A stretch of 64,000 nucleotides of DNA, taken from Christiangramia gaetbulicola (GTDB lineage Bacteria; Bacteroidota; Bacteroidia; Flavobacteriales; Flavobacteriaceae). Position 1 is the stretch's first letter; the number at the start of each line of letters is the position of its first letter. Below, in pieces: positions 1 to 64,000 of the stretch. Made by a program: the position numbers and the translations under genes. The stretch spans positions 620,001 through 684,000 of the forward strand of contig NZ_QBKQ01000003.1 of assembly GCF_003054225.1 (NCBI RefSeq), written 5' to 3'. Below the pieces are notes generated by a model. The model saw only the letters and a list, made by a program, of their open reading frames with translations, ran no database searches and had not been told where the DNA came from.

Positions 1-1
1 T

Positions 2-646
2 GCCTATCTGAAACTCGAGAATTTCAATCTTATCTCGGCTTCTCCTGAAAGATATTTAAAGAAAAAAGGAGATCATTTATTATCCCAACCGATCAAAGGA
101 ACTGCACGCCGGGCTGATAATGTTGAGGAAGACCTAAAGATCGCTGCAGAACTTGCTGAAGATCCAAAAGAGCAGTCTGAAAATGTGATGATCGTAGACC
201 TCGTGAGAAATGATCTTTCCAGGATCGCGAAAAAAGGAAGTGTGAAGGTGGATGAACTTTGTAAAGTCTATACTTTTAAACAGGTTCATCAGTTGATTTC
301 CAGTGTGACCACTGAAATTTCTGAAGATATTCCTCCGGTAGAAGCTCTGCGCACCAGTTTCCCCATGGGAAGTATGACCGGGGCCCCAAAGATCTCTGCC
401 ATGAAAATTATCGAACAGCTTGAGGAATCAAAACGCGGTCTTTATAGTGGAGCCGTAGGATATTTTACGCCAACCGGTGATTTCGATTTTAACGTGGTGA
501 TTCGCAGTATCCTTTATAATTCGGAGAATAAATATCTTTCCTTTTCTGTAGGTGGAGCCATCACCGCCAAATCTGATCCCGAAAAAGAATATGAAGAATG
601 CCTTCTAAAGGCAAAAGCAATGCGTGAGGTACTTACCAATTTATAG
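2..646 (+). CDS. pabB: Aminodeoxychorismate synthase component I (PabB), 3' part
   Basis: The reading frame is open from the left edge, so the N-terminus lies outside the window; about 214 residues are visible. It is a chorismate-binding enzyme, which would convert chorismate to 4-amino-4-deoxychorismate for folate synthesis. Visible family landmarks are SASPERY, then QPIKGTARR, VDLVRNDL, PMGSMTGAPK and the C-terminal GGAITAKSDPEKEYEE. The lysine in PIKGT is typical of PabB; anthranilate synthases (TrpE) normally have alanine there, which decides the call. The neighbour downstream is tilS on the same strand, with its own promoter. An isochorismate-type family member is possible but less likely. 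Confidence 0.85.
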   Translation, partial: AYLKLENFNLISASPERYLKKKGDHLLSQPIKGTARRADNVEEDLKIAAELAEDPKEQSENVMIVDLVRNDLSRIAKKGSVKVDELCKVYTFKQVHQLISSVTTEISEDIPPVEALRTSFPMGSMTGAPKISAMKIIEQLEESKRGLYSGAVGYFTPTGDFDFNVVIRSILYNSENKYLSFSVGGAITAKSDPEKEYEECLLKAKAMREVLTNL

Positions 647-706
647 GCCTTAACATGTTGTAGTTCTAAATAAATAAGGAGAGCGAAAAAGTACTTCTAA
701 CTTGAA

Positions 707-736
707 TTGATTTAGCACCGGCCTTTTGTATCTTTG
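707..736 (+). promoter_or_regulatory. Bacteroidota-type promoter of tilS
   Basis: A TTG (707-709) is followed after 19 nt by TATCTTTG (729-736), which matches the -33/-7 architecture (TTG, TAnnTTTG) used by the primary sigma factor of Bacteroidota. It ends 7 nt before the tilS ATG, so the mRNA would be nearly leaderless. Confidence 0.6.
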
Positions 737-743
737 AGAAACA

Positions 744-2057
744 ATGGAAAAAACCTTCAAGAATCTTATAAAAGCAGACTATCCCTATTTATGCGGAAGT
801 AAACTATTGCTGGCAGTAAGCGGTGGAGTAGACAGTGTGGTTTTAGCTCATCTATGTAAGCTGGCTAAACTGGACTTTTCCATGGCACATTGCAATTTTA
901 ATTTAAGAGGTGATGAAAGTGATGGCGATGAAAAGTTTGTGGTAGATCTGGCCGATTCTCTCGAAGTGGATGTATATACCGAAAGTTTTGACACCCTTAA
1001 TTTTGCAGAAAATCATGGAGTTTCTGTCCAGATGGCTGCTCGCGATCTGCGTTATGAATGGTTTTCTGAACTCAGCAGCTCGGCTCAGTTCGAATATACT
1101 CTTACGGCACATCATGCTAATGATAACCTCGAAACCTTTCTTATCAATCTTATCCGTGGAACGGGTCCTGAAGGTTTAACCGGGATAAAAAATGAAAGGG
1201 ATAATATTGTGAGACCCCTTTTGGGTTTTTCACGGTCTGAGATCGAAAGCTTTGCCAGGGAGAAAAAGTATAAATGGAGGGAAGACAGTAGTAATGCGTC
1301 AGATAAGTATATGCGCAATAAGATCAGGCACCAGATCATTCCCGTTATGGAAGAGATCAATCCGCAGTTGCTGGACAGCTTTGCCAAAACTCAGCAGCAC
1401 CTGCAGGAAAGCCTGGATCTGGTCGAGGATTACATGAGCCTTTTATATCCAAAACTGGTGGAAAAGGATAAATATGGCTATACGCTGGATATAGAGTTCC
1501 TGAAAAAAGTTCCAAATCAAAAACAGATCTTATATCAGCTACTCAAATCATTTGGGTTTACTGAATGGGATGATGTGTATGATCTTATAGACGCGCAGAC
1601 TGGGAAAATGGTGCTTTCAGATACTCATCGTTTGATAAAAGACAGAAAGAAATTGCTGCTCACTGAACATAATGAGAAGATCGGGAATAAAGAATATCAC
1701 CTGGAAAAGGAAGAAGACCTAGTCATGATCCCGGGAATGGGAAGCTTTCATATAAGTGAAGTTGAGAAGATGGGACAGACCTCTCCAAGCTGTATTTACG
1801 TGCCTGAGCGAAAATTGAAATTTCCGTTAGTGATCAGGAAATGGAAAAAAGGGGACTTCTTTTATCCTTTCGGGATGAAGGGTAAAAAGAAACTTAGCGA
1901 TTTCTTTAAGGATGAGAAATTTTCTCTGCCAGAAAAAGAACATACCTGGATCCTATGTTCTGGCGATGAAATAGTCTGGATCATTAATCATCGCGCCGAT
2001 AATCGTTTTGCCGTTGAAAAATCAGATTCGAAAATTCTGAAGATCTGTATTACCTAA
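744..2057 (+). CDS. tilS: tRNA(Ile)-lysidine synthase TilS
   Basis: This 437-residue cytosolic ATP-dependent enzyme attaches lysine to C34 of the CAU-anticodon tRNA-Ile, so that it reads AUA and is charged with isoleucine. The PP-loop SGGVDS is at residues 26-31, followed by AHCNFNLRG, TAHHANDNLET and the RNKIRHQIIP segment typical of TilS. The C-terminal substrate-binding domain is present (RKWKKGDFFYPFGMKGKKKLSDFF). Length is normal for the family. The start is the ATG just after a good -7 box. It is a single gene, separated from the next by about 165 bp that contains an intergenic repeat. Confidence 0.95.
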   Translation: MEKTFKNLIKADYPYLCGSKLLLAVSGGVDSVVLAHLCKLAKLDFSMAHCNFNLRGDESDGDEKFVVDLADSLEVDVYTESFDTLNFAENHGVSVQMAARDLRYEWFSELSSSAQFEYTLTAHHANDNLETFLINLIRGTGPEGLTGIKNERDNIVRPLLGFSRSEIESFAREKKYKWREDSSNASDKYMRNKIRHQIIPVMEEINPQLLDSFAKTQQHLQESLDLVEDYMSLLYPKLVEKDKYGYTLDIEFLKKVPNQKQILYQLLKSFGFTEWDDVYDLIDAQTGKMVLSDTHRLIKDRKKLLLTEHNEKIGNKEYHLEKEEDLVMIPGMGSFHISEVEKMGQTSPSCIYVPERKLKFPLVIRKWKKGDFFYPFGMKGKKKLSDFFKDEKFSLPEKEHTWILCSGDEIVWIINHRADNRFAVEKSDSKILKICIT

Positions 2058-2111
2058 GAATAGTTCTACTACGAGTATAGTAAAAAATCAAAATTCCCAT
2101 TTCTTTTTAGA

Positions 2112-2149
2112 GTCTTTGCGAGCGGAGTGCAACAAAGCGAAGCAATTCA
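2112..2149. repeat. Dispersed intergenic repeat fragment
   Basis: A short GC-richer tract (TTTGCGAGCGGAGTGCAACA and the following bases) lies between tilS and the CocE gene. It resembles the GCGAGCGGAG/AAGCGAAGCAAT repeats seen in other gaps of this window (15278, 51256, 61940). The reading frame can be extended upstream through it, but it is not thought to be coding. Confidence 0.5.
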
Positions 2150-2223
2150 GCTTAAAATTCAATTTTCTTTTAGGTTTAAAGAGTGAATTTCTATCTTTAG
2201 GAACTTTTAAAAAAATCTTATTG

Positions 2224-4098
2224 ATGAAAATCTTTAAATGCCCACTGTTTACAATACTTTTCCTATTCATTTTACATCCGGTTCTGGCCCAAAACGAAAC
2301 GGAATATGCTGTAAAAGAACACTATAATAAGATAGAGGTAGATATCCCGATGAGGGATGGTGTGAAACTTCATACTACGATCTACTCTCCTAAAGACACT
2401 TCACAGGAATATCCAATTTTAATGCAAAGAACTCCTTATAGCTCCAGGCCATATGGAGAAGATCAGTTTCGTTCCAAAATTGGCCCTAACGAGATCCTTA
2501 TGAAAGAAGGAAATATCATCGTTTACCAGGATGTGCGTGGTAGATGGATGAGTGAAGGGAAATACGATAATATGCGTGCCTATATTCCAAATAAAAAAGG
2601 AAAAGATATAGATGAAGCCAGTGATACTTACGATACTATTGAGTGGCTGGTGAACAACGTTGAAAATAACAATGGAAAGGTTGGAACCTGGGGAATTTCA
2701 TATCCTGGATTCTATGCGACTTATTCTCTGCTAAGCGGTCACCCGGCTTTAAAAGCTGCTTCGCCGCAAGCGAGTATCGGGGATTTCTTTTTCGATGATT
2801 TTCACCATAACGGGGCATACCTTTTAAGTTACTGGAGAGCTACCGCCGTTTTTGGATATCAGCATGATAAACCAACAGATTCTTCCTGGTATGAATTTCC
2901 GAAACTAGGAACAGAAGATCAGTACCAGTTCTTCTTAGACAACGGTCCATTAAGTAATCTGGATAAATATTATAAAGAAGACAACGAGTTCTGGCAACAA
3001 TTGAAGGAACATCCAAATTACGATGATTTCTGGCAAAAAAGGGGAATCGTTCAGCATTTTAAAAACACCAAGATCAAGCCGGCGGTAATGATCGTTGGAG
3101 GTTTATTTGATGCTGAAGATCTTTACGGGCCTTTCGCCATATATAAAAACATTGAAGAGAACAGTGATAACTATAACAGCATAGTTTTTGGACCATGGAG
3201 CCATGGAGACTGGGCCAGGGAGAATGGTAGACAGGGAGTAGGGAATGTCTATTTTGGCGATAGTATTTCTACTCATTTCCAGAGAGACTATGAAACCGAA
3301 TTCTTTAATCACTTCTTAAAAGATAAAACTCCAAATGAATTAGATCTTGCTGAAGCTCATATCTATGATACAGGATTAAGACAATGGGATAATTATACAG
3401 AATGGCCTCCAAAGGATACTACTTCCAGAACCTGGTACCTTGGAAATGGTCAGGGATTTACTGAAGAGCCAACAGACAATAAGGAGGAATATGTAAGTGA
3501 TCCGGAAAAACCTGTTTCTTATAATAATGAGATCAAAATGGTTTTTACTCCGCGGGAATATATGACTGGTGATCAGCGTTTTGCCGCCAGAAGGCCAGAC
3601 GTACTGGTTTTTGAAACTGAAGTTCTGGAGGAAGACATGAAAATAGTGGGACCAATTGAAGCGATGCTCAAGGTAGCGACCACTGGAACTGCGGGAGATT
3701 TTGTAGTAAAGGTGATCGATGTGTATCCGCCAGATGCTGAAAACTACGAAGAAACCATGCCGCATCTTAAAATGAGCAATTATCATATGATGGTAAGGAG
3801 CGAGGTGATGCGAGGTAGGTTCAGAAACGGTTTTGAAAACCCACAGCCATTCGAACCAAATACCAAGACCGATGTAAACATTACTCTACAGGGAATAAAT
3901 CATACCTTTAAGAAAGGACATAAACTTCAGGTGCAGGTTCAAAGTACCTGGTTCCCATTGATCGATAGAAATCCTCAAACCTATGTGGATAATATCTTTG
4001 AAGCGGAAGAAGAAGATTTTCAGAAACAGACCCATACCGTTTACGGGGAATCTGCCATAAAATTTAATGTTCTAGAAGATAAGAAAGATGAAATTTAA
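2224..4098 (+). CDS. Secreted CocE/NonD-family alpha/beta hydrolase (X-Pro dipeptidyl-peptidase or alpha-amino-acid ester hydrolase type)
   Basis: The 624-residue protein starts with a signal peptide (MKIFKCPL, hydrophobic core, cleavage near VLAQ). The catalytic domain has the nucleophile elbow GTWGISYPG with Ser about residue 159. It is followed by the acid motif GGLFDAEDLYGP and the base in FGPWSHGDW. The C-terminal half is the jelly-roll lid of the CocE/NonD family (LQGINHTFKKGHKLQVQVQS). Known members cleave esters, acyl-amides or X-Pro dipeptides; the substrate here cannot be read. The ATG at 2224 was preferred over an upstream in-frame ATG at 2116 because it gives a standard signal peptide and avoids repeat DNA. 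The next gene begins 11 nt before this one ends, so the two are translationally coupled. Confidence 0.85.
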   Translation: MKIFKCPLFTILFLFILHPVLAQNETEYAVKEHYNKIEVDIPMRDGVKLHTTIYSPKDTSQEYPILMQRTPYSSRPYGEDQFRSKIGPNEILMKEGNIIVYQDVRGRWMSEGKYDNMRAYIPNKKGKDIDEASDTYDTIEWLVNNVENNNGKVGTWGISYPGFYATYSLLSGHPALKAASPQASIGDFFFDDFHHNGAYLLSYWRATAVFGYQHDKPTDSSWYEFPKLGTEDQYQFFLDNGPLSNLDKYYKEDNEFWQQLKEHPNYDDFWQKRGIVQHFKNTKIKPAVMIVGGLFDAEDLYGPFAIYKNIEENSDNYNSIVFGPWSHGDWARENGRQGVGNVYFGDSISTHFQRDYETEFFNHFLKDKTPNELDLAEAHIYDTGLRQWDNYTEWPPKDTTSRTWYLGNGQGFTEEPTDNKEEYVSDPEKPVSYNNEIKMVFTPREYMTGDQRFAARRPDVLVFETEVLEEDMKIVGPIEAMLKVATTGTAGDFVVKVIDVYPPDAENYEETMPHLKMSNYHMMVRSEVMRGRFRNGFENPQPFEPNTKTDVNITLQGINHTFKKGHKLQVQVQSTWFPLIDRNPQTYVDNIFEAEEEDFQKQTHTVYGESAIKFNVLEDKKDEI

Positions 4099-5911
4099 GA
4101 AATATATACTGCCAGTTATACTGGGAATAACCATAGTTTCCTGTGGAGACGAAAAAAAGGACGGAGAAATATCTTCCAGTGAAATTCAAAAAGTTTCAGC
4201 GGAATTGAACGAATTCTTCGAAAAAGAGTTTCAGAAGGAAATCGAAGAATCCCCGATCATGCAAACCCGTATGGGTATGAAAACCGATTACGGGAAATGG
4301 GATGACTTCTCCAGTGAACAATATGCCAAAGACCTGGAACAGGCCAAAAGACGTCTGGATCACCTTAAAAGCATAGACGTTGAAACCTTGAACGATGAGA
4401 CCAGGTTGAGTTATGAACTGGCCAGAAGGCAGGCAGAGAATGAGATCGATGATTACAAGTATCGTTTTTATAACTATCCGGTAGAGCAGATGCATGGCTG
4501 GCATGCAGAATTACCTGCTTTTCTTATCAATATGCACCGAATAGATTCGGTTCCAGATGCCAAGGCCTATATTTCCAGGCTGGTAGGATTGGAAAAAGTG
4601 ATGAACGATATTATTGAGCAGCTTAAGCTTAGGGAACAGAACGGGATCGTACCACCTAAATTCGTTTTTGACAGGACTTTGGACGCGTCTCGTAATATCA
4701 TCAAGGGAAAACCATTTACTAAAGCTTCTGAAGCCAGCACGCTTATGGAAGATTTTAGTGCCAAGGTGGATAAGCTGGAAATTACAGAGGATCAAAAAAC
4801 AGGCCTTTTAAATGAAGCTGAAATGGCCCTGGTAGATCACGTTCAACCGGCTTATAAAAATCTAATTGAATTTCTCGAGAATCAGCAAAAAAGAGCGACA
4901 GATGAGGCAGGAGTATGGAAATTCCCTAAAGGTGGTGAGTTTTATGATAACGCTTTAAAAAGAGTTACCACGACCGATCTTACGGCAGAAGAAATCCATG
5001 AAATAGGTTTAAGTGAAGTAGCCAGGATACATGGTGAAATGGAAAAGATCATGGAACAGGTTGGTTATGAAGGATCTTTAGATGAGTTCTTCGATTTCAT
5101 GGAAAGTGACGAACAATTCTATTATGAAAACACTGAAGAAGGCAAGGCTGCTTACCTGAAAAAAGCCAAGGACCTTATTAATACCATGAAAGCGAAACTT
5201 CCGGAATTGTTCAATACCATGCCTGAAGCAGATATAGTGGTAAAAGCTGTAGAACCTTTCCGTGAGAAAAGTGCTGGAAAAGCTTTTTATCAGCAACCAG
5301 CGATAGACGGTTCCAGACCCGGTACTTATTATGCTAATCTTTATGATATGGATGCGATGCCAAAATATGAAATGGAGGCCCTTGCTTATCACGAAGGGAT
5401 TCCCGGTCATCATATGCAGATCGCGATCGCGCAGGAACTGGATAGCATTCCTAAATTCAGGAAATTCAGCTTTTTTACCGCTTATGTAGAAGGCTGGGGA
5501 TTGTATAGCGAATATATTCCGAAGGAAATAGGTTTCTATGAAGATCCTTATTCAGACTTTGGAAGACTGGCCATGGAGCTTTGGAGATCCTGCCGATTGG
5601 TGGTTGATACAGGGATCCATGCTAAGAAATGGACCAGGCAGGAAGGAATCGATTATTATAAACAGAATACTCCGGCTGCTGAAAGTGCCTGTGTGAAAAT
5701 GGTAGAACGTCATATCGTGATGCCGGGACAGGCTACGGCCTACAAAATAGGGATGAATAAGATCCTTGACCTTAGGGAGAAAGCGAAAGAGAAACTAGGT
5801 GCTAAATTCGATATCAGGCAGTTCCACGATGTAGTCCTTACAGACGGAGCCCTGCCGCTTAACATTCTGGAATCAAGAGTTGACTCCTGGGTAAAATCAA
5901 AAAACCGATAA
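4088..5911 (+). CDS. DUF885-family lipoprotein, putative metal-dependent peptidase
   Basis: This 607-residue protein has a lipoprotein signal ending IVSC, so it is probably anchored in a membrane facing the periplasm. It belongs to the DUF885 family, recognised by the late motif YHEGIPGHHMQ (His about residue 435), followed by FFTAYVEGWGLYSEY and ESACVKMVERHIVMPGQATAYKIG. The HExxPGHH-type motif suggests a gluzincin-like metallohydrolase, but biochemical roles are poorly known. It overlaps the upstream CocE-like hydrolase by 11 bp and precedes galM by 2 bp. A joint role with the upstream gene in processing peptides or acylated compounds is inference. Confidence 0.85.
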   Translation: MKFKKYILPVILGITIVSCGDEKKDGEISSSEIQKVSAELNEFFEKEFQKEIEESPIMQTRMGMKTDYGKWDDFSSEQYAKDLEQAKRRLDHLKSIDVETLNDETRLSYELARRQAENEIDDYKYRFYNYPVEQMHGWHAELPAFLINMHRIDSVPDAKAYISRLVGLEKVMNDIIEQLKLREQNGIVPPKFVFDRTLDASRNIIKGKPFTKASEASTLMEDFSAKVDKLEITEDQKTGLLNEAEMALVDHVQPAYKNLIEFLENQQKRATDEAGVWKFPKGGEFYDNALKRVTTTDLTAEEIHEIGLSEVARIHGEMEKIMEQVGYEGSLDEFFDFMESDEQFYYENTEEGKAAYLKKAKDLINTMKAKLPELFNTMPEADIVVKAVEPFREKSAGKAFYQQPAIDGSRPGTYYANLYDMDAMPKYEMEALAYHEGIPGHHMQIAIAQELDSIPKFRKFSFFTAYVEGWGLYSEYIPKEIGFYEDPYSDFGRLAMELWRSCRLVVDTGIHAKKWTRQEGIDYYKQNTPAAESACVKMVERHIVMPGQATAYKIGMNKILDLREKAKEKLGAKFDIRQFHDVVLTDGALPLNILESRVDSWVKSKNR

Positions 5912-5913
5912 GC

Positions 5914-6912
5914 TTGAACGAGATCCAAAAATCTGATCTGAAGATCATAGACCTTGTAAATTCGCATGGTAGCAAGTTGCAGATCCTTAATTTCGGGGCT
6001 ACGATCTTTAGCTTTAAAATGCACGATAAGAATAATGATCTTATCAACTTGGTTGTAGGTCCGGGAAATTCTGAAGATTATATTTCTGAAGAATACAGGA
6101 CAGAGAACAGGTGTTTTGGAGCTACGATTGGAAGATTTGCCGGTAGAATTGCTAATGGAAAGTTTAAGATCGAGGATGAAGAATACGAGCTTTACGAGCA
6201 TGAAGAAGGAGTGCATTTGCATGGGGGAGAATTTGGCTTTCAATACAAATTATGGGAAGTAGAAAAGGTCAAGGAAGGAGAAAACCCTTCAGTAACCTTA
6301 TCCTACACCAGTGAACACTTGGAAGAAGGATATCCGGGAACTCTGCAGGTAAAAGCAAAATATACACTGACAGAAGAGGATGAGATAAAAATTGCATATT
6401 CTGCGAAGACAGATAAAGCGACTATCGTAAACCTTACCAATCATTCTTATTTTAACCTTAATGGTGGCGGAAGTGTAAGCGATCACTTTATGCAGGTTCA
6501 TGCCTCAAAGATCCTGGAATTAGATGATAATAATCTGCCTACAGGAAACCTAACCAAATTAAAGAATAGTCCTAAAGATTACCGAGAGAATAAATTGCTG
6601 GGCAATCGTGAGCTGGACGACGTTTTTGTACTGGATGTAATGGAAAATGAGGTTCAGGCGCAGCTTTTTGCACCCTTAAGTGGTATAAAGATGAGGTTGT
6701 CCAGCAATCAGCCGGTTTTAGTGGTGTATTCACCCGAAAATCTTCCTGATACCTGGAATTACCATAGTGAGATCGATAAGAAGTATCCGGCGGTGGCCTT
6801 GGAGGTACAGAATTATCCGGATGCGCCTAATTTTAGAAATTTTCCCTCAAGTTTATTAAAGCCTGGTGAGTTATATGAAAACAACATCACTTTTGCTTTT
6901 TCTGTAAAATAA
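5914..6912 (+). CDS. galM: Aldose 1-epimerase (mutarotase)
   Basis: The 332-residue enzyme interconverts alpha and beta anomers of galactose or glucose, supplying alpha-galactose to galactokinase. Family motifs seen are GATIGRFAGRIANG, HLHGGEFGF, NLTNHSYFNLNG (catalytic His) and YPAVALEVQNYPDAPN with the catalytic Glu. The start is a TTG only 2 nt after the DUF885 stop; no ATG fits the N-terminus. There is no signal peptide, so it is cytosolic. The downstream SSS symporter (36 bp gap) and the galT-galK pair support a galactose role. Confidence 0.93.
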   Translation: MNEIQKSDLKIIDLVNSHGSKLQILNFGATIFSFKMHDKNNDLINLVVGPGNSEDYISEEYRTENRCFGATIGRFAGRIANGKFKIEDEEYELYEHEEGVHLHGGEFGFQYKLWEVEKVKEGENPSVTLSYTSEHLEEGYPGTLQVKAKYTLTEEDEIKIAYSAKTDKATIVNLTNHSYFNLNGGGSVSDHFMQVHASKILELDDNNLPTGNLTKLKNSPKDYRENKLLGNRELDDVFVLDVMENEVQAQLFAPLSGIKMRLSSNQPVLVVYSPENLPDTWNYHSEIDKKYPAVALEVQNYPDAPNFRNFPSSLLKPGELYENNITFAFSVK

Positions 6913-6948
6913 TAATTCTATATTTAACCGAAATTTTAAGAAATAATT

Positions 6949-8538
6949 ATGATTGGAATTCTATCCTTCGTGGGTTTTACCGCCCTGGTAGCTATAATTG
7001 CCTATTTTGCAACCAGATCCACCGATGAAACCACCAGCGATGGCTATTTTCTAGGTGGTAGAAGTTTAACCGCCGGAGTGATCGCTGGATCGGTATTGCT
7101 TACCAACCTTTCTACAGAACAGATCGTAGGATTGAACGGGCAGGCCTACAGCGAAGGAATTCTGGTAATGGCCTGGGAAACTCTGGCCGCACTTGCTATA
7201 GTAGTTACCGCTTTATTTTTATTACCGCGTTACCTCAAAGGAGGTTTAACTACAGTTCCGCAATTTCTTCAGAATAGATTCGACAGGACGACGAAATCCA
7301 TAGTTTCTGGTCTTTTCCTATCGGGTTACATGGTCATTTTTCTTCCTATTGTTCTTTATTCAGGAAGTTTAGCGATCAGTACTATGTTCGATGTGCCTGA
7401 AATGCTTGGTGTAAGCGATACCGCTGCGCTTTGGATCTGTGTTTGGGGCATTGGTATCATAGGTTCTATTTACGCGATCTTTGGAGGTCTTAAAGCGGTA
7501 GCAGTTTCAGATACTATAAACGCGATTGGTCTTCTTATTGGTGGTCTAATGATCCCGGTCTTTGGTTTGATAGCAATTGGTGACGGAGATATGTTTGCCG
7601 GTTTGACCACGCTTGTTGATTCCAATCCAGAAAAATTTGATTCTATTGGTGGTCCTGATGCTTCAGTTCCATTTTCTACGATATTTACAGGAATGATGCT
7701 GGTACAGTTGTTCTATTGGGGAACCAACCAGGCGATCATTCAAAGAGCGCTAGCCGCCAAGAACCTGAAGGAAGGTCAGAAAGGATTGATGCTGGCAGCT
7801 TTTATTAAAATATTAGGTCCAATTATCGTGGTGCTTCCGGGTATCATCGCATGGCATATGTTCCAGGGAGATCTTGATAATGCAGACCAGGCATACCCGG
7901 CTTTAGTGAACGAGGTATTGCCTCCGGTTCTTGTTGGATTCTTTGCCGCAGTCCTTTTCGGAGCGATCTTAAGTTCGTTTAACTCAGCTTTGAACTCTTC
8001 GGTAACTCTCTTCGGAATCGATATTTATAAGCATCATTTTAACCCGAATGCTTCCGAAAGAGAAGTGGTTAAAAAAGGAAAAACCTTCGGTATTTTTATC
8101 GCTATAGCTTCCATGTTTATTGCACCGCTTATCGCGAATGCACCTCAGGGACTTTTCGGTTACCTTCAGGAGGTGAATGGATGTTATAGTATTCCAATTC
8201 TTACGATCGTAGTGGTGGGTTACCTGTCCAAGAAAATTCCGGCAATCGCGGCAAAAGTTGCTCTTTTTAGTGGTGTTGGTCTATATCTTGTTTATTTAGG
8301 ATTAAAATATTTCGTGGTGGGAGAGGATGCTTTACCGCATTACCTACATGTAATGGCCATCCTTTTTGTAATGAACATCGCAATTATGTATATCATTGGT
8401 AGAGTGAAACCAAGAAAAGAAGATTACGTACTTGAGCATACCAAGCAGGTTGATATCAGCCCTTGGAAATATGTGCTTCCTGTAGGTCTTGGAATCTGTG
8501 CCCTGGTAATATTCGTTTACGTTTATTTCGCACAGTAA
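6949..8538 (+). CDS. Sodium:solute symporter (SSS family), probable galactose/glucose uptake
   Basis: The 529-residue inner-membrane protein has about 14 hydrophobic segments. Early motifs are typical of the SSS/SGLT family: SDGYFLGGRSL after TM1, then GSVLLTNLSTEQIVGLNGQAY in TM2. Conserved features also include GGLKAVAVSDTINAIG and LFGAILSSFNSALNSSVTLFGIDIY, the helix that contributes the Na2 site. It follows galM by 36 bp and is the last gene before a strong two-way terminator. Its position between galM and galT-galK suggests sodium-coupled hexose import; the exact sugar is inference. Confidence 0.88.
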   Translation: MIGILSFVGFTALVAIIAYFATRSTDETTSDGYFLGGRSLTAGVIAGSVLLTNLSTEQIVGLNGQAYSEGILVMAWETLAALAIVVTALFLLPRYLKGGLTTVPQFLQNRFDRTTKSIVSGLFLSGYMVIFLPIVLYSGSLAISTMFDVPEMLGVSDTAALWICVWGIGIIGSIYAIFGGLKAVAVSDTINAIGLLIGGLMIPVFGLIAIGDGDMFAGLTTLVDSNPEKFDSIGGPDASVPFSTIFTGMMLVQLFYWGTNQAIIQRALAAKNLKEGQKGLMLAAFIKILGPIIVVLPGIIAWHMFQGDLDNADQAYPALVNEVLPPVLVGFFAAVLFGAILSSFNSALNSSVTLFGIDIYKHHFNPNASEREVVKKGKTFGIFIAIASMFIAPLIANAPQGLFGYLQEVNGCYSIPILTIVVVGYLSKKIPAIAAKVALFSGVGLYLVYLGLKYFVVGEDALPHYLHVMAILFVMNIAIMYIIGRVKPRKEDYVLEHTKQVDISPWKYVLPVGLGICALVIFVYVYFAQ

Positions 8539-8560
8539 GCAGAGACTATCTTAATCTCAT

Positions 8561-8598
8561 AAAAAAAGTCCGCCCTTTTCGAAGGGCGGACTTTTTTT
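8561..8598. terminator. Bidirectional intrinsic terminator between the SSS gene and galT
   Basis: A perfect stem AAAAAAGTCCGCCCTT / AAGGGCGGACTTTTTT surrounds the tetraloop TTCG, with T-runs on both strands. It serves the plus-strand symporter and the converging minus-strand galT. Confidence 0.9.
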
Positions 8599-8622
8599 AT
8601 TTCTATCAATTCATTTCGAATC

Positions 8623-9666
8623 TTATATCCTATTTGAATAGTGTTCTTCTGGTAGATCATTTAAGCGTGCCGCAGCCTGCTCTGCAGTAATATCGCGCTG
8701 AGGTCCTGCGAACATCTCATAACCTACCATGAATTTCTTGACGGTGGCAGATCTAAGTAACGGCGGATAAAAGCTCATATGAAAATGCCATTCGGGATAA
8801 TATTTGCCATCTGTAGGGATCTGGTGAATTCCTGAAGAGTAGGGGAAAGAAGTCTCGAAAAGGTTATCATATTTGATAGTCAGTTTTTTAATGATCTCAG
8901 CAAATGCTTTTTCTTCAGCTTCGTTTAACTGACCAATATGCTGTAATTGTCTTTTCGGGATGATCATCGCTTCAAACGGCCAGACCGCCCAGTAAGGAAT
9001 AAGGCTTACAAAATGCTCGTTCTCATCCAGGATCCTTTCTCCGGCTTCGAGTTCCTGCTCTAAATAATCTGATAAAATACTGTTCTTGTGCTGCTCCCAG
9101 TATTCCCTGAACTTTAAAGATTTTTTAAGGATCTCGGTGGGGATAGATGATTGTGACCAGATCTGCCCGTGTGGATGCGGATTGCTGCAACCCATGATCG
9201 CCCCTTTGTTTTCAAAGATCTGCACATAGTTTATATCCTCTGCTGAACCTAATTCCAGATATTCTTTTTTCCAGATCTGTACTACCTTGGTAATGTCTTC
9301 CAATTGCATGAGCGGTAACGTAAGCGAATGATCTGGAGAAAAGCAAACCACTTTGCAGATCCCTCTTTCGCTTTCCGCCTGTAGCAAACCTTCCTTGAAG
9401 TTTATCTCAGGTGAATCTGGAAGTAAGGATGAAAAATCGTTTTTGAAGGAAAAAGGTTCTTTATAATCTGGATTTGTATCTCCGCTTGCCCGAGTATTTC
9501 CAGGGCATAAATAGCAGGAGGGATCATAATTTTCTTTTTTATGAGACTTATTTTCTTCGGTTTTTCCCTGCCAGGGCCTTTTGGTTCTATGCGGGGAAAC
9601 CAGGATCCATTCGCCGGTAAGTATATTATATCTTCTATGCGGAATATTATTCAGCTCGCTATTCAT
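8623..9666 (-). CDS. galT: Galactose-1-phosphate uridylyltransferase
   Basis: The 347-residue cytosolic Leloir enzyme exchanges UDP-glucose and galactose-1-phosphate. The active-site CSNPHPHGQIW carries the nucleophilic His, and the N-terminal zinc-site CYLCPGN is present. C-terminal HFSF-type residues (WHFHMSFYPPLLRS) also fit the family. It lies 3 bp after galK on the same strand and is clearly cotranscribed. It ends facing the SSS gene across a shared terminator. Confidence 0.96.
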   Translation of the reverse strand: MNSELNNIPHRRYNILTGEWILVSPHRTKRPWQGKTEENKSHKKENYDPSCYLCPGNTRASGDTNPDYKEPFSFKNDFSSLLPDSPEINFKEGLLQAESERGICKVVCFSPDHSLTLPLMQLEDITKVVQIWKKEYLELGSAEDINYVQIFENKGAIMGCSNPHPHGQIWSQSSIPTEILKKSLKFREYWEQHKNSILSDYLEQELEAGERILDENEHFVSLIPYWAVWPFEAMIIPKRQLQHIGQLNEAEEKAFAEIIKKLTIKYDNLFETSFPYSSGIHQIPTDGKYYPEWHFHMSFYPPLLRSATVKKFMVGYEMFAGPQRDITAEQAAARLNDLPEEHYSNRI

Positions 9667-9669
9667 ATC

Positions 9670-10833
9670 TTAATTTTTCAAAATTTGGGTGCCCTGACCT
9701 GGCAGCACACTAATCGCATCCAGTTTGATTTCGAATTCGCGGAAATATGCTTCTGAAACTTCCTGAATATAGGAATCTATTCGATCTTCTTCAATAAGGT
9801 TTATGGTACATCCTCCAAAACCACCGCCCATCATACGGGAACCGTAAATGAAATTTTTATTCCTGGAATGATCTACCAGGAAATCCAGTTCTTTACAACT
9901 AACTTCGTATAGATTCTGAAGCCCCTCGTGAGAAGCATACATGAGTTCTCCGAAGCTTTTGAGGTTACCAGACTTAAGTTCACTGGCTGCAGCTAAAACA
10001 CGCTCATTTTCCTTAAGAACGTACAGACATCGATCATACATCCTGGCAGAGAGTTTATTTTTGAAATTCTTTAGTATTTCAAAGCTAAGATCCCTTAGAG
10101 ATACTATTTTGGGAAATTCCTTCTGAATGATCTTTATGGCTGCTTCACATTCTTCTCGGCGTGAATTATAATCACTATCGGCCAGGTTATGAGAAACATT
10201 GGTATTCAGCAATAATAATTTACAGTTCTTGAAATCTGCCGGAATATATTCAGATTCGAGATTAAGGCAATCCAGTTTTATGATCGTTCCTTTCTTACTC
10301 ATCACCGAGGCGAACTGATCCATGATTCCGCAATTAGATCCCACAAAATCATTTTCAGCCTTCTGAGATAATTTCACGATCTCAAGATCGGTTAATCCCA
10401 GATCAAAAAGAGCGTTAATTCCGCTGGCGACACCACATTCCAGTGCAGCGGAAGAGCTTATGCCGGCACCAACCGGCAACTTGCTTTCAATAAGGCAATC
10501 AAAACCCTCAGGTTTTAGATCCTTATTTATGATCTCCTGCACCACACCAAGGATATAATTTTCCCAGCCCTTACCTTTTTCTATAGGTTTATCCAGTTGA
10601 AATTCGAATCCTGTGTTAAAGATTTCACTATAGAATCGGCAGAAATTTTTAGTTCCATTCCTTTTAAATCTAAGGATGATCTTTTTATCAATGGCAGTTG
10701 GCATCACATAGCCGTTATTGTAATCGGTATGTTCCCCAATGAGATTGATCCTTCCCGGAGATTCTACCGTAAGATCAAACTCATCGCTTTTTAATGCTTC
10801 CGGTTTTATTGAAAAAGATCTGATGTTGGTCAA
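9670..10833 (-). CDS. galK: Galactokinase
   Basis: The 387-residue GHMP kinase phosphorylates galactose at C1 with ATP. The galactokinase signature GRINLIGEHTDYNNG appears near the N-terminus, then the GHMP ATP loop PVGAGISSSAALE and the C-terminal GSRMMGGGFGGCTI. It is the first gene of galK-galT. A TATCTTTG box on the minus strand (10857-10864) sits 24 bp upstream, and a candidate operator lies behind it. It is divergent from the NUDIX regulator, a usual arrangement for a regulator and its target. Confidence 0.97.
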   Translation of the reverse strand: MTNIRSFSIKPEALKSDEFDLTVESPGRINLIGEHTDYNNGYVMPTAIDKKIILRFKRNGTKNFCRFYSEIFNTGFEFQLDKPIEKGKGWENYILGVVQEIINKDLKPEGFDCLIESKLPVGAGISSSAALECGVASGINALFDLGLTDLEIVKLSQKAENDFVGSNCGIMDQFASVMSKKGTIIKLDCLNLESEYIPADFKNCKLLLLNTNVSHNLADSDYNSRREECEAAIKIIQKEFPKIVSLRDLSFEILKNFKNKLSARMYDRCLYVLKENERVLAAASELKSGNLKSFGELMYASHEGLQNLYEVSCKELDFLVDHSRNKNFIYGSRMMGGGFGGCTINLIEEDRIDSYIQEVSEAYFREFEIKLDAISVLPGQGTQILKN

Positions 10834-10856
10834 GATGTTTCGTTTTTGATTTGATT

Positions 10857-10864
10857 CAAAGATA
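10857..10864 (-). promoter_or_regulatory. Candidate -7 box of the galK-galT promoter
   Basis: Read on the minus strand this is TATCTTTG, an exact TAnnTTTG match ending 23 bp before the galK ATG. No clear TTG is found at the ideal -33 distance; the AT-rich palindrome at 10874-10888 occupies that position. Confidence 0.45.
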
Positions 10865-10873
10865 ATAAACGTA

Positions 10874-10888
10874 AATAATACATTTATT
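10874..10888. promoter_or_regulatory. Candidate operator in the galK / NUDIX-regulator divergent promoter
   Basis: AATAA-TACAT-TTATT is an imperfect inverted repeat (half-sites AATAA/TTATT). It lies in the -33 region of galK and upstream of a TATCTTTA box (10916-10923) for the regulator gene. A related sequence sharing TACATTTATT occurs before the TIM-barrel gene at 11682-11699. Assignment to the adjacent regulator is inference. Confidence 0.35.
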
Positions 10889-10941
10889 GTTGTTTCAATA
10901 ATTTTATGAATTATCTATCTTTATCGAAATTTAATTAAATA

Positions 10942-11646
10942 ATGACTTATAATTCCAAGGATCTGTACCAGGTTAAGGAGAAGATGTATGTGGCTACAGA
11001 TTGTATAATTTTTGGTTTTCACGAAGGTAAATTAAAATTACTGGTCTTCAAACGAAGGGTAGAACCTTTAAAAGGTGAATGGTCTTTAATTGGAAGCTTT
11101 GTAAGACTGGATGAAGATCTTGAATATGCCGGCCAGAGGGTGCTCAGGGAAACTACAGGATTGGAAAATGTGTTTATGCAACAACTTAAAAGTTACGGTA
11201 AAAAGGACCGTGATCCTGGATATCGCTGTATTTCCATAGCGCAATATGCCTTGATAAGGATAGATGATTATGATGAGGAACTGGTAGAACAGCATGGTGC
11301 GCATTGGTATGAAATAGATCATCTGCCATTATTGATACTGGATCATAACGAAATGGTGCATGATGCTTTGCTGCAGTTGAAACAAAATGCCCGTTATAAA
11401 CCCATTGGTTTCGAACTTTTACCCGAAAAATTCACCATTCCGCAATTGCAGGCTTTATATGAAGCTATCTACCAGCGGGAGCTGGATGCGCGGAATTTCA
11501 GGAAAAAGGTATTATCTCTAAATGTTCTGGAAAAGCTGGATGAAAAAGATAAGTCTACCAGCAAAAGAGGAGCTTTCCTTTATAAATTCAATTACGAGAA
11601 TTATCAGAAACTTTTAAAATCGGGGTATAACTTCGAGATAGCCTAA
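10942..11646 (+). CDS. NUDIX-domain transcriptional regulator (NrtR/AraR-like)
   Basis: The 234-residue protein has an N-terminal NUDIX-like domain (about residues 10-140; VATDCIIFGF, LKGEWSLIGSFVRLDEDLEYAGQRVLRETTG). A C-terminal winged-helix segment follows (FTIPQLQALYEAIYQRELDARNFRKKVLSL). The catalytic Nudix box is degenerate, as in the NrtR family, where the domain senses a ligand rather than hydrolysing one. In Bacteroides a member (AraR) controls arabinose genes. Here the divergent galK-galT operon suggests control of galactose genes. It is not a pathway enzyme; the ligand is unknown. Confidence 0.82.
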   Translation: MTYNSKDLYQVKEKMYVATDCIIFGFHEGKLKLLVFKRRVEPLKGEWSLIGSFVRLDEDLEYAGQRVLRETTGLENVFMQQLKSYGKKDRDPGYRCISIAQYALIRIDDYDEELVEQHGAHWYEIDHLPLLILDHNEMVHDALLQLKQNARYKPIGFELLPEKFTIPQLQALYEAIYQRELDARNFRKKVLSLNVLEKLDEKDKSTSKRGAFLYKFNYENYQKLLKSGYNFEIA

Positions 11647-11681
11647 AATTCCTTCGGAATGATTTTTCTGATTATTAATTG

Positions 11682-11699
11682 TAATATTTACATTTATTA
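11682..11699. promoter_or_regulatory. Candidate operator before the TIM-barrel gene
   Basis: TAATA-TTTACATT-TATTA is an inverted repeat 24 bp before the ATG at 11723. It shares TACATTTATT with the site at 10874-10888, so the NUDIX regulator may bind both. Such AT-rich matches can occur by chance in this genome. Confidence 0.3.
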
Positions 11700-11722
11700 T
11701 TAATTTTAGAAAAATATATTCC

Positions 11723-12622
11723 ATGGCAGATCGAATGAACAGACGAAAATTGCTTAAGAATCTTGGCCTGGGGGCAGGTATCTTAAGTTTTACCGGTATC
11801 TCCGGTGTTTTAGCTTCAGAATTAAGTTCCAAAGCTGAGCTTTCGAAGTCTTATTCCTTTTCAGGAAAGATAAAGCATTCGGTTTGCAGATGGTGTTACC
11901 AGGATATTCCGCTGGAAGATTTTGCCAAAGCATGTGCGAAATTGGGAATTACGGGCATCGATCTTTTAAAACCATCTGATTGGGATACGGTGGAAAAAGA
12001 AGGCCTGGTTTGTTCCATGGCTACAGATGATTTTGCCAGTATAACTGAAGGTTTTAATGATCTCAAAAACCATGCTTCCCTCCAGGAAAAGTATAGCGGT
12101 CTTATTAAAAAGGCTTCGGAACATAAAATCAAGAATGTCATTTGCTTTTCGGGAAATAGAAATGGGATGGATGAGGAGACTGGAATTACCAATTGTGTAA
12201 AAGGCCTCACTCCGTTACTGGATTATGCCCGGGAACTAAATGTGAACCTGGTTATGGAACTGCTAAACAGTAAAGTGGATCATAAAGATTATATGTGCGA
12301 TCACACAGATTGGGGAGTGAAACTGGCTAAAAGGCTGAACAAACCTAACTTTAAACTGCTCTACGATATTTATCATATGCAGATCATGGAAGGCGATGTG
12401 ATTAGAACTATCCAGGAAAACCACGAATACATAAATCATTATCATACCGGGGGAGTGCCGGGTAGGCATGAAATAAACGACTCCCAGGAATTGAATTATC
12501 CTGCGATTATGCAAGCAATTTATGCTACCGGTTTTGACGGATTCGTGGCCCAGGAATTTATTCCAACTTATGATGATAAGCTTTCCGCTCTTCGTGAAGG
12601 CATTCAGATCTGTGATATTTAA
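11723..12622 (+). CDS. TIM-barrel sugar isomerase/epimerase-like protein (hydroxypyruvate-isomerase family), exported
   Basis: The 299-residue protein begins with RRKLLKNLGLGAG followed by a hydrophobic stretch, which looks like a Tat-type signal. The rest is an AP-endonuclease-2 / xylose-isomerase-like TIM barrel. It includes a metal-ligand pattern (VMELLNSKVDH, LLYDIYHMQIMEGD, HYHTGGVPGRHEI, FVAQEFIP) closely resembling hydroxypyruvate isomerase. Exported members of this family are common in marine Bacteroidota, with mostly unknown substrates. It is followed after 17 bp by the GH5-like glycosidase, so both may act on the same extracytoplasmic glycan. Translation could also start at the ATG at 11735. 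Confidence 0.75.
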   Translation: MADRMNRRKLLKNLGLGAGILSFTGISGVLASELSSKAELSKSYSFSGKIKHSVCRWCYQDIPLEDFAKACAKLGITGIDLLKPSDWDTVEKEGLVCSMATDDFASITEGFNDLKNHASLQEKYSGLIKKASEHKIKNVICFSGNRNGMDEETGITNCVKGLTPLLDYARELNVNLVMELLNSKVDHKDYMCDHTDWGVKLAKRLNKPNFKLLYDIYHMQIMEGDVIRTIQENHEYINHYHTGGVPGRHEINDSQELNYPAIMQAIYATGFDGFVAQEFIPTYDDKLSALREGIQICDI

Positions 12623-12639
12623 TTGAAAATTTACCTCAA

Positions 12640-15222
12640 ATGAAGAAACTAAAATTGATTTTTAGCCTGTTTACTTTTGCCCTGGTCATAGCTTTTACTG
12701 GCTTAAACGCACAAAATCAACAAAAGGGAGATGTTTATGTTGATGATTCCGGCATTATGAGATGGGGGCATAACAATGAAGAAGTGCATGGTTTCGGGGT
12801 AAATTATTCTGCGCCCTTTGCACATGCCTACAGGTCGGCAGAAAAGAAAGGTTTAGACATCAAAGCTGAAATGGATAGGGATATCTATCATTTTACCCGA
12901 TTGAACTTTGACCTTTACCGTCTTCATGTCTGGGATACCGAGATAAGTGATGAAAAGGGAAATCTAATTGAAAATGAACATTTAGATGCTTTTGATTATT
13001 TACTGAACGAATTAAAGAAGCGCAATATAAATTTTGTGATCACACCCATTGCTTATTGGGGAAATGGCTGGCCCGAGCCCGATGAGGATACGCAGGGATT
13101 TTCCAATAAATATGGAAAGGAAAATAGTCTAACCGATCCTGAAGCCATAAAAGCGCAGGAGAATTACCTGAGCCAGTTTCTTGAGCATGTAAACCCGTAT
13201 ACGGGTGTTGCCTATAAGAATGAACCAAATTTGATTGCTTTTGAGGTCAGTAATGAACCGCATCACCGCGGAACTCCACAGGATGTGAAATCGTTCATCA
13301 ATAAAATGGTTAAGGCGATGAAAAGTACTGGCACTAAAAAGCCGATTTTCTATAACGTGAGCCATAGCGTACATCTAGCCGATACTTATTTCACTTCAGA
13401 AATAGACGGAGGAACCTTCCAGTGGTATCCCACCGGACTCGGTTTTCAACAGGAACTGGAAGGTAATCTATTGCCTAATGTGAATGATTATAAAATTCCG
13501 TTTGAAGATGTTATCGAAGAAAATAATAAGGCTAAACTGGTGTATGAGTTCGATGCGGCAGATGTGAATAAATCTTATATGTATCCGGCAATTGCGAGGA
13601 GTATCAGGGAAGCCGGAATACAGCTGGCAACACATTTTGCCTATGATCCAAGCTTTTTAGCGTATGCCAATACCGAGTATAATACGCATTATATGAACCT
13701 GAATTATACTCCCCACAAAGCCCTGGCGCTGATGATCGTTTCAGAGATCTTTCATAGGGTTTCTATGAACAAAGATCTGGGGGTTTACCCTGAAAATCTT
13801 GAATTTGGTGATTTTAAGATCAGTTATAAAGGAGATGTCGCTACCTATAATTCTGGCGAAAAGTTCATTTATACCAATTCCAACGAAATTGAACCAAAGC
13901 AGGTTTCAAGATTAAAGCAAATCGCCGGGCTTGGGAATTCTGAAATTGTGAAGTATGCAGGGAAAGGTGCTTATTTCCTGGATAAACTGGAAGACGGAGT
14001 TTGGAGATTGGAGGTTATGCCAGATCCAATCCTGATTAGAAATCCGTTTGGTAGCAATAGCCTGGATAAAACCGTTTCAGTGATTAGCTGGAAAGAAAAT
14101 AAGATCGAGCTGGACCTTAAAGATTTAGCCGAAAATTTCAAGGTTTCAGGATTGAATGAAGGAAATAATGCATCTTTTCAAGTGGAAGGAAAACAATTTG
14201 AAATCTCACCGGGTACCTATTTGCTGAATGCTCAAGGGAAAGAATTTGATATTTCCACCTACGATAATGATAAGAATTATGAACTGGAAGCCTTCGAGGC
14301 TCAGAAAAGTACGGTAGACAAGACTTACCTGGTTCACGAACCTGTGACCACAAGCACTGAAGGTACACCGATCAAGATCAAAGCGACCCTGGTTTCAAAA
14401 GATCCTGTCACTAAAGTAGAAGCCTGGTTAGAAAATGGGAACAATTATGAATCTTTAGAATTAAAGGCGGATAATAATTATGATTATTCTGCAGAGGTGC
14501 CTGAAAATCTACTGAAGAACGGGTTTCTGAAATACAGGATTATCGTTTCTACTTCAGACGGGAAAATTACTTTTCCAGGCGGGGTAGAAGGCAGTCCGGC
14601 CGACTGGGACTTTCATTCCCAAGAGAAATTTGAAACTGCTATTTTAGAAAAAGGCGCACCGGTCTACCTTTTTAATGCGGCTACAGATTCAGAAAAAGTC
14701 GTGCGACAATGGAATAAAGCTAATAATGTAGTGCCCGTAGGTTCTAATGAAGCGGAATTTCAAGTAAGGCTGGATAAGTTATTTGAAAAAGATATTGAAA
14801 ACCTGGATGCAGATCCTATCTACGATTATTCTTTCAGGTATAACTTTTCAGAAAATCTGGGAGCAAGATCAATATCAGCTAAAGATAAGCTGATCATTGA
14901 AGCGAGAAGTCTGATAGATAGTCCAGAAAAGATCCAGGTAGCTTTGGTCATGAGCAACGGAGCGGCCTTTGGAAAGACCGTCGAACTTACAGATGAAGTT
15001 AAGGAAATAGAGATCGATATTAAGGATCTTAAACCAGTTAGAACAGTCACGCTGCCTAGACCTTACCCGGGATTTCTACCTTATTATTTTGATCATTCCT
15101 ATCAAGGCGAACTGAAATTGGAGGAGGTTGAAGCGATCCAATTCTCAATAGGTCCGGGGATAGAAGAGGGGGAACTTCAACAACCACATGGGGTTGGTAT
15201 TAGGAGTGTGAGGATTCAATAA
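12640..15222 (+). CDS. Secreted GH5-like (clan GH-A) glycoside hydrolase with C-terminal accessory domains
   Basis: This 860-residue protein has a signal peptide (cleavage near LNAQ). Residues about 40-400 form a clan GH-A TIM barrel. The general acid/base lies in FEVSNEPHH (Glu about 206) and the probable nucleophile in LVYEFDAADV (Glu about 303). The remaining 450 residues look like beta-sandwich accessory domains, including an Ig-like segment around 565-640. No close subfamily was recognised, so substrate is open (mannan- or galactan-type is only suggested by the nearby galactose genes). There is no transmembrane segment after the signal. Confidence 0.75.
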   Translation: MKKLKLIFSLFTFALVIAFTGLNAQNQQKGDVYVDDSGIMRWGHNNEEVHGFGVNYSAPFAHAYRSAEKKGLDIKAEMDRDIYHFTRLNFDLYRLHVWDTEISDEKGNLIENEHLDAFDYLLNELKKRNINFVITPIAYWGNGWPEPDEDTQGFSNKYGKENSLTDPEAIKAQENYLSQFLEHVNPYTGVAYKNEPNLIAFEVSNEPHHRGTPQDVKSFINKMVKAMKSTGTKKPIFYNVSHSVHLADTYFTSEIDGGTFQWYPTGLGFQQELEGNLLPNVNDYKIPFEDVIEENNKAKLVYEFDAADVNKSYMYPAIARSIREAGIQLATHFAYDPSFLAYANTEYNTHYMNLNYTPHKALALMIVSEIFHRVSMNKDLGVYPENLEFGDFKISYKGDVATYNSGEKFIYTNSNEIEPKQVSRLKQIAGLGNSEIVKYAGKGAYFLDKLEDGVWRLEVMPDPILIRNPFGSNSLDKTVSVISWKENKIELDLKDLAENFKVSGLNEGNNASFQVEGKQFEISPGTYLLNAQGKEFDISTYDNDKNYELEAFEAQKSTVDKTYLVHEPVTTSTEGTPIKIKATLVSKDPVTKVEAWLENGNNYESLELKADNNYDYSAEVPENLLKNGFLKYRIIVSTSDGKITFPGGVEGSPADWDFHSQEKFETAILEKGAPVYLFNAATDSEKVVRQWNKANNVVPVGSNEAEFQVRLDKLFEKDIENLDADPIYDYSFRYNFSENLGARSISAKDKLIIEARSLIDSPEKIQVALVMSNGAAFGKTVELTDEVKEIEIDIKDLKPVRTVTLPRPYPGFLPYYFDHSYQGELKLEEVEAIQFSIGPGIEEGELQQPHGVGIRSVRIQ

Positions 15223-15510
15223 AATCAGTGAACAATTAGCAATTAACAATAACCAATGAGCAATAATCAATTTGTAAAGGATTCTTCGCTTCTCTGCGTT
15301 CCGCTCTGAATAACAGATTGCATGTCTTTGGTTTAGGGTTATATTTCTTACCTCCCAGAAAGTTTAGATTGTGATAATTAATAAGATGTTGAAACAAGTT
15401 CAGCATGACGAATAAAATCCTCCGTCACCCTGAATTTATTTCAGGGTCTATAGTCGCAGATAGGAATATAGCTTGAGAATTATCAAAACGATCTATCAGT
15501 TACCAAAACA
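15223..15510. repeat. Repeat-bearing intergenic region
   Basis: This gap holds no gene. It contains a low-complexity CAATTAGCAATTAACAATAA tract (about 15231-15271). Next comes a copy of the GATTCTTCGCTTCTCTGCG / CCGCTCTGAATAACA repeat (15278-15315), related to 51165-51206. A short inverted repeat CACCCTGA..TTCAGGGT follows (15424-15449), the same family as 51219-51243 and 51311-51337. Confidence 0.6.
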
Positions 15511-15544
15511 AAAAAGGTCCCGCTAAATGCCGGGACCTTTTTTT
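15511..15544. terminator. Bidirectional terminator between the GH5-like gene and nrdJ
   Basis: AAAAAGGTCCCG / CGGGACCTTTTT with an 8-nt loop, A-run on the left and T-run on the right. It lies just beyond the 3' end of minus-strand nrdJ and downstream of the plus-strand glycosidase. Confidence 0.85.
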
Positions 15545-15561
15545 GCAGTTATAACAGAAAA

Positions 15562-18117
15562 TTAACCACACTTAGAAGAACCACAGTCCTTACAGGTTAA
15601 GCATCCTTCCTGGTATATTAGATTTGAGGAATTACAATTGCTGCACTTTTCCTTTTTGGCAACAGTACCGTCAGCGATATAACGCTTAAGAGCTCTTACC
15701 ACACCATTCTTCCAGGTATTGATAGATTCACTATCAAGCTGAAGGCTGTTAATAAGATCTACCACATTGTCTATAGACATTCCGTGACGAAGCGTACTGG
15801 AGATCAGTTTCGCGTAGTTCCAGAATTCCGGATTGAACTTATGTGAAAGACCTTCAATTGTCGTTTTATATCCACGTTTGTTCTCATACTGGAAATCGTA
15901 ACGGGATGATCCGTCTTCATTTCTGGCCTTGATAATATAACCTTCGGTTACCCATCTTGGGATTAGGATACCTTCTTCATCATCGGCAAAACCGGTGAAG
16001 ATCTCGTAAGGTCTTCCGTCTACCAGACCAATGAAAGCGATCCATTTGTCTTTATTATTCTGGAAACGAACTACATCTGCAGTTAGAACTTCCGGTCTTT
16101 TTAATGGGAAGTTACCCGCTGTAGTTTCAGTTTCCTCTTCTTTTTTCTCTTCATTAGAAATAAGAACTCCAGAACGTGAACCGTCACGATAAACAGTTAC
16201 TCCTTTACATCCAGCTTCCCATGCTTCCAGGTATAATTTTCCTACCAGCTCCTCATCAACATCATTAGGGAGGTTGATGGTTACACTAATAGAGTGATCT
16301 ATCCATTTTTGAACAGCTCCCTGCATCTTCACTTTGCTCAACCAATCCACATCGTTGGAAGTCGCCTGGTAGTAAGGTGATAATTTTACCAGTTTGTCAA
16401 GATCTTCCTGAGTGTAATTCTTATCGATCTCGTGACCATTGGCTTTCATCCACTCCTTGAAACGATGGTGGAAAACCACGTATTCTTCCCATGAATCTCC
16501 AACTTCATCTACAAAATCTACTCTTGCATCTTTATCATTAGGATTCACTTTTCTTCTTCTCTTGTACACTGGAAGGAATACTGGTTCGATACCAGAGGTA
16601 GTCTGGGTCATCAAACTTGTAGTTCCGGTAGGAGCGATGGTAAGAAGGGCAATGTTTCTTCTACCATATTCCAGCATATCATAATAAAGCTTTTCATCAG
16701 CCTCTTTAAGTCTAAGGATAAACGGGTTGTCTTTTTCTCTTTCTGAATCGAAAATAGAAAAAGCACCTCTTTCTTTAGCTGTATCTACAGAAGCCCTGTA
16801 AGCAGCTAAAGCAATATTCTTGTGGATATCTACAGAAAAGTCTATTCCTTCCTTGCTACCGTATTTAATACCAAGACCGGCTAGCATATCACCTTCAGCA
16901 GTGATACCAATTCCTGTTCTACGACCTTCATAAGCTTTCTGACGGATATTCAACCATAGGTTCTTTTCAACAGCTTTGATCTCATCACTTTCTGGGTCTG
17001 AATCGATCTTGGCCAGGATATTGTCGATCTTCTCCAATTCAAGATCAATGATGTCATCCATTATTCTTTGTGCCGCAGCAACGTGCTTCTTAAATAAATC
17101 GAAGTTGAAATGCGCCTTATCTGTAAATGCCTCCTCTACATAAGAAAATAGGTTGATTGCAAGTAAACGACAAGAGTCATAAGGACAAAGCGGGATCTCA
17201 CCACATGGGTTTGTTGAAACCGTTTTGTATCCAAGATCTGCATAACAATCTGGCACAGATTCGTTGATCACGGTATCCCAGAACAGGATTCCTGGCTCAG
17301 CAGATTTCCATGCGTTATGAACGATCTTTTTCCAAAGCTTATTCGCTTCTATATCTTTCTGGAATTTAGGCTTCTCGCTAAATACCGGGTATTTTTGAGT
17401 ATAATTGCTGTTGTTTTTAACAGCTTTCATAAATTCATCATCAATTCTAACCGAAACATTGGCGCCTGTAACTTTCCCCTGTTCCATTTTAGCATCGATA
17501 AAATCTTCAGCATCCGGATGATTAATGGATACTGAAAGCATTAAAGCTCCACGTCTTCCATCCTGGGCAACTTCCCTGGTAGAATTTGAATAACGCTCCA
17601 TAAAAGGAACAATTCCCGTAGAAGTCAATGCCGAATTCTTTACCGCAGAACTTTTTGGGCGAATGTGAGAAAGGTCATGACCAACTCCACCACGTCTCTT
17701 CATTAATTGTACCTGCTCCTGGTCTATCTTCATAATACCACCATAAGAATCTGAATTCCCATCATTCCCAATCACGAAACAGTTAGAAAGTGATCCAACC
17801 TGGTATGGGTTTCCAATTCCTGCCATCGGGCTTCCCTGAGGTACGATATATTTGAAATTTTTGATAAGGTCAAAAACTTCATCTTCGCTCATAGGATTAG
17901 GATACTTTTTTTCAACTCTGGCGATCTCCTTCGCGATACGTCTGTGCATATCATCTGGAGTAAGTTCATAGATATTTCCATCGGAGTCTTTAAGGGCATA
18001 TTTATTTACCCAAACTCTGGCGGCAAGATCATCGCCTTTGAAATATTTTAGAGATGCTTCATAAGCCTGTTCCTGGGTATAGGTTTGTGGAACGACTGGT
18101 TTTTCTTCTACAGGCAT
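15562..18117 (-). CDS. nrdJ: Adenosylcobalamin-dependent (class II) ribonucleoside-diphosphate reductase
   Basis: The 851-residue enzyme reduces ribonucleotides to deoxyribonucleotides using a cobalamin-derived radical, without needing an NrdB partner. It shows the class II core: SLSNCFVIG (redox Cys), RRGGVGHDLSHIRP, and STNPCGEIPLCPYDSC around the thiyl-radical site. APTGTTS with TSGIEPVF and SITINLPNDVDEE-type phosphate-binding segments follow. The C-terminus carries a cysteine-rich tail (CSNCNSS, CLTCKDCGSSKCG), fitting a zinc or redox-relay module. It is a single gene. No cobalamin riboswitch was recognised in its 353-bp upstream gap. Confidence 0.93.
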   Translation of the reverse strand: MPVEEKPVVPQTYTQEQAYEASLKYFKGDDLAARVWVNKYALKDSDGNIYELTPDDMHRRIAKEIARVEKKYPNPMSEDEVFDLIKNFKYIVPQGSPMAGIGNPYQVGSLSNCFVIGNDGNSDSYGGIMKIDQEQVQLMKRRGGVGHDLSHIRPKSSAVKNSALTSTGIVPFMERYSNSTREVAQDGRRGALMLSVSINHPDAEDFIDAKMEQGKVTGANVSVRIDDEFMKAVKNNSNYTQKYPVFSEKPKFQKDIEANKLWKKIVHNAWKSAEPGILFWDTVINESVPDCYADLGYKTVSTNPCGEIPLCPYDSCRLLAINLFSYVEEAFTDKAHFNFDLFKKHVAAAQRIMDDIIDLELEKIDNILAKIDSDPESDEIKAVEKNLWLNIRQKAYEGRRTGIGITAEGDMLAGLGIKYGSKEGIDFSVDIHKNIALAAYRASVDTAKERGAFSIFDSEREKDNPFILRLKEADEKLYYDMLEYGRRNIALLTIAPTGTTSLMTQTTSGIEPVFLPVYKRRRKVNPNDKDARVDFVDEVGDSWEEYVVFHHRFKEWMKANGHEIDKNYTQEDLDKLVKLSPYYQATSNDVDWLSKVKMQGAVQKWIDHSISVTINLPNDVDEELVGKLYLEAWEAGCKGVTVYRDGSRSGVLISNEEKKEEETETTAGNFPLKRPEVLTADVVRFQNNKDKWIAFIGLVDGRPYEIFTGFADDEEGILIPRWVTEGYIIKARNEDGSSRYDFQYENKRGYKTTIEGLSHKFNPEFWNYAKLISSTLRHGMSIDNVVDLINSLQLDSESINTWKNGVVRALKRYIADGTVAKKEKCSNCNSSNLIYQEGCLTCKDCGSSKCG

Positions 18118-18282
18118 ATAAATGAGATTTTTAGGTTAGAATTTCGTTTTACTGCGGTATAAAACTAATCAAAGAAATGAGACAATTAACAAATCGTTTA
18201 GAAAAAGTTATCAAGAAAAAACTGTTAATATATTGACTATCAGCAAACTAAAAAATTACTAACAATAGAAAGTTGACAAATA

Positions 18283-18302
18283 ATGAAAATTATAATTTTC
18301 AT
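18283..18302. promoter_or_regulatory. Perfect 20-bp palindrome upstream of nrdJ
   Basis: Half-site ATGAAAATTA is followed at once by its reverse complement, 166-185 bp upstream of the nrdJ start. It may be a dimeric-repressor site, but AT-rich palindromes are not rare. It does not match the NrdR-box pattern I know. The rest of the 18118-18399 gap is AT-rich with no ORF or riboswitch that I can support. Confidence 0.3.
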
Positions 18303-18399
18303 ATTTGAAATTGTGTTGGATAGTTCCAATGCAGAAATATTATTGCGGGAACAAACAGAATTCGTGAAAATTTGGTCAGAAATTCTTAAAACTACCCCT

Positions 18400-18432
18400 A
18401 AAAAAAAGAGGCCCCGCTGTGGGCGGAGCCTT
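18400..18432 (-). terminator. Terminator of the susCDE-amylase operon
   Basis: On the minus strand GGCTCCGC / GCGGGGCC (one mismatch) forms a stem with loop CCACA, followed by a run of eight T. It lies about 38 bp after the amylase stop. Confidence 0.8.
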
Positions 18433-18470
18433 CATTGAATTAACACCTATGAAAATTCAAAAATAAAAGG

Positions 18471-19925
18471 TTATTTGGTGATCGAGTAAATGGCATAACT
18501 ATTTGCCGGTACTTCGATCTGAACCATCCCATTTTCATCGGAGGTAGGGTTATATGTTGTGTTACCACTATAATCCATCAGGGTAACATTATTCCAGTTT
18601 GAACTTACAGACCTTCTCTTGGTGCTGTTGCTGATGCTAATATAGAGAATTAATCCAGGATTTGTGCCTGTTCCGCTTCTTTTCATAATATATTCATCAT
18701 TATCTGCATAGAGCACTTCCAACTCACCTGTAGCCAGGCTATTATGAATGTTTATAAGGTTCTTAATTTCCTCTTTAAAGGCTTCATCTTCATAATCCAG
18801 ATAGAAAACAGATGGATATCCCGGGTGGGTAAGGATAAATGAGTAAGCTTTCATCTTGTTAGAACGCTTAATATTGTTATCCTCATTCGTATCTTTTTCG
18901 GTGTCGTGATTCGCCGTAAAGGTGATGGCTTTTTCCGGATAGGTCTGCCAAAGCATTTCTCCCTGCAGATTCGTAAGATCCTCGTACCTGTCTAGACTTT
19001 CTTCAAGTTTATAGAATGCCGCGAAATCGAAAGCTCCACTTCCAGTTTCTTCAACATATTCTTCCAGTACAGAAGCACGACCATCCCAAAGTTCAGCAAC
19101 AGAAAAGCCGCCAACTTCATCCAGCCAGGCTTTTACCACCCATGGCTCGAAGCCAAGAACATAATCGAATCTCCAGCCATCAAAGCCCATGACATTCTTG
19201 TAATATTTAGCAACAGAATTATCCTCTTTCCAAAGCCAGTTCTGCACTCTTTCCCTGTTATGGTCAAGATTGGTCTCGGCATAGAAAAGACTACCCGGGT
19301 CGTAATTGCTTACGCTATTTGGATAAAAATCCTCATAATTACGGTTGAACATTCCAGATGCATTCCCATGTTCCTCATCAAACAAGGTATAGGTTTCCTT
19401 GTCTCTGTATGGATTATATTCAAGTCCGCCGCCGCTGTTATGGTTAATTACGATATCTGCGATCACTTCCACATCATTATCATGTGCCGTAGCAATGAAG
19501 GTCTCCAGTTCTTCTCTTGAACCAAAGCGAGTCTCAGTAGTACCGTGCTGCTCGTAATTTCCGAAGTCGAAATAATCTGAAACATCATATCCCATGGAGT
19601 ATCCTCCAGACTGACCTTTCGTGGCTACAGGAACCCAAAGACGATCTATACCTGCATCGGCCCAACCAGGAACTTTTTCGGTAAGATTGGTCCACCATTC
19701 AAAACGCGGTTCTACATCCCAGTAGAATGCCTGCATCATTACACGACTCCCATTATCATAATCTGAAAGATTCAAGGGCTGTGGGTCTGGATTAGGGTCT
19801 GGATCTGGGTCTATGACCACATCATCTGTAGGATCTACCACATCTCCTGAATCATCGGAAGAACATCCGGTTAATCCTATCATAAGGCTTAAAGCACCGA
19901 TTATCAAATACTTATTTTTCTTCAT
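18471..19925 (-). CDS. Outer-membrane lipoprotein alpha-amylase, GH13 (SusG-like role)
   Basis: The 484-residue protein has a lipoprotein signal (LTGC-SSDDS). A flexible Asp/Pro linker (about residues 36-50, DPDPDPNPDPQP) follows, typical of surface-displayed enzymes. The GH13 barrel has region I DIVINHN, region II GWRFDYV (nucleophile Asp), region III FSVAELWDG (acid/base Glu) and region IV FTANHDTEKD. Gene order (last in susC-susD-susE-amylase) and the linker make it the surface endo-amylase that starts starch or glycogen breakdown. A terminator-like hairpin between susE and this gene could lower its expression relative to susCDE. Confidence 0.9.
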   Translation of the reverse strand: MKKNKYLIIGALSLMIGLTGCSSDDSGDVVDPTDDVVIDPDPDPNPDPQPLNLSDYDNGSRVMMQAFYWDVEPRFEWWTNLTEKVPGWADAGIDRLWVPVATKGQSGGYSMGYDVSDYFDFGNYEQHGTTETRFGSREELETFIATAHDNDVEVIADIVINHNSGGGLEYNPYRDKETYTLFDEEHGNASGMFNRNYEDFYPNSVSNYDPGSLFYAETNLDHNRERVQNWLWKEDNSVAKYYKNVMGFDGWRFDYVLGFEPWVVKAWLDEVGGFSVAELWDGRASVLEEYVEETGSGAFDFAAFYKLEESLDRYEDLTNLQGEMLWQTYPEKAITFTANHDTEKDTNEDNNIKRSNKMKAYSFILTHPGYPSVFYLDYEDEAFKEEIKNLINIHNSLATGELEVLYADNDEYIMKRSGTGTNPGLILYISISNSTKRRSVSSNWNNVTLMDYSGNTTYNPTSDENGMVQIEVPANSYAIYSITK

Positions 19926-19940
19926 TTTTCGAATTTTAGG

Positions 19941-19974
19941 AAAAAAAAGGCTGCGGGAAGGCAGCCTTTTTCTT
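19941..19974 (-). terminator. Intra-operon hairpin between susE and amylase
   Basis: AAAGGCTGC / GCAGCCTTT with a 6-nt loop and, on the minus strand, eight trailing T. It lies between the susE stop and the amylase start, so it probably acts as a partial terminator or mRNA 3'-end stabiliser. Confidence 0.75.
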
Positions 19975-19988
19975 AGAAAATTTTGTTT

Positions 19989-21149
19989 TTATTCTTCAGT
20001 TACCTGAGGTACGAAAATATACCTTCCGGTAAGGTCGTTAAACCAGGCTTCGTAAATTCCCTCGGCAGATACGATGATATCATCTCCTGTAGCCTGACCA
20101 CTAGGGAAGTTTTGACCACCACCCCAGTTTACGTCCCAGGTCTGGTTAGCTCTGAATTTGATCCCTGCTTCAGAAAGTTCAACATCTTTTGCATACCAGA
20201 TGTGCGGATCAAAAGAAGACTGAGTTAAAAGGATGTCTGGTGTTGGGTTATCGTCACCTGGCCATCCTACAGTAGTACCTTCTCCAACAAGACCAATCAT
20301 GTTGTATACAGTAGCTCCTGAAGCATCATACGATTCAAGGCTGTAGGTCATTTCATCTATATTGATAGTGAAAGTATAGTAACCTGCAGCATCTACAGGT
20401 ATTGCCGGTGGATCTGCAACATCTTCGGTTGGTCTGTACATTAGAGTTCCGTTCTCACCACCATATTGTGGAGCCCACGCACCTCTATTCTCGATCACTT
20501 TTACACTACCGGCATTTAATTTCCCGGTATAGTAATAGATGTTCTCGTTTTCTGAATCTCTGAACAATGGATAGTTATTACTTGTTGCAGTGTTATCCCA
20601 TCCAGTAGCGGTAGCATCTCCCACAAGGAAAAGGTCCATTTTCGCTGGAGCTTCTTCTTCACCTTCTTCTGGCAATACTACATTTAAAGAGATCATTTCT
20701 GAAATCTCTTCCAGGCTGTTGCTGGCACCGTCACCGGCATAAGCACGAACTCTGAAATATACCTGTCCTGAATTAGGCATTTCGGTATTAGGATCATTGT
20801 CAAGACCAGCATCCTCAGCAAGATCCATTAACTGGCTTACTGTTACTGCCAGGTTATTCTGAGAAGTAGTTCCAATTACATCAAACCCTGAAAAATCTGA
20901 AGCCGTTGAACCCTGTAGTTCATAAGTAACCGGGGTAGGGGCATTGAAGTCTACCTCGTTCCAAACAAAACGCTCAGCTATGTTGGCAGATGTCTGGTTA
21001 GTTAAAGTATAAGATTCTGCAGTTGAATTGGTGAACATGATCCCTTCAGGGTCTGGTTGTGCCACAAATACTACGTCATCATCATGGTCGCAGGAAGTGA
21101 ATCCCACAAATGCGATTATCGTTAATAAGAAAATTGAAAACTTTTTCAT
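19989..21149 (-). CDS. susE: SusE/SusF-like surface glycan-binding lipoprotein
   Basis: The 386-residue protein has a lipoprotein signal (FTSC-DHDDD) and an N-terminal Ig-like SusE domain (about 25-165; ERFVWNEVDFNAPTPVTYELQ). Starch-binding modules follow, rich in exposed Trp/Tyr (ATGWDNTATSNNYPLF, GTTVGWPGDDNPTPD, TWDVNWGGGQNFPSG). SusE/F proteins hold alpha-glucan on the cell surface. It sits 18 bp after susD and ahead of the amylase. Homologues vary greatly in sequence, so the name reflects domain type and position. Confidence 0.85.
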   Translation of the reverse strand: MKKFSIFLLTIIAFVGFTSCDHDDDVVFVAQPDPEGIMFTNSTAESYTLTNQTSANIAERFVWNEVDFNAPTPVTYELQGSTASDFSGFDVIGTTSQNNLAVTVSQLMDLAEDAGLDNDPNTEMPNSGQVYFRVRAYAGDGASNSLEEISEMISLNVVLPEEGEEEAPAKMDLFLVGDATATGWDNTATSNNYPLFRDSENENIYYYTGKLNAGSVKVIENRGAWAPQYGGENGTLMYRPTEDVADPPAIPVDAAGYYTFTINIDEMTYSLESYDASGATVYNMIGLVGEGTTVGWPGDDNPTPDILLTQSSFDPHIWYAKDVELSEAGIKFRANQTWDVNWGGGQNFPSGQATGDDIIVSAEGIYEAWFNDLTGRYIFVPQVTEE

Positions 21150-21167
21150 TTTGATTCTATTGTTATA

Positions 21168-22778
21168 TTAATATCCTGGATTTTGGGTTAAGTTGGTGTT
21201 CACACCTAGATCTGAAGCCGGAATTGGCATAAGATCCCTGAAAGATTCGGTAGTGGTTCCTTGTGGAACTCCGCCTTTAAATGGCCATACTCCGCCATCA
21301 GAGAATTGTCCGAATCTAATAAGATCTGTTCTTCTGTGTGCTTCCCAGTAAAGTTCTCTGGCTCTTTCAGCAAGAATGAAATTAAGGGATAGATCGCCTG
21401 AAGAAATGTTATTATCTGAATTTCCATAAGCTCTTTCTCTTAATTCGTTGATGTAAGCTACAGCATCGGCTTCGCTTCCACCTCCACCTCTAAGAACAGC
21501 TTCCGCGTACATAAGGTAAGCATCTGCTAAACGGAACATCGGGAAATCTGTATCTGGAAAATCTCCGGTTGGATCTGATCCTGCGTTGCCATCGGTATCG
21601 ATATTCTTGTATTTAGCTACAGCATAACCATCTGTAAAGCTAGAGATATCCTCAATCTCTTTAGATTGTCCTTCAGTAAAGAAAATAGCTCTTTCATCCT
21701 CAACTTCTTCAATTGCATCATCCTCATCATCAAGGAATTTGTTTACCAGGGCAGAGGTAGTTCTTAGACCAGCCCATCCACCGTTGATACCAAATGCATC
21801 AGGATCCATTTCTCCACCTACGGCAGCGTGAATAATGAAGGTCATCCCTCCATAAGCCTGAGTGTTGATCCCATCAAAAGTAATTGGGAAAATGATCTCG
21901 TTTTGAGCACCGTTAGAATTGTTATCTGCTAGGAATAATTTCTGATAATCATCTACCAGGCTATAGTTGGCATCGATCACCTTATTTGTGTAATTCACTA
22001 CCTCACTGTATCTGCCTGTACCGGTATATTTCTCGGCATTCAGGTACAACTTTGACAGTAACATCCAGGCAGCGGCCTTGTCTGCACGTCCATATTCATT
22101 AGCACCTGCATCAATAAGATCACCTTCAATAGCTAAAAGCTCACTTTCTATATAATCGAAAAGTTCGTTGCTTGAAATTTGTTCCGGAAGGAAAGCTCCA
22201 ACAGCATCCTCTTCAGTTACGAAAGGAGGATTTCCATAAAGGTCCAGAGCATGCCAGTAACTAAGCGCTCTTAAGAACCTTGCTTCAGCTCTGTAAACAG
22301 CGATCTGATCCTGCGTTGCAGCATCTACACCACGGCCTTCCAGCACAGAAGGTTCTGTTTGTCTAAGATATTCGTTAGACTGTGCGATTTGGTACATCAC
22401 TCTGGAATACATGGTTCTGATGAATTCGTTACCAGAAGTCCAGTTTTGGTTGTGAAGGTCTTTAATAGTACCATCATTCCATCCAATTACAGCCTCATCT
22501 GTAGTAAGTTCCTGTAATTTCCAGTATAAACGCATATACTGTGAAAATCCTTCGTCCAGTCCGGAAAGGTCTGGGTCACCGGCCGGTCCATCCTGACCGC
22601 TTATAGCAAATCCTGCGTATAGCTTAGCAAGAAATTGTTTGTATGCTTCCGGATCTTCAAATGCAGATTCAGAAGTTTCCCTGTTGTCCTCTGGCTTAAG
22701 GTCTAATTCGCTTTCGCAAGACCATAATACAGCCAATCCGAAGAGAACAAGGAAAGTCGATTTTAGTTTATTAAACAT
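21168..22778 (-). CDS. susD: SusD/RagB-family glycan-binding lipoprotein
   Basis: The 536-residue protein begins MFNKLKSTFLVLFGLAV with lipobox LWSC, then the helical TPR-type SusD fold (SELDLKPEDNRETSESAF; RAEARFLRALSYWHALDLYG; DLIRFGQF near the C-terminus). SusD caps the SusC channel and recruits oligosaccharides. An in-frame ATG at 22805 overlaps the susC stop (TAATG) and would add nine residues. The internal ATG gives a normal signal peptide and was chosen, though the overlap may couple translation to susC. Confidence 0.93.
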   Translation of the reverse strand: MFNKLKSTFLVLFGLAVLWSCESELDLKPEDNRETSESAFEDPEAYKQFLAKLYAGFAISGQDGPAGDPDLSGLDEGFSQYMRLYWKLQELTTDEAVIGWNDGTIKDLHNQNWTSGNEFIRTMYSRVMYQIAQSNEYLRQTEPSVLEGRGVDAATQDQIAVYRAEARFLRALSYWHALDLYGNPPFVTEEDAVGAFLPEQISSNELFDYIESELLAIEGDLIDAGANEYGRADKAAAWMLLSKLYLNAEKYTGTGRYSEVVNYTNKVIDANYSLVDDYQKLFLADNNSNGAQNEIIFPITFDGINTQAYGGMTFIIHAAVGGEMDPDAFGINGGWAGLRTTSALVNKFLDDEDDAIEEVEDERAIFFTEGQSKEIEDISSFTDGYAVAKYKNIDTDGNAGSDPTGDFPDTDFPMFRLADAYLMYAEAVLRGGGGSEADAVAYINELRERAYGNSDNNISSGDLSLNFILAERARELYWEAHRRTDLIRFGQFSDGGVWPFKGGVPQGTTTESFRDLMPIPASDLGVNTNLTQNPGY

Positions 22779-22804
22779 GATTCTTGTAATTTTTCTATTA
22801 TTCA

Positions 22805-25735
22805 TTAAAATGCAATATTCAGCCCAAGTACAAATCTTCTTGATCTAGGGTAGAAGTTGTTGTCTATTCCTCCAAATACTTCAGGATCCAGCCCTTCATA
22901 ATCTGTGATTACCAATACATTGGTAGCCGTTAATGAAGCTCTGAAATCAACTTTTTCTCCAGGGATTGTATACCCAACACTAATGTTGTCAAGTTTTACG
23001 AAATCTGCTGCCTGTAGGTAGTAATCTGAAAAGAACTGGCTGTTTACAAAGCCTGTCTCCAGTACGTTAGAGTTCAGGTTAGAATAGTAATTTGAAGGTG
23101 TATTCGTTCCTGCCTCGATAAATCCGTTAGCAGATTGCGTGTTATTATAAATGTAATTCCCGAAGCTTCCTCTAAAGGTAAAGCTAAAATCAAGATTCTT
23201 ATAATTCATCGTATTGGTTAGACCCATGTAATAATCTGGGGTAGCCTTCTTATAAGGTTGCTTATCTGCTTCAGTGATCTGGTTGTCACCGTTAACATCT
23301 ACATAAGCACCTTCGATTGGCTGTCCCTGCTCATTATATACCTGTCTGAAAACAAAGAATGTCGTTGGATCATATCCTTCTTTCCATAGCTGAATGTTGT
23401 TACCAACACCACCGCTAATTCCTCCTTGAGGAATAAAGAAATTTGGATCGTCTCCAAGAGTTAGTTTTGTGATCTCCAGGTCCTGGAATGAGATATTGTA
23501 ATTCAGGGTCCAGTTGAAATCTTCAGATCTGGCGATATCACCGCTTAATCCAACTTCGATACCTCTACTTACCGTAGTACCTACGTTAGTTAGCAACTGG
23601 TCTGAAAGGTTTGCCCCGGCAGGAACCGGCACGGTAGCGATAAGATCTTCAGTTTCTCTGTAATAAGCATCTACAGATCCGCTTAGTCTATTGCTGAAGA
23701 ATCCGAAATCGATACCAGCGTTATAGTTGATAAGGCTTTCCCATTTAAGGTCTTCGTCATATTCTTCAGGTCTTAAAGTAGGTACAAAAGTACTTCCAAA
23801 CTGGTATCTCGCACCTCCCTGGCTAGGAGTATAAAGTCCAAGGTAACCGTAGTTTCTTCCAATTTCGTAGTTACCGGTCTCACCGTATCCACCTCGAAGT
23901 TTCAATTCAGAAATAACATTTGAGGCGGCAAGGAAATCTTCATTATGCAATTTCCAACCTACAGAGGCAGCCGGGAAATAACCCCATCTGTTCTGTGGTG
24001 CTACTCTTGAAGAACCATCAGCACGAATACTTCCCGAGATAAGGTATTTATCATTAATATCGAAACTTGCTCTGGCGAAATAAGACTCCAGCGCGTTACG
24101 ATTAATGTCTCTTGGGAAATCGAAAACCTGGTCCTGCTCTGTTCCTGTAACATCAGAAAAAGAATAGAATTCCTGGTAAGAATGTCCTGCCGTAAGGTCT
24201 ACTTCAGTAGTATTCAGAAAATTTACATCTGTCTTATAGTTTAAATAAGTATCCAGAAGAAGGTTTCTGTTAATATTCTCGTAATTGCTGAACTGGTCTA
24301 TGTTGGTAGTGTTCGCAGCAGCAACTAAAGGACGAAAAGTACCCCCGCTGGCTTCAGCATAATCGAAACCTGCATTTACAACTGCTTTCAATTCTGGAAG
24401 GAAGTGAAATTTATATTCAGCGTTCAGGTTGGTGATAGATCTCCTGGTCTGGTTATCATCTTCATAAAGATCCAGAAGTGCAACCGGGTTTCTCGTTGCA
24501 AGATTCTGCTGAACGATATCTCCGCCTGATAGTCTATTGAATTCGAAATAACCTCCAAAAGGAAGTGTATCATCGTATACAGATTGAGTAGGGTCGAAGG
24601 CCACAGCAGCACCAATAGCTCCCTGGTCGGCAAACTTATTCTTGTCTAAACTGTTCTTAGAAGTCAAAGACAGTTTCAGTTTATTATCAAAAAGATCCTG
24701 GTTCAAAGCTACGTTAAAAGCGTTTCTTTCGTAGTAATCTCCAGTAAGCACACCATTTTCAGCAGTGTGGTTAAAGTTAAGCCTGTAATAGAAATTACCA
24801 ATACCCTGGGTTGCGGTAAGGTTGTGAATAGCACCAAAAGAAGTTTCATAGATCTCATCCTGCCAGTCTGTATCTGAATCTCCTAAAAGAGAAGGATCTG
24901 TTCCCGGGGTATTGTTGATCAAATTTCTGAATTCCTCAGCGTTAAGTACATCCACCTTATCGTTAATGCTTCCGGTAGATACCTTTACATCATAAGAAAA
25001 CTGGAATGGAGTATCCCTTTTACCTTTTTTGGTAGTGATCAGGATTACCCCGTTTGAAGCTCTGGAACCATAAATAGAAGTTGCCGCAGCATCTTTAAGT
25101 ACGGTAAAGTCTTCAATTTCATTTGGGTTAATAGAGTTCAGCGCGTTTCTGGAACCGGCAACACCTCTCTGGTCCAATGGCACACCATCTACTACAATTA
25201 AAGGGTCGTTGGAAGCAGAAAGCGATGAGCCACCACGAATACGGATGGTTCCTCCCTGTCCCGGAGCACCACCACCAGGGGTGATCTGTACACCGGCAGA
25301 TTTACCTGCGATAAGTTGTTCCGGGGAAACAACCGCTCCCTGGTTAAACTGGTCTGCAGAAATCTTTTCCACGGCTCCGGTGGCATCCTGTTCTGAGGTC
25401 GCACCGTATCCTATTAAAACCACTTCTTCCAGTGTGGCAGAATCTTCATCTAATAAAATATCGATGGTAGACTGGCCACTATAAGTGATCTCTTTGGTTG
25501 CGAATCCTAAATAAGAAAAGGTGAGAATATCACCTTCCGCAACATTACTAATGGAATAATTACCATCAAAATCTGTAACAGCACCGTTCGTGGTACCCTG
25601 AACAATTACGTTGGCACCTGGAATCGGTAACCCTGTGGCGCTTTCGCTCACATTACCGGTAACGGTGTTTTGGGCAAAAAAGCTCATTGGCAGCATCAAC
25701 AGCAAAAACAATGTGCTTTTAAATAAAGTTCTCAT
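22805..25735 (-). CDS. susC: SusC/RagA-family TonB-dependent outer-membrane transporter
   Basis: The 976-residue protein has a signal peptide (cleavage after FFAQ). A carboxypeptidase-regulatory-like beta-sandwich follows (about 22-105; NTVTGNVSESATGLPIPGANVIVQG), then the TonB box/plug region (VLIGYGATSEQDATGAVEKI; RIRGGSSLSASNDPLIVVDGVP; IYGSRASNGVILITTKKG). The remainder is a 22-strand-type barrel ending RRFVLGLNIAF. It imports oligosaccharides with energy from TonB-ExbBD. It is first in the four-gene operon, divergent from lacI, with a palindromic operator between them. Confidence 0.96.
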   Translation of the reverse strand: MRTLFKSTLFLLLMLPMSFFAQNTVTGNVSESATGLPIPGANVIVQGTTNGAVTDFDGNYSISNVAEGDILTFSYLGFATKEITYSGQSTIDILLDEDSATLEEVVLIGYGATSEQDATGAVEKISADQFNQGAVVSPEQLIAGKSAGVQITPGGGAPGQGGTIRIRGGSSLSASNDPLIVVDGVPLDQRGVAGSRNALNSINPNEIEDFTVLKDAAATSIYGSRASNGVILITTKKGKRDTPFQFSYDVKVSTGSINDKVDVLNAEEFRNLINNTPGTDPSLLGDSDTDWQDEIYETSFGAIHNLTATQGIGNFYYRLNFNHTAENGVLTGDYYERNAFNVALNQDLFDNKLKLSLTSKNSLDKNKFADQGAIGAAVAFDPTQSVYDDTLPFGGYFEFNRLSGGDIVQQNLATRNPVALLDLYEDDNQTRRSITNLNAEYKFHFLPELKAVVNAGFDYAEASGGTFRPLVAAANTTNIDQFSNYENINRNLLLDTYLNYKTDVNFLNTTEVDLTAGHSYQEFYSFSDVTGTEQDQVFDFPRDINRNALESYFARASFDINDKYLISGSIRADGSSRVAPQNRWGYFPAASVGWKLHNEDFLAASNVISELKLRGGYGETGNYEIGRNYGYLGLYTPSQGGARYQFGSTFVPTLRPEEYDEDLKWESLINYNAGIDFGFFSNRLSGSVDAYYRETEDLIATVPVPAGANLSDQLLTNVGTTVSRGIEVGLSGDIARSEDFNWTLNYNISFQDLEITKLTLGDDPNFFIPQGGISGGVGNNIQLWKEGYDPTTFFVFRQVYNEQGQPIEGAYVDVNGDNQITEADKQPYKKATPDYYMGLTNTMNYKNLDFSFTFRGSFGNYIYNNTQSANGFIEAGTNTPSNYYSNLNSNVLETGFVNSQFFSDYYLQAADFVKLDNISVGYTIPGEKVDFRASLTATNVLVITDYEGLDPEVFGGIDNNFYPRSRRFVLGLNIAF

Positions 25736-25767
25736 AAATTTTCTATTGGTTTTAAATAAAAATTAAC

Positions 25768-25785
25768 CTTATATTTTTACTTCCT
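25768..25785. repeat. 18-bp direct repeat flanking lacI, copy 1
   Basis: CTTATATTTTTACTTCCT recurs exactly at 27040-27057. One copy is in the 5' region of susC (33-50 bp before its ATG); the other is before the MFS transporter. Function is unknown; a shared regulatory site is possible. Confidence 0.45.
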
Positions 25786-25790
25786 GAGGT

Positions 25791-25815
25791 TAAATGTATG
25801 TAAAATGATTGCCAA
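25791..25815 (-). promoter_or_regulatory. Candidate susC promoter
   Basis: On the minus strand TACATTTA (25791-25798) resembles the -7 box TAnnTTTG. A TTG lies 14 nt upstream of it (25813-25815), shorter than the usual spacing, so the call is weak. Confidence 0.3.
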
Positions 25816-25843
25816 TATTCGGGGAATTCCCGTCAGTACTGCG

Positions 25844-25859
25844 ACGAAAACGTTTTCGT
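25844..25859. promoter_or_regulatory. LacI-type operator in the susC-lacI divergent region
   Basis: ACGAAAACGTTTTCGT is a perfect 16-bp palindrome with a central CG, the usual form of LacI/GalR-family operators. It sits 109 bp from susC and 100 bp from lacI. A near copy (CGAAAACGTTTTAG) is before pfkA at 35021-35034. Confidence 0.75.
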
Positions 25860-25903
25860 GTTGAAAACTTTTCATTGTTATGACATTAATAATTTAAATA
25901 TGG

Positions 25904-25911
25904 TAAATTTG
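25904..25911 (+). promoter_or_regulatory. Candidate -7 box of lacI
   Basis: TAAATTTG is an exact TAnnTTTG match 47 bp before the ATG. No TTG lies at the ideal distance upstream (nearest at 25875-25877, 26 nt away). Confidence 0.4.
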
Positions 25912-25958
25912 AAGGACTGAAAATCAGGGCTGCCCAAAATCAAGAATATCGAAACTAA

Positions 25959-26987
25959 ATGAAGCCAAAACTTACCCTAAAGAAAATTGCGAAAGAATTA
26001 GATGTTTCTATATCTACCGTTTCAAAAGCTTTGAGAGATAGCCCCGAAATAGGGGAGGAAACCCGAGAAAAGATCAAGGCTTTTGCTAAACATTATAATT
26101 ACAAACCAAACAATATTGCCTTAAGTCTTAAGAACAGGAAGACAAAAACCATAGGTATTATTATCCCGGAGATCGTGCACCATTTTTTTACTACCGTGAT
26201 TAGCGGGGTGGAGAAAGTGGCCAATGAGATGGGATATAATGTTTTTGTGTGTCTTTCAGACAACTCCTTTGATAAGGAAGTACTTAACATGGAGATGCTG
26301 GCTAATGGGAGTACCGATGGTTTTATCCTTTCCCTGGCCAAGGAAACCATGCAAAAAGGAGATTATCATCATTTAATTGAAGCTATCAACCAGGGGATGC
26401 CCTTGGTGTTGTTCGACAGGGTTGTGGAGAATATTGCCTGTGATAAAGTGATCATAGATGATGTGGCCGGTGCTAAAAAAGCGGTTCAGCATTTATATGA
26501 TATAGGATGTCGCAAGATCGCGTTGATCTCAACGGTAGATTACGTGAGTGTCGGGAAACTTCGTACCAAGGGATATAAGGAGAGCCTGGAAGAAAATGGA
26601 CTGGTATATAATGAGGACCTTGTTCTTAAGGTGGAGGAGATGGAAGATTCGGAAGCTGAGATCTCAGAATTTCTGAAAGATAAGGACGTTGATGGTGTTT
26701 TTGCGGTAAATGAGCATTTTGCTATTTCAGCGATCAAGGCTATTCAGGAACAGGGTAAAAAAGTTCCTGAAGATGTTTCGGTAATTGGATTTACAGATGG
26801 AGAGCTTTCCAAAAGATTCATTCCAAGTTTAACTACCGTAAGTCAGCACGGGATGAGAATCGGGGAAGAGTCGGCAAGGTTGTTAATAGAGAAGCTTGAG
26901 CGCACTCCTACAGAAGAGGACTATTATAAAACGATCATAGTAGAAACAGGTTTGGTGGTTAGAAATTCAACAAAATCAAAGAAATAG
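25959..26987 (+). CDS. LacI/GalR-family regulator of alpha-glucan genes
   Basis: The 342-residue protein has an N-terminal helix-turn-helix (LTLKKIAKELDVSISTVSKALRDSPEIGEETREKI, residues 4-40) with hinge HYNYKPN. A periplasmic-binding-protein-like sensor domain follows (TIGIIIPEIVHHFF, FDRVVENIACDKVIIDD, DGVFAVNEHFAISA, SVIGFTDGELS). It stands between the divergent susC operon and the downstream MFS-pgmB-GH65 genes. A palindromic operator lies in its own promoter region, so it probably controls itself, both wings of the locus and perhaps pfkA-gapA. Its effector is likely a maltodextrin or sugar phosphate, which is inference. Confidence 0.92.
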   Translation: MKPKLTLKKIAKELDVSISTVSKALRDSPEIGEETREKIKAFAKHYNYKPNNIALSLKNRKTKTIGIIIPEIVHHFFTTVISGVEKVANEMGYNVFVCLSDNSFDKEVLNMEMLANGSTDGFILSLAKETMQKGDYHHLIEAINQGMPLVLFDRVVENIACDKVIIDDVAGAKKAVQHLYDIGCRKIALISTVDYVSVGKLRTKGYKESLEENGLVYNEDLVLKVEEMEDSEAEISEFLKDKDVDGVFAVNEHFAISAIKAIQEQGKKVPEDVSVIGFTDGELSKRFIPSLTTVSQHGMRIGEESARLLIEKLERTPTEEDYYKTIIVETGLVVRNSTKSKK

Positions 26988-27009
26988 GCAGGGCGTTTTA
27001 AAATTTATA

Positions 27010-27017
27010 TATATTTG
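27010..27017 (+). promoter_or_regulatory. Candidate -7 box before the MFS gene
   Basis: TATATTTG matches TAnnTTTG about 100 bp before the MFS start. It is weakly supported because no -33 TTG is placed well. The leader then contains copy 2 of the 18-bp repeat. Confidence 0.3.
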
Positions 27018-27039
27018 CCTCAGTTGAAATTTATCAGAA

Positions 27040-27057
27040 CTTATATTTTTACTTCCT
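27040..27057. repeat. 18-bp direct repeat flanking lacI, copy 2
   Basis: Exact second copy of CTTATATTTTTACTTCCT, 57 bp before the MFS start codon; see 25768-25785. Confidence 0.45.
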
Positions 27058-27113
27058 ACCTTGTTTAAGTTTTGATAAGTCATTGGCTTATCGTGATCAT
27101 TAAAATTTACGAT

Positions 27114-28634
27114 ATGCGTAAACGTACCTTAAGCTTCTGGGAGATCTGGAACATGAGTTTCGGTTTTCTCGGAATTCAGTTTGGATTCGCCTTGCAGAAT
27201 GCCAATACTTCAAGAATTTTTGAAACCCTTGGGGCTAGTGTAGAAGAGATCCCGATCTTGTGGATCGCCGCGCCGGTTACCGGTTTAGTGGTACAGCCAA
27301 TAATAGGATATTTTAGCGACCGCACCTGGACCAAACTGGGCAGGCGTAGACCTTATTTCCTTATTGGTGCCATTTTATCTTCCATAGCCTTATTCATTAT
27401 GCCTAACTCGCCAACCTTATGGGTTGCCGCGGGAACACTTTGGATCATGGATGCTTCCATAAATATTTCCATGGAACCTTTCAGGGCATTTGTGGGAGAT
27501 AATTTGCCAGACAGGCAAAGGACTCTCGGTTTTGCTATGCAAAGTTTCTTTATTGGAGTAGGGGCCGTAGTAGGTTCGTTATTACCATATATGTTTACCA
27601 ATTGGTTCGGGATTAGTAATACTGCGCCAGAAGGGATCATACCAGATTCGGTAAAATGGTCCTTTTATGTAGGTGGTGTCGTCTTTTTACTGGCCGTATT
27701 ATGGACGGTCATTAAATCTAAAGAATACTCCCCTGCAGAACTGGAAGCCTTTGAAAAAGAAAAATTGAAAGACAAACCTGAGAGGGTTGAGGTTATAGAT
27801 AAATCAAAAAATATCAGGAACCAGCTTATTATTGGGGTGGTCATGACCGTAATTGGAGCTATTATTTCCTTTTTGATCTATCAGAACGGGCTTACCAAGG
27901 AATTATATATCCTATTCGTAGGTCTTATTATTGCGGGAATTCTCTTTATTATCGTTTCTACTTTAAGGAAAAAGAAGATACGAAATGGTTTTACGGTGAT
28001 CATCACAGATATGCTGAATATGCCCCCAGCTATGAAACAACTGGCGTGGGTGCAATTCTTTTCCTGGTTCGCCTTGTTTTCCATGTGGATCTATACAACT
28101 CCTGCAGTTACCGGTCATGTTTTCGGGACTAACGATACCACTTCAGAATTATACAACGATGCCGCAGACTGGGTTACCGTGATGTTCACTGTTTATAATG
28201 GAGTTGCGGCAGCCGTAGCATTCTTATTGCCGGTGCTAGCCAGGAGAACAAGTAACAAAGTTACCCACTTACTTGCTTTGACCGTGGGTGGTTTAGGACT
28301 TATATCGGTCTATTTCTTAAGTGATAAAGTAGGCTTACTCTTAGCGATGGTTGGAGTAGGTGTGGCCTGGGCCAGTATCCTTTCTATTCCATATGCCATG
28401 TTATCTGGTGCGCTGCCTTCAGCAAAAATGGGATATTATATGGGAGTTTTCAATTTCTTTATTGTGATCCCACAGATCGTGGCCGCGACCATATTAGGGT
28501 TTTTAGTAAAAGAACTTTTTAATGGAGAACCTATTTATGCCTTGATGGTAGGAGGTTTTTCCATGATCTTATCAGGACTTTTAACTTTAAGAGTTCAAAC
28601 AAATAAAAGAATAAATATAGATGAGCAATCATAA
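27114..28634 (+). CDS. MFS oligosaccharide transporter (SLC45 / sucrose-maltose porter type)
   Basis: The 506-residue inner-membrane protein has about 12 transmembrane segments. The N-terminus ([29 protein letters not shown]) and the motif [17 protein letters not shown] match the glycoside-pentoside-hexuronide/SLC45-like branch, which carries di- and oligosaccharides. It probably moves maltose or maltodextrins from periplasm to cytoplasm for the phosphorylase two genes downstream. The ATG at 27114 starts directly at the conserved [12 protein letters not shown] region; an upstream in-frame ATG at 27072 is unlikely. It overlaps pgmB by 14 bp. Confidence 0.87.
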
Positions 28635-29280
28635 AGCATTCATATTCGATCTGGATGGTGTAATAGTAGATACTGCCAAATTTCATTTTCTGGCCTGGAG
28701 AAAATTGGCGAATGATCTCGGATTTGATTTTACCGAAGAGCAGAATGAGCAGTTAAAAGGAGTAAGCCGGGTAGAATCTTTAAAAAGGATTCTGAAATGG
28801 GGAAATATGGAGCTTGCAGACGATGAGTTTGAAAGGCAGATGGCCATGAAAAATGAAAATTACTTATCTTATGTGGATAAAATGGACGAAAAGGAAATTC
28901 TTCCCGGAGTTCAGAAGGTGCTGGATTATCTTACAGAAAACAATGTGCCTTTTGCCTTGGGTTCAGCAAGTAAGAACGCCAGACCCATTTTAAAGAAAAT
29001 AGATCTGTATGATAAATTCGATGCCATAGTGGACGGTACAGATGTAAGCAGGGCAAAGCCAGATCCAGAAGTATTTTTAATTGCGGCAGATAAATTAAAG
29101 ACAGATCCACAAAATTGTGTGGTATTCGAAGATTCTGTTGCCGGAGTACAGGCAGCGAATATCGGTAAAATGACAAGTATAGGAATTGGAGATAAGGAAG
29201 TGCTGAACGAAGCAGATCATGTCTTCCCCGATTTCACAGAGATTAAAATAGAATTTATAGAAAACTTATTGAGAAAATAG
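28621..29280 (+). CDS. pgmB: Beta-phosphoglucomutase
   Basis: The 219-residue HAD-family enzyme converts beta-glucose-1-phosphate, the product of inverting maltose phosphorylase, to glucose-6-phosphate. Motif I FDLDGVIVDTA gives the nucleophile and acid/base Asp pair. Motif II GSASKN, motif III KPDPEVF and motif IV VFEDSVAGVQAA follow, and the cap has the PGM signature LKGVSRVESLKRIL. It is embedded between the MFS transporter and the GH65 phosphorylase with a 14-bp overlap and a 5-bp gap, so the three act as one unit. Confidence 0.95.
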   Translation: MSNHKAFIFDLDGVIVDTAKFHFLAWRKLANDLGFDFTEEQNEQLKGVSRVESLKRILKWGNMELADDEFERQMAMKNENYLSYVDKMDEKEILPGVQKVLDYLTENNVPFALGSASKNARPILKKIDLYDKFDAIVDGTDVSRAKPDPEVFLIAADKLKTDPQNCVVFEDSVAGVQAANIGKMTSIGIGDKEVLNEADHVFPDFTEIKIEFIENLLRK

Positions 29281-29285
29281 AACTA

Positions 29286-31592
29286 ATGAATCAAGATTAT
29301 ATTAAACCTGATGCGTGGTCGATCATAGAAGAAGAGTTTGATACGGGCCGAGTAAAATCTTCTGAAAGTTTATTCAGTATTGGTAACGGTGCCATGGGGC
29401 AGCGTGCTAATTTCGAGGAGCATTATTCCGGGCCTAGTTTCCAGGGAAGCTATATTGGAGGTGTTTTCTATCCAGACAAGACCAAAGTTGGCTGGTGGAA
29501 AAATGGTTATCCGGAGTATTTCGCCAAAGTACTGAATGCACCTAACTGGATTGGGATCAATGTATTTATCAATGATGAGGCTTTGGATCTTTATACCTGT
29601 AAAGAGGTGAAGAATTTCCGCAGGGAATTGAATATGAAAGAAGGTTTCCTGGCCAGGTCTTTTGAAGCGACTTTACCTGGTGGAGCACAGGTGGAAGTGA
29701 AGGCGGTTCGTTTTCTTTCTATCGTAAATGATGAACTGGGAGCTATTAAATATGAAGTTACTCCTTTAAGTGGTGATGCCAAGGTTCGTTTTGATCCTTA
29801 TCTCGACGGAAGCATTACCAATACAGATGCCAATTGGGAAGAGCGTTTCTGGAAAACCCTTGAGGTTAAAACCGAAGCAGATCGTGGGTATATAGTTTCT
29901 AAAACCCTTAAAACTGAATTTCATGTAGGTACTTATATGCAATCTGAAGTTCTGAAATCTGGGAAAAAGCTTGACATATCTCCAGAGGTTTGCACAGATG
30001 AAGATAGCGTGACCTTTTCTTACGTGGTTGAAGCAGCTAAAGGTGAAACAGCCGTGATCATTAAATATGCCGGTTATGTTACCGATATGAACCATAAGAG
30101 AGCAGACCTTATTCATGGAGCTTCTCTGGTACTGGATAAAGCAGTGAGCAAAGGATTTGATCAACTTAAAAATGAACAAAAGGAAGCCTGGGCTTCGATC
30201 TGGGAAATGGCAGATATCACCATCTCTGGTGATGTAAAGGCGCAGCAGGGAATACGTTTCAATATTTTTCAGCTGAACCAGACCTATCTTGGGAAGGATG
30301 AAAGACTGAATATTGGACCAAAAGGATTTACTGGAGAGAAATACGGTGGTAGTACCTACTGGGATACTGAAGCTTATTGTATTCCATTTTATATGGCTAC
30401 CAAAGATCAAAAGGTAGCCAGGAAGTTACTTGCCTACAGACATAATCATTTAGAAAAGGCAAAAGAGAATGCCCAGAAATTAGGATTCTCTAATGGTGCT
30501 GCACTTTACCCGATGGTTACCATGAACGGCGAGGAAAGTCATAACGAGTGGGAGATCACCTTCGAGGAGATCCACCGTAATGGAGCAATGGTCTTTGCTA
30601 TCTATAACTATGTTAGATTCACCGGGGATTTCAGCTATATTCCTGAAAAAGGACTGGAAGTGATGATTGCGATCGCCAGGTTCTGGCATCAGCGTGCTAA
30701 CTTCAGCAAAGCAAAGAATAAATACGTTATCCTTGGGGTAACCGGGCCTAACGAATATGAGAATAACGTAAATAATAACTGGTATACCAACTATATCGCC
30801 AAGTGGTGTATAGAATATTGCCTGGAAATGATAGATAAGGTAAAGGATGGTCACCAGGAAGATTATACCAGGGTAATGGGATTAACTTCCCTGAACGAAG
30901 GCGAAATGGCCGACTGGAGAGAGGTTGCGGAAGGCATGTATTTCCCATATTCTGAAGATCATGGAGTATACCTGCAACAGGATGGTTTCCTGGATAAGGA
31001 AATAATCCCGGTTTCAGAACTCGATAAAAAACAACGTCCTATCAACCAGAAATGGAGTTGGGACAGGATCCTTAGATCATGCTATATCAAACAGGCAGAT
31101 GTGCTTCAGGGATTCTATTTCTTTGCAGATCATTTCAGCAAGGAAGAGCTTGAAAAGCATTTTGACTTTTACGAGCCGTTAACGGTTCATGAATCTTCAC
31201 TTTCTCCTTGTGTACACAGTATACAGGCGGCTTTATTAGGAAGAATGGAGCAGGCTTATGAGTTCTATGTTAGAACTTCAAGACTGGACCTGGACGATTA
31301 TAATAAGGAAGTAGAAGAAGGTTGTCATATTACCAGTATGGCCGGAACATGGATGAGCATTGTAGAAGGATTCGGAGGAATGAGAGTTGAAAACGATCAG
31401 CTTTCTTTCAAACCTCAAATCCCCGAACAATGGGATGCTTACTCCTTTAAGATCAATTTCAGGGACAGGATCCTGAAGGTTCATGTTTCTGGCAAGGAAA
31501 CCAAATTCTCTCTGGAAGGAGAAGATTCACTGGAGATCCTTGTAAACGGTAAAAAGGTTGAAGTTTCACCTGAAGCTCCAGTTAGTATCTAA
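29286..31592 (+). CDS. GH65 maltose phosphorylase
   Basis: The 768-residue cytosolic enzyme splits maltose with phosphate into glucose and beta-glucose-1-phosphate. The N-terminal beta-sandwich shows SIGNGAMGQRANFEE and GSYIGGVFYPDKT. The (alpha/alpha)6 barrel carries TGPNEYENNVNNNWYTN with catalytic Glu about residue 490. HITSMAGTWMSIVEGFGGM sits near the phosphate site. GH65 also includes trehalose, kojibiose and nigerose phosphorylases; maltose is preferred because the locus is a starch locus and pgmB is adjacent. A terminator follows. Confidence 0.9.
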   Translation: MNQDYIKPDAWSIIEEEFDTGRVKSSESLFSIGNGAMGQRANFEEHYSGPSFQGSYIGGVFYPDKTKVGWWKNGYPEYFAKVLNAPNWIGINVFINDEALDLYTCKEVKNFRRELNMKEGFLARSFEATLPGGAQVEVKAVRFLSIVNDELGAIKYEVTPLSGDAKVRFDPYLDGSITNTDANWEERFWKTLEVKTEADRGYIVSKTLKTEFHVGTYMQSEVLKSGKKLDISPEVCTDEDSVTFSYVVEAAKGETAVIIKYAGYVTDMNHKRADLIHGASLVLDKAVSKGFDQLKNEQKEAWASIWEMADITISGDVKAQQGIRFNIFQLNQTYLGKDERLNIGPKGFTGEKYGGSTYWDTEAYCIPFYMATKDQKVARKLLAYRHNHLEKAKENAQKLGFSNGAALYPMVTMNGEESHNEWEITFEEIHRNGAMVFAIYNYVRFTGDFSYIPEKGLEVMIAIARFWHQRANFSKAKNKYVILGVTGPNEYENNVNNNWYTNYIAKWCIEYCLEMIDKVKDGHQEDYTRVMGLTSLNEGEMADWREVAEGMYFPYSEDHGVYLQQDGFLDKEIIPVSELDKKQRPINQKWSWDRILRSCYIKQADVLQGFYFFADHFSKEELEKHFDFYEPLTVHESSLSPCVHSIQAALLGRMEQAYEFYVRTSRLDLDDYNKEVEEGCHITSMAGTWMSIVEGFGGMRVENDQLSFKPQIPEQWDAYSFKINFRDRILKVHVSGKETKFSLEGEDSLEILVNGKKVEVSPEAPVSI

Positions 31593-31598
31593 AACGAA

Positions 31599-31635
31599 TA
31601 AAAGCCTGTTCCTGCCTGGAACGGGCTTTTCTTTT
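31599..31635 (+). terminator. Terminator after the GH65 gene
   Basis: AAAAGCCTGTTCC / GGAACGGGCTTTT (one wobble pair, TGCCT loop) then TCTTTT. It ends 11 bp before the next GH13 gene, so it likely partly isolates that gene. Confidence 0.8.
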
Positions 31636-31646
31636 AAAAACCTACA

Positions 31647-33485
31647 ATGAAAAGACTTTTATACCTGCTTGCCTTTGTCATGAGTTTTAGTTCTGTTGGT
31701 CAAATTGAAAGAATCGAACCGCCCTTCTGGTGGAGCGATATGAATTTGCCGGAACTACAGATCATGTTCTACGGAGAAAATATTGCTGACTTCAATGTTA
31801 CTGGAGCAGAACCTGTGATCATCAATAATGTTCGCAGAACCGAAAATTCAAATTATCTTTTTGTGACCATCAATTCGGCCGATCTTAAAGCCGGTAACTA
31901 TACCTTCAGTTTTAATAAAGATGGAAAGAAATCATTTCAGCAACAATATGAAATAAAGAAAAGGGAAGATGGCTCTGCCGAAAGACAGGGATTTGATGCC
32001 TCAGACGCCATGTATCTTATCATGCCTGATAGATTCGCCAACGGAAATCCTAACAACGATTCTCATCCCGATATGCAGGAGAAAGCTAATCGCGGAGAAC
32101 AGGGAGGAAGACATGGAGGTGACCTTCAGGGAGTGATAGATCATCTAGATTATTTGCAAGACCTTGGAATTACTGCACTTTGGAGCACTCCGCTTTTGGC
32201 AGATGATGATGAAAATTACTCCTATCATACTTACGCACAAAGTGATGTATATAAAATAGATCCAAGGTACGGTACCAATGAGGATTACCGCAGACTTGCA
32301 GATGAAATGCATAAGCGTGATATGAAACTCATAATGGATTATGTGACCAATCACTGGGGAGCAGAACACTGGATGATCAAAGATCTGCCAACCTATGACT
32401 GGATAAACCAGTTCCCGGGATATGAGAATTCTAATTACAGGATGACCACGCAATATGATCCACACCGGTCTGGCCGCGATTTTAAATATTGTGTAGATGG
32501 CTGGTTCACCAGGACGATGCCAGATCTAAACCAGGGAAATCCATTAGTTCAGAATTACCTGGTGCAAAATGCTATCTGGTGGATAGAATACGCTGGTCTG
32601 GATGGTTTCAGGGTAGATACCTATTCTTATAATGACAAGGAAGGGATCGCTAAATGGACAAAAGCGATCATGGATGAATATCCAAATTTCAACATTGTTG
32701 GTGAGGTTTGGATGCATGATCAGGCGCAGATCTCTTACTGGCAAAAAGATAGCGAGATCGGAGCGATCCAGAGCTATAATTCTCATTTGCCTTCGGTGAT
32801 GGATTTCACCCTTCATGATGCTATTGGGGTAATGTTCAATGAAAACGAATCCTCATGGGATCGCGGAATGATCAAAGCTTATGAAAACTTCGTGAATGAT
32901 TTTTTATATCCAGACATCAATAATCTTCTTGTATTTGCTGAAAATCACGATACCAATAGATTAAATGAGATCTATGATGGTGACCTGGCCAAATATAAAA
33001 TGGCCATGAGCCTTATCCTGACCACCCGGGGAATTCCTCAATTATATTATGGTAGTGAAATTGGGATGCGTGGCGATAAAGGTAAAGGAGATGGCGATAT
33101 TAGAAGGGATTTTCCAGGAGGTTGGAAAAATGATAAGAACAATGCTTTTACTGCTGAAGGAAGAAATGAAACCCAGGAAGAATTTCATTCTTTCACCAAA
33201 AAACTGTTGAACTTCAGGAAGAATAATGAAGTACTGCACTTCGGTAAATTATTGCAGTTCCTGCCTGTAGATAATGTCTATGTTTATTTCAGGTATAATG
33301 AGAATGACCGGGTGATGGTAGTCATCAATAATAGTTTAGAAACTCAGCAACTGGATCTTTCCAGGTATACCGAAGGTTTGAAAACACATGTCAGCGGCAC
33401 CGATATTATTTCAGAAAAAACCATCGAACTAAAAGATAAACTTAGCGTAGAAGGCCAGACTTCTATGATCATTAAATTAAAATAA
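31647..33485 (+). CDS. Periplasmic GH13 neopullulanase/cyclomaltodextrinase-type amylase (SusA-like role)
   Basis: The 612-residue protein has a signal peptide (cleavage near SVGQ) and an N-terminal beta-sandwich (about 20-110). The GH13 barrel follows: PDRFANGNPNND, region I MDYVTNHWG, region II GLDGFRVDTY (nucleophile Asp), region III IVGEVWMHD (Glu) and region IV FAENHDTNRL. No lipobox is present, so it is soluble in the periplasm. It would trim imported maltooligosaccharides to maltose or glucose, matching Bacteroides SusA. The next GH13 gene follows after 28 bp. Confidence 0.9.
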   Translation: MKRLLYLLAFVMSFSSVGQIERIEPPFWWSDMNLPELQIMFYGENIADFNVTGAEPVIINNVRRTENSNYLFVTINSADLKAGNYTFSFNKDGKKSFQQQYEIKKREDGSAERQGFDASDAMYLIMPDRFANGNPNNDSHPDMQEKANRGEQGGRHGGDLQGVIDHLDYLQDLGITALWSTPLLADDDENYSYHTYAQSDVYKIDPRYGTNEDYRRLADEMHKRDMKLIMDYVTNHWGAEHWMIKDLPTYDWINQFPGYENSNYRMTTQYDPHRSGRDFKYCVDGWFTRTMPDLNQGNPLVQNYLVQNAIWWIEYAGLDGFRVDTYSYNDKEGIAKWTKAIMDEYPNFNIVGEVWMHDQAQISYWQKDSEIGAIQSYNSHLPSVMDFTLHDAIGVMFNENESSWDRGMIKAYENFVNDFLYPDINNLLVFAENHDTNRLNEIYDGDLAKYKMAMSLILTTRGIPQLYYGSEIGMRGDKGKGDGDIRRDFPGGWKNDKNNAFTAEGRNETQEEFHSFTKKLLNFRKNNEVLHFGKLLQFLPVDNVYVYFRYNENDRVMVVINNSLETQQLDLSRYTEGLKTHVSGTDIISEKTIELKDKLSVEGQTSMIIKLK

Positions 33486-33513
33486 TCACATTTATATTAA
33501 AACAATACGAATT

Positions 33514-34959
33514 ATGAGAAGACTATTATTAGCCTTTTTAACGGTCTCATTGCTTATTTCCTGTAAAAATGAGCCTAAGAAGGACTCCATGGAGGCTACT
33601 GGGGAAGATACCTTAAGTATTGCACCTATAGATAATGAAATACTGGAATCTGCAGTGATCTATGAGGCCAACATCCGCCAGTATTCACCTGAGGGCACTT
33701 TTGATGCTTTCACTAAAGATATTCCGCAGCTAAAAGAACTGGGGGTAAAGGTGATCTGGTTAATGCCGATGTATCCAATTTCCATGAAGAACAGGAAAGC
33801 CACCGGTGGCCGTGATGTTGCCGATATTGAAGATCCTGAGGAGCGCAAAAAATACCTGGGAAGTTATTATGCTATCTCAGACTATTCTGCTGTAAATCCT
33901 GAACACGGGAATATGGAAGATTTCGATGAACTTGTTGAAACCGCCCATGAGAACGGTATGTATGTGATCCTGGACTGGGTTGCGAACCATACTGGTTGGG
34001 ACCATCAATGGCTAACAGACCATAAAGACTGGTATACTCAGAATGAAAAAGGAGAAGTTGTAGACCCAATTAATGATGAAACCGGGGAGTCATGGGGCTG
34101 GACAGATGTAGCCGATCTAAACTTTGATAACCAGGAGTTGCGCAAAGCGATGATCGAGGAAATGTTATTCTGGGTTAGAGAGCATGATATTGACGGTTTC
34201 AGGGCAGATGCGGCGCATTCGGTTCCGACAGATTTCTGGGAGACAGCTGCTGAAAAGATAAAAGAGGAGAAACCGGTATTCATGCTTGCAGAAGCCGAAA
34301 GTCCTAAAGATCTTTTTCATAACGCCTTCGATATGGGATACAACTGGGAAGGTCATCACATCATGAACGAAATCGCACAGGGAAAAAAGACCGCGAAGGA
34401 CTATGATGCCTATATGCAAAAGATAGACACCACTTTTCAGGATGATGATTATCTTATGAATTTTGTGACCAATCACGATGAGAATTCCTGGGCAGGAACG
34501 GTTAAGGAGAGAATGGGAGAAGCTTCAGAAGCTATGCTAGCTCTTACCTATACGCTTCCTGGAATGCCGTTGATCTATAGCGGGCAGGAGTATGATATGG
34601 ATAAGAGATTATTGTTCTTTGAAAAAGATACCATCCCTAAAACAAAAGGGAAAGTATATCCGCTTTTAGAAAAGCTTGGGGAGTTGAAGAATAATAATAC
34701 AGCTCTAAATGGTGGGAAGGAAGCCGCAGCTTATGCGAATGTAGAAACTTCAGCTGAAGAGAAGATCTTAGCCTTCAAAAGAGAGAAAGATGCAAAGGTT
34801 CTTTATTATGTAGCTAATATGACCGCGAAACCAGTGTCGTTTACTGCAGATCTTTCAGGAGATTTTCAGGATTATATGAGCGATTCTGAAGTACAAATTT
34901 CTGAAGGCCAGGAAATTCAATTTGGACCCTGGGAGTATAAAATTTTGATAAATAAGTAA
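33514..34959 (+). CDS. GH13 alpha-amylase-family lipoprotein
   Basis: The 481-residue protein has a lipoprotein signal (LISC-KNEPKKDS). The barrel shows LGVKVIWLMPMYPI, region I LDWVANHTG, region II DGFRADAAH (nucleophile Asp), region III FMLAEAE (Glu) and region IV FVTNHDENSW, followed by PLIYSGQEY. It lacks a long linker, so it could sit on the periplasmic face or the surface. It differs from the first amylase in lipoprotein tail and loops, which suggests a different chain-length preference. A strong terminator closes the cluster. Confidence 0.88.
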   Translation: MRRLLLAFLTVSLLISCKNEPKKDSMEATGEDTLSIAPIDNEILESAVIYEANIRQYSPEGTFDAFTKDIPQLKELGVKVIWLMPMYPISMKNRKATGGRDVADIEDPEERKKYLGSYYAISDYSAVNPEHGNMEDFDELVETAHENGMYVILDWVANHTGWDHQWLTDHKDWYTQNEKGEVVDPINDETGESWGWTDVADLNFDNQELRKAMIEEMLFWVREHDIDGFRADAAHSVPTDFWETAAEKIKEEKPVFMLAEAESPKDLFHNAFDMGYNWEGHHIMNEIAQGKKTAKDYDAYMQKIDTTFQDDDYLMNFVTNHDENSWAGTVKERMGEASEAMLALTYTLPGMPLIYSGQEYDMDKRLLFFEKDTIPKTKGKVYPLLEKLGELKNNNTALNGGKEAAAYANVETSAEEKILAFKREKDAKVLYYVANMTAKPVSFTADLSGDFQDYMSDSEVQISEGQEIQFGPWEYKILINK

Positions 34960-34980
34960 TTAAACTCATAAATATTTGCA

Positions 34981-35008
34981 AAAAGCCACTTAATAGTGGC
35001 TTTTTTTA
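34981..35008 (+). terminator. Terminator at the end of the alpha-glucan cluster
   Basis: AAAGCCACT / AGTGGCTTT with a TAAT loop, followed by TTTTATT. Confidence 0.88.
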
Positions 35009-35020
35009 TTAGTTATTAAC

Positions 35021-35034
35021 CGAAAACGTTTTAG
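35021..35034. promoter_or_regulatory. Candidate LacI-family operator before pfkA
   Basis: CGAAAACGTTTTAG matches the core of the perfect palindrome at 25844-25859 except for one base in the right half-site. It lies 51 bp before the pfkA ATG and after the preceding terminator, so it would act on a pfkA promoter. Confidence 0.55.
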
Positions 35035-35084
35035 TTTTTTCCGAAATTAGGTAAATGATTTGAAAGGAGTTAGCTTTGAGCTTA

Positions 35085-36071
35085 ATGGGTGAAAAAATTA
35101 AAAACATTGCGGTTTTAACATCAGGAGGAGATGCTCCTGGAATGAATGCTGCAATTAGAGCAGTAGTTCGTGCATGTTCGTTTTACAAACTGGAATGCAC
35201 CGGCGTTTATAGAGGTTATCAGGGTCTTATCGAAGCTGATTTCGAAACTCTTGATGCGCGTTCTGTAAGAAATATCATCAATAAAGGTGGAACTTTTCTT
35301 AAATCCACTCGTTCCGAAGAATTCAAAACCAAGGAAGGTAGAAAGAAAGCCTTTGAAAACCTTAAGGCCAACAACGTTGATGGCCTTGTGGTTATTGGAG
35401 GGGATGGTACTTTTACCGGTGGTCAGCTATTTAGCAAGGAATTCAATTTCCCAATTGTGGGAATTCCCGCGACCATAGATAATGACATTAATGGTACCGA
35501 TTATACCTTAGGTTACGATACTGCATTAAATACGGTGGTGGAAGCGATCGATAAGATTCGCGACACTGCCAGCTCACACAACAGGCTTTTCCTTATCGAA
35601 GTAATGGGTAGGGATGCCGGTGATATTGCTTTAAATAGTGGAATTGGAGCCGGAGCCGAAGAGATCCTGATCCCTGAAGAAAGTATGGGGGCGGAAAGAC
35701 TTATCGAATCTCTGAAAAAAAGTAAAAAAGCAGGTAAAACCTCTAGTATCATCGTAGTAGCTGAAGGTGAAAAAAGCGGTAAGAATATTTTTGAACTGGC
35801 GGGCTATATAGAGGAAAACCTTGATGAATACGAAATAAGAGTTTCGGTTTTAGGGCATATTCAGCGTGGTGGATCACCTAGCTGTTTTGATCGTGTCCTG
35901 GCCAGTAAACTTGGTGTTGGAGCTGTAGAAGCTCTTATGAAAAACAAGACCGAAATAATGATAGGTATACATCATCAAAAAGTGGTGCATGTAGACCTGG
36001 TTACCGCAATTAAAGGTGACGCCAAAATAGATAAAGAATTAAGAAGGGTGGCAGACATCACTTCTGTATAA
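35085..36071 (+). CDS. pfkA: ATP-dependent 6-phosphofructokinase
   Basis: The 328-residue cytosolic enzyme commits fructose-6-phosphate to glycolysis. Motifs are LTSGGDAPGMNAAIRAVVR, IGGDGTFTGG, ATIDNDINGTDYTLGYDTA with the catalytic Asp, and VLGHIQRGGSPSCFDR. Glycine in GGDGT (not Asp) marks it as ATP- rather than pyrophosphate-dependent. A GGAG is at 35066-35069; a TTG at 35076 would add three residues, but the ATG at 35085 agrees with the family N-terminus. gapA follows after 15 bp. The operator at 35021 suggests control by the LacI protein of the adjacent glycan locus. Confidence 0.95.
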   Translation: MGEKIKNIAVLTSGGDAPGMNAAIRAVVRACSFYKLECTGVYRGYQGLIEADFETLDARSVRNIINKGGTFLKSTRSEEFKTKEGRKKAFENLKANNVDGLVVIGGDGTFTGGQLFSKEFNFPIVGIPATIDNDINGTDYTLGYDTALNTVVEAIDKIRDTASSHNRLFLIEVMGRDAGDIALNSGIGAGAEEILIPEESMGAERLIESLKKSKKAGKTSSIIVVAEGEKSGKNIFELAGYIEENLDEYEIRVSVLGHIQRGGSPSCFDRVLASKLGVGAVEALMKNKTEIMIGIHHQKVVHVDLVTAIKGDAKIDKELRRVADITSV

Positions 36072-37085
<1,014 letters not shown>

Positions 37086-37098
37086 TATTTTAAATCTT

Positions 37099-37158
37099 AA
37101 ATAAGCACAGTTCTCAGCAGATTAAATCGTAAATTTAAGTTACGAACTGTGTTTATTT
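37099..37158 (+). terminator. Long hairpin after gapA
   Basis: AAATAAGCACAGTTC (37099-37113) pairs with GAACTGTGTTTATTT (37144-37158; one G-U) around a 30-nt loop. It lacks a T-run after the stem, so it may stabilise the gapA mRNA end or act as a weak terminator before the kinase gene. Confidence 0.5.
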
Positions 37159-37184
37159 CTGATTTTAATTAATCATAAGAACAA

Positions 37185-38045
37185 ATGATCTTAATTGCTG
37201 ATGGAGGTTCCACGAAATGTGATTGGATACTTCTAAATAATGAAGGAGAACAGGTTTTTAAAACCAGAACAAAGGGATTAAATCCCGCGGTTTTTAAAGA
37301 ACCGGTTCTGGAAGAGAGACTTGCCGAGAATCCGGAGCTTGCAGAAGTGAAAGATAAAGTAGAAAAAGTTCATTTCTATGGTGCCGGCTGCGGTACTCCA
37401 ACTCCACGAGAATTATTAAAAAGTATTATCGCGAACTATTTCACCAATGCAGATGAAGTGCTGGTGATGGAAGATATGGTCGCGGCAGTATATGCTGCTA
37501 CCACAGAGCCAGGAATCGTTTGTATCCTGGGAACAGGTTCGAACAGTTGCTATTTTGATGGTAAAAACATCCATCAGGCTGTAGATTCTCTAGGTTATAT
37601 CCTAATGGATGAGGCCAGCGGAAACTATTTTGGAAAGAGACTGATACGCGATTACTATTATAAGCGTATGCCTCCCGAAGTAGCTGAAAAGTTCGAAGAA
37701 AAATTCGATCTTAATTCAGATACTATTAAGATGAACCTTTATAGAAAAGAAAACCCGAATACCTATCTGGCTCATTTTGCTGAATTTATTTTCACCAACG
37801 AGCGCAATGGGTATTTCTATAAGCTTCTGCATGAAGGATTAACAGATTTTGTTCATTCCAGGGTGCTTTCTTACCCACAGGTAACTTCGGTTCCGGTTCA
37901 TTTTATTGGGACCATAGCTTTCTTTAGTGAAGATATCATCAGGGCGGTTCTGCAACCATACGGAATTCAACTTGGGAATATAGTAAGAAGACCTATAGAT
38001 GCCTTAATTGAATATTACAGACAAAATGTGATTAAAGTATCCTAG
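37185..38045 (+). CDS. BadF/BadG/NAGK-type ATPase, probable N-acetylglucosamine or glucose kinase
   Basis: The 286-residue cytosolic protein has the ASKHA-fold phosphate-1 motif ADGGSTKCDW, GAGCGTPTPRE, the adenosine-side GTGSNSCYFDG and YILMDEASGNYFGKRLI. This pattern is that of the N-acetylglucosamine kinase branch. Downstream of glycolytic genes and the alpha-glucan locus it could phosphorylate glucose released by maltose phosphorylase, but that is inference. It is separated from gapA by 99 bp with a hairpin, and a strong terminator follows. Confidence 0.78.
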   Translation: MILIADGGSTKCDWILLNNEGEQVFKTRTKGLNPAVFKEPVLEERLAENPELAEVKDKVEKVHFYGAGCGTPTPRELLKSIIANYFTNADEVLVMEDMVAAVYAATTEPGIVCILGTGSNSCYFDGKNIHQAVDSLGYILMDEASGNYFGKRLIRDYYYKRMPPEVAEKFEEKFDLNSDTIKMNLYRKENPNTYLAHFAEFIFTNERNGYFYKLLHEGLTDFVHSRVLSYPQVTSVPVHFIGTIAFFSEDIIRAVLQPYGIQLGNIVRRPIDALIEYYRQNVIKVS

Positions 38046-38071
38046 ATATTTTTTCAGATCAAAATATATTG

Positions 38072-38099
38072 AGACCTGCTTTTAGCAGGTCTTTTTTTT
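38072..38099 (+). terminator. Terminator after the NAGK-like gene
   Basis: AGACCTGCT / AGCAGGTCT with a short T loop and a run of T to 38099. Confidence 0.9.
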
Positions 38100-38201
38100 G
38101 GTATTGTTTTAAGATTTTTTTTGTAATCATTTAAGATTTAGTGAGTTATGTATTAATAAATCAAAAAAATAAGTTAATTTCATAGGCTCTACACTAATGA
38201 A

Positions 38202-39344
38202 ATGAAATTCGCTTCAGAAATATTAAAACGAAACAGTTCTCAAATTATGGAGAACTGGGAATCCCTGGTAAAGGAGGAGATTCCTGCATCTAATATTTCC
38301 AGTGATCTTGCTTTAAGAAACCAATTGCCTAATGTCCTTGAGGATATTGCAGATATTATAGATCGATACGACGAATTTTCTGAAATCGAGAAGAATAAGA
38401 AATACGAGGCTATCATCAAGAATAGTTTCGATCATGGCCGGCACAGGGCAACCACCTCGCATTATACTTTACAGCAAATACTCAGGGAGTATGTCATTTT
38501 TCACAAAGTGCTCACCGAAACGCTTATTAAAAATAAAGTGTATACGAAGAGAATAGGCAATACTTTAAAGTATACTCTGGAAACAGCAATGCTTACCTCG
38601 GCCACTTCTTTTAGCGATTCTTTACAGGAGATGCGGGAAAAACTTGTGGGTACCCTGGCACACGATATTAGGAATCCTATCTCTGCAGCATATTTTGCCC
38701 TGGACGTGATAAATTTTAATGATGATAAAGAAAGGATAGAAAGCCTAAGAGCCATGGGATTGCGTAGTCTTAAAAAATCGCTGGACCTGCTGGAGGGACT
38801 TTTAGATGCGATTAGCGTCAAGGCCGGTGAAGGAATCACCTTGAACTTTGCTGAAATAGATATAGTAAGAGAGATAAGGTGGGTTTTTAAAGAAGCTTCA
38901 GAGATCTATAATAACCAAATTATTTTTGAATGTAATGAAGAAGAAATCATAGGGATTTTTGATGGAACGGCTATAAGAAGGGTGATCGAAAACCTGGTTG
39001 CGAATGCCGTGAAGTATGGTTCCAGGAATTCCGAGATCAAAATGATCCTGGAAAATTTTGAAGAGGAGGTGGTTATAAAGATCCATAATTTTGGAAAGCC
39101 CATAGATAAAAGCAGTCAATCTGAAATTTTTGATTTTCTTAATCGCGGCACAAGATCTGAAAATACAGATATGGAAGGCTGGGGAATGGGGCTTACCCTG
39201 GTTAAAAGCGTAGCCCTGGCTCATGGAGGAATGGTTTCTCTTGAAAGCAATAAAGAGGACGGAACTACTTTTTCAATCAGTTTGAAGAAGAATTTCAATC
39301 AACCGGGAAAGGTGCGCACAGAACTCAATTATTTTACCGATTAA
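38202..39344 (+). CDS. Soluble sensor histidine kinase
   Basis: The 380-residue protein has no signal or membrane segment. The N-terminal 1-140 is an all-helical domain resembling RsbRD-N-type sensors (NSSQIMENWESLVKEE; GRHRATTSHYTLQQILREY). The kinase core follows: H-box LAHDIRNPIS (His about 154), N-box NLVANAVKYG and G-box GWGMGLTLVKSVALAHGG. No response regulator is next to it, so it is an orphan, and its partner is unknown. The signal is probably intracellular. Confidence 0.85.
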   Translation: MKFASEILKRNSSQIMENWESLVKEEIPASNISSDLALRNQLPNVLEDIADIIDRYDEFSEIEKNKKYEAIIKNSFDHGRHRATTSHYTLQQILREYVIFHKVLTETLIKNKVYTKRIGNTLKYTLETAMLTSATSFSDSLQEMREKLVGTLAHDIRNPISAAYFALDVINFNDDKERIESLRAMGLRSLKKSLDLLEGLLDAISVKAGEGITLNFAEIDIVREIRWVFKEASEIYNNQIIFECNEEEIIGIFDGTAIRRVIENLVANAVKYGSRNSEIKMILENFEEEVVIKIHNFGKPIDKSSQSEIFDFLNRGTRSENTDMEGWGMGLTLVKSVALAHGGMVSLESNKEDGTTFSISLKKNFNQPGKVRTELNYFTD

Positions 39345-39424
39345 TATTATTCAATAAATACTCAGAATCGAACAATAGATCGTTCGATCAAAATTCAAAG
39401 ACCCTGCAATTAAATCTTTAAGAT

Positions 39425-40963
39425 ATGCTCGTAAAGGTATATGGCAGTGCTGTTTTTGGAGTTGAAGCTACTACCATCACAGTTGAAGTAAACGTAGCTC
39501 CAGGTATTGGATATCATTTGGTTGGTCTTCCCGATAATGCCGTAAAGGAATCCAGTTATCGAATAGCGGCTGCTCTGCAAAACAATAATTTAAAATTACC
39601 GGGTAAAAAGATCATTATCAATATGGCTCCTGCAGATCTTCGGAAAGAAGGCTCAGCCTATGATCTTACTTTTGCGCTAGGGATTCTTGCCGCGTCCAAA
39701 CAGATAAAAGCAGATAATATCTCAGATTACTTGATCATGGGGGAGTTATCTCTCGATGGTAGCCTGCAGCCAATTCGCGGTGCTTTACCCATAGCTATAC
39801 AGGCGAAAAAAGAAGGCTTTAAAGGCTTTATCCTTCCGGAACAGAATGCAAGGGAAGCTGCCATCGTTTCCGGGCTTGAGGTTTACGGGGTGAAAAATAT
39901 CACCCAGGTAACCGACTTTTTCGATAAGGACCTTGAATTGGAAAGAACAGTTATCAATACCCGGGAAACATTCTACAATAACCTGAATAATTTAGAACAC
40001 GATTTCGCAGATGTAAAAGGGCAGGAATCTATAAAACGCTGCATGGAGATCGCCGCTGCCGGCGGTCATAATATCATTCTTATAGGTCCTCCCGGTGCCG
40101 GCAAAACTATGCTGGCCAAGCGCTTGCCTACGATATTACCTCCCATGACCCTTCAGGAAGCTCTTGAAACTACTAAAATTCACAGTGTAGCCGGTCGAAT
40201 CAAGGACAATATTGGTTTAATGTCTCAGAGACCTTTCAGGAGTCCACATCATACGATTTCAGACGTAGCCCTGGTTGGAGGCGGAGCATATCCGCAACCC
40301 GGTGAAATTTCACTTTCTCATAATGGCGTTTTATTTCTGGATGAACTTCCTGAATTTAAGCGGGGAGTGCTGGAAGTTATGCGTCAGCCTCTGGAAGATA
40401 GGGAAGTCACTATTTCCAGGGCTAAATTTACGGTTACCTATCCCTCAAGTTTTATGCTGGTAGCTAGCATGAATCCTAGTCCGGGAGGATATTTCAATGA
40501 TCCCGGGGCTCCGGTAACTTCCTCTCCTTTTGAGATGCAGCGCTACCTGAGTAAAATAAGCGGGCCACTTCTGGACAGGATAGATATTCATATAGAAGTT
40601 ACTCCTGTGCCTTTTGACAAATTAAGTGAGGAAAGAAGAGGGGAAAGCAGTGTGCAAATAAGGGAAAGGGTGACCAGGGCCAGGGAGCTTCAGACGAGGC
40701 GTTTTGAAGGGGTAGACCACATTCATTATAACGCTCAAATGGGGCCAAAACAGATCAGGGAATTCTGCAAATTAGAGGATAATTCAAAATTACTACTTAA
40801 AACGGCTATGGAGCGATTGAATCTTTCAGCGAGGGCTTACGATCGTATTTTAAAGGTTTCCAGAAGTATTGCAGACCTGGAGGGAAGTGAAGCCATTATG
40901 GGGGACCACATTAGTGAAGCCATACAGTATAGAAGTTTAGATCGTGAAGGTTGGTTAGCCTGA
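39425..40963 (+). CDS. YifB/ComM-family Mg-chelatase-like AAA+ ATPase
   Basis: The 512-residue protein has an N-terminal Lon-protease-like (ChlI) domain (about 10-170; YHLVGLPDNAVKESSYRI, ILAASKQIKADN) and an AAA+ core with Walker A GPPGAGKTML and Walker B LFLDELPEF. SFMLVASMNPSPGGYF follows, with a C-terminal Mg-chelatase domain (LSARAYDRILKVSRSIADLEG). ComM is a DNA helicase that drives branch migration during natural transformation, while the role of YifB in most bacteria is less clear. Length is normal for the family. Confidence 0.92.
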   Translation: MLVKVYGSAVFGVEATTITVEVNVAPGIGYHLVGLPDNAVKESSYRIAAALQNNNLKLPGKKIIINMAPADLRKEGSAYDLTFALGILAASKQIKADNISDYLIMGELSLDGSLQPIRGALPIAIQAKKEGFKGFILPEQNAREAAIVSGLEVYGVKNITQVTDFFDKDLELERTVINTRETFYNNLNNLEHDFADVKGQESIKRCMEIAAAGGHNIILIGPPGAGKTMLAKRLPTILPPMTLQEALETTKIHSVAGRIKDNIGLMSQRPFRSPHHTISDVALVGGGAYPQPGEISLSHNGVLFLDELPEFKRGVLEVMRQPLEDREVTISRAKFTVTYPSSFMLVASMNPSPGGYFNDPGAPVTSSPFEMQRYLSKISGPLLDRIDIHIEVTPVPFDKLSEERRGESSVQIRERVTRARELQTRRFEGVDHIHYNAQMGPKQIREFCKLEDNSKLLLKTAMERLNLSARAYDRILKVSRSIADLEGSEAIMGDHISEAIQYRSLDREGWLA

Positions 40964-41080
40964 ATATCTTGAGTTTTAATTAACTAAACCTAACCGGCTT
41001 TTTTATATTTTTGGGAAGACCGTAAAAACCAATCTGCAATTTCTGAAGGGAATTTCTTCGGAAAAAAACAACCTAAACTA

Positions 41081-42244
41081 ATGAAAAGAATTTTTCTAAT
41101 TTTTCTCTGTCTTGGGATCTTCTCATGTAAAGGAGATAAATCTAAAGAAGTTGAAAAAAACACAACCAGTAATGATAGTATCGATGTTGAAGGTCTTTTA
41201 CCAGACGGTCTAATGGCTACTGAACCCGTTATTCTGGATGTGGAAGAAGCAAATAAACTTGTAGAGCTTCCTTTGGCCTGTATAGAAACCGAATATCCCA
41301 ATAAGCTGGGACAAACTCTCGAAAATAAAGAGGCGATAGGTGAACCACATGAATTACACCCGGCTTTCTATGGTTGTTTCGACTGGCACTCTTCGGTACA
41401 TGCTCACTGGTCGCTGGTAAGCCTGCTAAAACAATTTCCTAAGATCGAAAGGAAAGAGGAGATCAGGGAAACCCTTACCAAATCTCTGTCGGCTGAAAAT
41501 ATTAAGGGAGAACTTGATTATTTTAAAAGGAATCAGAGTGCTTCTTTTGAAAGAACATACGGATGGGCGTGGTTGCTAAAACTGGCTGAGGAACTAAAGA
41601 CCTGGGAAGATCCGCTAGGACAGGAACTCGCTGCAAACCTGCAACCCTTAACCGAGCTTATTATTCAGAATTATATAGAATTTCTACCTAAGCTTAATTA
41701 TCCAATCAGGGTAGGTGAACATACGAATACCGCCTTTGGACTTGCCTTTGCCTACGATTACGCGAAAGCGACCGAGAATCAAAAGTTTCTGGATATCATT
41801 AAAAAACGAGCCCAGGACTTTTATTTAAAAGATGATAATTGTCCCGTAACCTGGGAGCCAGGAGGATATGATTTTCTTTCGCCTTGCCTTTCTGAAATTG
41901 ATATTATGAGGCGTGTACTTCCTAAAAATGCCTTCAGCTTATGGATAGACGATTTTATGCCTCAGCTAAAGAAAGATGATTTCCAGATGGAAGTGGGTGA
42001 AGTTTCAGATAGAACCGATGGAAAATTAGTTCATCTGGACGGGCTCAACTTTAGCAGAGCCTGGGTTTTTTATGGCCTCGCCAATGAGTATCCAGAGCAG
42101 TTTGGGCATCTAAAAAGCCTTGCCAATGAGCATGTAGCCTATTCTTTTCCAAATGTTGTGGGAGACGATTATGAAGGAGGACACTGGTTAGGATCATTTG
42201 CTATATACGCTTTACAGAAATCTCAGGGTAAAGTGAAGGAGTGA
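41081..42244 (+). CDS. DUF2891-family lipoprotein
   Basis: The 387-residue protein has a lipoprotein signal (IFSC-KGDKSKE). The body matches DUF2891: HPAFYGCFDWHSSVHAHWSLV, ERTYGWAWLLKLAEEL, HTNTAFGLAFAYDYA and YEGGHWLGSFAIYAL. These have an (alpha/alpha)-barrel look seen in glycosidases and transglutaminase-like folds, but no activity can be read. It is translationally coupled to the NRAMP-like gene (4-bp overlap GTGA) and heads the pxp operon, so a role in supplying 5-oxoproline or other lactams is possible. Confidence 0.82.
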   Translation: MKRIFLIFLCLGIFSCKGDKSKEVEKNTTSNDSIDVEGLLPDGLMATEPVILDVEEANKLVELPLACIETEYPNKLGQTLENKEAIGEPHELHPAFYGCFDWHSSVHAHWSLVSLLKQFPKIERKEEIRETLTKSLSAENIKGELDYFKRNQSASFERTYGWAWLLKLAEELKTWEDPLGQELAANLQPLTELIIQNYIEFLPKLNYPIRVGEHTNTAFGLAFAYDYAKATENQKFLDIIKKRAQDFYLKDDNCPVTWEPGGYDFLSPCLSEIDIMRRVLPKNAFSLWIDDFMPQLKKDDFQMEVGEVSDRTDGKLVHLDGLNFSRAWVFYGLANEYPEQFGHLKSLANEHVAYSFPNVVGDDYEGGHWLGSFAIYALQKSQGKVKE

Positions 42245-43461
42245 GAAACTTTTTAAAGAACTTAGGACCGGGAATACTCGTTTCTGCAGCGTTCATAGGG
42301 CCGGGTACGGTTACCATTTGCAGCGTTGCCGGGGTAAACTTTGGTTATTCTTTATTATGGGCTTTATCAATCTCCATTTTTGCCTGCATCATCCTCCAGG
42401 AAATGTCGGCCCGGTTAGGCCTGATCTCAGGGAAGGGTTTAAGTGATTGTATTCGCGACGAGTTAAAGAATCCTGCGATCAGGATCTTTATTCTATTCCT
42501 TATATTTTCTGCGATCGTCATTGGCAATGCAGCCTATGAGGCAGGTAACATTACCGGCGCCGTCCTTGGTGTGGAGGCTGTTTTTCAGTCAAAAAACTTT
42601 GAGGTTGGCGCTTTCAGCTTCAATATCTGGAGTTTACTAATTGGAGGAATAGCATTTTTTCTACTTTACCTAGGGAGCTATAAAAAACTGGAAAAGGTTT
42701 TCATTGGCCTGGTTTTGCTTATGAGCGTAGCTTTCATTCTAACCGCCATCATCACCCAACCTGATATTACCGGAATTCTTAGAGGATTTATCCCGGGATC
42801 ATTTGATGCCGGACTTTTAACCATCATAGCCTTGGTGGGCACTACCGTTGTACCCTATAATCTTTTTCTGCATGCTTCATTAGTCAGTGAAAAATGGAAT
42901 GGTCCGCAATACCTGGGAGCGGTAAGAAAAGAACTGGTATTCTCATTATTGCTGGGTGGAATGGTCTCTATGGCTATTGTAATATGTGCCGCCGCAGCGA
43001 ATATAGATAAGATCGAGTCTGCCGCAGATCTGGCTCTGGGCCTTGAGCCTTTATTCGGAAATTCGGCCACCATTTTTATAGCGATAGGGCTTCTGGCAGC
43101 AGGAATCACCTCTTCAATTACAGCTCCATTAGCAGCTGCTTATGTTGTTCAGGGCTGTCTGGGATGGAAAGGGGGAATGCAATCCAAAAGGTTTAAGGCG
43201 GTGTGGATGATCGTAATTATACTTGGGGTTATATTTTCATCCCTTGGTATTAAACCAGTCGAAATAATACAATTCGCTCAAATCGCCAACGGTTTGGTAC
43301 TGCCAGTCGTGGCAATTTTCTTATTTTGGATAGTGAACCAAAGTTCTGTCCTTGGAAAACACAAAAACAATCTATGGCAAAACATAATAGGTTTTATCGT
43401 AATTGCTTTATCTGTTTTCCTGGGAGTAAAATCTATTTTAAACGTAATTCAAAATTTTTAG
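42241..43461 (+). CDS. NRAMP-superfamily transporter lacking the metal-binding DPGN motif
   Basis: The 406-residue inner-membrane protein has about 11 helices. It starts at a GTG overlapping the upstream stop. Helix 1 reads FIGPGTVTIC where classical NRAMP metal transporters read YIDPGN, so the metal-coordinating Asp and Asn are absent. Helix 6 reads VVPYNLFLHASLV in place of the usual MPHNLFLHSALV, losing the metal-ligand Met. It is followed without gap by pxpA. Known NRAMP homologues without these residues move other ions, and the operon suggests 5-oxoproline or another organic substrate, which is inference. Confidence 0.85.
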   Translation: MRNFLKNLGPGILVSAAFIGPGTVTICSVAGVNFGYSLLWALSISIFACIILQEMSARLGLISGKGLSDCIRDELKNPAIRIFILFLIFSAIVIGNAAYEAGNITGAVLGVEAVFQSKNFEVGAFSFNIWSLLIGGIAFFLLYLGSYKKLEKVFIGLVLLMSVAFILTAIITQPDITGILRGFIPGSFDAGLLTIIALVGTTVVPYNLFLHASLVSEKWNGPQYLGAVRKELVFSLLLGGMVSMAIVICAAAANIDKIESAADLALGLEPLFGNSATIFIAIGLLAAGITSSITAPLAAAYVVQGCLGWKGGMQSKRFKAVWMIVIILGVIFSSLGIKPVEIIQFAQIANGLVLPVVAIFLFWIVNQSSVLGKHKNNLWQNIIGFIVIALSVFLGVKSILNVIQNF

Positions 43462-44202
43462 ATGGAAAGGACCATACATTTAAATTGTGATCTAGGAGAA
43501 GGCGGGAAGTATGACGAAGAGATCATGCCTTTGATCTCTGCCTGTAATATTGCTTGTGGAGGTCATGCCGGAAACCTGGAAACCATGCATAGAACTGTTA
43601 GGATGGCCATGGAACATGATGTTGAAATAGGAGCGCATCCTTCTTATCCAGACCGGGAAAATTTTGGCCGAAACCATCTCGAGATGTCTGCCCGGGATCT
43701 TAAACTTTCTATCGAAGGTCAGATCTTAAGTTTAAAACAGATCGCAGAATCTGAGGGCGGAAAAATGACTCATGTAAAACTTCATGGAGCACTTTATAAT
43801 GACGCTGCGAAAGATGAAAATATAGCCCGGCTTATCGTAGAATGTCTGGAAGATCTGGAGGAAGATTTCCGGCTTTTTGTACCGCTAAATTCTAAAATTT
43901 CTGAACTGGCCATGGGTAAATTCGACCTGTTTTTTGAGGCCTTCGCAGACCGGAATTATGAGCCAGATTACAGCCTGGTTTCACGTTCAAAAAACCATGC
44001 TTTGATCACCGAAGATCAACAGGTTTTTGAGCATGTTTTTTTCATGTATAATGACGGGAAAATAAAGACGTTTTCAGGTGAAGAAATCAGCTGCAAAGCA
44101 GATACTTTTTGCGTGCATAGCGACACTCCATCTTCCCTTGAGATCATCCATTTTTTACATAAGAAATTTGCTGAAAAAGGAATAGGAGTAAAGAATACTT
44201 AA
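43462..44202 (+). CDS. pxpA: 5-oxoprolinase subunit A (LamB/YcsF)
   Basis: The 246-residue subunit works with PxpB and PxpC in the ATP-dependent opening of 5-oxoproline to glutamate. It shows the LamB/YcsF signature LNCDLGEGG at the start, SACNIACGGHAGN, GAHPSYPDRENFGR and HVKLHGALYN. It begins right after the transporter stop and overlaps pxpB by one base (TAATG). The product, glutamate, removes a spontaneous damage product of glutamine. Confidence 0.95.
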   Translation: MERTIHLNCDLGEGGKYDEEIMPLISACNIACGGHAGNLETMHRTVRMAMEHDVEIGAHPSYPDRENFGRNHLEMSARDLKLSIEGQILSLKQIAESEGGKMTHVKLHGALYNDAAKDENIARLIVECLEDLEEDFRLFVPLNSKISELAMGKFDLFFEAFADRNYEPDYSLVSRSKNHALITEDQQVFEHVFFMYNDGKIKTFSGEEISCKADTFCVHSDTPSSLEIIHFLHKKFAEKGIGVKNT

Positions 44203-44933
44203 TGACAGATTATCCAAAAATAACACCACTAGGAGACCGCTCTATTTTGATAGATTTCGGTGATAAGATCAATGATGAAACTCTGGATAAAGTGCTATTT
44301 TACAAGCAAAAGCTTGAAAATGAAAAGTTTAAACAAAGGGTTGAAGTAATAAACACATATAACTCGTTATTAATTAGTTACATGTTCACTATAGAAGATG
44401 TCTATAGTGAGTTTTTAAGGCTTAAAGACCTATTGACCGAGGCTAATATACCAAAAAAAACGAACTACAGAATTTTTCACATTCCGGTCTGTTATGATGA
44501 AGAATTCGGTCTCGATCTGGAACACATTTCCAGGCAGAAAAATCTTTCAATAAATAGAATAATCGAGTTGCATACGGTTCCAATTTATCAGGTTTATTTT
44601 ATCGGTTTTCTACCAGGATTTTTATACCTCGGTGGGCTCGATTCCAGGCTTCAGATTTCAAGAAAAGAAACCCCTAGAAGATCGGTCGAAAAAGGCTCGG
44701 TTGGGATAGGTGAAAATCAAACCGGGATCTATCCAAAAAACAGTCCGGGAGGATGGCAAATTTTGGGCAGATCTCCACTTCAATTATTCGATAAAAATGA
44801 AGACCCACCTTGTCCTTTTTCTGCCGGCGACAAAATAAAATTTGAAGCGGTTTCTAGAGAGGATTATGATCGCATTGAGCAGGATGTAAATGAAGGAAAT
44901 TATCAACTCAAATTTGAAGATCATCATGGCTGA
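44202..44933 (+). CDS. pxpB: 5-oxoprolinase subunit B (KipI-like)
   Basis: The 243-residue carboxyltransferase-C/D domain protein matches KipI/AHS1: GDRSILIDFGD, CYDEEFGLDLEHIS, GFLPGFLYLGGLD, PRRSVEKGSVGIGENQTGIYP and SPGGWQILGRSP. It couples with PxpC to form the cyclophilin-like ATP-activating part of the complex. It overlaps pxpC by 8 bp. Confidence 0.95.
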   Translation: MTDYPKITPLGDRSILIDFGDKINDETLDKVLFYKQKLENEKFKQRVEVINTYNSLLISYMFTIEDVYSEFLRLKDLLTEANIPKKTNYRIFHIPVCYDEEFGLDLEHISRQKNLSINRIIELHTVPIYQVYFIGFLPGFLYLGGLDSRLQISRKETPRRSVEKGSVGIGENQTGIYPKNSPGGWQILGRSPLQLFDKNEDPPCPFSAGDKIKFEAVSREDYDRIEQDVNEGNYQLKFEDHHG

Positions 44934-45792
44934 AATTGAAGTTTTACAACCGGGATTATTTTCAAGTATTCAGGATCTGGGAAGGTTCGGTTATCAAAAA
45001 TTCGGGGTGCCTCATAGCGGGGTTATGGATAGATATTCTATGCGTATTTGTAATATGATCCTGGGGAATCCTCAGGAAACTGCTGTTATGGAAATTACCA
45101 TGCAGGGGCCGGAATTAAAATTTTCAGCTTCGGCCTATATTTGTATTTGTGGAGCCGATATTTCTCCTAAAGTAAATTCCGAAGAAATCCCACAAGATGA
45201 AATTATTGAAATTAAGGCCGGCGATATATTGAAATTCGGAGGTCTAAGGAATGGCTTTCGCGCTTACCTGGGAATTCGCGGTGGTTTTACCACTAAAGAA
45301 GTTCTGGGTAGCAAGAGTTGGTATGAAGGGATAACCGATGAATTCCGGCTTAAAAAAGGAATGCTCCTGGAATATGATAACAGGGATTTTAAAGATCCTG
45401 ATACTTTTTCTGCACTAAAAACAGAACTGGATTATTTGGACTCCAGGGAGATAGAAGTATATCCGGGTCCGGAATTTGAGAAACTATCCCCAAACCAAAA
45501 GGAAGAATTTTTTAATACAGATTATACATTAGACCAAAGCAGTAACCGCATGGCGGTTCAGTTTAACCAGGAATTACCTAATGATCTGGAACCAATCATT
45601 ACCGCGCCAGTGGTCCCAGGAACCGTTCAGTTAACGCCTTCGGGTAAACTTATCGCTCTTATGAGAGATTGCCAGACTACCGGAGGTTATCCCAGAATTT
45701 TACAGCTTTCAGAAAAAGGGATAGAGACGATCGCACAAAAACGACCAGGAGAAAATATCAGGTTTCAGAAGAAAGAATATCCGCAGCTATAA
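44926..45792 (+). CDS. pxpC: 5-oxoprolinase subunit C (KipA-like)
   Basis: The 288-residue AHS2 protein shows VLQPGLFSSIQDLGRFGYQ, GVPHSGVMDRYSMRI, RNGFRAYLGIRGGF, SNRMAVQFNQEL and LMRDCQTTGGYPRILQ. The ATG at 44926 inside the end of pxpB (ATGGCTGA) gives the conserved family start. It is the last gene of the DUF2891-NRAMP-pxpABC operon and is followed by a large hairpin at 45840-45916. Confidence 0.94.
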   Translation: MAEIEVLQPGLFSSIQDLGRFGYQKFGVPHSGVMDRYSMRICNMILGNPQETAVMEITMQGPELKFSASAYICICGADISPKVNSEEIPQDEIIEIKAGDILKFGGLRNGFRAYLGIRGGFTTKEVLGSKSWYEGITDEFRLKKGMLLEYDNRDFKDPDTFSALKTELDYLDSREIEVYPGPEFEKLSPNQKEEFFNTDYTLDQSSNRMAVQFNQELPNDLEPIITAPVVPGTVQLTPSGKLIALMRDCQTTGGYPRILQLSEKGIETIAQKRPGENIRFQKKEYPQL

Positions 45793-45839
45793 TCCTTAAT
45801 TATTTGAATCTCTTTAGGCAGGTTGAGGTTTATACAAAT

Positions 45840-45916
45840 AAAAAAGTGCCACCTCGGTATGTTTTTATAGAAAAGACCCTACTCAGAACTATATTAACCT
45901 CGGTGAGCACTTTTTT
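45840..45916. ncRNA. Structured element: long two-way hairpin after pxpC
   Basis: AAAAAAGTGC-CACC (45840-45853) pairs with GGTG-A-GCACTTTTTT (45902-45916, one bulge), giving a 14-bp outer stem. Inside, GGT/ACC (856-858 / 897-899) and TATAG/CTATA (45866-45870 / 45889-45893) can pair around an 18-nt loop. The A-run and T-run would let it end transcription on both strands. It is larger and more elaborate than the other terminators here, so an additional small-RNA role is possible. No known family was recognised. Confidence 0.5.
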
Positions 45917-45982
45917 GCCCCAAAACACTTTAGTTTTACTAAAATGACTAAGACAAATATAGAGCAGAAGGCTATTCACTGA

Positions 45983-46000
45983 AAGGGGAAAATTCCCCTT
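45983..46000 (+). other. Short palindrome upstream of the hypothetical gene
   Basis: AAGGGGAA / TTCCCCTT around AA, 79 bp before the ATG at 46079. It could be a hairpin or an operator; nothing further can be said. Confidence 0.3.
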
Positions 46001-46078
46001 ATTTAAAAGATTACTTGAAAAGATTATATATTTATTTCAAATTAGCTTCCTCAATATTAACCTATTAAATCTTATACT

Positions 46079-46465
46079 ATGGCAAAACCTGCAAAATGCA
46101 TTAGCGTAGAAAAAGCTCGTGAGTTACAGGATAACTGGAAAAAATCTCGTGGTAAAGAAATTGAGAATGCCCAGGGATACCAGGATACCCGCGAATTCTG
46201 GTATAGTTTGGAGGAACTTCAGGAATATCTGGATTACGTGAGAGAAGAATCTGCTAAACAGGAAATTAAAAAGCCGGGGATTCGTATCTATTTCGCATCC
46301 TATCCAAAATCTAATCAGAAGAAAAGTTATTCTACCGTTTTTCTTGCACCTACCAAAGAATCTTCTTCAGGAGAAGAGGTAGAAGCTGTAGCAAATCAAG
46401 AAAATAACTACGAGATAGATCCATTTAATTTGTCAACTGGAGGAGAGCCACCAATCAATTATTAA
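46079..46465 (+). CDS. Conserved-looking hypothetical protein (128 aa)
   Basis: The 128-residue protein has no signal peptide or membrane segment. It is charged and mainly helical at the N-terminus (SVEKARELQDNWKKSR; REFWYSLEELQEYLDYVREE). A strand-rich middle (GIRIYFASYPKS, YSTVFLAPTK) and a low-complexity acidic tail follow. No family was recognised. It lies 5 bp before a gene for a membrane protein, so it probably forms a unit with that gene. Codon use looks like its neighbours. Confidence 0.75.
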   Translation: MAKPAKCISVEKARELQDNWKKSRGKEIENAQGYQDTREFWYSLEELQEYLDYVREESAKQEIKKPGIRIYFASYPKSNQKKSYSTVFLAPTKESSSGEEVEAVANQENNYEIDPFNLSTGGEPPINY

Positions 46466-46470
46466 AACTT

Positions 46471-47196
46471 TTGTTAGACTATTTAGTTAGTAACCTGCCA
46501 ATTTTTCTTTTAGAATTTTTGGCTGCGTTGGCAGGAACTCTTTACATCAAAAAAAATGAAAATCCAGGATATGAATTCAGGCTGATTGTCGCATTCTTAT
46601 GGTTGAGTTTCTTTGTGGAAATTACCGCTCTTTATACGCTCGTTGCTTACTACACGGAATATGAATATTTCGGATTTGTTCAAAACACGAATTTCAGGCG
46701 TAATTTCTGGCTGTATAATATTCGGAATATCATTGAATACCTGGTATATATAATTTTCTTTTTTAACCAACTAAAAAGCTCTGGGTTCAAGAAGATCATG
46801 AGATATATAGCCTTTCTCTTTATACCGGCAATGATCCTGAATTTAATTTTTTCTGGGGTATACTTTGAAGCCTATTCACAATTTACCAGCCTGGCAAGTA
46901 CTTTTATGTACGTCACTCTGATTTTAAGGTACTTCTATGAAATGCTTCAAAGTGAGGAGATATTATATTTTTACCGGTCGATGCCTTTTTACATTTCCAC
47001 AGGAGTTTTATTATGGTATTTGGCGATTACTCCATTTATCATTTATAGTAAGTATTATGAGCGGCCTAACATGGAGTTCGTGGAGATACAAAGACTCACC
47101 TTCTTTATCATGAATATTTTCTTTTACAGTTGGTTCATCTTCGGTTTTATCTTTTGTTCTTCCAAACGAGCATCCGACAAGGTTTTAACCGGTTGA
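46471..47196 (+). CDS. Hypothetical multi-pass membrane protein, paralogue 1
   Basis: The 241-residue protein has about six to seven hydrophobic segments (LVSNLPIFLLEFLAALAG; FRLIVAFLWLSFFVEI; IIEYLVYIIFFFNQL; and others). The start is a TTG 5 bp after the previous stop. It shares with its neighbour (47268-48011) a FRRNFW motif after helix 3, then FYISTGVLLWYLAITPFIIYS (neighbour FYISVGMVIWNLALIPLIIYS). Family unknown. Its place before a two-component pair suggests a signal-receiving membrane module. Confidence 0.7.
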   Translation: MLDYLVSNLPIFLLEFLAALAGTLYIKKNENPGYEFRLIVAFLWLSFFVEITALYTLVAYYTEYEYFGFVQNTNFRRNFWLYNIRNIIEYLVYIIFFFNQLKSSGFKKIMRYIAFLFIPAMILNLIFSGVYFEAYSQFTSLASTFMYVTLILRYFYEMLQSEEILYFYRSMPFYISTGVLLWYLAITPFIIYSKYYERPNMEFVEIQRLTFFIMNIFFYSWFIFGFIFCSSKRASDKVLTG

Positions 47197-47267
47197 TTCA
47201 AAATTGATGATGGGATCCTGAATTCGAAAATCTGATATTTTTTTAATGAACAGATATATTTTTTTGC

Positions 47268-48011
47268 ATGAAATTACTTGAGTTCCTGGATGAAACTAAG
47301 CTTTATGTTGGCAATATATTCGAAATTATAGCTGCCATCGCTGGTATCTGGTATTTACAGAAGTCCCGGTTTACGGTTCAGGAAATAAGATTTTTTGTCT
47401 ATTATCTGGTATTTATAGTGATTTTAGAAACCTATGCTTACCTTCCTATTTGGGCCTATCTGGAAGATTATAAAATTTTATCTTTTTACAAGGATTCCAT
47501 TTTTCGTAGAAATATATGGTGGGGTAACTGTCTTAGGATTATAACAACCCTATGCATATCGTGGATATATATTAAAGCCATTGATAATAAGAGTCTAAAA
47601 AATAAACTTTCTATAGGTTTTTTAATATATCCGGTTTTTAGCATTATAAGTTTTCTCACAATCGGAGAGTTTTTTAGGTCCTACGATCCTTATGTGAACA
47701 TAAGTGGAACTTTTCTAATGTTGATTTGCATTGGGTTATATTACCTTGAAATATTAAAGTCTGATCGTATTCTAAATTTTTACGGAGATATTAGATTCTA
47801 TATTTCGGTTGGGATGGTAATCTGGAATTTAGCATTGATTCCGCTGATTATTTATAGCGGTTTCTTTAGTACACAAAATCCTTTATACATGGCACTGGAT
47901 ACCATTGTATATAGATATGCCAATATTTTTCTCTATTCACTTTTTACTATTGGGTTCTACATGGATTATAAATTCAAACAGAATGGTATAAAGCATGTTT
48001 TATCCCGATAA
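47268..48011 (+). CDS. Hypothetical multi-pass membrane protein, paralogue 2
   Basis: The 247-residue protein has about seven hydrophobic segments. It is a diverged tandem copy of the upstream gene: IFRRNIWWGNCLRI against NFRRNFWLYNIRNI, and a matching late helix ending IIYSGFF. The protein lies 75 bp before the histidine kinase start. The pair could be sensory partners for that kinase, whose own sensor part is only one helix. That link is inference. Confidence 0.72.
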   Translation: MKLLEFLDETKLYVGNIFEIIAAIAGIWYLQKSRFTVQEIRFFVYYLVFIVILETYAYLPIWAYLEDYKILSFYKDSIFRRNIWWGNCLRIITTLCISWIYIKAIDNKSLKNKLSIGFLIYPVFSIISFLTIGEFFRSYDPYVNISGTFLMLICIGLYYLEILKSDRILNFYGDIRFYISVGMVIWNLALIPLIIYSGFFSTQNPLYMALDTIVYRYANIFLYSLFTIGFYMDYKFKQNGIKHVLSR

Positions 48012-48085
48012 TACTGGGGAGAAGGAGATCTAATATGGTTTTACTTATTTTATGTATACTTGTTTCACTAATCTACTGCTAAAAC

Positions 48086-48874
48086 ATGCTTCGTAAAGAA
48101 GAGATCTTACTCATTGTCTACTTTATCCTGGTAATACTTTTTCTGGCAGGTTTTACGGTGGTATTCTTTGTTACCTACCAGAGAAGAAAGAATAAGATAT
48201 TAAAGGAAAAATATGAAGCCGAACAGAACTTCAAGGCTGAACTTTCCAATGTTAGGCTTGAGATACAGGAAGCTACACTAAAAAATGTAAGCTGGGAACT
48301 TCATGATAATATTGGGCAATTATTGGCTGTGGCGAGCATGCAATTAAATTTACTTAACAAGAAAGTCACCGAAGAAAATAAGAAAGGTTTTCAGGAGGTG
48401 AAGGGTCTAGTGGCAAGTTCTCTGGCCGAGATCAGGTCGCTTTCAAGGTCTTTGAATAATGAAGTGATAGATTATGTTGGCCTGGAGGCATCTGTAAAAA
48501 ATGAAATAGATCGTTTTAACCGCTTGGAAGTAATAGAGGCAGATCTTAAAATTGAAGGAACACCTTTTCAGATAAACCAGGAGGATAGTATCATCCTTTT
48601 CAGAATATTGCAGGAGTATTTCTCCAATATCATCAAATATGCTTCGGCCTCAAAATTGGAGGTTAAATTCACTTATGGACCAAATTACCTGGAAATTGCG
48701 GCAGAAGAAAATGGAAGAGGTTTTGATGCCGAGGCAGAAAGTTCTGGCTCTGGACTTATAAATATGCGCAGCCGTGCCCAGATCATTAATACTGAATTTG
48801 ATCTGGATTCTTCAATTGGTAATGGAACTTCGCTATCTTTACGATATCCAACCAAGAAAGCTAAAAATGAATAA
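48086..48874 (+). CDS. NarL-type sensor histidine kinase (HisKA_3) with one membrane helix
   Basis: The 262-residue protein has a single N-terminal membrane helix (LIVYFILVILFLAGFTVVFFV), a coiled-coil linker (about 35-70), then the HisKA_3 box WELHDNIGQLLAVASMQL with the phosphorylated His. The HATPase core has FRILQEYFSNIIKYASA and AEENGRGFDAE; the G1 motif reads ENGRGF rather than the common DNGxGF. There is no extracellular sensor domain. It overlaps the response regulator gene by 8 bp. It belongs to the family with short sensors that often rely on partner membrane proteins. Confidence 0.88.
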   Translation: MLRKEEILLIVYFILVILFLAGFTVVFFVTYQRRKNKILKEKYEAEQNFKAELSNVRLEIQEATLKNVSWELHDNIGQLLAVASMQLNLLNKKVTEENKKGFQEVKGLVASSLAEIRSLSRSLNNEVIDYVGLEASVKNEIDRFNRLEVIEADLKIEGTPFQINQEDSIILFRILQEYFSNIIKYASASKLEVKFTYGPNYLEIAAEENGRGFDAEAESSGSGLINMRSRAQIINTEFDLDSSIGNGTSLSLRYPTKKAKNE

Positions 48875-49499
48875 AACGATAATAATCGTTGACGATCATA
48901 GACTTTTTGCCCAGTCTCTACAAATTCTCGTTAATTCATTCGACGGATTCGAAGTGACAAATGTTTTCAAGAACGGCGAGGAGCTTGTGAATTATCTTAC
49001 CGCAAATGATCAAAATCCGGATATCATCCTTCTTGATATGCGCATGCCGGTGATGGATGGAATGCAAACCATGAAATGGTTAAAAGAAAATCATCCGGAA
49101 CAAAAGGTCCTAACCCTTACCGTAGACCAGGAAGATGAAACGATCATAAAAATGCTCAGGTTGGGTAGCAGGGGGTATCTACTCAAAGATATCGATCCCG
49201 AAGAGTTTGAGCATGCACTTAATGCCATTGACCGCTCCGGTTACTATTCTAACCAAACAATTTCTGAAGCCCTTAGCCGTGAAGAAAGAAAGCAGAAATA
49301 TGAGGAGCTTACAGGCCGGGAACTCGAATTCTTAAACCATGCCTGTAGCGAACTTACTTATAAGGCGATCGCGGGCGAGATGAACCTTAGTCCTAAGACA
49401 GTGGAGAACTACCGGGAGAGTCTTTTCAATAAGCTGCATGTGAAAAGCAGGGTAGGCTTGGTGATCTTCGCGATCAAAGAAGGAATTTGCGAAGTTTAA
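48867..49499 (+). CDS. NarL/FixJ-family response regulator
   Basis: The 210-residue protein has an N-terminal receiver (IIIVDDHRLFAQS; phospho-acceptor in ILLDMRMPVMDG; LTLTVDQ; LLKDIDPEE) and a C-terminal LuxR helix-turn-helix (LTGRELEFLNHACSELTYKAIAGEMNLSPKTVENY). It is translated from the ATG inside the end of the kinase gene, which gives the canonical MNKTIIIVDDH start. Together they form a two-component system of unknown target. Confidence 0.93.
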   Translation: MNKTIIIVDDHRLFAQSLQILVNSFDGFEVTNVFKNGEELVNYLTANDQNPDIILLDMRMPVMDGMQTMKWLKENHPEQKVLTLTVDQEDETIIKMLRLGSRGYLLKDIDPEEFEHALNAIDRSGYYSNQTISEALSREERKQKYEELTGRELEFLNHACSELTYKAIAGEMNLSPKTVENYRESLFNKLHVKSRVGLVIFAIKEGICEV

Positions 49500-49583
49500 G
49501 AATACTTTAATTCAAATTTTTTATTTCAAATTCGTTAACTGCTCTTTCTGCAGTATCTTCGTTTATTCAAAAATTAAAGTGCC

Positions 49584-51107
49584 GTGATAGATTCAGCAAA
49601 AATTGAACTAAGAAATTTACAGGTAAAGGATTATGAGGAGTTGAAGATCTCCATGGTCAAAAGTTATCAGGCTATGCCTGATGAATACTGGAGCAAAGGA
49701 GAGATCAAGACCCTGGTCAATAAATTTCCCGAAGGTCAGCTTTGCATTGTGATCGATAATCGTATCGCAGGATGCGCGCTATCGATAATTGTAGATTATG
49801 ATAAGTTTGACGATAATCATAATTATGAAGAGATCATTGGAGGAGAGAATTTCTCGACGCATACCAAGAACGGGAATGTGCTTTACGGAATAGATGTTTT
49901 TATTCATCCTGAATTCCGCGGAATGCGACTTGGGCGTCGTCTTTATGAAGCCAGAAAAGAGCTTTGCGAGCACCTTAATCTCAAATCGATCATTTTTGGA
50001 GGCAGGATCCCGAATTATTCAAAATTCGCCGAAGAGCTTACTCCAAAGAAATATATTGAAAAAGTAAAACTTCAGGAGATCCACGATCCCGTGCTTTCTT
50101 TCCAGTTGAACAATGATTTCCACGTAAAGAAGGTGATCAAGGGATATCTTCCAGGTGACCATGAGAGCAAGGAATTTGCCACACTTATGGAATGGAATAA
50201 TATCTACTATACCAAACCACAGAAGCTGGTAAATACTACCAAAACGGTGGTGAGACTTGGCCTGGTGCAATGGCAGATGCGATTGTTCAAGGATTATGAT
50301 GCCCTGGTTTCCCAGATAGAATTCTTTGTAGATGCGGTGAGTAATTACCAGAGTGATTTTATCCTTTTCCCGGAATTGTTCAATGCCCCTTTGATGGCGC
50401 AGTTCAATCATCTTTCTGAACCGGAAGCTATCCGCGGACTTTCAGACTACACTGAGCGTTTATTAGAGACTTTTAGAGAATTCGCGATAAACTATAACAT
50501 TAATATTATTACCGGCAGTATGCCCCAGGCTATTGGCGAACACATGTATAATGTAGGTTTCCTATGTCGCAGGGACGGAAGTTATGAGCGCTATGAAAAA
50601 TTACACATTACCCCGGCCGAAGAAACTGCCTGGGGGATGAAAGGCGGAAATAAACTGGAAACCTTTGATACAGATTGCGGAAAGGTTGGAGTATTGATCT
50701 GTTACGATGTGGAATTCCCGGAGGTTTCAAGGATCCTTGCTGAAGAAGGAATGAATATTCTTTTTGTTCCTTTCATGACCGATACCCAGAATGGTTATTC
50801 CAGGGTGAAGATCTGTGCCCAGGCACGCGCGGTAGAAAATGAATGTTACGTGGCCATGGCTGGATCTGTAGGTAACCTTCCGAAAGTTGATAATATGGAT
50901 ATTCAATATGCACAAAGTGCGGTGCTGACTCCTTCAGATTTTGCTTTTCCGGTTAACGGGATCAAAGCTGAAGCTACACCAAATACCGAAAGTACTTTAC
51001 TGGTAGATGTAGATCTTGATCTTTTAAAGGAGCTACATAACTTCGGAAGCGTTCGAAATATGAAAGACAGGAGAAAGGATCTTTATTCTTTGAAAAAGAA
51101 AAAGTAA
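49584..51107 (+). CDS. GNAT acetyltransferase fused to a carbon-nitrogen hydrolase
   Basis: The 507-residue protein joins two enzyme domains. Residues about 5-210 are a GNAT acyltransferase (GIDVFIHPEFRGMRLGRRLYEAR, acetyl-CoA pyrophosphate loop). Residues about 220-507 are a nitrilase-superfamily amidohydrolase with the catalytic Glu in LFPELFNAP, Lys in YEKLHITP and Cys in VLICYDVEFPE. The start is a GTG at 49584. The fusion is widespread in Bacteroidota, but its substrate is not established. A single cytosolic polypeptide might acylate and then release a nitrogen compound. Confidence 0.9.
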   Translation: MIDSAKIELRNLQVKDYEELKISMVKSYQAMPDEYWSKGEIKTLVNKFPEGQLCIVIDNRIAGCALSIIVDYDKFDDNHNYEEIIGGENFSTHTKNGNVLYGIDVFIHPEFRGMRLGRRLYEARKELCEHLNLKSIIFGGRIPNYSKFAEELTPKKYIEKVKLQEIHDPVLSFQLNNDFHVKKVIKGYLPGDHESKEFATLMEWNNIYYTKPQKLVNTTKTVVRLGLVQWQMRLFKDYDALVSQIEFFVDAVSNYQSDFILFPELFNAPLMAQFNHLSEPEAIRGLSDYTERLLETFREFAINYNINIITGSMPQAIGEHMYNVGFLCRRDGSYERYEKLHITPAEETAWGMKGGNKLETFDTDCGKVGVLICYDVEFPEVSRILAEEGMNILFVPFMTDTQNGYSRVKICAQARAVENECYVAMAGSVGNLPKVDNMDIQYAQSAVLTPSDFAFPVNGIKAEATPNTESTLLVDVDLDLLKELHNFGSVRNMKDRRKDLYSLKKKK

Positions 51108-51360
51108 AGTGTTTAGTTGTCATTCCGACGCAGGAGGAATCTCATGTTGATTTATGTTGGAGAAAAGAGATTATTCGCTTCACTGCGTTTCGCTCTGAAT
51201 GACAAAAGAAAGTCTTACGTTACCCTGAATGTAATTCAGGTCTCTTATATATTTATGTCAGGCCGAGCGGAGTAGAGGCTTCCTATCTATAATTCGATTG
51301 AATCCTAAAATGTCACCCTGCACTCGTTTCAGGGTCTTTTCATTATTAAAAAGGAGGATA
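51108..51360. repeat. Cluster of dispersed intergenic repeats
   Basis: There is no gene here. GTCATTCCGACGCAGGAGGA starts a unit (51119-51206) ending TTCGCTCTGAATGACA. Then comes an inverted pair CCCTGAAT..ATTCAGG (51219-51243), a GGCCGAGCGGAGTAGAGGCT unit (51256-51283) and CACCCTG..CAGGGT (51311-51337). Related copies occur at 15278-15315 and 15424-15449. Confidence 0.65.
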
Positions 51361-51417
51361 TTGAAATTAATACATTGATATTTAGCCATTTAAAAATTAT
51401 TTCTCTACTTTAGGACT

Positions 51418-51492
51418 ATGTTTAAGTCAAACCAGAACATTATTGCATCTTTTATTATTGAGGTCATTTCGATTATCGAAAACCGACCCTGA
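51418..51492 (+). CDS. ilv operon leader peptide (24 aa, Ile-rich)
   Basis: ATG followed by 23 codons and TGA. Seven of the 24 residues are Ile and one is Val, arranged II, II, V, I, II in the second half (ATT/ATC codons at 51439-51444, 51454-51459, 51466-51468 and 51472-51477). The peptide is a sensor of charged tRNA-Ile rather than a functional protein. Its stop overlaps the first base of the anti-terminator arm. Confidence 0.78.
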   Translation: MFKSNQNIIASFIIEVISIIENRP

Positions 51493-51520
51493 AAGATGTG
51501 CGTTCTATCCAGTATAAATC

Positions 51521-51548
51521 AAAGCCATCTTTTTAGATGGCTTTTTTT
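51521..51548 (+). terminator. Attenuator terminator before ilvD
   Basis: Perfect 10-bp stem AAAGCCATCT / AGATGGCTTT, TTTT loop, trailing T-run; 190 bp before ilvD and 29 nt after the leader stop. Confidence 0.92.
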
Positions 51549-51738
51549 ATTCCCGTAACTCAAGTTTTGCTTAAATCAAATCCATTAGCTATCGTAATAT
51601 TAAATGATTTAAAACACTGGAAAACAATAAGTTATAATTTTCAAATCCAGATTGAAATTAATTGAGCACTTGTAAAGAGTCTTAAACAGTATAGTTAACC
51701 AAGTATTTTTAAATCTTATTGAAACCGAAACGAATTAA

Positions 51739-53412
51739 ATGAATACCAAATACAGCAGCAAAATAACACAAAGTGATTCACAACCTGCCTCGCAGGCAAT
51801 GCTTCACGCCATTGGACTAAATAGAGAAGATTTCAAAAAGCCATTCGTGGGTATAGGAAGTACTGGTTATGAAGGTAATCCCTGTAATATGCACCTGAAC
51901 GATCTTGCTAAAGAGGTGAAAAAAGGAACTCAGAATGCAGGACTGAATGGGCTTATTTTTAACACTATCGGGGTGAGTGATGGTATTTCTATGGGAACAC
52001 CGGGAATGCGCTATTCGCTTCCTTCCAGGGATATTATCGCAGATTCTATGGAAACTGTGGTAGCAGGCATGTCTTACGACGGGCTTGTGACTGTTGTTGG
52101 TTGCGATAAGAATATGCCCGGAGCTTTGATGGCTATGTTAAGACTGAACCGGCCTTCAGTCCTGGTTTATGGAGGTACGATCGCGTCTGGCTGCCATAAT
52201 GGAAAGAAACTGGATGTGGTTTCTGCTTTTGAAGCCTGGGGATCTAAGGTTTCCGGTGAAATGCAGGAAGAAGAATACCAGGCGGTGATAGAAAAAGCCT
52301 GTCCCGGCGCAGGAGCCTGTGGCGGAATGTATACGGCCAATACCATGGCTTCAGCAATTGAAGCATTGGGGATGAGTCTTCCTTTTAATAGTTCTAATCC
52401 GGCGACCGGACCTGAAAAAGTTCAGGAAAGTATCAAGGCAGGAGAGGCCATGGAATATTTACTGGAAAATGATCTGAAACCGAAGGATATCGTTACCGCC
52501 AAGTCATTTGAAAATGCCGTGCGTTTACTTACCGTCCTAGGAGGTTCTACCAACGCGGTACTACACTTTTTAGCGATCGCGAAAGCAGCCGATATCAGTT
52601 TTGGATTGAAAGATTTTGAAAGAATATGTGAAGAGACGCCATTTCTGGCAGATCTCAAGCCCAGCGGGAAATATCTTATGGAAGACATTCATAGGATAGG
52701 AGGAATCCCGGCTGTGATGAAATATATGTTGGAAAAAGGATTACTTCATGGCGAATGTATGACCGTGACCGGTAAAACGATTGCTGAAAACCTTGAAAAT
52801 GTAGATCCTTTGCCTTTCGACCAGGATGTAATTCATCCTGTGGAAAAACCGATCAAAGCCACCGGACACATCAGAATTCTATACGGTAATCTGGCTTCTG
52901 AGGGTTCCGTTGCTAAAATAACGGGTAAGGAAGGATTGAAATTTACAGGAAAGGCCAGAGTTTTTAATGGTGAATTTGAAGCTAACGAAGGAATTTCCTC
53001 CGGTAAGGTTCAAAAAGGAGACGTCGTCGTCATTCGCTATGAGGGCCCCAAAGGAGGGCCGGGAATGCCTGAAATGCTGAAACCTACTTCAGCGATAATG
53101 GGTGCCGGACTTGGAAAAGAAGTGGCCTTGATTACAGACGGTAGATTCTCAGGAGGAACCCACGGTTTCGTGGTTGGGCATATCACTCCTGAAGCTCAGG
53201 AGGGTGGACTCATAGGTCTGCTTAAAGATGGTGACGAGATCAGCATCAATGCTGAAACCAACAGGATCGAGGCTCATTTGAGCGATGAAGAAATTAGTGA
53301 AAGAAGAAAAGCCTGGAAAGCGCCTGCTTTCAAGGTTAGCGGAGGTGTACTCTATAAATACGCAAAAACAGTAGCATCAGCTTCACAGGGCTGTGTTACA
53401 GATGAATTTTAA
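51739..53412 (+). CDS. ilvD: Dihydroxy-acid dehydratase
   Basis: The 557-residue enzyme makes the 2-oxo acids that are precursors of valine and isoleucine. It shows [17 protein letters not shown], the Fe-S/metal Cys motifs CDKNMPG and [16 protein letters not shown], and [17 protein letters not shown] near the C-terminus. It is the first gene of the ilv operon and starts after the attenuator. ilvB follows after 11 bp. Confidence 0.97.
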
Positions 53413-53423
53413 TACGGTGAATT

Positions 53424-55157
53424 ATGCAGGTTAAAACAGCAAGTTTCGAAAAGGTAAACACAAAAGACACCTTGACTGTTTCGGGAGCCGAAGCGGTTAT
53501 TAAATGTTTACTTGAAGAAGGTGTGGATACTATTTACGGTTATCCGGGAGGGGCAATTATGCCCGTCTACGATGAACTGTATAAATATCAGAAGGAAATT
53601 CACCATGTCCTCACCAGGCATGAACAGGGAGCTACTCACGCTGCCCAGGGTTATGCACGGGTTTCGGGAAAAGTAGGTGTTGCCATTGCCACATCTGGTC
53701 CCGGGGCAACCAACCTGGTTACCGGAATTGCTGATGCACAAATAGATTCTACACCAATGGTATGCATTACCGGGCAGGTGGGATCGCATTTACTGGGAAG
53801 TGATGCTTTCCAGGAAACCGATATCGTTGGTATTTCCACGCCTATTACCAAATGGAACTACCAGATCACTAAGGCGGAAGAAATTCCGGAAGTGATGGCG
53901 AAGGCTTTTTATATCGCTAAATCTGGAAGACCAGGACCTGTTTTGATCGATATCACTAAAGATGCTCAGTTTGCTTCTTTGGAATTCAGTTATAAGAAAT
54001 GTTCCGGAATTAGAAGTTATAAACCTTATCCTGAGTTAAATCTACTGGAGGTTGAAAGAGCTGCCGAGGTGATCAATAATGCCAAGAAACCTATGATCGT
54101 CTGGGGTCAGGGGGTAATTCTTGGTGGCGCAGAAGATCTTTTCAAAAAGGTAGTTGAAAAAGCAGGAATTCCTGCTGCATGGACTATTCTGGGACTTTCC
54201 GCATTACCAACAGATCATCCGCTGAATGTGGGAATGGTAGGGATGCATGGAAATTATGGGCCTAATATGCTTACCAATGAATGTGATGTTTTGATCGCTA
54301 TCGGGATGAGGTTCGATGACCGTGTTACCGGAAATCTTGACAAATACGCTAAACAGGCCAAGGTGATCCATTTCGAGATTGATCCAGCCGAAATAAATAA
54401 GAATGTAAAAGCAGATTATCCTGTTCTGGGAGATGTAAAAGAAAGCCTGAAAGCTTTGCTGGAACTTTTAGAGCCTAATTCTCATGAAGAGTGGCACCAG
54501 AAGTTCAAGGATATGTATAAGACCGAGTATGAAAAGGTCATTAAAGGAAACCTTGATGTAAATAAAAAGGACCTTGGTATGGCTGAGGTTATTCAGGAGA
54601 TAAATACCCAGTCTAAGGGAGATGCTATCATCGTTTCAGATGTTGGCCAGCACCAGATGGCAGCTTGTAGATATGCCAAATTCAATGGCACTAGAAGCAA
54701 TGTCACTTCCGGCGGACTTGGGACTATGGGCTTTGCCCTTCCGGCAGCTATTGGTGCTAAAATGGCCAAGCCAGAAAGGGATGTGGTTGCCGTGATCGGT
54801 GATGGTGGTTACCAGATGACCATTCAGGAATTGGGAACTATTTTTCAGACTAAGGTTCCCGTGAAAATTGTGCTATTAAACAATGGATTCCTGGGAATGG
54901 TAAGACAGTGGCAGCAATTGTTTTTCGATAAACGCTATGCTTCCACCACCATGGTAAATCCAGATTTTATAACTATCGCTAAAGGATATCACATCAAAGC
55001 AAAACAGGTGACCGATAGGAGTCAGTTAGAGGAAGCGGTGAAGGAAATGATGGAATCTAAGGAGGCTTATTTCCTTGAAGTGAAAGTTGAACAGGAAGAA
55101 AATGTGTTCCCAATGATTCCAACGGGAGCTGCAGTTTCAGACATATTATTAGAGTAA
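53424..55157 (+). CDS. ilvB: Acetolactate synthase large subunit
   Basis: The 577-residue ThDP enzyme condenses pyruvate to acetolactate or acetohydroxybutyrate. GYPGGAIMPVYDEL, RHEQGATHAAQGYAR (catalytic Glu) and the ThDP motif GDGGYQMTIQELGTI..LNN are visible. It overlaps the regulatory subunit by one base (TAATG), so stoichiometry is likely coupled. Confidence 0.97.
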   Translation: MQVKTASFEKVNTKDTLTVSGAEAVIKCLLEEGVDTIYGYPGGAIMPVYDELYKYQKEIHHVLTRHEQGATHAAQGYARVSGKVGVAIATSGPGATNLVTGIADAQIDSTPMVCITGQVGSHLLGSDAFQETDIVGISTPITKWNYQITKAEEIPEVMAKAFYIAKSGRPGPVLIDITKDAQFASLEFSYKKCSGIRSYKPYPELNLLEVERAAEVINNAKKPMIVWGQGVILGGAEDLFKKVVEKAGIPAAWTILGLSALPTDHPLNVGMVGMHGNYGPNMLTNECDVLIAIGMRFDDRVTGNLDKYAKQAKVIHFEIDPAEINKNVKADYPVLGDVKESLKALLELLEPNSHEEWHQKFKDMYKTEYEKVIKGNLDVNKKDLGMAEVIQEINTQSKGDAIIVSDVGQHQMAACRYAKFNGTRSNVTSGGLGTMGFALPAAIGAKMAKPERDVVAVIGDGGYQMTIQELGTIFQTKVPVKIVLLNNGFLGMVRQWQQLFFDKRYASTTMVNPDFITIAKGYHIKAKQVTDRSQLEEAVKEMMESKEAYFLEVKVEQEENVFPMIPTGAAVSDILLE

Positions 55158-55696
55158 TGGAAAAAAAGAATTATACAGTATCAATATATACAGAGAACAA
55201 CCTTGGTTTATTGAGCAGGATAGCGGCCATTTTCTTAAAAAGGCACATCAATATAGAGAGTATTACCGCTTCACCTAGCGAGGTGACTGAAGTGATGCGT
55301 TTTATCATCATTGTGAATGTGACCGAAGAACAGATCAAAAAGATCGTAGGCCAGATCGAGAAACAAATAGAAGTAATCAAGGCATTTTATCATACCGATG
55401 CTGAAACCATCTATCAGGAAACCGCTCTTTATAAGATCAAATCTCAGGACTTTTTAGACGATCATAATATTCAGGACTTCATTAAGGAAACCAATGCCCG
55501 CATTGTGACGGTTACCAAGGAGTTTTTCGTCATCGAAAAGACCGGAAAACGAACTGAGGTAGACGCTCTTTACGAAACCCTGAAACCTTATGGATTGATG
55601 CAATTCGTAAGATCGGGGACAATCGCGGTAACTAAAAATGAAATGCCGATTTCAGGAATACTAGAAAAATTTAATACAACAAACTCATTATCATGA
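55157..55696 (+). CDS. ilvN: Acetolactate synthase small (regulatory) subunit
   Basis: The 179-residue subunit has an N-terminal ACT domain ([28 protein letters not shown], residues about 5-80) that binds valine, and a C-terminal ALS_ss region ([24 protein letters not shown]). It stimulates and feedback-regulates IlvB. It overlaps both neighbours (1 bp and 4 bp). Confidence 0.95.
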
Positions 55697-57162
55697 CCAA
55701 CTATTTTAACAGCCTTTCTACAGCTGAAAAACAAGATCAATTAGGAACCTGTCGTTTCATGGAACTGGACGAATTCAGTAATGGAGCAGAAGCCCTGTAT
55801 GGTAAGAAAATAGTCATCGTGGGCTGCGGCGCCCAGGGTCTCAACCAGGGACTCAATATGCGCGACAGTGGACTAGATATTTCATACGCTCTAAGAGAAG
55901 GAGCGATCAAAGAAAAGCGCCAGTCGTGGAAAAATGCTACTGAAAATGATTTCAATGTGGGAACTTACGAAGAACTGGTTCCCGAAGCAGACCTGGTGAT
56001 CAATCTAACTCCAGACAAGCAACATACTTCGGTGATCAAAGCTATTCAGCCTCATTTGAAAAAGGGAGCTGTACTTTCTTATTCCCATGGTTTCAATATC
56101 GTGGAAGAAGGAATGAAGATCCGTGAGGATGTGACCGTGATCATGGTTGCGCCTAAATGTCCGGGGTCGGAAGTTCGTGAAGAATATAAAAGAGGTTTTG
56201 GGGTGCCTACGCTTATCGCCGTGCATCCTGAAAATGATCCTAAAGGTATTGGCCTGGAATGGGCAAAAGCTTATGCTTACGCCACCGGTGGTCATCGTGC
56301 TGGTGTTCTTGAATCTTCATTTGTTGCGGAGGTAAAGTCAGACCTCATGGGAGAACAAACCATTCTTTGTGGTGTTCTTCAAACAGGTTCGATCCTTACT
56401 TTTGATAAGATGGTTGCTGAAGGAGTAGATCCAAACTACGCCGCGAAATTGATTCAGTATGGCTGGGAAACTATTACCGAAGCGTTGAAACATGGCGGGA
56501 TCACTCAGATGATGGATTGCCTTTCAGATCCGGCAAAATTGAGAGCTTATGAAATTTCCGAAGATCTTAAGAAAACCATGCGTCCATTATTTCAGAAACA
56601 TATGGATGATATTATTTCCGGGGAATTCAGTAGCCGAATGATGAAAGACTGGGCGAATGACGATAAAGAATTACATACCTGGCGAGCTGAAACCGAGAAC
56701 ACCGCTTTTGAAAAAACCGAGGCGACTTCTGAAGAGATCAGCGAACAGGAATATTTCGATAAAGGCGTATTGCTGGTCGCATTTGTGAAGTCTGGAGTGG
56801 AGCTGGCTTTTGAAACCATGGTAGATGCAGGTATCATTGAAGAATCGGCTTATTATGAGTCCCTTCATGAAACTCCACTTATCGCCAATACTATCGCTAG
56901 AAAGAAATTGTATGAGATGAACCGGGTAATTTCAGATACCGCTGAATATGGTTGTTACCTGTTCGATCATGCTGCAAAACCTTTGATCAAGGATTATGTG
57001 AATTCTCTTGAGCCTGAAGTTGCCGGGAAGAAATTCGAAGGTGGAAATGTTGATGAGCAGAAACTGGAAAAAGTGAATGAGGAAGTAAAAAATCATCCTG
57101 TTGAGGAGGTCGGAGCTAAATTAAGATCTGCGATGACCGCAATGAAGAAAATATACGCGTAA
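55693..57162 (+). CDS. ilvC: Ketol-acid reductoisomerase (class II, long form)
   Basis: The 489-residue protein is the long class II form with a duplicated C-terminal knotted domain, as in enterobacteria. The nucleotide site is [20 protein letters not shown]. Later motifs [16 protein letters not shown] and the repeat-like [30 protein letters not shown] mark the two C-terminal domains. It reduces acetolactate with NADPH. The start overlaps the ilvN stop (ATGA), and ilvA follows with a 1-bp overlap. Confidence 0.96.
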
Positions 57163-58436
57163 TGAATACTTTGCTGGAAAAAGACAAAACATATATACCA
57201 AGCCTCGAGGCCGTTAAACAGGCTGCTGAAAGAATTTCCAAAGTTGTTTTAAAAACTCCTTTAGCCGAATCCTTTACTTATAGCAAACGCTTTGAGGCCA
57301 ATGTCATGCTGAAAAGAGAAGACCTGCAACAGGTTAGATCTTATAAAATTCGGGGTGCATATAACAAGATTTCCAGCTTACCGCAGGAGCAATTAAAGAA
57401 AGGAGTGATCTGTGCAAGTGCCGGAAATCACGCCCAGGGAGTTGCTTTTGCCTGCAACAAATTAAAGGTTAAGGGAGTAATTTATATGCCCGGAACTACT
57501 CCGAAACAAAAGGTTGAGCAAACCCAGATGTTTGGAGGAGAATGGGTAGATGTCGTCCTTAAGGGAGATACTTATGATGATTCCTTTAAGAGTGCCATGA
57601 AACATATGGAAGAGCAGGGCCTTGTATTCATTCATCCATTCGATGATGAAAAAGTAATAGAAGGCCAGGCGACCATAGCTTTGGAAATTCTTGAACAGGC
57701 TGATGAGCCTATAGATTATATTTTCGCTCCCCTTGGAGGTGGCGGATTACTTGCCGGGGTTTCTTCTATGTTCAAGGAGTTATCACCTAATACCAAGATC
57801 ATAGGTATAGAACCTCAAGGTGCGCCTTCGATGAAAACTTCCTTGCGGGAAGGTAAGGTAGTGGAATTAGAGAATATTGAGCGGTTTGTAGATGGTGCGT
57901 CTGTTCAGAAAGTTGGTGCCAGGAATTTTGCGATCTGTAAAAAGAATCTTGATGAAATGATCACCGTTCCCGAAGGTAAGATCTGCCAGACCATTCTTGA
58001 TCTCTATAACCAGGATGCGATGGTAGTAGAGCCGGCGGGTGCAATGGCTATTTCGGCATTAGACCTTTATTCTGAAAAAATTAAAGGTAAGAACGTGGTT
58101 TGCATCGTTAGTGGAAGTAATAATGATATCATCAGGATGGCTGAGATCAAGGAAAGAGCCTTGCTATATTCTGGATTGAAGCATTATTTCGTGGTGGTAT
58201 TTCCTCAAAGAGCGGGAGCTTTAAAGGAGTTTGTAGCTAAAGTTCTTGGACCCAATGATGACATCACTCATTTTGAATATTCCAAAAAACACAACAGGTC
58301 TAACGGACCTGCGGTGGTTGGGATCGAGTTAAAAGACCCAAATGACTTTAAACCATTGGTGGATAGGATGAAAAAGAAGAATTTTTATGGAGAGTATTTA
58401 AATGATAATCCAAATTTATTTCAATTTTTGATATAA
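57162..58436 (+). CDS. ilvA: Threonine dehydratase (deaminase)
   Basis: The 424-residue PLP enzyme converts threonine to 2-oxobutyrate, the entry to isoleucine. PLP-binding RSYKIRGAYNKI (Lys), SAGNHAQGVAFA and the glycine loop PLGGGGLLAG are present. The C-terminus carries one ACT-like regulatory domain (HYFVVVFPQRAGALKEFVAKVLG), so the enzyme is probably sensitive to isoleucine. It ends the ilv operon, which makes the operon an isoleucine-valine unit, in accord with the Ile leader. Confidence 0.95.
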   Translation: MNTLLEKDKTYIPSLEAVKQAAERISKVVLKTPLAESFTYSKRFEANVMLKREDLQQVRSYKIRGAYNKISSLPQEQLKKGVICASAGNHAQGVAFACNKLKVKGVIYMPGTTPKQKVEQTQMFGGEWVDVVLKGDTYDDSFKSAMKHMEEQGLVFIHPFDDEKVIEGQATIALEILEQADEPIDYIFAPLGGGGLLAGVSSMFKELSPNTKIIGIEPQGAPSMKTSLREGKVVELENIERFVDGASVQKVGARNFAICKKNLDEMITVPEGKICQTILDLYNQDAMVVEPAGAMAISALDLYSEKIKGKNVVCIVSGSNNDIIRMAEIKERALLYSGLKHYFVVVFPQRAGALKEFVAKVLGPNDDITHFEYSKKHNRSNGPAVVGIELKDPNDFKPLVDRMKKKNFYGEYLNDNPNLFQFLI

Positions 58437-58469
58437 AAAATTCTTTGGGCTAGGCCCTGAGTAACCGAT

Positions 58470-58556
58470 TTACCTCTCCAGAAGGAGAGGTCGAAATTGC
58501 TTTTTGCAATTTCGGGAGAGTGAGGACTTAAAATTTTATTTAAAAATTTTAAGTCC
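58470..58556. repeat. Three consecutive hairpins after ilvA
   Basis: CCTCTCC/GGAGAGG (58473-58479 / 58484-58490), GAAATTGC/GCAATTTC with T5 loop (58493-58513) and GGACTTAAAATTTT/AAAATTTTAAGTCC (58524-58537 / 58543-58556). None has a clean T-tail on the plus strand. They look like a mobile or dispersed palindromic unit inserted between ilvA and the arginine leader and may also end the ilv mRNA. Confidence 0.55.
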
Positions 58557-58565
58557 TGTAAATGC

Positions 58566-58593
58566 TTGTCAATTAAAATTTTGCATACATTTG
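58566..58593 (+). promoter_or_regulatory. Promoter of the arginine-operon leader
   Basis: TTG (58566-58568), 17-nt spacer and TACATTTG (58586-58593) fit the Bacteroidota promoter pattern. Transcription would start at or next to the ATG at 58598, giving a nearly leaderless first mini-ORF. Confidence 0.6.
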
Positions 58594-58597
58594 CATT

Positions 58598-58660
58598 ATG
58601 ATTTCGATCAAACAAATAATATTACCCCGTTTCAATTTCAGGCCCCGCCGCCGCTTCTAG
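58598..58660 (+). CDS. Arg-rich leader peptide 1 (20 aa)
   Basis: ATG to TAG encodes MISIKQIILP followed by RFNFRPRRRF; five of the last ten residues are Arg (codons CGT, AGG, CGC x3), unusual for this AT-rich genome. It begins at the predicted transcription start. The early part (58613-58624) is perfectly complementary to 58687-58698. It is likely a sensor of arginine supply, not a functional protein. Confidence 0.68.
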   Translation: MISIKQIILPRFNFRPRRRF

Positions 58661-58705
58661 GTCGTGCCACTGAAACCCTTTTCCATTAATATTATTTGAT
58701 TTTTT
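58613..58705 (+). terminator. Terminator-like structure in the arginine leader
   Basis: CAAATAATATTA (58613-58624) and TAATATTATTTG (58687-58698) can form 12 perfect pairs, followed by ATTTTTT (58699-58705). Inside, TTTCAG (58636-58641) can pair with CTGAAA (58670-58675), or GTTTCA (58629-58634) with TGAAAC (58671-58676). The stem is AT-only and the loop is large, so its strength as a terminator is uncertain. Confidence 0.45.
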
Positions 58706-58743
58706 CCATTTTGAATTACTTAAACAGCATAGAATACAAACTT

Positions 58744-58818
58744 TATATCAGCACTTTTACTGATATATCTCCTATGCGCCAACGTTTTCCCCGTCGCACG
58801 TAAGTGCGTCTATATATC
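58744..58818 (+). promoter_or_regulatory. Second leader region with competing hairpins
   Basis: TATATCAG/CTGATATA (58744-58751 / 58760-58767) competes with GATATAT/ATATATC (58762-58768 / 58812-58818). The second pairing would enclose the mini-ORF at 58774-58803. A third hairpin CGCAC-GTAA-GTGCG (about 58795-58808) straddles that ORF's stop. This arrangement resembles an attenuator or translation switch; no T-run terminator is seen directly after it. The rest of the gap to 58895 (GGAAC..GTTCC, 58822-58844) is probably the untranslated leader. Confidence 0.45.
58774..58803 (+). CDS. Arg-rich leader mini-ORF 2 (9 aa)
   Basis: ATG to TAA encodes MRQRFPRRT: four Arg in nine residues (CGC, CGT, CGT, CGC). 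It lies 92 bp before the GNAT gene and inside the competing hairpins described above. It is too short to judge alone; two Arg-rich ORFs in one leader before arginine genes is the support. Confidence 0.5.
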   Translation: MRQRFPRRT

Positions 58819-58895
58819 TATGGAACTTAGGTGAGTCCGGTTCCGCTCTCGAAACCCCCAAATCAAAACATTTTTTCAATTTAATTTCTTAGCAG

Positions 58896-59540
58896 ATGAA
58901 AATTATCATTGCTAATAAATCTCATGCTTCTTACGCTGAGATCATTTGTAATACTATCGAAGAGTCGGCAAAGGTCCGTGGGACCGGTATTGCCCGTAGG
59001 ACTCCTGAATACATCATTAATAAGATGGAAAAAGGAAATGCCGTAATCGCTCTTGAAGGAGAACAATTTGCCGGTTTCTGCTATATAGAAACCTGGAGCC
59101 ACGATAAGTATGTGGCTAATTCAGGTCTTATTGTTCATCCCGATTTCAGAAATCATGGACTGGCTAAGGAGATCAAAAAGGTGATCTTTAAGCATTCCAG
59201 AACTAAATATCCTACTGCCAAGATCTTTGGGATCACAACCGGTTTGGCGGTCATGAAGATCAATTATGAATTGGGATATCAGCCGGTTACCTTTTCTGAA
59301 TTAACCGATGATGAGACCTTCTGGAAAGGTTGTCAGGGTTGTAAGAATTATGATATTCTAACAAGGACAGAAAGAAAAATGTGTCTTTGTACAGGGATGT
59401 TATACGATCCGGAAAAGAAAAAAGAGAAAAAGAAAACTCCCGAGAGCATTAGCAAATTCAACGACAAAGCTTTTCAGAGATTAAAACATATCAAACAAAC
59501 CCTTTTCTATAAAAAGGAAAAGGCAGAAAAAGAAAACTGA
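58896..59540 (+). CDS. GNAT acetyltransferase, candidate first enzyme of arginine synthesis
   Basis: The 214-residue cytosolic protein has a GNAT fold: SKVRG-type region (ESAKVRGTGIARRTPEYI), a beta-4 strand AGFCYIETW, and the acetyl-CoA loop HPDFRNHGLAKEIKK. A Cys cluster follows (WKGCQGCKN, CLCTGM), then a basic lysine-rich tail. It heads the arginine genes in this operon, and no separate N-acetylglutamate synthase is seen before argC. It may therefore acylate glutamate (acetyl or succinyl). This is inference from position, as the sequence is not a canonical ArgA. Confidence 0.75.
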   Translation: MKIIIANKSHASYAEIICNTIEESAKVRGTGIARRTPEYIINKMEKGNAVIALEGEQFAGFCYIETWSHDKYVANSGLIVHPDFRNHGLAKEIKKVIFKHSRTKYPTAKIFGITTGLAVMKINYELGYQPVTFSELTDDETFWKGCQGCKNYDILTRTERKMCLCTGMLYDPEKKKEKKKTPESISKFNDKAFQRLKHIKQTLFYKKEKAEKEN

Positions 59541-59727
59541 CCACCCCGTCCGACAATGTCGGACACCCCTCCTTAAAAAAAAAGGAAATAAAGAATGACG
59601 TAAATTATTAGTGCATTCGTGGCAAAAAAGGAATAAATATAAATAACTCGTCATCCAGTCCCGATACTTCGGGAGTTTCAGGATCTATTGAGAAGCTGAA
59701 TCTCCCGATGCTTTGGGACAGCTTGAC
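59541..59727. repeat. Dispersed repeats between the GNAT gene and argG
   Basis: A CCACCCCGTCCGACAATGTC unit with hairpin TCCGAC/GTCGGA (59541-59573) is followed by a run of A and then a GTCATCC..TTCAGGATCT unit (59649-59694) and CTCCCGATGCTTTGGGACAG to 59722. No gene; transcription probably continues through. Confidence 0.55.
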
Positions 59728-59746
59728 GTTTGAAGAATATATACAA

Positions 59747-60934
59747 ATGAAAAAAGTAGTAATAGCATACAGCGGAGGATTGGATACCTCTTATTGCGCG
59801 AAATATTTATCTGAAGAAGAAGGATTTGAAGTTCATGCAGTGAGTGTGAATACTGGTGGTTTTTCAGAAGAAGAAATTAAGAAGATTGGCGATAATGCAA
59901 AAAAGATCGGTGCCAGCAGTTATAAGAATATCGATGCCATTTCTTCCTTCTATCAAAAAGTAGTGAAGTATCTCATTTTTGGAAATGTTCTTAAAAATGA
60001 TACTTATCCCCTTTCGGTAAGTGCAGAAAGGATCATCCAGGCGATCGAGATCGTGAACTATGCCAAAAAAGTAGGGGCAAAGTATATCGCTCATGGAAGT
60101 ACCGGAGCCGGAAATGATCAGGTGAGATTCGATATGATCTTTCAGATTATCGCGCCAGGTATTCAGATCATCACTCCAATCAGAGACAAACAGCTTAGCA
60201 GACAGGAAGAGATAGAGTATCTGAAGAGTAAAGGCGTGGAGATGAACTGGGATAAAGCCAAATATTCTGTGAATAAAGGACTTTGGGGCACCAGTGTTGG
60301 AGGGGCAGAAACGCTGACTTCAGAAATGCCGTTGCCGGAGGAAGCTTATCCATCTCAGTTAAAAGATAAAGAACCAAAACAGGTAAAACTTAGTTTTACC
60401 AAAGGAGAACTGACTGCCGTTAATGGTACTGAAAATTCACCTGAAAAGAATATAGAAATTTTAGAAGGAATTGCTTCTAAATATGCTATTGGCAGGGATA
60501 TTCACGTGGGTGATACGATCATTGGGATCAAGGGAAGAGTTGGTTTTGAAGCCGCTGCTGCCTTGATCACGATCAAAGCTCATCATTTGTTAGAGAAACA
60601 TACCTTGAGCAAATGGCAGCTTCAACATAAGGATTATACCTCAAACTGGTATGGTATGCATCTGCACGAAGGATTATATCTGGATCCGGTAATGCGCGAT
60701 TTTGAAGCACAGCTTGAAAGTTCTCAGGCTAAAGTGACCGGTGATGTGTTCGTTACTCTTCATCCTTACAGATTTACTTTGGATGGAATCAAATCTCCGA
60801 ATGATCTTATGAACAGCAGTTTCGGGAATTATGGTGAAGAGAATAAAGCATGGACCGCAGATGATGCTAAAGGATTCATCAAGATACTGTCGAATTCCGG
60901 CAAGATCTATCAACACGTAAATCAGGAATCATGA
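59747..60934 (+). CDS. argG: Argininosuccinate synthase
   Basis: The 395-residue enzyme joins citrulline and aspartate with ATP. The N-terminal PP-loop AYSGGLDTSYCAKYL and the conserved GSTGAGNDQVRFD are visible. LWGTSVGGAETL matches the Bacteroidota-type variant. The ATG at 59747 gives MKKVVIAYSGGLD; an in-frame ATG at 59708 would start inside repeat DNA and was rejected. It overlaps argC by 4 bp (ATGA). Confidence 0.96.
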   Translation: MKKVVIAYSGGLDTSYCAKYLSEEEGFEVHAVSVNTGGFSEEEIKKIGDNAKKIGASSYKNIDAISSFYQKVVKYLIFGNVLKNDTYPLSVSAERIIQAIEIVNYAKKVGAKYIAHGSTGAGNDQVRFDMIFQIIAPGIQIITPIRDKQLSRQEEIEYLKSKGVEMNWDKAKYSVNKGLWGTSVGGAETLTSEMPLPEEAYPSQLKDKEPKQVKLSFTKGELTAVNGTENSPEKNIEILEGIASKYAIGRDIHVGDTIIGIKGRVGFEAAAALITIKAHHLLEKHTLSKWQLQHKDYTSNWYGMHLHEGLYLDPVMRDFEAQLESSQAKVTGDVFVTLHPYRFTLDGIKSPNDLMNSSFGNYGEENKAWTADDAKGFIKILSNSGKIYQHVNQES

Positions 60935-61896
60935 TCGAAGCAGGAATTATAGGAGGCGCAGGATATACCGCAGGAGAATTGATCAGGATCTTAATTAATC
61001 ATCCTGAGGTAAACCTGAACTTTATTTTCAGTACTTCTCAGCCCGGGAAACCGATTCATAGCATTCACCAGGATCTTATTGGGGATACCGAAATTCAGTT
61101 CACCAATAAGATCAATACAGAAGTTGATGTAGTTTTTCTTTGTCTGGGGCATGGTAATTCAAAAAAGTTTCTTGCTGAAAATCAATTTTCAGAAAATACA
61201 AAGATCATTGACCTGAGTACCGATTTCAGACAGAAATCTGATGATCACGCTTTTGTTTATGGCCTTCCGGAATTGAATAAAGCGGAAATTAAGTCAGCAA
61301 ATTTTATTGCGAATCCCGGATGTTTTGCAACAGCGATCACTCTGGCAATTCTTCCTTTGGCTAAAAACGGACTTATTAAAGATGATGTTCATGTAAATGC
61401 AGTTACCGGAGCAACCGGAGCGGGAACTTCACTTTCAGAAACCACTCATTTTTCGTGGAGGGATAATAATTTTTCAGCTTATAAATCATTTGAGCACCAA
61501 CATCTGAACGAGATCGGCCAGAGTTTAAAGCAGCTGCAGTTAGATCATGAAGCAGAGGTATACTTTATTCCTAACAGAGGTAATTTCTCAAGAGGAATTC
61601 ATGCTACGGCTTATACCAGATTTTCAGATGATCTGGATGCAGCAGAAAAATTATATAAAGAGTTTTATGCCAACGCAGCTTTCACCTTTGTAACCGATGA
61701 GGATTTGCATTTGAAACAGATCGTCAATACAAATAAATGCCTGCTAAGATTACAGAAGTTCGGTGATAAATTGCTGGTGACCAGTATAATTGATAATTTG
61801 TTGAAAGGAGCTTCAGGTCAGGCGGTGCAGAATATGAATTTGATGTTCGGCCTGGATGAGAAAATGGGGTTGAATTTAAAAGCGAGTTATTTTTAG
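60931..61896 (+). CDS. argC: N-acyl-gamma-glutamyl-phosphate reductase
   Basis: The 321-residue enzyme reduces N-acetyl- (or, in Bacteroidota, N-succinyl-) glutamyl phosphate. The nucleotide site is GGAGYTAGELIRIL, the catalytic Cys lies in NPGCFATA, and EHQHLNEIGQ and IPNRGNFSRGIHATAY follow. Length matches the short ArgC type. It is translationally coupled to argG. Confidence 0.95.
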   Translation: MIEAGIIGGAGYTAGELIRILINHPEVNLNFIFSTSQPGKPIHSIHQDLIGDTEIQFTNKINTEVDVVFLCLGHGNSKKFLAENQFSENTKIIDLSTDFRQKSDDHAFVYGLPELNKAEIKSANFIANPGCFATAITLAILPLAKNGLIKDDVHVNAVTGATGAGTSLSETTHFSWRDNNFSAYKSFEHQHLNEIGQSLKQLQLDHEAEVYFIPNRGNFSRGIHATAYTRFSDDLDAAEKLYKEFYANAAFTFVTDEDLHLKQIVNTNKCLLRLQKFGDKLLVTSIIDNLLKGASGQAVQNMNLMFGLDEKMGLNLKASYF

Positions 61897-62044
61897 AATT
61901 GAGTATTGAGAAATGTCCTGCGAAGAATCGGTTTGAGCTTTGTCACAATGAGCGCAGTCGAATTGTGGTAGTTCTTAAACTTAAGATTGCGTCGCTTCGT
62001 GAACACTCCGCTCGCTATGACTGTTAAATATAATTAGGGTAGAG
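61897..62044. repeat. Repeat-containing spacer between argC and proC
   Basis: The spacer has GCGCAGTCGAATTGTGG and GCGTCGCTTCGTGAACACTC-type units (61950-62025) related to those at 2112, 15278 and 51165. No gene was found. Confidence 0.5.
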
Positions 62045-62076
62045 AGACCTCACAGGTTTCGAAACCTGTGAGGTCT
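62045..62076. repeat. Perfect 32-bp palindrome before proC
   Basis: AGACCTCACAGGTTTC is followed at once by its reverse complement. It is a strong hairpin without a T-tail 32 bp before the proC ATG. It resembles CCTCACAGGTTT-type palindromes that recur in flavobacterial genomes. Confidence 0.7.
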
Positions 62077-62107
62077 ATAAGCTGGACGATTTAAAAAGAA
62101 TATTGAT

Positions 62108-62902
62108 ATGAAAATAGGAATTATTGGTGCAGGAAATCTGGGAGTCTCCATTGCGAAAGGACTCATTTTTAGTAATGCCTTTACTACATTGTATCTGAGT
62201 AAACGCAAACTTGATGACATTCAGGAGTTTTCTGAATATTCAAAAGTGACCGTAACTTCAGATAATCTGGAAGTTGTAAAGAATTCAGACATCCTGATCT
62301 TCGCCGTTCAGCCTACTCAACTGGAAAAGATCCTTTACGAGATCAAAGACGAACTCACAGATAAACATGTGTTGATCTCTACCGTTACCGGGTTTAAAAT
62401 TCCGCGGATGGAAAGCATCGTGGGGGAAGATCATTTTATCATTAGGTCGATGCCTAATACCGCGATTGCTGTTGGAAAGTCGATGACCTGTCTATGCAGT
62501 AATGAAAAAGGACAGAAGAGGATCACGATTGCCGAAGCTATTTTCAATCGCTTAGGAAGCAGTATTATCATTCCTGAAAATAAGATGCAGGCTGCCACGG
62601 TGATCTGCGCTAGTGGAGTCGCCTTCTGGATGCGTTTGATACGCGCAACCACTCAGGGAGCCGTACAACTCGGTTTTGATGCAAAAGACGCTCAGGAGCT
62701 CTCTATGCAAACCTGTTTGGGGGCTGCAAGTCTGTTGATCGAATCTGGGAAACATCCTGAAGAGGAGATCGATAAAGTGACTACTCCCAGAGGATGCACC
62801 ATTGAAGGTCTTAATGAAATGGAACATAACGGACTTAGTTCCTCGTTGATCAAAGGAATCCAGGCCTCATTCAAAAAAATTAATAATATTTCAGATCAGT
62901 AA
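62108..62902 (+). CDS. proC: Pyrroline-5-carboxylate reductase
   Basis: The 264-residue enzyme makes proline from pyrroline-5-carboxylate with NAD(P)H. N-terminal IGIIGAGNLGVSIAKGL is the dinucleotide fold, and the C-terminus shows VTTPRGCTIEGLNEMEHNG, the ProC signature. Its presence inside the arginine genes ties proline to glutamate/ornithine chemistry. argD follows after 2 bp. Confidence 0.94.
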   Translation: MKIGIIGAGNLGVSIAKGLIFSNAFTTLYLSKRKLDDIQEFSEYSKVTVTSDNLEVVKNSDILIFAVQPTQLEKILYEIKDELTDKHVLISTVTGFKIPRMESIVGEDHFIIRSMPNTAIAVGKSMTCLCSNEKGQKRITIAEAIFNRLGSSIIIPENKMQAATVICASGVAFWMRLIRATTQGAVQLGFDAKDAQELSMQTCLGAASLLIESGKHPEEEIDKVTTPRGCTIEGLNEMEHNGLSSSLIKGIQASFKKINNISDQ

Positions 62903-62904
62903 TA

Positions 62905-64000
62905 ATGCAATTATTTGATGTTTACCCACTATATGATATTACGCCGGTAAAAGGTGAAGGCTGCTATGTTTTTGACGAATCCGGGAAAAAATACCTGGAT
63001 CTTTATGGTGGGCATGCGGTGATCTCTGTTGGGCATGCACATCCGGAATATGTGAAATCTATTCAGGAACAGGCCGCAAAGCTGGGTTTCTATTCGAATT
63101 CGATCAAAAACCCCCTTCAACAGGAACTTGCAGATAAGCTGGAAAAAGTTTCGGGAGTTAAGGATTATAGTCTCTTTTTGTGCAGTTCAGGAGCAGAAGC
63201 AAATGAAAATGCCTTAAAAGTTGCCTCTTTTGAAACCGGGAAAGACAGGATCATCTATTTTGAAAATGCTTTCCACGGAAGAACCTCAGGGGTAGTTGCC
63301 ATAACCGATAATGAATCTATTAAAGCGCCTTTTAATCTTGGCCATAAAGCTACAAAACTGGCTTTTAATGATACTAAATCTTTGAAAAAGGAGATCGAAA
63401 AAGGTGATGTGGCCGCGGTCATTTTTGAAATCATTCAGGGAGTTGGAGGATTGGATGAAGCTGAATCTGAATTCTATAAATCTGCCGCTGAATTATGTAA
63501 AGAGAATCAGGTAATGCTCATTGCAGATGAGGTACAATCTGGTTACGGAAGAACTGGCGATTTTTTCGCATTTCAGAAACATGGCATCAGGCCTGATATT
63601 ATCACTATGGCTAAAGGAATGGGCAACGGATTTCCGATTGGCGGGATCCTGACCGATAATAATATTCAGCCTAAATACGGAATGCTGGGAACCACTTTTG
63701 GTGGAAACCACCTGGCCTGTGCCGCAGGAATTTCTGTATTGGATATAATTAAGGAGGAAAATCTAATGAAAAACGCTGCTGAGGTTTCCAAATTTGTAAA
63801 GGCAGAAGCTGTTAAAATTCCGGAGATCAAAAAGATCAAGGGAAGAGGCTTGATGATTGGATTGGAATTCGATTTTGAGATCGCAGCCCTCAGGAAAGAA
63901 CTTTTATTTGAACACCAGATTTTTACCGGGGCATCTTCTAATAAAAAGTTGCTGCGTATCCTGCCACCATTGAATATTAAAAAAGAACATTTTGAAAGTT
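62905..64000 (+). CDS. argD: N-acyl-ornithine aminotransferase, 5' part
   Basis: The frame is open to the right edge (365 codons visible) and the C-terminus lies outside. It is a class III PLP aminotransferase: YGGHAVISVGHAHPEYV, CSSGAEANENALK, IYFENAFHGRTSG, LIADEVQSGYGRTG and TMAKGMGNGFPIGG with the PLP Lys. This matches acetyl/succinyl-ornithine transaminase. It begins 2 bp after proC, so the operon continues. Confidence 0.9.
   Translation, partial: MQLFDVYPLYDITPVKGEGCYVFDESGKKYLDLYGGHAVISVGHAHPEYVKSIQEQAAKLGFYSNSIKNPLQQELADKLEKVSGVKDYSLFLCSSGAEANENALKVASFETGKDRIIYFENAFHGRTSGVVAITDNESIKAPFNLGHKATKLAFNDTKSLKKEIEKGDVAAVIFEIIQGVGGLDEAESEFYKSAAELCKENQVMLIADEVQSGYGRTGDFFAFQKHGIRPDIITMAKGMGNGFPIGGILTDNNIQPKYGMLGTTFGGNHLACAAGISVLDIIKEENLMKNAAEVSKFVKAEAVKIPEIKKIKGRGLMIGLEFDFEIAALRKELLFEHQIFTGASSNKKLLRILPPLNIKKEHFES

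Follow-up and report, generated by a model that had tools for sequence, protein, structure and literature searches.

A probable two-stage leader-peptide sensor of charged tRNA-Arg upstream of the GNAT-argG-argC operon of Christiangramia gaetbulicola and other Flavobacteriaceae

The trp, his, leu and ilv operons are controlled by ribosome-mediated attenuators, and the Bacteroid-trp motif is linked to a trp leader. The arginine leader analyzed here resembles the trp, his, leu and ilv attenuators in that a short ORF with codons for the end product is interwoven with hairpins before the operon, but it differs from them in the amino acid concerned, in having two serial ORFs, in lacking a general intrinsic terminator, in the presence of a further, conserved hairpin (P2) and in the bacterial family. 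Several related elements are described in the papers cited below, from which we draw in excerpt. Flavobacterium psychrophilum has been reported to show strong indications of attenuation by leader peptides upstream of operons for amino acids (PMC9723704). These leaders share the bacterial family and the general idea with the arginine leader; in the excerpts they precede pheA, hisG and others, and argG is not among the genes named. In Salmonella, orf34 upstream of speF contains consecutive Arg codons, and how fast it is translated determines the folding of the RNA, termination by Rho and decay through RNase G (PMC6386406). Like the arginine leader it is an upstream ORF with Arg codons, but it is a single ORF, concerns putrescine synthesis and belongs to Enterobacteria. 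An upstream ORF with Arg codons also acts in the case of rbfL of Staphylococcus aureus (PMC13009471). Actinobacteria have a LEU element and Cys leader peptides that lack a conserved terminator, with Rho as a suggested factor (PMC1262725); these combine a leader peptide with RNA structure and no clear terminator, as the arginine leader does, and differ from it in amino acid, phylum and structure. The Bacteroid-trp motif (RF01692) is a Bacteroidetes motif named for trp (PMC2864571), and the arginine leader is distinct from it in giving no Rfam match. Among the matches listed in a search of the main texts of the open-access literature no arginine leader of Bacteroidota was found, and the excerpts of PMC2864571, PMC7366714, PMC2965389 and PMC8632094 name none.

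The window, i.e. the whole 64,000-nt stretch of C. gaetbulicola DNA that was analyzed, contains the leader in front of a gene encoding a GNAT-family acetyltransferase (58896-59540; Pfam PF00583 above cut-off). This first gene is followed by argG, encoding argininosuccinate synthase (59747-60934; Pfam domains above and NCBIfam argG models below their cut-offs, ATG 59747 being chosen over 59708), argC (60931-61896; TIGR01850 above cut-off) and proC (62108-62902; TIGR00112 above cut-off). The Pfam and NCBIfam profiles hence bear out the gene order GNAT, argG, argC, proC proposed in the first-pass annotation, a reading of the letters alone, and an open frame starting at 62905, which is cut by the end of the window, is its candidate argD. 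These genes and the leader elements given below lie on the forward (+) strand. The GNAT protein contains a Cys-x2-Cys and a Cys-x-Cys motif (GCQGC...CLC), perhaps a zinc site, and has a Lys-rich tail. Relatives of the GNAT gene were retrieved by a protein search at 80 loci, with 69 to 98% identity; these loci belong to Flavobacteriaceae and some bins, Christiangramia being closest.

The leader starts behind a predicted promoter (58566-58593), composed of TTG at 58566-58568, a 17-nt spacer and TACATTTG at 58586-58593, in agreement with the Bacteroidota type of promoter. It is followed by ORF1 (58598-58660; 20 codons, MISIKQIILPRFNFRPRRRF); direct reading of the sequence confirmed the promoter and the 20-codon ORF as first annotated. 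Counterparts of ORF1, filtered for a length of 8 to 35 aa and at least two Arg, were present in 42 sequences including the window; this set does not contain the false pick L045, and it is smaller than the set of 49 used for folding (see below) because the search for each ORF ended with the first start codon encountered. A promoter-like box, for which several spellings were allowed, ends 4 nt 5' of the ORF1 start codon in 35 of the 42 sequences, so that translation of ORF1 probably begins at or close to the 5' end of the transcript. Two features lie directly upstream of the promoter. One is a perfect 15-bp hairpin (AGGACTTAAAATTTT/AAAATTTTAAGTCCT, 58523-58557), which perhaps marks where the upstream ilv operon ends. 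The other is a match to the Rfam family whalefall-1 at 58470-58527 (+) with 38.6 bits (cut-off 37). A second match, below cut-off, is present in the C. gaetbulicola genome at G000:C1:1409791, and the family may here represent an intergenic repeat; in the excerpts of PMC2864571 its authors know it from environmental sequences only.

The first-pass annotation had emphasized a perfect 12-bp complementarity before a T-run, and this is indeed present. The 5' arm of the stem, S1, occupies 58613-58624 within codons 6 to 9 of ORF1, and its perfectly complementary 3' arm (58687-58698) is followed by an A and by TTTTTT at 58700-58705. The stretch from 58598 to 58702 folds with -20.7 kcal/mol (z -3.5), a value reached by 1 of 200 shuffled sequences. 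In relatives, too, the first codons of ORF1 pair with a segment 3' of the ORF1 stop: for 49 sequences, the false pick L045 among them, the mean z was -3.3, and in 39 at most 10 of 200 shuffles were as good. When the arms were swapped among lineages (18 chosen, of which one gave no ORF1), own arms paired with a mean of -16.7 kcal/mol versus -10.7 for crossed arms, and none of 20000 permutations was as good, the own arms ranking best in only 7 of the 17 lineages.

These data bear on the possibility that the leader is a classical attenuator, in which S1 would be an intrinsic terminator under the control of ORF1 alone, and ORF2, P1 and P2 (described below) a lesser second copy. The 12-bp stem followed by six T in the window fits this idea, and so does a weak P1-like match within the ORF1 stretch of one relative (L035; E 0.32). 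At least five consecutive T are found in the 24 nt before the ORF2 start in 21 of the 36 sequences with tandem ORFs, but the T-run is missing in the other 15 and is thus not a shared feature of tandem leaders. In addition, S1 is AT-rich with a gap of 62 nt between its arms, a pattern scan of positions 58400-58950 detected no ordinary terminator, and P1-P2, the best conserved part, is present without ORF1 in 21 leaders. We therefore regard a classical attenuator as unlikely, while intrinsic termination at S1 may act in some lineages, that of C. gaetbulicola among them. Inspection of the leader by eye revealed no antiterminator.

The Arg codons of ORF1 (58628-58654) are CGT at 58628, AGG at 58640 and CGC at 58646, 58649 and 58652; over the ORF1 set CGY accounts for 131 of 189 Arg codons, which is less uniform than in ORF2. 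It had been raised as a puzzle that ribosomes stalled on these codons would not obviously block the 12-bp stem. A ribosome covers about 15 nt on each side of its A site. With CGT 58628-58630 in the A site it would cover approximately 58611-58641, so that no part of the S1 5' arm would be left free. The puzzle would thereby be resolved for the first Arg codon, but not for the later cluster (58640-58654), where pausing leaves the arm largely free.

The second ORF had been annotated as nine codons long (MRQRFPRRT), starting at an ATG at 58774, 113 nt after the ORF1 stop. This ATG lies in frame inside a longer ORF of 30 codons that starts with TTG (ORF2, 58711-58803; LNYLNSIEYKLYISTFTDISPMRQRFPRRT; stop TAA at 58801-58803). 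Only the 36 of the 42 sequences with a start between -205 and -175 entered the count, and at this kept position the start codon was TTG in 32, ATG in 3 and GTG in 1. Since the position is kept in the tandem relatives, ORF2 most likely spans 58711-58803; the presence of a second Arg-rich ORF stands, and its length of nine codons probably does not.

Short Arg-rich ORFs are found upstream of the GNAT gene in most relatives. Over the window and 77 loci (78 sequences), the last 12 codons of ORF2 contain on average 4.42 Arg (lowest 1), versus 1.33 and 0.27 in the other two frames, the ORF2 frame having been selected as the Arg-richest near P1 and being to that extent biased towards Arg. These codons are nearly always CGY (337 of 345), whereas CGY makes up 176 of 628 Arg codons in the accompanying GNAT genes. 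A short ORF with Arg codons in frame and a kept start codon, as expected of a leader-peptide attenuator, thus appears to be present. In a second type of leader, named after Maribacter and represented by 21 loci, ORF1 is absent and the promoter directly precedes ORF2. These 21 single-type loci largely share the tail R-[SP]-F-x-P-x-R-R-R-P-stop (Phe in 21, encoded by TTT in 13 and TTC in 8; position -6 is Pro in 17 and position -10 is Arg in 16), and third codon positions vary.

A fungal precedent exists in the arginine attenuator peptide, whose nascent chain senses free arginine. That the nascent chain of ORF2 would likewise sense free arginine rather than charged tRNA is in line with the tail kept in most of the single-type loci, but other lineages have other tails (RRFPRRT, FVRV), 37 of the 78 sequences ending in Pro, and the preference for CGY suggests that a particular tRNA is involved. 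Nascent-chain sensing is accordingly very improbable in our view. ORF2 also contains a hairpin, P0 (58727-58777), which is formed by TATATCAG (58744-58751) with CTGATATA (58760-58767) and an outer pairing of GCATAG (58727-58732) with CTATGC (58772-58777); its fold has a z of -7.1 (200 shuffles).

The further hairpins reported around the second ORF are real, and two of them, P1 and P2 (together 58795-58844), rather than the 12-bp stem, constitute the best conserved part of the leader. P1 (58795-58808; CGCAC-GUAA-GUGCG; z -3.9, 200 shuffles) holds the ORF2 stop codon in its loop, both in the window and in the types ending in RRP; in relatives from Salegentibacter, Gillisia and Salinimicrobium the ORF2 frame extends a few codons past this loop. 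Other forms of P1 include CGCCC-GUAA-GGGUG. P2 (58822-58844; GGAACU-UA-GG-UGAGU-CC-GGUUCC, or GGAAAU-A-GG-UGAGU-CC-AUUUCC in other loci) has a near-invariant loop, AGGUGAGUCC in the window, and by itself folds with a z of -1.6 (16 of 200 shuffles as good). The loop motif AGGTGNGTC was found within 120 nt before the GNAT gene in 77 of the 80 loci; the other three (L021, L075 and L078) are absent from alignments A1 and A2 and from the ORF2 counts. Exactly one site for the 11-nt P2 loop motif is present in the C. gaetbulicola genome.

Pairing of both hairpins was analyzed in alignment A3, which has 75 distinct rows, counting the window and the weak second match in L035, and which was fitted to a covariance model and so leans towards it. 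Here 96.4% of the P1/P2 cells were paired versus 89.8% in shuffles, and 51 cells were changed on both sides versus 17.8. Sliding the partner by 1 to 3 columns lowered pairing to 28-55%. Further pair types did not exceed the shuffles (11 versus 12.6). The two-sided changes came from one of the five pairs of P1 and from five of the eight pairs of P2. RNAalifold, applied to the MAFFT alignment A1 (63 rows; A2 has 37; both are drawn from the 77 loop-motif loci), recovered the cores of both hairpins with three pairs of P1 and six of P2, and five of these nine pairs showed two-sided changes. Hairpins over the regulatory codons that are kept by covariation, which would be expected of a leader-peptide attenuator, are thus found, with one covarying pair in P1 and five in P2. 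The alignment of relatives' upstream regions, which had been suggested as a check, hence revealed covarying stems and Arg codons kept in frame.

Several possible roles of P2 were considered and rejected. P2 is unlikely to be a general intrinsic terminator, since a run of at least five T directly 3' of it was found in 2 of 77 loci only (L048 and L054). In 53 of the 77 loci such a run is found anywhere in the AT-rich stretch that separates P2 from the gene, and a weak terminator may exist there in some lineages. The P2 loop is not likely to pair with GNAT codons, because the one fit, GGACTC at about 59001 with GAGUCC, is by eye not kept in relatives. A trans-encoded antisense or repeat of the loop is likewise rejected, since sites with at most one mismatch numbered 25 genome-wide versus 30 for a reversed control. 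Frameshifting from ORF2 to a stop in P2 does not agree with the distance between the ORF2 stop and P2, which takes many values with no fixed modulo 3, and docking of a GNRA loop of P1 on P2 does not agree with P1 loops that also read GUUU, CUUG and CCCG. A further candidate pairing would be that of AGGUG in the P2 loop with CACCU at the 16S 3' end. No alternative helix excluding P2 was found by eye. The region from P2 to the gene contains 5.9% G and 18.9% C in the 77 loci, a G-poor composition that might suit Rho.

The range of the leader was determined with a covariance model of P1-P2, R1, which was built from 37 rows of the loop-motif loci. R1 matched 78 of the 80 loci, the 37 used to build it included, and the window with 80.7 bits. 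L021 matches although its loop is gone, and L075 and L078, both Lutibacter, do not match; the weak second match in L035 is the one mentioned above, E-values of R1 being rough. Scans of more than 40 genomes used stricter filters, by which weak matches are lost. Under these conditions R1 was detected in 154 of 249 Flavobacteriaceae genomes, with one match per genome among the matches listed. No match outside this family was obtained in a class sample (4 of 295) or an order sample (13 of 196), all matching genomes being Flavobacteriaceae. The GNAT gene is present in 168 of the 249 family genomes, of which 152 also have R1 and 16 the gene only, and R1 occurs in 2 of the 81 genomes without the gene. 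In all 21 genomes compared, which head the matches listed, R1 and the GNAT gene share a strand, R1 being located no more than 100 nt 5' of the gene.

Inspection of seven of the 16 gene-only genomes revealed divergent P2-like loops by eye in three (L143, L147 and L148) that R1 does not match, an ORF1-type leader in two (L142 and L144), and an Arg-rich ORF with AGG, CGA or AGA codons in two (L145 and L146). In one genus, g2, perhaps Flavobacterium, the GNAT gene was present in 12 of 12 genomes and R1 matched none of them. The pattern for an S1-type ORF with two or three Arg codons recognized 6 of 10 g2 loci and missed 4, the fit of the stem was modest, being reached by 3 to 49 of 200 shuffles, and no S1-type ORF was seen by eye in L160 and L161. 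Six g2 loci (L151, L153, L154, L156, L157 and L159) carry, upstream of the GNAT gene, a similar short ORF with CGG Arg codons (e.g. MNKTSLHITSLSRTNRPTTSPEVRML) behind a promoter-like box.

The distance between P2 and the GNAT start is 60 to 73 nt in 77 loci. This spacing would be in agreement with translational control, in which folding of the leader hides or exposes the start of the first gene, and the rbfL leader peptide of S. aureus, in the excerpts, acts on the start of the next gene (PMC13009471). Several observations argue against it. In the two genomes that have the leader but no GNAT gene (G378 and G444), argG and argC follow a different first gene, located 117 and 226 nt after P2. The gap between the end of R1 and the gene is also wider in G318, G323 and G362 (91-97 nt) and in G355 (about 240 nt) than the usual 47 nt or so, and the sole fit of the P2 loop to GNAT codons is not kept (see above). 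Translational control is therefore quite improbable. Given the changed first gene and the varied spacing, the leader seems to be tied to the operon rather than to the protein encoded first or to where that gene begins, and its output is more likely to be transcription or the stability of the RNA than initiation at the first gene. In the two leader-only genomes, the gene that separates the leader from argG (L140:654-1238 and L141:755-1348) was not matched by the GNAT protein of the window; in Pfam one of the two proteins belongs to the GNAT family and the other has no match at 0.001. The gene is a candidate case of non-orthologous displacement in arginine synthesis.

P2 could also be the site of a trans-acting RNA-binding factor to which the leader peptides tune access, the special case being autogenous binding of the GNAT protein. 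A loop that is near-invariant while its stem changes is the mark of a recognized loop, the invariance being measured on loci aligned on the loop motif itself (77 of 80). Against this possibility, there is no candidate factor. Autoregulation by the GNAT protein is contradicted by the two genomes that have P2 but not the protein, as well as by the two Lutibacter loci, where the protein occurs and P2 does not. We consider a trans-acting factor of this kind rather improbable.

A match to the arginine repressor ArgR (PF01316) was obtained neither in the C. gaetbulicola genome nor, apart from one marginal case, among 249 family genomes; the same search matched 9 of 14 control genomes, a Bacteroides included. 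ArgR passes the cut-off in only 12 of 295 genomes of the class; its absence is thus common there and does not by itself argue for its replacement by the leader. In a search with 4227 Rfam families over the window and 12 relatives no family exceeded its gathering score at the leader, weaker matches staying below the family scores. The matches above threshold in this set were whalefall-1 (see above) and Flavo-1 in L061, the latter after the start of the genes.

As the layout is kept in most of the sampled family genomes and ArgR is missing, arginine is probably sensed by a translating ribosome. The reading that we favor, and consider probable, is that the 5' leader of GNAT-argG-argC senses charged tRNA-Arg in two stages by means of leader peptides. 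Control by Arg-tRNA supply, as first proposed, thereby gains comparative support from the Arg codons, the stems and the position before the operon; speaking against that proposal, the T-run is found in only 21 of 36 tandem leaders, and the main conserved element is P1-P2 rather than the 12-bp stem. Ribosome stalling, the direction of the response and an output at the level of transcription or RNA stability are what we infer from the sequences compared. In the first stage, ORF1, being nearly leaderless, would be translated as soon as it is transcribed. With sufficient Arg-tRNA the ribosome would leave ORF1, S1 would close and read-through into the operon would decrease, in C. gaetbulicola perhaps via the T-run. 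When Arg-tRNA is short, the ribosome would pause at the first CGU of ORF1 and occupy the 5' arm, so that S1 stays open. In the second stage ORF2, which starts 12 nt after S1, would repeat the test: a ribosome pausing on its CGY codons would hold P1 open, and one that finishes ORF2 would allow P1 to form beside P2. P2 with a formed P1 would then, directly or via a bound factor, lower transcription or the survival of the RNA. The Maribacter type would possess the second stage alone, right behind the promoter. More tentatively, and with odds that we put clearly below even, P2 may be the first of a group of undescribed RNA output elements of Bacteroidota, a hairpin with a GG-UGNGY-CC loop that is recognized by RNA polymerase, by Rho or by some other factor, is armed or disarmed by the ribosome at the adjacent CGY codons and does the work of ArgR in Flavobacteriaceae.

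If the two-stage sensor is correct, it would explain how arginine synthesis is controlled without ArgR in a large bacterial family, and a biosynthetic arginine operon would join those that are sensed by leader peptides. The near-invariant P2 hairpin, of which the C. gaetbulicola genome has a single copy, offers a concrete target. Ribosomes of Bacteroidota mostly initiate without Shine-Dalgarno pairing, and the arginine leader would provide a test case for the crosstalk between translation and transcription in this phylum.
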